Part shown: positions 1 to 27,212 of the stretch, in pieces
Layout of the letters: every line of letters starts with the position of its first letter
Numbering within the stretch: position 1 is the stretch's first letter
Virus record (IMG/VR): IMGVR_UViG_3300005613_000005
Span: 1 to 27,212 of that record
From: a virus
DNA length: 27,212 bases
Direction: 5' to 3' (one strand)
Program-made: the position numbers and the translations under genes
Notes under the pieces: model-generated
Seen by the model: the letters and a program-made list of their open reading frames with translations, nothing else
What the model was told of the DNA's origin: nothing
Database searches by the model: none

Positions 1-3000
1 CTCTGAAGTACCAATTATTTCATCAGAGCTATCTGATATATTATAGATTTTACATTTATGCCGACTTACGTCCCATGCGGGAGCTTTCGCTAAAATTTTA
101 TACACACCTGCCGCTAAAGTAAATTGATTACTAGATAAAGAGCACCAAGTCTGACTATTTTCTGTAGTGTTTAAAACTCTAGTTTGCCATGACCCACTTG
201 TGAAAGTTCCTCCCACATTATTATTAGGTTTTACATCCTTAAGATACACCGTATCTGTAAAGAATCGATCTAACATTTGCCAATTGCTTCCATCTGATAT
301 AATTTTAAGCCTTGCATACTGACAATCTAAAGCAATAGTAGTGCATCCTGATATTGTCTCCGCGCCTTCCCCATCTACAACAACATTATAGGTTGTACTA
401 TCTGTCTTTATAAATTCTATAACTCTATTTTCATTATCTGCTGCGGTCGGTAAAGCCATTGTTACATCAGCAGTATCAGCAGAATTCGTGCAAAAAATTA
501 AACTATAACCATCTGTATCCGTTATAGTATAATCAGCACTTTTACTAGCCGCATTATTTAAAAATCCGCTTTTTATTTGTGTTATATTAGTAGAATTATC
601 ATCACTTGTATCATTAGTTCCTATTCTTCTTTTAACACTTATGCTTAAAGAGCTACCGCTATAATCAGAGTCAAGTTCAATGTATCCGCCATTGGGATCT
701 TCTGTATAATTAGCATTTGGCGTTAACGTTCCATCTACATATCTTGGAATTTCTTTACCATCTAAATAAACTTCTAAATCCCCAAAAGGATTACCAGAAT
801 TTACTCCACTCACAAAACTGGGAAAATCATCTGTAAAAGTTACTCTAGTGTTAGAAGGAGTTGTAATTGCACAATTTATTTCAGTTCCAGCACCATCAGT
901 TCTACCATAGGCCTGATTATGTATACCTCCGTTATTATAATCACTTTCTTCATAAAAAGCTGAGTCATATTCATAAAGAGTAACATTCCCTTTTCCCGTG
1001 GCTTTATTAGCAAAAAATCTTATGAAAAAATGTGCTCCAGCAGTCCCCTGGATAGTTTGAACTGTTTGCTCATTTGCAAAATTCTGTTCCCGAGTATAAC
1101 CGTATTCGTTTGCCCAATTTGCGGCTAAATCAGGGGCAGTTATTGAAGTATAAGCTACATCTACGTCTCCACTCCAGCCGCTGTCATTATAATTAATTAT
1201 ATATTGAGTTAAAGGCCTTATAATATAACCATCTCCATCTCCTCCGAATCCGGTAGTATCTGCTAATACAAAAGTATCAGAATCAGTTATACTAGAAACC
1301 GTAGTTTCATATAAATCTCCTCCATTTTCTTTTAATACTATATCCGCTGCTTGAGGAGTTAGCCAATCTGGCTCTTCTGTATGATCTACGGTATCTACTG
1401 CTCCATTATCTATTAGAGTAAGTGCAAGGTGTCCTACTAATTCTCCACTGGGTCTACTTTCGGTATCTGAAGAATCGTAATAAAACATTCCATCTTTAGT
1501 TTGAATTTTTTGAGAAACCCCGGCATAAGTAGATGTATTTAAATTAGCACTAAAAGTCGATTCTATATCAACATCTGTTTGACTATTAACTGTAACAATT
1601 TTCCTTACTTCTAAATTTCCTCCAATCATTCCAAAAACAACATCTCCCACCGCGACTGTAAAATTTGGAGTACCTGTCCAGGTAATATTAGCTGCAGCTC
1701 CTGCCATATTTGATAAAGAGCCGGCTCCTTGATCTGTATCATATTCTATAGAGTAAGCTTTATTAGCCGCACTATAAGATGCGGTAGTAGCTGCATCTGA
1801 AGCCGCATCTGTAATTTCTATTAAATCTTGGTTATCAAAGGTATCTTTAAAGCCACATCTGAAAGGAAGCTCGTCTAATTTGAGCCCAAATGCAGTTCCT
1901 TCTCCTCCTCCTGAACCCGAAGCTCCAAGTCTTACACTTTGACCTGGCTCAAGTACTTGTTTATGCAGGGGAATATGTAAATATCCAGCTCCACCCGCAT
2001 CTATTCTCTGAAATAAAGGAATTATATCTTTATTAGCTTGACTCTGAGCAGGCAAAGAAGCAACTATGGTAACACTCACATTTTCATCTGTGGTTCTATC
2101 TATGTCTACATAAGCTATTTGTCCATCTGTTAAAGAAATAGGACTTCCTGCTTGTAGAACAGTATGAGTAGTAGCTGTTCCACTTTTAGTATTAATTATT
2201 TTGAGTTCCAGGTCTGAGCTAAAAGTTAAATCTGCTCCATCCCAAACCACCACATCATCACTTCTAAGGAAGGCTGATCTATCTTCTTGCTCATCTCCAA
2301 TTGCATCTGTATGTGCTTGTATCCTATCAACTAGTGATTCTAATGCTGTACCACGAATATTAGATGAATATTCATATGGCATTGTATTGTTATCTTCAAC
2401 AATGACATCATTATTAATGCGTCGTGCTATTATAAAAGTATCTTCTGTATTTGGTATACTTTCTATCGCAGTAATATTTACTGTTCTATTAGATGGTACA
2501 ATTGAAGAATCCCTATTTAAAGTAATATATGCGCATTGTCCATCAGAAGCAAGAACAATCGGTGATTGCGTAGATTGTTGTATGGTGTTACAAGTGTCTG
2601 CTAAACCTGGAAGTTGAACATATGCATCAGCTGTAAATGATAACTGATTAGGTGCCGCAATGTCCCATGTCCAAGTACCGCCTTTTATCAATGATGCATT
2701 TCGGTCTTCATTGATTATATCAGTAAGGTGTTCTGGCGTAGGAGTAGTACCTATCGGTACGTTTGTTCCATCCCATAACCAGACGTCATTGCCTGCTAAT
2801 CTGGTAGCTATGACAAATACGTTCTCATTTATAGGAAACGTTACGTCAGTGCCGCCTATGTCAGCGACCGTTACAGCTGCTAAGTTTGCCCATGTTTTTG
2901 CGTCGTTGCGGTCAACTTCTATATACGCTATCTGATTAGCAGTTAGTGATAAAGTTCCGTTTAGAGTTAAAACCTGTTTATAAACCGCATCGTCAGAACC

Positions 3001-5202
3001 AGGAAGTACCATGTTCAACACGGGCGTTCCGCCTGACAGAGACGTAAAAGTTATATCTTGGTCAGCACCGTTGGTCGTGTTGGTTATGCGATCCGTATCA
3101 TCAAGAAGTTTTTGTATAGTTTTATCTTGGGCTTTATCAGCTATCATAGCTGATAACTTAGATGCCCTTTCAGTTAAGTTATCAGTAACTGAACAATTGT
3201 AGTTGTGCATTCCGTCGAGCGCGTCAAAACTACCCGTTATCCTATATTCAGGATATGTTTCTGTGTCAGCTAACATGCCGACATAGTTCATCAAGCTGTT
3301 ACTTTCACTCTCACCAATATCTATATCCTGACCACGAGTAAGCTTAACAATGCCTGATTCAGAACGAACGTTTATTCGTACTAATGTCGCTGTGCCAGAT
3401 GATGCGGCACTGTAGTTACTTGCTACCGGAAACGTAAAAGTAGTTGCCCCGGTAACGTTTATCTGATGTGTTCCATCGTAGTTATTTATATTAGCGTCTA
3501 TCAGTATAGACTGATTATTTTCAAAATTATGGTTTGCTGACTCATATTCAAGACCTTGTGCATTTACTCTAGCTTTGGTAGTACAAGTAGCGTAATATCC
3601 AGGACATGCTGCTTCGTCTGTTGTTGCTGCCGTGTTTATGTAGAACACGTCCGCGTCAATTACTTCAACCTCGTACGTGTCATCATAATTAACACTTCCC
3701 GATATTGTTATTCGATCTCCGTCTGCAAGTCCGTGACCTACGTGTTCGCATCGGGCAGTAGTGCCGTCACCTTCAGTTATGTCTATAGATAATGTGGTAG
3801 TTGCTATAGAATCTATTGCCATTATGGTATCTGATCTCATGGCCAACCACATCAAATCACCTTTTAGATCTTCAAGGGTGCCGTTTTCTGAGCGTCCTGT
3901 AAATTGAACGTCACTGGTTTCATATATGCCTTGCGTGTACACGCCGTACGCTGATTCTGTGGTACCAGGATACGCGCTACTTATGGTAATAGACTGTGCT
4001 AGTGCTGGCGTAGCACCAGGTGAACCACCATTAAGTGATCCATTAAACCACTCTATCCTGCGATAGTAATGTTTAGGGTCGGATTTTTTCTTAACCCAAT
4101 CACCTTTTTGTAGATTAGCAAAATCGCCTACGTTACCGTTGACGTAAGTCTTACCGTTGTCCCATTCTATGGTCGCTACTGGCGTTATTATGTCAGTGTC
4201 CTTGTTGAACTCGATATACATAACATCATCGTCGTCTAACGTTTTGTTACCGGCTCTTATCACGATGTCCCGGTCGTCGTATATTGACTGTATCAGTATA
4301 TCTTCGGTCCACGTTAGCTTGCCGGCCGTTGATGAATCGTGCTGCCATTGTCCTTTAGATTTTATAGTGGTTGCCTGAGAAACTTCAAATAAGTCATATA
4401 TACCTAGACCAGCATCCTCGTACCAATACGTAGTGCCACCAAGTTCTAATAACTTGGTCATGACCACGTCCATCCACTCTTTGAGACTTTCTATATTTTT
4501 ATCGCCGCCTTCAAACGGATTAGGATCAAGCGCCGATGACATGGTTGTTGGAGGTTCAGATCTAGCATAGGATGAACTCGGTTCATTTCTAAAACTGTAG
4601 GTTGAAAACGGATCTGGACTCAGCCCACCAGTTCCTAAACGATACATTAAGTTGCGGCAATCTTCTATAGAATCTATAGTGGTAGCACCTACTACAACCT
4701 TAGCAATTGGAATAGTATTGTTAGGAAAAGATGATATAGATACGTTTATCTCAACTTCTAGTACAGATTCAGTATTTATGTCCTGTGTAAACTCACCGCC
4801 AGCTCCGCCGTCGATATCGGGATCCCAAAAAGCACGAGTATCTCTAGATACTTCAAACGTGTCAAATGTTAAATATACGTAGTTAGTGGCATTTTTACGT
4901 AGTTCCGGTACTAATGGCTGCGCATATTCATGGCCTTCTTCTAATCCGTGGTAGAAAGAACCAGTATCAGACCCTGGAAACCATACCACTGAATCATGTA
5001 TATTCACCGATATACTCTGACTGTTGATGGCATCACTTGGATTATCAACTTCAAATCCTTTTAAGATGTAGGGTTGATCATCGCCTATTAAACCCTTGAT
5101 AAAATATTTGAAATCTCCAGCAGTATATGAGTCAAAACTTAAAAAATCTGGTAAGTCAATACGCTCAGCAGACGCTATTAATAATCTTCCAAGAACGGCC
5201 AA
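1..5202 (-). CDS. Giant tail fibre / virion structural protein (C-terminus beyond window)
   Basis: One reading frame stays open for 1734 codons; I read every codon from the start to the window edge and met no stop. The first in-frame ATG is only at 4645-4647, so the start I choose is TTG at 5200-5202, five bases after AAGGAGG. The N-terminal ~250 residues (ending near the acidic EFTQDINTESVLEVEI segment) look like a virion-attachment domain but I cannot name the family. Then come two HGLxxGDxI-type modules (residues ~485-605), three copies of a 130-141 aa module (702-1087), beta-rich fibre-like stretches, an LPTAADNENR segment near 1580, and from ~1660 a domain with GTFTSGSWQTR, NQFTLAAGVYKI and HKCKIYN. 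I associate that last pattern with phage fibre tips. Its position after the gpI-like gene fits a fibre. A receptor-binding role is inferred; the C-terminus lies outside the window. Confidence 0.85.
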   Translation of the reverse strand, partial: MAVLGRLLIASAERIDLPDFLSFDSYTAGDFKYFIKGLIGDDQPYILKGFEVDNPSDAINSQSISVNIHDSVVWFPGSDTGSFYHGLEEGHEYAQPLVPELRKNATNYVYLTFDTFEVSRDTRAFWDPDIDGGAGGEFTQDINTESVLEVEINVSISSFPNNTIPIAKVVVGATTIDSIEDCRNLMYRLGTGGLSPDPFSTYSFRNEPSSSYARSEPPTTMSSALDPNPFEGGDKNIESLKEWMDVVMTKLLELGGTTYWYEDAGLGIYDLFEVSQATTIKSKGQWQHDSSTAGKLTWTEDILIQSIYDDRDIVIRAGNKTLDDDDVMYIEFNKDTDIITPVATIEWDNGKTYVNGNVGDFANLQKGDWVKKKSDPKHYYRRIEWFNGSLNGGSPGATPALAQSITISSAYPGTTESAYGVYTQGIYETSDVQFTGRSENGTLEDLKGDLMWLAMRSDTIMAIDSIATTTLSIDITEGDGTTARCEHVGHGLADGDRITISGSVNYDDTYEVEVIDADVFYINTAATTDEAACPGYYATCTTKARVNAQGLEYESANHNFENNQSILIDANINNYDGTHQINVTGATTFTFPVASNYSAASSGTATLVRINVRSESGIVKLTRGQDIDIGESESNSLMNYVGMLADTETYPEYRITGSFDALDGMHNYNCSVTDNLTERASKLSAMIADKAQDKTIQKLLDDTDRITNTTNGADQDITFTSLSGGTPVLNMVLPGSDDAVYKQVLTLNGTLSLTANQIAYIEVDRNDAKTWANLAAVTVADIGGTDVTFPINENVFVIATRLAGNDVWLWDGTNVPIGTTPTPEHLTDIINEDRNASLIKGGTWTWDIAAPNQLSFTADAYVQLPGLADTCNTIQQSTQSPIVLASDGQCAYITLNRDSSIVPSNRTVNITAIESIPNTEDTFIIARRINNDVIVEDNNTMPYEYSSNIRGTALESLVDRIQAHTDAIGDEQEDRSAFLRSDDVVVWDGADLTFSSDLELKIINTKSGTATTHTVLQAGSPISLTDGQIAYVDIDRTTDENVSVTIVASLPAQSQANKDIIPLFQRIDAGGAGYLHIPLHKQVLEPGQSVRLGASGSGGGEGTAFGLKLDELPFRCGFKDTFDNQDLIEITDAASDAATTASYSAANKAYSIEYDTDQGAGSLSNMAGAAANITWTGTPNFTVAVGDVVFGMIGGNLEVRKIVTVNSQTDVDIESTFSANLNTSTYAGVSQKIQTKDGMFYYDSSDTESRPSGELVGHLALTLIDNGAVDTVDHTEEPDWLTPQAADIVLKENGGDLYETTVSSITDSDTFVLADTTGFGGDGDGYIIRPLTQYIINYNDSGWSGDVDVAYTSITAPDLAANWANEYGYTREQNFANEQTVQTIQGTAGAHFFIRFFANKATGKGNVTLYEYDSAFYEESDYNNGGIHNQAYGRTDGAGTEINCAITTPSNTRVTFTDDFPSFVSGVNSGNPFGDLEVYLDGKEIPRYVDGTLTPNANYTEDPNGGYIELDSDYSGSSLSISVKRRIGTNDTSDDNSTNITQIKSGFLNNAASKSADYTITDTDGYSLIFCTNSADTADVTMALPTAADNENRVIEFIKTDSTTYNVVVDGEGAETISGCTTIALDCQYARLKIISDGSNWQMLDRFFTDTVYLKDVKPNNNVGGTFTSGSWQTRVLNTTENSQTWCSLSSNQFTLAAGVYKILAKAPAWDVSRHKCKIYNISDSSDEIIGTSE
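1940..2286 (-). repeat. Fibre module C (residues ~973-1087)
   Basis: Third module. It starts EDRSAF, then VVVWD and LTFSSDLELKI, then GQIAYVDIDR, VTIVAS and IIPLFQRIDAG. The EDR landmark lies exactly 141 residues after that of module B. Confidence 0.78.
2287..2709 (-). repeat. Fibre module B (residues ~832-972)
   Basis: Second module. It starts EDRNAS, then WTWD and LSFTADAYVQLPG, then GQCAYITLNR, NITAI and FIIARRINNDV. The landmark EDR lies 130 residues after the equivalent TDR of module A. Confidence 0.78.
2710..3099 (-). repeat. Fibre module A (residues ~702-831)
   Basis: First of three related modules. It starts near DDTDR, carries a beta strand DITFTSL, then LTANQIAYIEVDR, VTVADI and YVFVIATRL. 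The QIAYxxxxR core defines the family of repeats. Confidence 0.75.
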
Positions 5203-5207
5203 GATAT

Positions 5208-5214
5208 CCTCCTT
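5208..5214 (-). promoter_or_regulatory. Strong Shine-Dalgarno AAGGAGG that sets a TTG start
   Basis: AAGGAGG lies five bases before the TTG at 5200-5202 and overlaps the TAA stop of the upstream HNH gene (TAAGGAGG). It is one of the strongest ribosome binding sites in the window and compensates for the weak initiator codon. It decides the start of the giant fibre gene, which otherwise has no ATG for more than 180 codons. Confidence 0.8.
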
Positions 5215-5746
5215 ATCCTATATAACGATTATTTTTAGAAAGGTTGTCCTTAGCCCACATAGGTTGCAGATTACTGTAATGACAAGCTTTTTTAAGTTCG
5301 TTATAATTAATTAAATCAAATTTGCTCAAAGGTTTAACGTGGTCTATGTGCCACTGTCCATAGTTATCCCAGGACATCCCTGGTTTAAATTTGGACTCCA
5401 GGTGCTTTTTAAGTTCTTCTATAGAACAACCTAGGTCTCTAACAGCTGAGCCAATCTTATAATCTTTCTTAATTGCCTTATTAAGTCGAGATCGTAAATT
5501 TAATGCTAGTTTGATTTGTATATTGTTATTTTTATACAATATTCTTTTTGCATTTACTTTTCTTTTATTTTTTTGATACCATACAGCGTTATTGTTTTTT
5601 TCTTTTTTTTGATTAGCGTGTTTCCAATTTTTGTTGATTTCTTTTTTGCAGGTTTTACATATAGAATACAAGCCATCTTTACTTGTTTTATTTGAATAAA
5701 AACAAGATTTATTCTTAGTTGTATTGCACTTATTACATTTCTTCAT
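5213..5746 (-). CDS. HNH homing-type endonuclease (177 aa)
   Basis: Likely a free-standing HNH nuclease. The N-terminus has paired cysteines (C4, C7 and C30, C33, with C15 between) that suggest a zinc knuckle. The middle is very lysine- and asparagine-rich. The catalytic core is WHIDHVKPLS at about residues 130-140, followed by ACHYSNLQPMW near 153, giving the H...N...H arrangement of the family. It lies between two complete tail genes, 32 bases after the 746-aa gene, and its stop TAA forms part of the ribosome binding site of the fibre gene. The DNA is much more AT-rich than its neighbours; the line 5521-5580 has only about 18% G+C by hand count, which fits recent arrival. It is related to the gene at 8009-8635, with an identical ACHYSNLQPMWAKDNLSK tail. 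The target site is unknown. Confidence 0.88.
   Translation of the reverse strand: MKKCNKCNTTKNKSCFYSNKTSKDGLYSICKTCKKEINKNWKHANQKKEKNNNAVWYQKNKRKVNAKRILYKNNNIQIKLALNLRSRLNKAIKKDYKIGSAVRDLGCSIEELKKHLESKFKPGMSWDNYGQWHIDHVKPLSKFDLINYNELKKACHYSNLQPMWAKDNLSKNNRYIG
5244..5296 (-). repeat. Near-identical 53-bp segment shared by the two HNH genes, copy 1
   Basis: This segment encodes the C-terminal part of the HNH core. It matches 8040-8092 at 50 of 53 positions by eye, and the three differences fall at silent codon positions (Asn-Leu-Gln region). The rest of the two genes is far more diverged. Confidence 0.85.
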
Positions 5747-5778
5747 AATTACTTATATTATACCTTATAAAACACCAA

Positions 5779-8019
5779 TTAACCGGGATCTACTCCGGAT
5801 CTATAAACATCTAAAGTCGCATATAGTTGCTCCGGATACCTAACTAAAAATTCAACGAAAATACCGACACTCTTGACTTCTCTGATGATATCTTGTAGTA
5901 TTTCTCTTGCGGCTGCTGTATCAGTAACGTAAAACGCATATTCACTTCCATCACCGCTCATAGCATGCGCTCCGCGTTGGTTTATCATGGTGATCGAAGA
6001 TCCACTACCGTGATCGTATTGAAAAACATAAGCAGGATCAAGGGCTATGGAATTGCTAGACGGTTTATATAGATACCTTATCGGTCCTTCTTCTTGTTCC
6101 GTCCCAAAATCAAATATGACCTCGCCTCCGGCTTCTGGTATCGTATTGATTCCTAGTTCGAGTATCTTTTTGATCTGACCAGCGCTTATGTCTTCTGCTG
6201 TTAGACCAGTATACGAAGATAATACAAACAGTGCCTCTTCATCCCATATATATGGACCTATAATCTCTGTATCTTCAGCTGCCTGTGAATCTTTTAGATA
6301 TAGTTTTGAACCAGAAGCAGCAAGACCAGCACGTTCTACCCGCACGGTTCCTGTTGAACCAGTGCTTAAATCTTCACCGCGTGCATAGCACTTAAATTCG
6401 GTAGTATTCACTATCTCAAATATTTCCCAACTACCATCCATCTGCACAGCTTCTGACCACCATGTGGGCGATGTATCCGGTTGATGGTTTAAGTTTCCAG
6501 CTTGCAATGACCTGTATATCAGATCATCGTAGTTGACCAGATCACCGGCCGCGTACGTAGTACCAGAATTCCAAGTATCTGTCACGGACGTACCGTATAT
6601 GATCGCGTACTCACCTACTGAATAACCGTGTGCTGAAGCTGTTGTAACCGTTAATATTTTTGATACACGATCGGCCGAACTTATGTTAAACTGATTCAAA
6701 CTAGATAACTCAGGTAAGTTAGGTGAAATGCCTGTCAACGTGTTGGAACTTTTTCCAGTGTAAGTATATCTGGTAGCAAATCCTTGTATGCGACTGTTAG
6801 TATTCTTTGATACAGTAACATCTTCATAGACGTTCAAGTAACGAGTTTGTATAGTTTTAGCTTGTTCTAAAACAAAAGTTCCCGAAGTTGGCCACGAACT
6901 AGCATCTTCAAGTGTCAATGAAGTATCACTGTCGCGATTGGTCATTACCCCGACCAGACCGTTTATGTGTGCTGATCCCTGCAACGATCGTCTTACAACT
7001 GGAGGAGTAGTTGGCATCTCTACTGTTATCTCACCTGGTTGAGTTTCCCAAGTTATTGCTCTACGATCCTCTTTGTATATGACAGACTTGAACGGCCGTA
7101 TAAACTTAACATCTCGATCAGAAGATTGTGTATAGCTTCCAGGAGTTGAGAATGTGTTCTCAAATACTATCTTATTTTCACTTACGATAACCTGATCTAT
7201 AATAAAAGATCCGACGTTGTCCGTCAAATTGTTTATGATTATATCGCCAGTTTCTAGTTGATCTAGACCAGGACTATTTCCTCCGACGTGTTCCATGGTT
7301 GTCGTATAACCAACTTTAGTTATGTCCCATTGGGTATCGTTTCCGGTTCCAGCATCAGATATGAAACCGTTGAATTGTAGAGCGATATTGCCTCTACCAC
7401 CCGCCATTTCTACCGATCCTTTAGATCCTATTGTGTTGGTAAACAATCGAACGGTATCTTCTTGAGTAACACTACTTGAAAACACAACGGCAAAACTGCT
7501 TGTGGCCTGTCTGTTTATAGCGGCCGCAACTTCTTCTGCAGTAGCAGCTGCTATATTAGTAAAGTCTTCAGTGTTGAATTCAATTCGTTCAGTTTTGTCG
7601 CCGTCCACGTCATATTCTAGTTCCCAACCATCTTCTAAGTTATAAGGAGATGCTTGTTCTGTAACTATAAATGACGTAGTTGATTCTTTAAAAAAGAACA
7701 GATCAAGTAAAGTATCTATTATTAACTTAACTTGCTTTGGTTGATACGCTAATATAGGAACGTATTTGCGAAAAGTCGGATCGTCCATGCCTATAAAACG
7801 TGGTCGATCTACTTTAACATTAGCTCCCAATCTGTCAATATAGGGACGAGACGCTGTTTTCATAAAAAATTGCTTGCGTACTTCTTCCAATAAATTGTGT
7901 AAGTATTCGTCTTCAGTTCCTATAGCTTCTAACAACGCTGACCAATTAATATTAGACTTAGTGCGCATAAATTTGGGCATCTGGTCATGTAAGCGATTTA
8001 CTTTTGTTTTATTGTCCAT
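5779..8019 (-). CDS. Baseplate/tail protein in the gpI position with a CBM5/12-like insert (746 aa)
   Basis: The N-terminus (about 1-120, with RPYIDRLGANVKVDRPRF and DDPTFRKYVPILAY) looks like the part of a wedge protein that follows J-like proteins, in the place of P2 gpI; this rests on position more than motif. Residues ~140-235 form a module with FTNIAAAT and SVEMAGGRGN that recurs in the 2624-aa protein. Residues ~460-565 hold an AHGYSVGEY module interrupted at ~483-521 by a carbohydrate-binding-like segment (W, then YAAGDLVNYDDLIYRS, then PTWW), matching the pattern of chitin-binding CBM5/12 domains. The C-terminus has YAFYVTDTAAAREI and a helical IIREVKSVGIF segment. The ATG follows GGGAG at a good distance, inside the end of the upstream HNH gene (11-base overlap). 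It probably links the wedge to the fibre and may touch surface glycans, which is inference. Confidence 0.75.
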   Translation of the reverse strand: MDNKTKVNRLHDQMPKFMRTKSNINWSALLEAIGTEDEYLHNLLEEVRKQFFMKTASRPYIDRLGANVKVDRPRFIGMDDPTFRKYVPILAYQPKQVKLIIDTLLDLFFFKESTTSFIVTEQASPYNLEDGWELEYDVDGDKTERIEFNTEDFTNIAAATAEEVAAAINRQATSSFAVVFSSSVTQEDTVRLFTNTIGSKGSVEMAGGRGNIALQFNGFISDAGTGNDTQWDITKVGYTTTMEHVGGNSPGLDQLETGDIIINNLTDNVGSFIIDQVIVSENKIVFENTFSTPGSYTQSSDRDVKFIRPFKSVIYKEDRRAITWETQPGEITVEMPTTPPVVRRSLQGSAHINGLVGVMTNRDSDTSLTLEDASSWPTSGTFVLEQAKTIQTRYLNVYEDVTVSKNTNSRIQGFATRYTYTGKSSNTLTGISPNLPELSSLNQFNISSADRVSKILTVTTASAHGYSVGEYAIIYGTSVTDTWNSGTTYAAGDLVNYDDLIYRSLQAGNLNHQPDTSPTWWSEAVQMDGSWEIFEIVNTTEFKCYARGEDLSTGSTGTVRVERAGLAASGSKLYLKDSQAAEDTEIIGPYIWDEEALFVLSSYTGLTAEDISAGQIKKILELGINTIPEAGGEVIFDFGTEQEEGPIRYLYKPSSNSIALDPAYVFQYDHGSGSSITMINQRGAHAMSGDGSEYAFYVTDTAAAREILQDIIREVKSVGIFVEFLVRYPEQLYATLDVYRSGVDPG

Positions 8020-8635
8020 CAGTATCTCCCTTACTTAAATTGTCCTTAGCCCACATAGGCTGTAAATTACTGTAATGACAAGCTTTTTTAAGCTGTTCTC
8101 TGTCACTTAAATCAAAACTAGATAAAGGAACAATATGATCTAAATGCCAGCCATCCTTAGACCAATTATCCCACGTCATCCCTGATTGCCATTTACATTC
8201 AATGTATTTTTTAAAATCTTTTATGTTACAACCTAAATCTTTTATTGCTGAACCTGTTTTCTGATTGTTTTTAAGGGCGATATTAAGCCGTGATCGAAGT
8301 ACTGAACGTATTTTGTATTGAATATCGTTCTTATAACGTATTTTATTGTGATTACTATTATTTTCTTTCCATTTTTTCTTAGCCAAAATAATTTTATCTT
8401 TGTTCTGCTTACTCCATTTCAATTGTAATTTGCGTTTGTATTCTCGATATTGATGAAATTCTTCTTCAGTAAAATTATCACGTCGACGCTTATTATTAAT
8501 TTTATTGCGCTTTCTTCTTATATCCCGTTGTTCCTGACTCATGTTTTTCCAACGAAATCTTTCACGGCACGATGAACAACAAAATTTACTTCGTTGTCTA
8601 TTATTAATTTCATTACATTCCAAGCATCTTCTCAT
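8009..8635 (-). CDS. HNH homing-type endonuclease (208 aa)
   Basis: The protein begins with a cysteine cluster (C4, C7, C19, C20, C23) like a small zinc finger, followed by a long basic region rich in R, K and N. The HNH core is WHLDHIVPLS near residues 161-170 and ACHYSNLQPMWAKDNLSK near 183-200. The latter 18 residues are identical to those of the HNH protein at 5213-5746, although the N-terminal halves differ. It starts nine bases after the stop of the 2624-aa gene, behind TAAGGAT, and its last codons overlap the start of the 746-aa gene, whose ribosome binding site lies inside it. Both flanking tail genes are complete, so this is not an intron or a gene split. Target and activity are unknown. 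Confidence 0.88.
   Translation of the reverse strand: MRRCLECNEINNRQRSKFCCSSCRERFRWKNMSQEQRDIRRKRNKINNKRRRDNFTEEEFHQYREYKRKLQLKWSKQNKDKIILAKKKWKENNSNHNKIRYKNDIQYKIRSVLRSRLNIALKNNQKTGSAIKDLGCNIKDFKKYIECKWQSGMTWDNWSKDGWHLDHIVPLSSFDLSDREQLKKACHYSNLQPMWAKDNLSKGDTDGQ
8040..8092 (-). repeat. Near-identical 53-bp segment shared by the two HNH genes, copy 2
   Basis: Partner of 5244-5296, same orientation, about 2.8 kb apart. Direct repeats of this size could support recombination that would delete the 746-aa gene, or could reflect gene conversion between the two endonuclease genes. Confidence 0.85.
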
Positions 8636-8644
8636 TATTTATCC

Positions 8645-11600
8645 TTACGCTATACTAATATCACTAGTTTCAATGAACGCTTTCTCGATATCATCGATAG
8701 ATATCCTTTCGGTACTAGGATCAGGAATATTAAATGTGGCAGCAGCAACACCGCTGACGTCCATTATGGCCGCTATTATCTCAGATAAGATAACATCATT
8801 TCCAACACCTAAACCATTTACGTAGTTGATGATAATAGTTTTTATCTCGTTAGATATCTCTCCTAAGTTAACACCTTCATCAGTGGTTATATCAATGGAC
8901 ATCTCAACTCTTCTAATAAGAGGAGGTAATATCTCGATGACACCACCTACAGCACGACGTCCAGGATAAGTTTCTGAATCAGGCTCATAACCGTCTATGG
9001 TACGCTGAACTGTTCTCAACAATCCTGTGTAATACAAATATCCATCTACACCAGAAACGACCTCAGTCGAGTATCCTAACTTACCAACTGACTGCATCTC
9101 AGATCCGTTAGATTCAGAGAACTTATAAGAGTGATCTGACGGCGTCACGTACACTATCCTTCTAGTATCGTCGAAACTATCTAATATTATATGCTCGACA
9201 CGTCTGTAAGATGAATAAGCATTATCGGCATGTTCTGTGATTATAAAACCAGTAGGATCTACGGACATCAACTTGTTTGTTTCTACAGTACCACTTGCGT
9301 TCAACACACGAACATACGGTTTATAGTCAACACTTGTTCCAAGACCAACTATATCAAATGTTCCAGTATTTGAAACGTTAAACCAACTATTGTTAACTAC
9401 ACTTGAAACATACAGCGAATCATCGGTACGAACACTGTCGCTCTCTAATATCCTAAGATCACCGATTGATTTTAAAACTACGCCCGCGTTCACACCGGTA
9501 ATTTGATTGAATTTAACACCGGTTGAAGAACCTGTAGTGCCACCATATGGACTGCTTAAAGTAACGGATGTTGCTGTAAGTGGATTTCCTGTATTAAAGC
9601 TAGAAACTTGAGCCCATAAAGTCCCACTATCCTCTGCTTTTTTAACAGAGTCACCAACTATCAAGTTTTCAAACGATCCAGCAGCTCCCGTTATCACGAG
9701 CGCGTTCTGAGTCCAAGATACAGCTGTTCCTAAATTATTAAAAGGTATGTTATTTAAGTTAACTTCTTCAGCCGCATTAGTGTTTTCATATATCAAACTG
9801 ATATTATCAACACCGCGCACCCTAAAACTACCGTTGTTATTCGAGTTAAAAGTTGTTCCACTGATTATCAAGAGATCGTCTATCGCCACACCACAATCCT
9901 TAAAACGAGGTGGAGCACCACCGGCCCACGATAGTCTAACTAAATTTTTAAAGCCAAGTATCTCAACTTTATAACGCGTTCTATCATGATCTATAGTAGA
10001 CGAAAATTGACTATCAGCATCTATAGCCGCCTGCACAACGCCGGCAACCGTAGCCGCATCATCGCCCGTTGCAACGCCCGTAATTTCTACAGCACGGTCA
10101 CAGGCAGAAGCACCAGCCGGAATCCCTGTTCCTGAATCATCAACGTCAAACCAAAAACCGACAGAACCATTTTCATCGTATAATACAAAATATTTAGCAT
10201 CAAGTGAACCAGCTACGTCTGCTACAGTGATAATCTCAGTTACTCTGCGAATATTAGTTCCACCTTCTTGAAAAACACTTACTGTAAAACCAGAATCTCC
10301 AGCACCTGGAGTACCAGCACCACCAACATACTCATTAATGGCCACTACTAAATCTTGATTTTTACGAATTATAGTACCGGTGTCGTAGGTTGCATCAGTA
10401 ATACCAGAAGTTGCATAAGTAAAAGTATTATATCCAGTTACGCCAACAACAGTTCCTATTCCAGAACCTGGATCTGAAGGTAAAGCGTTATTGTTTAATA
10501 ACTCAAAATTATCTCCAACCTTAAGATGATGCGGATCAGTTGTTGTAGCCGTAGATACGTTGGCGACATCTGTCACCGAAACGTTGTTTCTCGCCATATG
10601 AGAAACGTTCCACTCTATTATAGGAGTTGGGCAGATTTCTACTGAACCACTAATTCCTATAGTAGTAGCACTCATTATTTCACCGTACGGGTTAACAATT
10701 TCAAAATATCTGTTTGTATCATCAACGGCGACTATTGGAAATCCAGCAACTTTATCATCACCAGTTCCACTAGACATATTTCCTGCACTCCAACCTGAAA
10801 ACGTACCTGATACAAACAACAAGTCACCAGCAGCAACATCATTTAACGTTGCTCCTGACGTCTGCGTTATTCCCCACACATTGTTGAAGTCAGAATCTAA
10901 TGACAGAGTATTAACTAATTTCTGAATTATATCGTTTACACTATCGCCAGTTGCTATATCAACTTCGATTTGATAGTCAGTTAAGCTATAAGGAACATTG
11001 GCAGCAGGAGGAGTTCCATCAGCATCGATGTCAAACCATATGCCAAACAGTTCATTAGAACCAGGACCATCGATCAAGAAATAATCAGCTTGCGTTGGAA
11101 AATCGCTCAATGTTAAGTTAAACTGCTGTGGATTTGATCCATCGCCAGCATGAACGCTAATAACTTCTAGATTAGTAGCAGTTCCACCAGAATCTGCTCT
11201 GTAATTAGTGGCTGCGTACACATCAGGAGCACCATTACTGTCTGCTGTGATCTGAGCATATGATCCTGAATCAGCATGAGTCCACCTAAAGACAGTTCCT
11301 GTTGGTCTGGCATGTGCTGCTGACACGTCTGTTATAGTTACCTTAACGTACGGAGTAAAATATATGTTTTTCGGATTATACATATAATCGTAGTAGTCAC
11401 CACTTGTATTTACAACGTCGATAGAATCTGTACTTGATAACCGGTTATATCGTGCTGCACCTGCTGAGTTAACAAACTTAACGATATCACCTGGGTTTAT
11501 AGTATCTGGATATGAACGTATTCTTGTTGCCATGAAATTTGAGCCACTTTCACTTATTATTTCAGAATCAGCTATCAACGAGAATGAAGCGCTATTGGCA

Positions 11601-14600
11601 CGTCCGCCAACTACTTCAATTTTTCCACCTGATCCTAGTTCTTCAGAAACTATCTGTACTTTTTTATTGTCTCCAGCGATATTTATGTCAGATACTAATG
11701 GTAACTGTGATAATGCTTTATGTACTAGATGATGTCTGACGTTCTGTATAGTAGTCGGTATCAATTTAAAATATTCGCCGGTTTCTGTATCATCATAGTT
11801 CGGTGTAGTGTCCATCTGATATACGGTTGGTTCAACACCCGGTAACAGTAAAGGGACCTTAAATGTGAAGTTAGGATTAGAGTTTGAAAAGTTAAGTACC
11901 CGATTTTCACTATCGTATAAATTAACATGATCGTGATTGCCGCTTGTAGGATCTGTATCGTGTCCGTACGCAACAGCAGCTGTAGTCTCATCCCTTGTTG
12001 CTAATTCTATAGTTTTAGAATCGTCGCCTATGGCAACAGCAATCATCAGATCTTCAGCGTTTATCGTATCTACTATATCACTCACTGCAGTTCCTTCTAA
12101 AGGAAATATAGTTATCGCTGTTGGAACTGAGATAATCTCATCAGAAGCATTAGATCCGTTAACAGACGTAGCGGTAGTAAAACCAGAAGTACCATTAGAA
12201 GGCGCTGGTCTACCACCGACATTAGCATCAGTAACCGTTATGACGTTGGCTCCTGGTGCTGGTGCTGAAAATTCAGAATCAGCGTTGATAGCAGCGCGAA
12301 CTGCTAGTGCAACGTTGTTGGCACTCATACCAGAGGTGATAGTAGTAACTGCTATTGATCTGTCAGCACCGTGAAGTGGTTCTGCGGTGCCGGTATTATC
12401 AACATCCATCCAGACGGCTACAGAACCGTTCTGATCTTGTAGTACGAAATATTTACCATCAAGAGATGTAGGATCAACACCTGCGACCTGTTCTGTGATA
12501 CTAAAAGCTGTAGTTCCTGCATTACCCTGTGTACTTAATTCATACGCAGTGTGCGTGACATCAAGTTGATCTGTAGTTGCACCAACTGCTGCCGCTGAAA
12601 ATTCAGGATCAGAGCCTATAACAGTTATTAAACGATCTCTAACATTTTCTTCAGTGTCTGCCGCTACGACGGTCGTTATCTCAATGGACCTTGAACATCC
12701 GTGAGCAGGTTCAGCTGTTCCTGAGTCGTCAACGTCTATCCAAAACGCTACTGATCCGTTGGAATCATATAGTTTAAAATATTCACCGTCTAAAGTACCG
12801 CCGTTTTCACCGTTGAGGTCGATACGATCTACACGCTGTGTTCCTGCTCCATCAGCGATAGTAGTTACTGTTGTCACTTCAGCAGCACCAACTCCGGTAG
12901 CTGCGCCATCAGGATTATAGACTTTTATGAATTGGTTAGCCGGAACAGCCCAGTTACCAACCTCTGTTATTATCAATTGCCCGCGGTTGCTGCTAGAAAT
13001 TCCAGAGTTACTGAGAGCGCTGAATACGTCGCCGGCGACTACGCCGTTAGCTGACAGATCACCCGAATTTGTAAAAGTATATTTAAAGATATTACTTCCT
13101 AAATCACTTACAGCTATAGTTGTCGTACCGGTGATCCCAGTTGTTCTACCAGATCCGCTTCCAAAATAATACTTGTAGGTACTTGCTACTGGACTATTTT
13201 CATGCACCGTTGTCGCATCTGTGTCTGGAACAGTTGGATATTCAATTGAAAAGATTATTTTTTCTCCGATTGGTCCAAACTGCGCGGCACGCAGCATCAT
13301 CTTACCGTCACTGCTGGCAACGCCGTTGGCACAGTACCAGTTTCTAGCTCTGAACCACATCTTATAGTCAGCGAACTCCGTGTTCGTTAAGGTTTTGCTC
13401 CACACCGTTGGTGTTCCAAAATCAACACCGATCTCATTGTCAGAGTCGTCGGCGGATAAGGCATAGTTGCTAGGAATAAATGTTCCGCCTTGTGAACCGG
13501 CATTAACACGGCCGGTTCTTGCGATGTTAACGTCAACGGTTTTATTGACTGAATCATCGTCTAATATGGTAACGATACTGTCTTCTGCTGAAAACCGTAA
13601 GTTTTCAACGATTTGAAATTCGTCTCGGGCAATATGCGCCATCGTTGTTGCGGGTTTATTATAGCGAGTTCCTACTCTATCACCAGATAATATCTGCTTT
13701 ATTGCCTTCCATTGTTTTTTATTAGCACCTTTAGTAAAATAGATAGCATCATCATAGTTAACAAATGCATCAGCTAATACATCAGTAGATTCTAGTATCT
13801 CTGCATAGGCATCTATACCTTCTGTACCTATAGTAGCATCAGCTGCTAAATTACCTCGTCTGTCACTGTATACGTATCTATCTAACCACGTATATGTGCT
13901 AGTAGGTGTTGTACGTTTAAACCACGTTATCATCTCACCTTCAGTTTTTCTATTAGCAACGTGCGGAGGATTTCCATCTTCAGACGCGTTTCCTGTAGCA
14001 AACAATAAAGTTGCATTTCCAAGTGATACTGGAATAGCGATACTTCCGCCATCTTCTGTTGTAGAAGTTATCTTAACTTTATTAGTCTTATATATAGACG
14101 CTATCACGTTTTGAGTGTTATCGTTTATAGAATCGATAAGATCTTCGATAGCTTCTGATGCGGGAGTCGTAGCCATCGATCCTAGCCAAATTTGAGGATA
14201 AGCGTCAGCGTAGAACGCTTGCATATCTTCGGGGGCTAAAACTGAGATAGGACCTTCTGCTGTTATATCATCGTTCAATACTTCTATGTAAGTATCTGTT
14301 CCCGCACTTGTGTGGTTACCTTTTGCAACAACTTTAAACAGGCCTGTATTGCTGTTACTTAACCAAGAGCTTGTGCGCGATGCGATGTAGATGTAATCGT
14401 GTGTCGTAGCATGCACGTTTCTGAAAGTTGATATTGAACTTGACATTATCCTCATCACGCCGTCACCTTGATCTGATATCGTGATGGTTGATCCAACCGC
14501 GGCTAGACCACTGGAACGAACTATAACTTCATCAGCGTCTGCTACTATGACCAACGTTGCTGGTGTTCCGTTCGCATCTGCAGACACGTTAAAATTACCT

Positions 14601-16519
14601 GTTGTAGTAGCTTCTGATATTATAGCTCCTTTAGCATCGTCAGTTCCCGCAGATATGGTATCATCTTCTGCTATATCGGTGAGTATCTTTATGTTTCCGT
14701 TCTGTCTATTAAGTTCAAAATTAGAACTTTGTCCTTCTGCTTCAATATCTAAGTCAGAAAACCATATGTTAAGTAAGTCACCACCTAAAATTTCAAGTGA
14801 TGAATTATCACCTATTTGATTAGACGATATACGCATTGCTCCAGATGACAGAGCAGAAGCTGTGATACCGGCAAATTTACTGTTAAACGCTGTTACCCAA
14901 TCACTCAACGTCAACGCGTTCCATGATGCAGCACCAAAATCTGTTAAAGTAAAAGTCTGATCTTGAGCAGGTGTTCCATCAACAGAGATCACCACGTTAC
15001 TGTCACTATTGACTCCCCAAGTTGAAAATATCGTGGTTATCAAAGTAGCGGCCTTTTCTTGTTCTTTAAGCAACGTATTGTTTTGATACAGTTTAATATA
15101 TGAAAATTCATTTGTCGGAAATTTTAATATTGAATTGGCATATAATGATGCGTTTTCTGTACTACTTCTAGGAGGAACTTGTATTATCTCAGCGTCGTAC
15201 GCAACAGGATAAATAAGTAAACGTGTTGAATTCGTCGTCATGCGAATCTTAAACAGCGTTGATTGATCGTTAACCATGGTAACTATTTCAGGTAAGGTAG
15301 CGGCTGCTATGTTAGCAAAATCACTAGAACTAAAAGAGATCGTTTCTTCATCGTCATCTACACGGATCCTCAATGTCATACCATCTGTTAACTCATAAGG
15401 ACCATCGGCCGCGTTTACGACCTGAGGTCTTGGCAGTGGGTAGTTGGCTAATTGAAGATATTCTTCAGTACCTGAAGCATTGGCTAATAAGGTATCTACT
15501 GATTGCCCTACGTATGATGGCTCAAACCCACCGCCATCGTCAATGTATATAATAGAAGGCTCGCCAACCGTTACTGGTTCGGCGATAACAGCCGAGGCTA
15601 CTTGTTTATTGTCGTCGATGTCAGACACACCGACGATAGCAGCTAATATAGCAGACCGTGTTCCTCTAGCTAACGTACTTGAATATGATTTTATCCTTTC
15701 GCGCAGTTCAAAATCCGATTCCATATCGCGACCATTTGTCAACGGTACAGAATTGGTTATTGTAGCAGTAGGAAAAGGTAAAGTTGTAAAGTTAGTAATA
15801 GTATTAATACCAGCATTACCTTGTGTTCCAGCCTTTAATGCTATAATTTCTACGTTGTCAACGTGATCATCACCAGCTGGTATGACTGCATCACGAAGTG
15901 TATTATATTTGACGGCTGGCGATTGGTTATTTGCGGGTATGTTAATTTCTGTACCTGCTGATATCAATCTATCTGTTGTTCCTTGAGCATCGACAACACG
16001 TTCAGAAATTAAATGATCTTTTTCAAGCGCTGATGAAAGTTGAATACTGTAATAAGTAACATGGTTAGTTATTGAGGTATACGATATTGGTCCTTCAAAA
16101 TTAGCAGTTTCTTGTCCTATATATAATGTTCCGGTAGGTTCCCAATCAGAGGCGTTATTAACATATAATACGGTTGATCCAGCAATAGGAGCTGGTTTAA
16201 TAGGAAACAATGTTGTACTTCGTTTTGTTATACTAGAATCACTGATAGTAACAAAACCTGATGCTCTTATAGCATTTATTCTTTCAAGACCAAAGTCAGC
16301 AGCTCTAGTATCTAGATCAGCATTTTTAAGCATATCAATATTTAATAACTCTAAAATACTTAAAATAGCTACGTTATTATCAAAGTCGTTTTGTGCACAG
16401 GCCTCTAATAATGTTAATAACGCTGATCCAGTATTAATATCGTTAAGCACTGATTCGGCAATCACTTTCCGAATCATGTTTCCTAACATCTGGTTATATG
16501 ATTTAATTTCAATGCTCAT
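8645..16519 (-). CDS. Giant baseplate J-like protein with internal repeats (2624 aa)
   Basis: The first ~310 residues look like a baseplate J/gp47-family protein: a helical N-terminus, DTRAADFGLERINAIRASG, then GTEINIPA, AGTQGNAG and NGRDMESDFELRERI, followed by a helix where J proteins have RG-type motifs. The last ~100 residues (RRVEMSIDITT, VGNDVILSEIIAAIMDVSGV) look like a J C-terminus. Ordinary J-like proteins are roughly 300-500 aa, so about 2200 residues are extra. The extra part contains four modules with YFxLxDxNGSVxFW-like cores, several GDxLxIxG...NxGxFxV modules, and FxxxDFxNIAAAT / GGRAN modules also seen in the 746-aa protein. The start ATG follows AGGA in a 50-base gap. J-like proteins form the baseplate wedge ring; the insert probably projects outward, which is inference. 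Confidence 0.88.
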   Translation of the reverse strand: MSIEIKSYNQMLGNMIRKVIAESVLNDINTGSALLTLLEACAQNDFDNNVAILSILELLNIDMLKNADLDTRAADFGLERINAIRASGFVTISDSSITKRSTTLFPIKPAPIAGSTVLYVNNASDWEPTGTLYIGQETANFEGPISYTSITNHVTYYSIQLSSALEKDHLISERVVDAQGTTDRLISAGTEINIPANNQSPAVKYNTLRDAVIPAGDDHVDNVEIIALKAGTQGNAGINTITNFTTLPFPTATITNSVPLTNGRDMESDFELRERIKSYSSTLARGTRSAILAAIVGVSDIDDNKQVASAVIAEPVTVGEPSIIYIDDGGGFEPSYVGQSVDTLLANASGTEEYLQLANYPLPRPQVVNAADGPYELTDGMTLRIRVDDDEETISFSSSDFANIAAATLPEIVTMVNDQSTLFKIRMTTNSTRLLIYPVAYDAEIIQVPPRSSTENASLYANSILKFPTNEFSYIKLYQNNTLLKEQEKAATLITTIFSTWGVNSDSNVVISVDGTPAQDQTFTLTDFGAASWNALTLSDWVTAFNSKFAGITASALSSGAMRISSNQIGDNSSLEILGGDLLNIWFSDLDIEAEGQSSNFELNRQNGNIKILTDIAEDDTISAGTDDAKGAIISEATTTGNFNVSADANGTPATLVIVADADEVIVRSSGLAAVGSTITISDQGDGVMRIMSSSISTFRNVHATTHDYIYIASRTSSWLSNSNTGLFKVVAKGNHTSAGTDTYIEVLNDDITAEGPISVLAPEDMQAFYADAYPQIWLGSMATTPASEAIEDLIDSINDNTQNVIASIYKTNKVKITSTTEDGGSIAIPVSLGNATLLFATGNASEDGNPPHVANRKTEGEMITWFKRTTPTSTYTWLDRYVYSDRRGNLAADATIGTEGIDAYAEILESTDVLADAFVNYDDAIYFTKGANKKQWKAIKQILSGDRVGTRYNKPATTMAHIARDEFQIVENLRFSAEDSIVTILDDDSVNKTVDVNIARTGRVNAGSQGGTFIPSNYALSADDSDNEIGVDFGTPTVWSKTLTNTEFADYKMWFRARNWYCANGVASSDGKMMLRAAQFGPIGEKIIFSIEYPTVPDTDATTVHENSPVASTYKYYFGSGSGRTTGITGTTTIAVSDLGSNIFKYTFTNSGDLSANGVVAGDVFSALSNSGISSSNRGQLIITEVGNWAVPANQFIKVYNPDGAATGVGAAEVTTVTTIADGAGTQRVDRIDLNGENGGTLDGEYFKLYDSNGSVAFWIDVDDSGTAEPAHGCSRSIEITTVVAADTEENVRDRLITVIGSDPEFSAAAVGATTDQLDVTHTAYELSTQGNAGTTAFSITEQVAGVDPTSLDGKYFVLQDQNGSVAVWMDVDNTGTAEPLHGADRSIAVTTITSGMSANNVALAVRAAINADSEFSAPAPGANVITVTDANVGGRPAPSNGTSGFTTATSVNGSNASDEIISVPTAITIFPLEGTAVSDIVDTINAEDLMIAVAIGDDSKTIELATRDETTAAVAYGHDTDPTSGNHDHVNLYDSENRVLNFSNSNPNFTFKVPLLLPGVEPTVYQMDTTPNYDDTETGEYFKLIPTTIQNVRHHLVHKALSQLPLVSDINIAGDNKKVQIVSEELGSGGKIEVVGGRANSASFSLIADSEIISESGSNFMATRIRSYPDTINPGDIVKFVNSAGAARYNRLSSTDSIDVVNTSGDYYDYMYNPKNIYFTPYVKVTITDVSAAHARPTGTVFRWTHADSGSYAQITADSNGAPDVYAATNYRADSGGTATNLEVISVHAGDGSNPQQFNLTLSDFPTQADYFLIDGPGSNELFGIWFDIDADGTPPAANVPYSLTDYQIEVDIATGDSVNDIIQKLVNTLSLDSDFNNVWGITQTSGATLNDVAAGDLLFVSGTFSGWSAGNMSSGTGDDKVAGFPIVAVDDTNRYFEIVNPYGEIMSATTIGISGSVEICPTPIIEWNVSHMARNNVSVTDVANVSTATTTDPHHLKVGDNFELLNNNALPSDPGSGIGTVVGVTGYNTFTYATSGITDATYDTGTIIRKNQDLVVAINEYVGGAGTPGAGDSGFTVSVFQEGGTNIRRVTEIITVADVAGSLDAKYFVLYDENGSVGFWFDVDDSGTGIPAGASACDRAVEITGVATGDDAATVAGVVQAAIDADSQFSSTIDHDRTRYKVEILGFKNLVRLSWAGGAPPRFKDCGVAIDDLLIISGTTFNSNNNGSFRVRGVDNISLIYENTNAAEEVNLNNIPFNNLGTAVSWTQNALVITGAAGSFENLIVGDSVKKAEDSGTLWAQVSSFNTGNPLTATSVTLSSPYGGTTGSSTGVKFNQITGVNAGVVLKSIGDLRILESDSVRTDDSLYVSSVVNNSWFNVSNTGTFDIVGLGTSVDYKPYVRVLNASGTVETNKLMSVDPTGFIITEHADNAYSSYRRVEHIILDSFDDTRRIVYVTPSDHSYKFSESNGSEMQSVGKLGYSTEVVSGVDGYLYYTGLLRTVQRTIDGYEPDSETYPGRRAVGGVIEILPPLIRRVEMSIDITTDEGVNLGEISNEIKTIIINYVNGLGVGNDVILSEIIAAIMDVSGVAAATFNIPDPSTERISIDDIEKAFIETSDISIA
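9958..10212 (-). repeat. NGSV module 4 within the J-like protein
   Basis: Residues ~2102-2187. The core is YFVLYDENGSVGFWFDVD, then SGTGIP, VEITGVATGDD, a helix, ADSQFS and YKVEI. It is closest by eye to modules 1 and 2. Confidence 0.8.
10850..11100 (-). repeat. NGSV module 3 (diverged) within the J-like protein
   Basis: Residues ~1806-1890. The core is degenerate (YFLIDGPGSNELFGIWFDID, then DGTPPA), but the IEVDIATGD strand, the helix and LDSDFN follow in the same order and spacing as in modules 1, 2 and 4. Confidence 0.65.
12229..12473 (-). repeat. NGSV module 2 within the J-like protein
   Basis: Residues ~1349-1430. The core is YFVLQDQNGSVAVWMDVD, then TGTAEP, an IAVTT strand, a helix, ADSEFS and VITVTD. 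It lies about 110 residues after module 1, so the two are close to tandem. Confidence 0.8.
12553..12800 (-). repeat. NGSV module 1 within the J-like protein
   Basis: Residues ~1240-1322. It has the core YFKLYDSNGSVAFWIDVD, then SGTAEP, an IEIT strand, a helix, and SDPEFS followed by LDVTH. The same order recurs in three other modules of this protein. Confidence 0.8.
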
Positions 16520-16569
16520 ATTTATTCCTATCTAGTATAAGTTTCGCCTTATTACTACATTTTACTTAC
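16520..16569 (-). other. Gap before the J-like gene
   Basis: Fifty AT-rich bases holding an AGGA ribosome binding site close to the J-like ATG. I see no terminator hairpin and no convincing promoter, so read-through from the wedge gene is likely. Confidence 0.45.
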
Positions 16570-18174
16570 TTACGTAACATTTACTACAAAACTAATGGGT
16601 ACTACTGCACTACCACCGGATAGTTTAACTTCTAGTGTTATCAAAAACATAGTCCCAGGTATCCTGCTATCTGAAGTGTTGAAATACTCTACATTTAATC
16701 GTTCAACTCTGTCATAACGAGTATCATTTTCTATATTAAAATTTATAGATTCTATTATAGCTTGTCTTATAGCAGTTATATCAATATTTTTATTACCTTG
16801 TATTGCTATAAGACCATATTCGGGATGACGTGATAATTCTCCTGATTCTGTTGCTAATTTTAATTTTATGGCTTGAATAGCATTGTCTAATCCATAACTT
16901 AATTGGACATCACTTGTCGCAGTAAATATTATATCGCCGTTTTCATCTAACATAAGGTCAACTTTTGCTTGTTTTTCATCAGCAGCACTTGCTTGTAAAA
17001 ACCATGGTATATCTTTATAAGTTTCTGGATTAATAGGATCATTAGAAGGTATCAACACATAAAATCCACTATTGATAGTATTGCGTTTATATATTCGGAC
17101 GTTGGCATGATCTGTTACTGTATATTTACTTAGATCATCGTCTCCATTTAACTCTACAATAATTTCTCCACTTACAGGAACTTCATATATGTCTACAATT
17201 TTCCTCTGATCAGGATTGACTTCTGTGTCAGAGCGCAATATAACTATTTGATCTATATATAATTTTTCAATGTTTGGATTGCCGTCAGCATCTGTTGCAT
17301 CTAGGTTTATCTTGTTGCCATTAGCATTTGATAATAAATCTATGGTACTACCAACCTCATCAATATAAGGTGGTCTTAGACCATTAGCAACAGCAATTTC
17401 CATCCATTTATCGGCGTCATTAAGATACCTTTGGGCTAATGTTTTTAAATCTTCTCCGTAGTTCATCTTTACCAGACGCCCAGATGAGTATAGTTCAAAG
17501 GGTATATCTGGATTATTAGCATTAGCTTTAAGAAGAGCAAACGGATCGATACTTACTGTGTCTAGCGACCTGATATTAGCTAATATGAAATTGATTCCAG
17601 ACATAGCATCTTGATATAATTTCATAGTTTGTACGTCACTTATTGATGCTTCTGTTTGTTCAGCAACAGATGATCGATTATAAACGCTGTTATAACTATT
17701 ATCAGAAATCCCAACTACATCGGCTTTTTCATCGCGTACAGAACGAATGTCATTCTTCATAGATAAAAATTGACTTTTTGTATATGCCCTGATCTTTGCT
17801 ATCCTCGTATTAATTATATCTTGTTCATTGTTATTTATGGGAAATATGTCTAGTGGTAATAATTTCCATACGTCATAGTAACGATAAAAAACAGCTTTAT
17901 CAGAGAAAGGATTAAGTTGTGATGATGTCAATCGTTGGATCGCTATAAATTCGGTAAATTTATCTATTTTTTCTTTTGTCTGATCTGGATTATCTGCGTC
18001 TTCAGCGTACCCATAAACGCGATCTACTAAAAAAGACCATTTATCGCGGAATTGTGGCCAACGAAGTGCTATGAGATCTGGTATATCAGCCATTACTATA
18101 GTATCGCTGCTTTGTAATTTAAGCCATAAACTTACATCAGCGATATGTTGATATGCGGTTATAGCAGTTGCCAC
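16570..18174 (-). CDS. LysM plus gp25-like baseplate wedge protein (534 aa)
   Basis: The N-terminal ~200 residues are helical and unrecognised. Residues ~235-275 (MNYGEDLKTLAQRYLNDADKW, then NGLRPPYID) have the pattern of a LysM-like module. From about 418 the sequence resembles the T4 gp25 / XkdS wedge family: SYGLDNAIQAIKLKLAT, RHPEYGL, then NDTRYDRVERLNVEYF and a final beta-rich stretch. gp25-like proteins normally stand alone at roughly 130 aa, so this is a fusion with a tail LysM protein. The start is GTG at 18172-18174, five bases after AGGAGG; an overlapping ATG at 18174-18176 is in another frame and stops within a few codons. It lies just before the J-like gene, the usual W-J order of contractile tails. 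Confidence 0.82.
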   Translation of the reverse strand: MATAITAYQHIADVSLWLKLQSSDTIVMADIPDLIALRWPQFRDKWSFLVDRVYGYAEDADNPDQTKEKIDKFTEFIAIQRLTSSQLNPFSDKAVFYRYYDVWKLLPLDIFPINNNEQDIINTRIAKIRAYTKSQFLSMKNDIRSVRDEKADVVGISDNSYNSVYNRSSVAEQTEASISDVQTMKLYQDAMSGINFILANIRSLDTVSIDPFALLKANANNPDIPFELYSSGRLVKMNYGEDLKTLAQRYLNDADKWMEIAVANGLRPPYIDEVGSTIDLLSNANGNKINLDATDADGNPNIEKLYIDQIVILRSDTEVNPDQRKIVDIYEVPVSGEIIVELNGDDDLSKYTVTDHANVRIYKRNTINSGFYVLIPSNDPINPETYKDIPWFLQASAADEKQAKVDLMLDENGDIIFTATSDVQLSYGLDNAIQAIKLKLATESGELSRHPEYGLIAIQGNKNIDITAIRQAIIESINFNIENDTRYDRVERLNVEYFNTSDSRIPGTMFLITLEVKLSGGSAVVPISFVVNVT

Positions 18175-18175
18175 A

Positions 18176-19150
18176 TTACCCTCCTAATCCGCTTAATCCA
18201 CCGGCAGCAGCACCCAATAAATCTTTTGCTCCACCAACAGTCTTTTTAATATCACCCAGTATCGAAGAACCGCGCACCCCATCTAATCCTAAAGCTCTTA
18301 AACGATCCTTATATGATTCTCCAACAGTTGGTACACTTAAAGGACTTAAATTATAAGCCCGTAAAACTATATTATATCTATATAGCATTGGATCATTCGT
18401 AGTTCTGCGTAATACAAATCTTTGTATAGCACAATAATATTGATTGTTATCTTTATAATTTAAAAATATCAGCGGATGTTTACCGCGTTCTCTTGGTTTA
18501 GTACTTTCCAAACCAGCAACATCAATTTTATATTCTTGAAAAAACTTATATAACCGATGAAACGCTGCGTATCCTGTATGATATATATCTAACCCTGTTT
18601 CATTGACCTGCGGCGATATCAAATCTTGAGCTTTATTTGCTATGGTATTATAACGTCCCAACGTTGACGCAAAAAATCCACCAGCCGATGCTGCCCCCCA
18701 ATTTCTATCGGTAACGTGAAATGAAGCACGATATGATGTTTCAGCCTTTCCGCCAGTAGTAAATGAATCAGGATACAAAGGGGCCATTCCCGTAGTTCCT
18801 TCAATAGATATATCAAAATAGCGCTGTTCAGAGTGTTGTTCTACGGTACCGTATAAGGTTGTTATCACGTTGGTAGCATAATGTGTTGTTATGGTTAAAT
18901 TTTCAGGAGAAATAGGAAGATATATCGATTGCGTTAAACCATTTCTCGTATGTCTTCTAAAACCGTACGGCAATGCCTGATACCAGTTCTCGGTACGAAT
19001 ATCATATCTTTCTATGGTTCGTTGCGGTTCAAACTGTGTAGCCATCATTTTTGACATCGCTAAATTTTTCTTAGCTAACTGATCTAAGCCGCTCGTATCA
19101 GCTTGAAAACCAATTTTGTTGGCCGCATACGACAGATTAAAACCTGACAT
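18176..19150 (-). CDS. Tail/baseplate protein of unknown family (324 aa)
   Basis: A baseplate- or tube-end-associated protein is the best guess. Near residues 70-115 it has LPISPENLTITTHYATNVITTLYGTVEQ and then FDISIEGTTG, the pattern of proteins that cap the tube or join the LysM protein to it. Later it has KPRERGKHPLIFLNY and IQRFVLRRTTNDPM, then a glycine-rich C-terminus (GAAAGGLSGLGG). I place the start at ATG 19148-19150, seven bases after a perfect AGGAGG. The more upstream ATG at 19166-19168 lies before that AGGAGG and has no comparable site. It follows the repeat protein after a 46-base gap and overlaps closely with the LysM/gp25 gene. No exact family can be named. Confidence 0.7.
   Translation of the reverse strand: MSGFNLSYAANKIGFQADTSGLDQLAKKNLAMSKMMATQFEPQRTIERYDIRTENWYQALPYGFRRHTRNGLTQSIYLPISPENLTITTHYATNVITTLYGTVEQHSEQRYFDISIEGTTGMAPLYPDSFTTGGKAETSYRASFHVTDRNWGAASAGGFFASTLGRYNTIANKAQDLISPQVNETGLDIYHTGYAAFHRLYKFFQEYKIDVAGLESTKPRERGKHPLIFLNYKDNNQYYCAIQRFVLRRTTNDPMLYRYNIVLRAYNLSPLSVPTVGESYKDRLRALGLDGVRGSSILGDIKKTVGGAKDLLGAAAGGLSGLGG
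18180..18185 (-). promoter_or_regulatory. Shine-Dalgarno AGGAGG deciding a GTG start
   Basis: AGGAGG lies five bases before GTG at 18172-18174 and inside the last codons of the upstream gene, whose TAA is at 18176-18178. It supports the GTG as initiator. Confidence 0.8.
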
Positions 19151-19157
19151 ATATGAT

Positions 19158-19163
19158 CCTCCT
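19158..19163 (-). promoter_or_regulatory. Shine-Dalgarno AGGAGG deciding the internal ATG start
   Basis: AGGAGG lies seven bases before ATG 19148-19150. It argues that the protein starts MSGFN rather than at the ATG six codons upstream. Confidence 0.8.
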
Positions 19164-19196
19164 ATCATATATTGTATAGCAAAAAGAGTTAATTAA

Positions 19197-19847
19197 CTAT
19201 TTAATTGTCCCATTGGACGCTGATCCACCCTGCAATGCTCCAGGATTTTTAGGGCAATATCCAATGACCATGCCAGGAGCATATTCGACCTCAGCGTTGG
19301 CCATGATATAATCGCACAGTGCGGTATAAAACCGTATCATATCAGTCTCTTGAGGGATTTTAGGAAAATAACTGGTGAACGTACTCCTTACTATGTTGGC
19401 CAACGCCGACCCGTTCAACCTAGTTATACGCCCTAACTTACCGTTTCCCTGTAAAAGATTGCTGTCACTAACACATTTTCCTTTTATAGTTCCTGACTCA
19501 AATTTGACTTTTCCAGTAGCCATGATATAGTCGCACACGGCTTTATTTTCTTGAGCTATGGCACCACTGTTAGATTGATTAAAGGTGGCTGTTATCTTGG
19601 CAGTCATTAGATCCGACATGACGTTAGTTATCGTGCCGTTATCAGAGTTACCAGACTCTAATTGACTCCCCGGTTTAGTACTGCCATCTACTTTAGGTTG
19701 TGCAGTTATTCCCACTTTGATAGCAGTTATTACACCAGCAGCGTATGCTTTAGCATGCTTGGTGAGTTGAGGATCAAGTCTGTCTTTCGTTTTTTTATTA
19801 CTCAACGCGTCGAATAATACCTGAGCTAAATCGTTAACTACCATCAT
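19197..19847 (-). CDS. Unknown baseplate-region protein made of three ~70-aa repeats (216 aa)
   Basis: I do not recognise the family. The protein appears built of three units, about 1-72, 73-141 and 142-216, ending in SGNSDNGTI, QGNGKLGRI and QGGSASNGTI. Units 2 and 3 are clearest: each carries CDYIMA, then VxxxxG and a second cysteine twenty residues on (C105/C125 and C178/C198). Unit 1 lacks both cysteines but keeps a helix, then VGITAQPKV and the GNSDNGTI ending. The gene starts with tandem ATGs three bases after the spike gene stop, with no strong ribosome binding site, so translation is probably coupled to the spike gene. Small repeat proteins between spike and wedge genes might be adaptors; that is a guess. 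Confidence 0.75.
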   Translation of the reverse strand: MMVVNDLAQVLFDALSNKKTKDRLDPQLTKHAKAYAAGVITAIKVGITAQPKVDGSTKPGSQLESGNSDNGTITNVMSDLMTAKITATFNQSNSGAIAQENKAVCDYIMATGKVKFESGTIKGKCVSDSNLLQGNGKLGRITRLNGSALANIVRSTFTSYFPKIPQETDMIRFYTALCDYIMANAEVEYAPGMVIGYCPKNPGALQGGSASNGTIK

Positions 19848-19850
19848 AAT

Positions 19851-20930
19851 TTATAACTTTATTTGATCAATAAGCGATTTTAAAGCAGCAAAATCACTGA
19901 CCGTTGATATCGGAGCGCCAAAACCGGCGGCCGTCGTTTTTGATAAAAAATCTAGGGTTTGAGATAGTATATCTACTACTTCTACACCTGGTTTACCGAT
20001 GCTAACCTTATTACTTTTAACTTTATACTCGCTTGTAGCATCTAAACTATATTTATCTGTAGTTCCCTCTACTTTTTCACTGGCTGTAAACTTATATTGC
20101 TTTGTTGCCTGTATTATTTTATTTTGAGCCGTTAAGGAACTCTCTTTGGTCGTGCTAGTTATCTTATCGGTAGCGTTTATCGTCAATTGTTTAGTGGTAA
20201 GTGTCGTGAACTCAGGTTCCTTTTCCATTTTTAATATGATGTTACCGGATTGTATAGTTATAGTACCTTCTGCCTTATGTATCTTGATAAGTTGAGGTTT
20301 TTCTTGAGCAGCATCGTTGACGTGCCAGCTACCTTGCTTATCAAACTCATAGTAACTACCGGTCGTTTCTTCGGGATAGACAGGATCCGGAATGGGTGTG
20401 CCTGTTACAGGATTGTTGAGTGCCGATTGGTTGGTAGGCGCGCCACGAAACGTTATTTTATATTCACCATCTTTGTTTATCGTAGTTTTTAAACCATTGA
20501 ATTCACTATAGTATGATACATCCTGTTCATCTTGGATATTAGGTGTTCTAGCTGAATGTTGTTGTACATAACCTAAAATAACACCTTCTTTAGATAATCC
20601 CCCTAAATAAGCAATAACAACAACGTCGCCTGGTCGTATGTTATAGCTTCCTAAACCTTCTTCAGATTGTCCTTGAGTAAATCCCTGTAATACATATTCT
20701 TCATAATTGTATGCACCGCCAAAACGCGATGTTGGTACACATAACACAGGAACTCTGTTTCCATTATCATAAACTTCTACTACATAACGTCGCTGTCCTT
20801 TACCCTCTTTTTCATTGAAACGTCCCTCTTTGACTATTCCAATGCGTACTTGTGTATCACGGTGTTTTAATGCACCCGATACTTTTTTATGTTGCCATAA
20901 CGAACTGTCTTTAACAATATAATCGGGCAT
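19851..20930 (-). CDS. Baseplate spike / puncturing protein, gpV/gp5-like (359 aa)
   Basis: Residues ~25-125 look like the OB-fold of tail spikes: VRIGIVKEGRF, RRYVVEVYDNGNRVPVLC, then RPGDVVVIAYLGG and GVILGYVQQHS. A linker follows (TGSYYEFDKQGSWHVND). After it comes a run of short beta-rich repeats (LTINATDKI, SSLTAQNKI, YKFTASEKV, YSLDATSEY, YKVKSNKVSIG) like the beta-prism needle of gpV/gp5 proteins, ending with VVDILSQTLDFLSKTT. There is no lysozyme domain, unlike T4 gp5. The gene begins in the TAATG overlap with the hub gene stop and so is likely translationally coupled to it. The trimeric spike would sit below the hub and pierce the outer membrane; that role comes from the family. Confidence 0.83.
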   Translation of the reverse strand: MPDYIVKDSSLWQHKKVSGALKHRDTQVRIGIVKEGRFNEKEGKGQRRYVVEVYDNGNRVPVLCVPTSRFGGAYNYEEYVLQGFTQGQSEEGLGSYNIRPGDVVVIAYLGGLSKEGVILGYVQQHSARTPNIQDEQDVSYYSEFNGLKTTINKDGEYKITFRGAPTNQSALNNPVTGTPIPDPVYPEETTGSYYEFDKQGSWHVNDAAQEKPQLIKIHKAEGTITIQSGNIILKMEKEPEFTTLTTKQLTINATDKITSTTKESSLTAQNKIIQATKQYKFTASEKVEGTTDKYSLDATSEYKVKSNKVSIGKPGVEVVDILSQTLDFLSKTTAAGFGAPISTVSDFAALKSLIDQIKL

Positions 20931-22726
20931 TAGTTACCATCCAATGTTTCTATATCAGGATCACTATCTGATGATGTTCCAAGTATATCTCTATTGTTCT
21001 TATCGCTAGCCGGTGGCATAGTTGAGGCATTTTTATCTACTCGTCCTTCTGCTGGTTCAATGATAGATGATACGTTTAATGGTTGTCTATCATCACCAAC
21101 AGCGATACCACGAACAAAACTAACAGTTGTTATAAAATTGCGCGCACCATTTATACTTACCGTAAATTGATGTGCAACTGATTCAACGTGTGCTAGAATT
21201 TTTGGATTTTTATCACTACTCAATAACGTATCAACATTAGTGTTATGTGATGATGTTATTAATGATTCATCAAACAATATATTATCACCAACTTGTATAT
21301 AATTGTTTTGTCCAATGAATACTATGTTACCATTGAGTAATAGATGAGTGTTAAAATACCATTCTCTCAATAAATTTTTCCATTTAGCCGTTCCATAAGG
21401 GTCAAAACCTAATTCTGAAGTAGGAGCAAGATATTTTGTGGATTTTATTATTGGACGAAATCCTTCACGACTAAACGCGTGTTCATCAAAACTCTGTGAT
21501 TGTAATTTAACGGCGTGTGGTCGTATAAAATCACCTAAACTTTGATCTGGCATAACTTCTGTAAAATTACTTTTATCGCGCCAGTTAGTCCCTATATCAA
21601 CGGCTAATACTTCATCCGTCGGTATGGATACTGTCCGTACATCAGAAAAACGTGCTGTAATGTCAATGACATCATTTTTACCAATAAAATCTTCACGAAA
21701 CACGAAAGGTCGGACTCGACGATATAATGCTAATTCCGCTTTTCCTTTAGGATTCCATCTTATATCGGCTATTAGTTCATTAAGTGTATCATTACAATTA
21801 TCTATCAATAATTGCCATATAGTGTGTGTTCCAAATATAGTATTTGGTTGTATAATGCCAACTGCTTCATTTTCAATTTTTTTATATTGATCGTAATATA
21901 TAGTACTGCCATTATCAGGATCAACATATCGTTGATTATTTGATAATACAATTCCTTCATAATTTAAGTTTATAATGTCAGCGATAGAATTTTGTCTAAA
22001 ACCAAAATAACGAGATACTTCAGTAGGAAATCGTAAGACGGTTGTAGATTTTAATGTAATAGGCGATATACCTTCAAATGTTGCCGTACTTCCTATACCT
22101 TCTAAACTATTTAACGCGTCATTTACATTAGTTACAACATTACTATCAGTACCCCATAATTTTAATAATACTTCCATATTTTTTTTAGGAGATGGTAGGC
22201 CCGTTGACCAAGCTTCTAATGCATGTTGTTCATATATGACTTTCCATTGCCCCCAAAATGTATTAGATCCTACATCGCGTATTAATGGATCAACATATAT
22301 CGCAGTATTAAAAACTCCACCCCAATCACTACCTTGAACTATATATTCAGTACTCCGCGCACCTGTTTCTTGGTTAACGGTTACATGGGCTCTTACAGAT
22401 TCAATTCTTCCTAGCATCTTTATTTTATTAGGATCAGCAGTTTCTACTAAATCTGAATATTCAATTTTTTGTTGTGACATTAATATTGCAAGCCAACTAC
22501 CGGGCGATAGTACCGATACCCAATTTTTTGTTGGTGCTAAACGAAGTTCAAAAGTGCCTTGCGGTTGACCCTTTGATTTTGCAGTTTTTATACTGATACA
22601 CGATACTGTACTTAATATTACTTTTTCTACATCATGCAAAGTACTCTTATCAGTATCTTCAGCACCCAATCGATTGACATAATTCCATATAACTACAGCA
22701 GCATGAGGCGTCTTTATGTTGCTCAT
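20930..22726 (-). CDS. Baseplate hub protein, gpD/gp27/XkdQ-like (598 aa)
   Basis: The N-terminus (VSCISIKTAKSKGQPQGTF, then LRLAPTKNWVSVLSPGSW) has the pattern of large-phage hub proteins that join the tube to the spike. Later it has RIESVRAHVTVNQ, YIVQGSDWGGVF, a middle helical part with QNSIADIINL, and a C-terminal beta-rich part with IVFIGQNNYIQVGDNILF and VSINGARNFITTVSFVRG. The tail end is acidic and Ser/Asp-rich, possibly flexible. The gene lies between the tape measure and the spike, as hub genes normally do, starts after TAAGGATTATAG and overlaps the spike start by one base. It should form a trimeric ring at the tube tip. The family call rests on pattern and order. Confidence 0.78.
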   Translation of the reverse strand: MSNIKTPHAAVVIWNYVNRLGAEDTDKSTLHDVEKVILSTVSCISIKTAKSKGQPQGTFELRLAPTKNWVSVLSPGSWLAILMSQQKIEYSDLVETADPNKIKMLGRIESVRAHVTVNQETGARSTEYIVQGSDWGGVFNTAIYVDPLIRDVGSNTFWGQWKVIYEQHALEAWSTGLPSPKKNMEVLLKLWGTDSNVVTNVNDALNSLEGIGSTATFEGISPITLKSTTVLRFPTEVSRYFGFRQNSIADIINLNYEGIVLSNNQRYVDPDNGSTIYYDQYKKIENEAVGIIQPNTIFGTHTIWQLLIDNCNDTLNELIADIRWNPKGKAELALYRRVRPFVFREDFIGKNDVIDITARFSDVRTVSIPTDEVLAVDIGTNWRDKSNFTEVMPDQSLGDFIRPHAVKLQSQSFDEHAFSREGFRPIIKSTKYLAPTSELGFDPYGTAKWKNLLREWYFNTHLLLNGNIVFIGQNNYIQVGDNILFDESLITSSHNTNVDTLLSSDKNPKILAHVESVAHQFTVSINGARNFITTVSFVRGIAVGDDRQPLNVSSIIEPAEGRVDKNASTMPPASDKNNRDILGTSSDSDPDIETLDGN

Positions 22727-22738
22727 CTATAATCCTTA

Positions 22739-25609
22739 TTAATGGTGTGTACCATAAAAATCTATCGCTTCATATTCTGATTGTTTTAGTGATTTAATTG
22801 GCGTTTTATCTTTATCAACATCAACGCCGACAGCTTCTGCAAATTTATTTACCGCGCGTTCAAATACATTAGCAGCTTCACCAATTTTAGTAGCGGGTGT
22901 TTCAAATCGCTCTGCTGCTTCTGGCGCTGCTTCTGCTAATTCTCTTGGCGCTGTCGTTCTTTCTATAGCATCTAAAAAATCATTTAATCCAGTAATTTGT
23001 TTAGCTACATCTCCTGACGTATCAATTTCTTCAAATACACTAGCGCCTTCTTTGAGTATTTTAAACCCCATTTTACCTTTACGTATACGTTCTCTATTAG
23101 CTTGAGTTGCTCTAGTACCAGGTTGTACCCATTCTTCTTTTGCCGCATCTTCTCTACCGATATTAGCAAAGCCACCTAAACCAATTCCCCAAGCTGCATT
23201 AAAACCCGCAACTTCATCTTTAACATCATCGCTCATCTCATTAAATGTTATTTGCCCTAAAGCGTACTTATTATACTCAGCTCTAGCTTTAGGAGACATC
23301 ATCCAATATCCAGGAGTAGTTAAGGCGTATGTTCTTTGAGTAAAACGTCTAAATTTTGCTAAATTCTCAGCATTAACACCGGTTACGTTACCGTTAATAT
23401 CACGTTCTGCAAGTATACCACTTAAACCTGTTTGGTATAAAGTTTGTTGTACTTTTTTAGGATCACCGGCGACCATTGCTGCTTCTATTTGTTCTAACTT
23501 TTCTCTACTACCTGCTAATGCGCCTAAACTAACTCCTAATGCCCTATTTCCAAAAACTTGCCGCAACATTCCCATGCGAATTACGTTATTGAGTGAATAG
23601 CGTCTAGGATCCATGGCTTGATTAGCAGCAGTTATTAAATTTTGTGCTGCGCCGGCTCTTAAATTTTCTGCGACGCCAAGTTGCTGTAAACTTTGCATGG
23701 TTGTTGCCATCGTCTCTCGTGCACCAGCAGCTATATCTACACCGCGAGCAGCTTGTCCTGCACTAATACTAATTATTCCACTAACCATCTGTCCTATATT
23801 TTTTGAAGTATCTAATCCTTGAGCTGTAGCATTTGCTATTATAGTTTCTAAATTTTGAGTTGCATTAATACCAATATTACTTAATTGACTGGTCATACTG
23901 ACAAATTGCTGCGCAGTCATTGTTCCACCAAGTTGTGCTCTTGCTGCCGCTGCCAACGTATTATTAAAACCAAACTGTGCACCCATTCCCTGAACACCAG
24001 CCGCTGTTAAACCTGTTATATCTTGGTTTGTCAAGCCCATATTCATGAGATCTTGTAAACTAGCTCCTGCCCAAGTTTCTCTAATAGGCCCCATAGGAGC
24101 TTGTAATTGCCATAAGCTTTGTAATGCTGTTTCTCTTTGACGTCCCATTCCAATAGTTGCTCGTCCAGCTTGTATACTATAATCTGTAAATTCTTGTACG
24201 TTATAATTACCAACTTTATTAAATGAGTCAAAAAGTTGTAATGCTTTAACTTGACCTTGAATCCCAGCTAATGCTCCAGGAACACCTGTTGTAAATAATG
24301 CTATTCTTTTAGCAATGTTAGCAGCATCACGCATGCCAGCAGATACTGTACCAGTAGGATCAGTTGCCCACGTACCTGCTACATTACCGCTTGCTATTGC
24401 GATGTCACCTGCGATATCAAATCCTAGGGCTGTTTGTTCAGCCCAACGCATCCCTTGTCCAACTCTAGCAGCAGCTGCCCATCCACCAGCTAACCGTCTA
24501 GCAGCTGCAATATCGTCTTCTCTAGCAGCTTTATAAAAATCAAAAGATCGCCTGTTCGCTAACTCAGCATAACCTAGTTGGGCTTCCATACGCTGCATAG
24601 GAAGTTGGACACCAAAGAAACGGGTTAGGTCACCAGTAGTTCTTAACGCAGCACCGGCCCATCCACCGCTAAGTATATTTGCCAACCAACCTCCACGAGC
24701 TTGTGGACGTGAAGGATCAATACCTGCACCTCGTGCAACATTGCTAGCACTTACATATGAATCTTGAGCTTGTTGATATGCTCTTGACAGATCATCAACG
24801 TTATCTGCACCCTCTTCTAATGCTTTCCTAAACTTTTCCCACGCTTTATCCATGCCAGTTTGTGCAGACATCAAGTTTGTGGCAGCTTGTCGTTTACCAA
24901 TTTCACCTGTATATCCCATTCTAAACTCAGCTTCACCACGAAGTTGCTGTTGTACTTTCATACCAGTCGCGTATATAGATGCAGGATCAGCACGTTCTAC
25001 TCGCATGCGCTCCATGGCAAACGATGTCCTGGCTATTTCTTCTTCTGTGCCGGTTACTTTTCTAGCGGCTCTCTCTAACAGTTCTGGCGATGTATTAGGA
25101 TCTTGTGATAATATACCTAAATTTTCGCGATATTGTTCTAAGCGTTGTGTTGCTGCAGCATATCTTCTACGCATAGAACCGAAACCAGGTTGAGCCATCA
25201 CGTTGTAACCACCAGCTCGCATCACACGTTCTTCTTCCATGCCTTGACGTATACGTGTTGCGGACATGCGAGTACTCGCAAAACGGGTTATACGTTGTTG
25301 ATATTCAACATTGTATCGTTGCTGTCTTGCTATCTGCTCTTGTCGGACCTGTTCTCTAAACCGTTCTGCTTCAGATCCTATATCAGCAACTTCACCATAA
25401 TATTCTGCTATGGTTTGATCAGGATCAGGGCCGCGTCCTTTAACGTACTCCAGTTCTTCCTGCGCTCGTTGAGCGGCTGTCATGTAACGTGATTCGGCAG
25501 CACCAGGTGTAACTCTAGCACGTTGTAAACGTTCCATTATTTGGCCAAACTCTGAAGTCGTGTTTACAGGTCTAGTACTTCTATTTACAGGCCCTTTTCC
25601 TTTAGGCAT
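22739..25609 (-). CDS. Tail tape measure protein (956 aa)
   Basis: Long, alanine/glutamine-rich and mostly helical. The first ~300 residues are charged, coiled-coil-like (QERLQRARV- and EEEIARTSFAMERM-type segments). A middle part has more hydrophobic glycine-rich stretches such as NILSGGWAGAALRTTG and IALFTTGVPGALAGIQG, which could be membrane-active, and the segment AARAQLGGTMTAQQFVSM. The C-terminus is again charged. It directly follows the frameshifted chaperone and precedes the hub, the standard place of the tape measure. The ATG follows TGAGGGTAAATT, where the chaperone stop TGA abuts the ribosome binding site. At the usual ~1.5 angstrom per residue, 956 aa suggests a tail tube near 140 nm; this is an estimate from the family rule. 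Confidence 0.85.
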   Translation of the reverse strand: MPKGKGPVNRSTRPVNTTSEFGQIMERLQRARVTPGAAESRYMTAAQRAQEELEYVKGRGPDPDQTIAEYYGEVADIGSEAERFREQVRQEQIARQQRYNVEYQQRITRFASTRMSATRIRQGMEEERVMRAGGYNVMAQPGFGSMRRRYAAATQRLEQYRENLGILSQDPNTSPELLERAARKVTGTEEEIARTSFAMERMRVERADPASIYATGMKVQQQLRGEAEFRMGYTGEIGKRQAATNLMSAQTGMDKAWEKFRKALEEGADNVDDLSRAYQQAQDSYVSASNVARGAGIDPSRPQARGGWLANILSGGWAGAALRTTGDLTRFFGVQLPMQRMEAQLGYAELANRRSFDFYKAAREDDIAAARRLAGGWAAAARVGQGMRWAEQTALGFDIAGDIAIASGNVAGTWATDPTGTVSAGMRDAANIAKRIALFTTGVPGALAGIQGQVKALQLFDSFNKVGNYNVQEFTDYSIQAGRATIGMGRQRETALQSLWQLQAPMGPIRETWAGASLQDLMNMGLTNQDITGLTAAGVQGMGAQFGFNNTLAAAARAQLGGTMTAQQFVSMTSQLSNIGINATQNLETIIANATAQGLDTSKNIGQMVSGIISISAGQAARGVDIAAGARETMATTMQSLQQLGVAENLRAGAAQNLITAANQAMDPRRYSLNNVIRMGMLRQVFGNRALGVSLGALAGSREKLEQIEAAMVAGDPKKVQQTLYQTGLSGILAERDINGNVTGVNAENLAKFRRFTQRTYALTTPGYWMMSPKARAEYNKYALGQITFNEMSDDVKDEVAGFNAAWGIGLGGFANIGREDAAKEEWVQPGTRATQANRERIRKGKMGFKILKEGASVFEEIDTSGDVAKQITGLNDFLDAIERTTAPRELAEAAPEAAERFETPATKIGEAANVFERAVNKFAEAVGVDVDKDKTPIKSLKQSEYEAIDFYGTHH

Positions 25610-25618
25610 AATTTACCC

Positions 25619-26448
25619 TCAAAATTCTATCTTTAAATCGTCACCAAAATCTTCACCGAGCTCTTTCTTGTTTTTCTTAAGTTGCTCTTCCATCCACTCT
25701 TTATCTTTTTTCTTCTGCTCTGCTTCCTGCTTCTTCTTTAACTCTTTTAACTCTCGTAACTCTTCTTTTTCAGCCCAATCTAAGTTATTTTGAAGCCGTT
25801 CATCTTCTATTTTATCAGAATCTTGGTCAGCTTGATCTTTAGCAACACGTTTTCGTTCTGCCTTATCATGGTATTCATAGAGCAGTTCTTCAAGGGTATA
25901 TTGTTCAAGTAACGGGTCCTTGAGAGGTTTATTATAGTATTCTGACCACCAAGACTGTAATCTTAGCAGTAATGTTTTTTCTGAATTTACTTCTTTGTCA
26001 GCAAGCGCCCTGACTATGTTATAAATGGCATCGTAGGTGGAGAGCTGCCTTATTTGCTCCCCGTACTCTTTTCCCCCAATTTGGGGTCTTTCGCTTTAGA
26101 ACGCTTTTTAACTTCATCTTTCCACAACATTTCTTGTGCCATTACTTGATCATAGAGTTTTACACATACATTCTCATCCATGATATCAAAACCGCCGTTG
26201 CTATCTTTCCACCAACTCGGTCCTTCAATAATCCGCACTCGACAGTTAGCTAACACTTCGCCTAATCCCATCAGGTTCATTGTAGGATTAGTCTGATCTG
26301 CTTGTAAACGTGTTTTTTCTATTTCAATGGCACGTTTTTGAAACATGTTTGGTATACATATGACGGTAAATTCTCCCTCATATTTCTTACCAGTATCTTC
26401 ACCAACAGCTTCAAAAGAAAAACTTTTCTCGTTCTTCGGGAGATCCAT
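25619..26448 (-). CDS. Tail assembly chaperone, -1 frameshifted long form (gpGT-like, ~276 aa)
   Basis: This feature joins the short chaperone frame to the downstream -1 frame. The -1 frame is open from just before the G5A4G run to TGA at 25619-25621. Between the overlap and its last quarter it contains no ATG, GTG or TTG, so it can hardly be expressed by its own start. Read across the shift it adds ~145 residues: YGEQIRQLSTYDAIYNIVRA, then KPLKDPLLEQYTLEELLYEY, then a lysine/glutamate-rich coiled-coil-like tail ending GDDLKIEF. The length works: 830 bases plus one re-read base gives 277 codons including stop. In lambda and many other phages the gpG and gpGT forms coat the tape measure during tube assembly; the tape measure gene starts nine bases downstream here. 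The exact slip codon is not certain. Confidence 0.82.
26039..26062 (-). promoter_or_regulatory. Stem-loop likely stimulating the -1 frameshift
   Basis: GGGGAGC pairs with GCTCTCC as seven base pairs including one G-U, with a 10-base loop that contains the zero-frame TAA. The stem starts five bases after the slippery run, within the usual spacing of stimulatory hairpins. Confidence 0.65.
26050..26448 (-). CDS. Tail assembly chaperone, short form (gpG-like, 132 aa)
   Basis: The unshifted product. It starts with FSFEAVGEDTGKKYEGEF-type beta strands and FTVICIPNMFQKRAIEIEK, then helical segments with LANCRVRIIEGPSWW and a basic end (KKRSKAKDPKLG). I choose ATG 26446-26448, seven bases after AAGGAG; the ATG at 26452-26454 is only one base from that site. 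The stop TAA at 26050-26052 falls in the loop of a predicted hairpin just after the slippery run. The family is assigned from size, overlap, frameshift layout and place before the tape measure, not from a diagnostic motif. Confidence 0.8.
   Translation of the reverse strand: MDLPKNEKSFSFEAVGEDTGKKYEGEFTVICIPNMFQKRAIEIEKTRLQADQTNPTMNLMGLGEVLANCRVRIIEGPSWWKDSNGGFDIMDENVCVKLYDQVMAQEMLWKDEVKKRSKAKDPKLGEKSTGSK
26068..26077 (-). other. Putative -1 ribosomal frameshift run G5A4G
   Basis: On the minus strand the sequence is GGGGGAAAAG, read in the starting frame as (TT)G GGG GAA AAG. It allows a -1 slip of a glycine tRNA on GGG or a lysine tRNA on AAG. It is not a perfect X-XXY-YYZ heptamer, so I cannot say which codon slips. 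It lies 16 bases before the zero-frame stop. Confidence 0.7.
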
Positions 26449-26454
26449 AAACAT

Positions 26455-26502
26455 ACTCCTTCATTGTTTTTATACCATTATACTTGATTTATATTAAATT
26501 GC
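26455..26502 (-). other. AT-rich gap before the chaperone gene
   Basis: This 48-base gap is one of the two longest in the window. It holds the AAGGAG ribosome binding site of the chaperone (26456-26461) and a TATAAT-like hexamer at 26477-26482. At a 17-base spacing the upstream hexamer would be TAAGCA, a poor -35, so a promoter is not supported. I see no terminator hairpin. Confidence 0.4.
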
Positions 26503-27147
26503 TTAAAATACGTTACTGAACCATTTCTTAGCTCTATTTACTGTTCTTTGTATTGGCGAACGAACCGCCGCGAGACGATTGGTATCACCAGTTGCGCCGC
26601 GTGGATATTCTGGTATCTTTTCATCACGATAAGCGATCGCTTTAAAACGGAGTGTAAGATTAGCTAATTGTCCAGCTTTTATATTCTCTTGACGATCAAC
26701 AATCATTGCTCGCCCTGTATAAAACAACAATGAATCAGTCTGTGCATCACGCACTTCGATACTAATATGTTTATGAAATAAAAAAGAAAGTACATCGGGA
26801 GATATAAGTTGATTGGTTGGACCATTTCCAGGTATCACAAGACCGTTTAACGTTCCGGATACCATTATCTTGTTAGGTACAATTTCTATCGGCATGTAGT
26901 TGTCGATGCCCCATAGTTCTTTAGAGTCCGTCTGCATCCTCCACGAAACACCAGTAGCAAAAGCAGCGATACGACCGTTTATTTTTATAATAGTTCTAGC
27001 ACCTGTCATGTATTTTGCAGCAGGTTTAGCAGATAGTATACCTTGAAAACCACTTACTAAATTTTTACCAATGTTAGAAGGATCAATAGCGCTGGCAGCC
27101 GCACCCAACACTGAATTGTCACTAAAACCTTTTAAATAATCAGCCAT
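26503..27147 (-). CDS. Tail tube-like virion protein (214 aa)
   Basis: The core at residues ~50-175 is beta-rich: GARTIIKINGRIAAFATGVS, then ELWGIDNYMPIEIVPNKIMVSGTL and SIEVRDAQTDSLLFYTGRAMI, then LTLRFKAIAYRDE. This resembles tube or tube-initiator proteins of contractile phages. The glycine/alanine-rich N-terminus (~1-45) and basic C-terminus are extra. It sits just before the chaperone and tape measure, where tube genes normally lie. The start ATG follows TAAGGTATAAAT, in which the upstream stop TAA is part of the ribosome binding site. A tube-related baseplate component or terminator is also possible, since the sheath and any second tube gene would be outside the window. Confidence 0.6.
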   Translation of the reverse strand: MADYLKGFSDNSVLGAAASAIDPSNIGKNLVSGFQGILSAKPAAKYMTGARTIIKINGRIAAFATGVSWRMQTDSKELWGIDNYMPIEIVPNKIMVSGTLNGLVIPGNGPTNQLISPDVLSFLFHKHISIEVRDAQTDSLLFYTGRAMIVDRQENIKAGQLANLTLRFKAIAYRDEKIPEYPRGATGDTNRLAAVRSPIQRTVNRAKKWFSNVF

Positions 27148-27156
27148 ATTTATACC

Positions 27157-27212
27157 TTATGCAAATTGCTGTCCTAATCCTGACATAGCAGCTTCAAAAC
27201 TATCTTGATCTA
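27157..27212 (-). CDS. C-terminal end of an upstream gene (partial)
   Basis: Only about 18 codons are in the window, ending SFEAAMSGLGQQFA then TAA at 27157-27159. The frame is open to the right edge. It ends nine bases before the tube-like gene, so it probably belongs to the same operon. The product cannot be identified from this fragment. Confidence 0.6.
   Translation of the reverse strand, partial: DQDSFEAAMSGLGQQFA

Follow-up and report, generated by a model that had tools for sequence, protein, structure and literature searches.

Known chaperone frameshifts and the locus in the window

In phage lambda the tail assembly chaperones gpG and gpGT are encoded in two overlapping open reading frames (ORFs) ahead of the tape measure gene; the second is a -1 frame ORF without a start codon, and a G-rich heptamer, which we take to be GGGAAAG, is located near the zero-frame stop. 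Such frameshifts are conserved in the tail chaperone genes of dsDNA phages. Another slip site, termed "fivetwo", is GGGGGAA, and the authors of PRFect found it at all of about a thousand sites in SEA-PHAGES genomes and explained the slip by a Glu tRNA that re-pairs with GGA through a G:U pair (PMC10885494). The same heptamer was assigned to corynephage phi16 (PMC5506516).

Here we analysed a stretch of viral DNA (the window), which comprises bases 1-27,212 of a virus record of 176,243 bases. Two overlapping ORFs, called G and T in the following, very probably encode a gpG/gpGT-type tail assembly chaperone pair with a predicted -1 frameshift at GGGGGAA before a hairpin. The initial annotation of this DNA had proposed a programmed -1 frameshift of the gpG/gpGT layout, which the ORF layout, the run with its stem, the conservation of T and the fold match of G all support. 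As in lambda, the ORFs overlap in front of the tape measure gene, the second one is start-less and in the -1 frame, and a G-rich heptamer is found near the zero-frame stop; a G-T fusion is expected in the window as in lambda and the other dsDNA phages. Unlike lambda, the window phage is contractile-tailed, has GGGGGAA instead of GGGAAAG and shows a prominent hairpin with the stop codon in its loop. Heptamer, register and kind of gene pair are the same as in the actinobacteriophage "fivetwo" frameshifts and in phi16 (PMC10885494; PMC5506516). For phi16 a downstream structure was proposed as well, but together with an internal Shine-Dalgarno sequence (SD) and as a pseudoknot, whereas the window has a simple hairpin (PMC5506516). 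The predicted frameshift in the window is ordinary in kind and its arrangement is standard for phages; the interesting part is the apparent change of decoding mode within the family.

The only annotated phage record found with a related chaperone is that of Myxococcus phage Mx1 (OR576727), which has a long contractile tail (PMC10720576). The window phage belongs to a contractile-tailed group with genomes of about 170 kb that is distantly related to Mx1. The Mx1 proteins WNM70150 and WNM70151 are homologous to G (28% identity) and to T (RALA..W.SE..PL core), respectively, and chaperone, T, presumed tape measure protein and the next gene follow in the same order. Mx1 differs from the window in three respects: its T can start at a GTG that follows AAGGAG and is located at the stop codon, a slip site is absent, and the overlap is only 7 bases long. 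WNM70150-WNM70152 (L002:6001-9461) are annotated as hypothetical in Mx1; they look like the chaperone, its T partner and the presumed tape measure protein.

Tail module and overlapping reading frames

The chaperone pair is encoded on the minus strand inside a tail module with the order tail sheath, three tube-like genes, chaperone pair, 956-aa gene and baseplate-like genes. G and T, which overlap at 26095-26050, are located between the tube-like genes and the presumed tape measure gene; further tube-like genes and the sheath gene are found upstream of the gene for the 214-aa protein, outside the window. Only the sheath was identified by homology; the tube and tape measure genes were assigned from their order and size and from synteny with Mx1, and the presumed tape measure protein itself matched no family convincingly.

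Features of the chaperone locus and the surrounding tail genes (window positions, except where L003 is given)
Feature	Position	Strand	Basis
Tail sheath	L003:4638-6848, beyond window	-	matched to named tail sheath proteins
214-aa structural protein, probably tail-tube related	26503..27147	-	gene order (tube role)
Tail assembly chaperone, zero-frame product (gpG-like), 132 aa without stop	26053..26448	-	ORF layout, homologues, fold match
-1-frame ORF (T domain)	25619..26095, stop TGA 25621-25619	-	33-51% identity to 64 aligned relatives
Slippery heptamer G_GGG_GAA, X_XXY_YYZ register	26071..26077	-	sequence; columns of GGGAAAC in relatives; published motif
8-base spacer AAGAGTAC	26063..26070	-	same 8-base distance in nearer relatives
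Presumed stimulatory hairpin	26039..26062	-	fold calculation; paired changes across relatives
Zero-frame stop TAA, in hairpin loop	26050..26052	-	sequence
Presumed tape measure protein, 956 aa	22739..25609	-	position, size, Mx1 synteny, 24% identity to Mx1 counterpart

From stop to stop the zero frame covers 26460-26053. The best placed start of G appears to be ATG 26448, as the initial annotation had implied; it is preferred over ATG 26454 because AAGGAG is located 7 bases upstream of it (only 1 base from ATG 26454) and because a start with MDLP is near-invariant in relatives. The T ORF consists of 158 codons (26095-25622), and its first ATG, GTG or TTG is codon 134, as expected from the earlier observation that this frame is start-less until its last quarter. 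The distance between its TGA and the presumed tape measure ATG at 25609 is, as had been stated, exactly nine bases (25618-25610). TAA 26098-26096, just upstream of T, terminates the -1 frame; therefore, the slip must occur within 26095-26050. No stop interrupts the -1 frame past the slip, compared to 10 and 20 stops in the other two frames. T residues after the slip number 150 (26071-25622), and the predicted G-T fusion comprises 126 + 150 = 276 residues. This settles the annotation of the window: a chaperone domain is missed by ORF callers as the initial annotation had foreseen, although it is 150 and not about 145 residues long.

Other genes of the region were noted in passing. An opposite-strand ORF of 382 aa (L003:3451-4599, plus strand) between the sheath and tube genes of the same genome contains, by eye only, an apparent HNH-nuclease stretch and a P-loop kinase-like stretch, and may represent a homing endonuclease gene that was acquired by the tail module. 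A 518-aa protein of the structural region (L003:8614-10170, minus strand) contains an apparent Nudix box; the structural region of Mx1 has a much longer gene annotated as NUDIX hydrolase. Very long ORFs are present on the minus strand in the baseplate/tail-fibre region of the window (1-5202, at least 1734 aa; 8645-16519, 2624 aa).

Slip site and proposed mechanism

The run GGGGGAAAAG (26077-26068) is read as TTG GGG GAA AAG AGT ACG GGG AGC AAA TAA in the zero frame through to the stop, and as ATT GGG GGA AAA GAG TAC GGG GAG CAA ATA AGG in the -1 frame. Tandem slips are possible in register at two places, G_GGG_GAA and G_GAA_AAG. A slip on G_GGG_GAA re-pairs perfectly in the P site (GGG to GGG) and with one G-U in the A site (GAA to GGA). 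Bases 4-6 of GGGGGAA are G, G and A, and the heptamer is thus not of the canonical X_XXY_YYZ type, as was correctly remarked before; P-site GGG and A-site GAA give it the "fivetwo" form. The suspicion that the slip mechanism may be unusual does not hold, since this motif is published and relatives carry the textbook heptamers GGGAAAC/A/G/T. The GGGAAAC of relatives aligns in the columns of GGGGGAA, and in L067, L114, L122, L136, L139 and L143 the stem begins 8 bases past GGGAAAC, which decides the place of the slip; the site is therefore a known motif variant. The spacer, previously given as five bases, is also 8 bases long when counted from G_GGG_GAA; in others with longer stems the distance is 4-7 bases. 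Since relatives use GGGAAAN, GGGGGAA is a local variant; L018 has GGGAAAG, presumably identical to the lambda heptamer. In the bodies of these chaperone genes GGGAAAN or GGGGGAN is found in register at only one of 7450 sites.

In the proposed mechanism most ribosomes would follow the zero frame to the TAA at 26052, and their product would be the chaperone G of 132 aa. In a minority, the Gly-tRNA would be on GGG (26076-26074) and the Glu-tRNA on GAA (26073-26071) when the hairpin is met 8 bases ahead; these ribosomes would slip back by one base, so that the tRNAs re-pair with GGG and, through one G-U, with GGA, and would continue in the -1 frame. The product would be the 276-aa G-T fusion with a mostly helical T part. 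The lambda proteins (PMC5009743) suggest by analogy that G serves to bind the tape measure protein, and T to recruit tube subunits. That the slip occurs, how efficient it is and what the products do, we infer. The fusion may not be strictly required, because T expression seems to need no frameshift in many members of the family.

Downstream hairpin

A 7-bp stem at 26039-26062 with the zero-frame stop in its loop had been described from the sequence and is present to the base: the arms 26062-26056 and 26045-26039 (GGGGAGC/GCTCTCC) pair with one G-U and enclose a 10-base loop (26055-26046) containing the TAA. Folding of the sequence after the run had been suggested as a check. The stem itself has a folding energy of −11.3 to −11.7 kcal/mol and beats most shuffled sequences (z −2.3 to −2.5; 2-6 of 200 shuffles as good), but over 60 bases the hairpin is only moderately stronger than shuffles (z only −1.66).

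Across the relatives with a slip site, changes on both sides of the stem that keep the pair were counted in 19 cells of a structure-blind alignment of 27 sequences, compared to a shuffled mean of 10.0 (0 of 500 shuffles). Sliding the structure by up to 3 columns in this alignment always gave a smaller share of paired cells than the true register; on covariation, slides of +2 and +3 score similarly to it. A subset of 18 rows contained 14 two-sided changes versus 6.9, and the true register was best on the main measures. Because the alignment rows are related, these counts support the stem rather than prove it. For these counts the structure was specified beforehand and its pairs were scored in place of a prediction by RNAalifold, which returned no consensus structure for the 27-row alignment, probably because loop lengths differ and the stem of one subclade is offset by one column. 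It was also considered that the GGAGA core is conserved merely through coding in two frames. Coding accounts for part of the conservation (GEL..LS in the -1 frame), yet it leaves the two-sided changes in the outer and inner pairs unexplained.

Alternative explanations

The frameshift could be real and yet use the second tandem slip in the run, on G_GAA_AAG (26074-26068), 5 bases from the stem. The P-site Glu-tRNA would then move from GAA to GGA and the A-site Lys-tRNA from AAG to AAA. This motif is present in register, Lys-tRNA re-pairs easily from AAG to AAA, and a 5-base spacer is seen in some relatives with longer stems. What makes it an unlikely choice is that the imperfect re-pairing would be placed in the P site, whereas GGG to GGG is perfect, that the GGGGG of the window aligns with the GGG of GGGAAAC, that the stem of the nearer relatives is located 8 bases past the heptamer, and that the recurrent natural motif is GGGGGAA (PMC10885494). 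Both slips would yield identical junction residues (..LGEKEYG..).

T might also be a separate protein, made by re-initiation at ATA 26053, which overlaps the stop codon behind the sequence GGGGAG. This SD-like sequence is just upstream and has a duplex energy of −6.9 kcal/mol; moreover, Mx1, L032 and L034 seemingly start T at the stop codon and 37 junctions have an internal ATG. Nevertheless, translation starts very poorly at ATA, the GGGGAG is part of the stem and its distance from ATA is short. In relatives with a slip site the heptamer is conserved and not the ATA codon, and the -1 frame of the window is closed upstream and offers no ATG, GTG or TTG before codon 134, which leaves re-initiation with very little probability. 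Finally, a single gene might have been split by a false indel in the run, through an assembly or sequencing error, as the junction run is G5A4 and runs of this type are error-prone places. Many contigs, with 29 distinct junctions between them, have this -1 arrangement in one and the same position, together with the conserved stop and hairpin. Since independent contigs show the same arrangement, such an error is hardly conceivable, and a -1 slip on G_GGG_GAA is the preferred reading.

Structure models and family matches

The AlphaFold model of G (pLDDT 89.6, pTM 0.80) consists of two strands and helices. A Foldseek search of BFVD matched it to the tail assembly chaperones of Lactobacillus phage 521B and Bacillus phage JL (E values 2.6e-4 and 2.9e-4) and gave closer matches to unnamed phage proteins. 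The T model is helical and includes one helix of nearly 80 residues. Searches of the G and T models against solved structures returned no match. No convincing Pfam family or PHROG model was found for G and T of the window, and G itself had no convincing PHROG chaperone match; its relatives in L032 and L034 match PHROG tail assembly chaperone families.

Relatives with a slip site

Scans of viral contigs with single proteins (G, the 214-aa protein or the sheath) yielded no matches. The family was opened with a two-sequence sheath profile (window and Mx1), which detected 57 loci; a sheath scan of prokaryote genomes found none. A T-domain profile detected 80 viral loci and three loci in MAGs. At 94 of the 98 detected loci the T ORF is in the -1 frame relative to G, and 66 distinct junctions were compared. 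Both frames are conserved as protein; T is 33-51% identical to that of the window in 64 other sequences, with the conserved core WW..YN.PLKDP..YTLEEL, in which WW, Y, PL, DP and Y are invariant.

A slip motif in register is present in 29 of the 66 distinct junctions, including the window (slip class). The motifs are GGGAAAC/A/G/T, GGGGGAA (window), GGGGGAG (L068, L140) and CCCTTTG (L016). In 27 of these 29 junctions a hairpin starts 4-10 bases downstream; the mean fold z is −2.64 and 18 of the 29 are below −2. Comparison with related phages, which had been suggested as a check, showed that run and stem are conserved in this class and that T is strongly conserved. No hairpin was found at the usual distance in L068 and L140 with GGGGGAG. 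In these two (L068:4016-4075, L140:4001-4060) GGGGGAG is located 30 bases ahead of the stop; their tree neighbours have GGGAAAC and a hairpin.

Relatives with other apparent modes of decoding

The slip site is absent from the other 37 junctions (start class; for example, L145, L123, L080, L104 and L101). In all 37 the -1 frame is open from an ATG, which mostly follows a Shine-Dalgarno sequence and in each case arises from a codon ending in A before a conserved Trp codon (xxA TGG). Because the start class was defined by the missing heptamer and not by the ATG, this coincidence is informative. From the ATG through the zero-frame stop the -1 frame is open in 37 of 37 start-class junctions, compared to only three of 29 in the slip class. 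Upstream pairing with the anti-Shine-Dalgarno averages −6.5 kcal/mol in the start class, while the corresponding position of slip-class junctions gives −1.5 (p about 1e-10 in a Mann-Whitney test, a value limited by the relatedness of the sequences). Two junctions, L065 and L114, combine an ATG with SD and a slip site with hairpin. A third arrangement, with the T start at the stop codon of G, is found in Mx1, L032 and L034. The start class and these three would, judging from their sequences, use T starts of their own. A_AAA_AAG was considered as a slip site of the start class, but is present only in L078, L086, L130 and L145 and is therefore no class feature.

Relatives whose -1 frame has its own start and ribosome binding site had been named as an observation that would speak against the frameshift. 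They exist, namely Mx1, L032, L034 and the 37 junctions, and the window is not one of them. They do not refute its frameshift, because its -1 frame, bounded upstream by TAA 26098-26096, contains no such start.

In a first tree the start class formed one clade. A careful tree, with the overlap columns left out, required two changes, and one change was sufficient in 16% of bootstraps; we therefore claim one or two switches rather than one. Slipping and ordinary start codons seem to have replaced each other in this phage family as means to make the same domain. A precedent are the Microbacterium cluster EA phages, in which some subclusters frameshift and others express both ORFs separately (PMC7302621). 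The literature searched contained no case that sets slip sites, starts and trees side by side. Including the +1 branch described below, we lean towards the view that one homologous family makes T in four ways, by a -1 slip (29 junctions), from an internal ATG (37 junctions), from a start at the stop codon and by a +1 slip at UUU_CGN, in which case the G-T fusion would be dispensable. If so, the changes of decoding mode could be placed on the tree. The apparent replacement of frameshifting by a separate start in relatives makes the family a natural experiment, in which one can ask if the presence of both domains is sufficient for tail assembly or if they have to be fused as G-T.

A branch with T in the +1 frame

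In more distant relatives T is encoded in the +1 frame. Many members of this branch have TTT CGN at the corresponding Phe-Arg position, and the +1 frame is open from there (L046:10184, L052:13001, L150, L152-L154, L156, L162, L163, L173, L176 and L181). A plausible T start is often absent in these members. TTT makes up 0-9% of the Phe codons elsewhere in the GC-rich L046, L150, L152-L154, L156 and L162. The junctions of L046, L052 and L152 read TCC TTT CGT, the sequence at which +1 shifting is reported to occur in influenza A PA-X (PMC3498833). The TTT CGN junctions are candidates for a UUU_CGN +1 frameshift. Since a +1 frameshift at TTT-CGC was proposed earlier for the HF1-group haloviruses (PMC7230728), this finding extends an existing idea. 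Like the +1 branch (L046, L052 and others), these haloviruses have a tail chaperone pair joined by a frameshift at the same type of motif; they differ from the window in the direction of the shift (+1, not -1) and in their archaeal hosts, and they are compared with the family here by motif (PMC7230728). In L050, L054, L164, L172 and L177-L180 of the +1 branch an ATG or GTG behind a strong SD is found instead.
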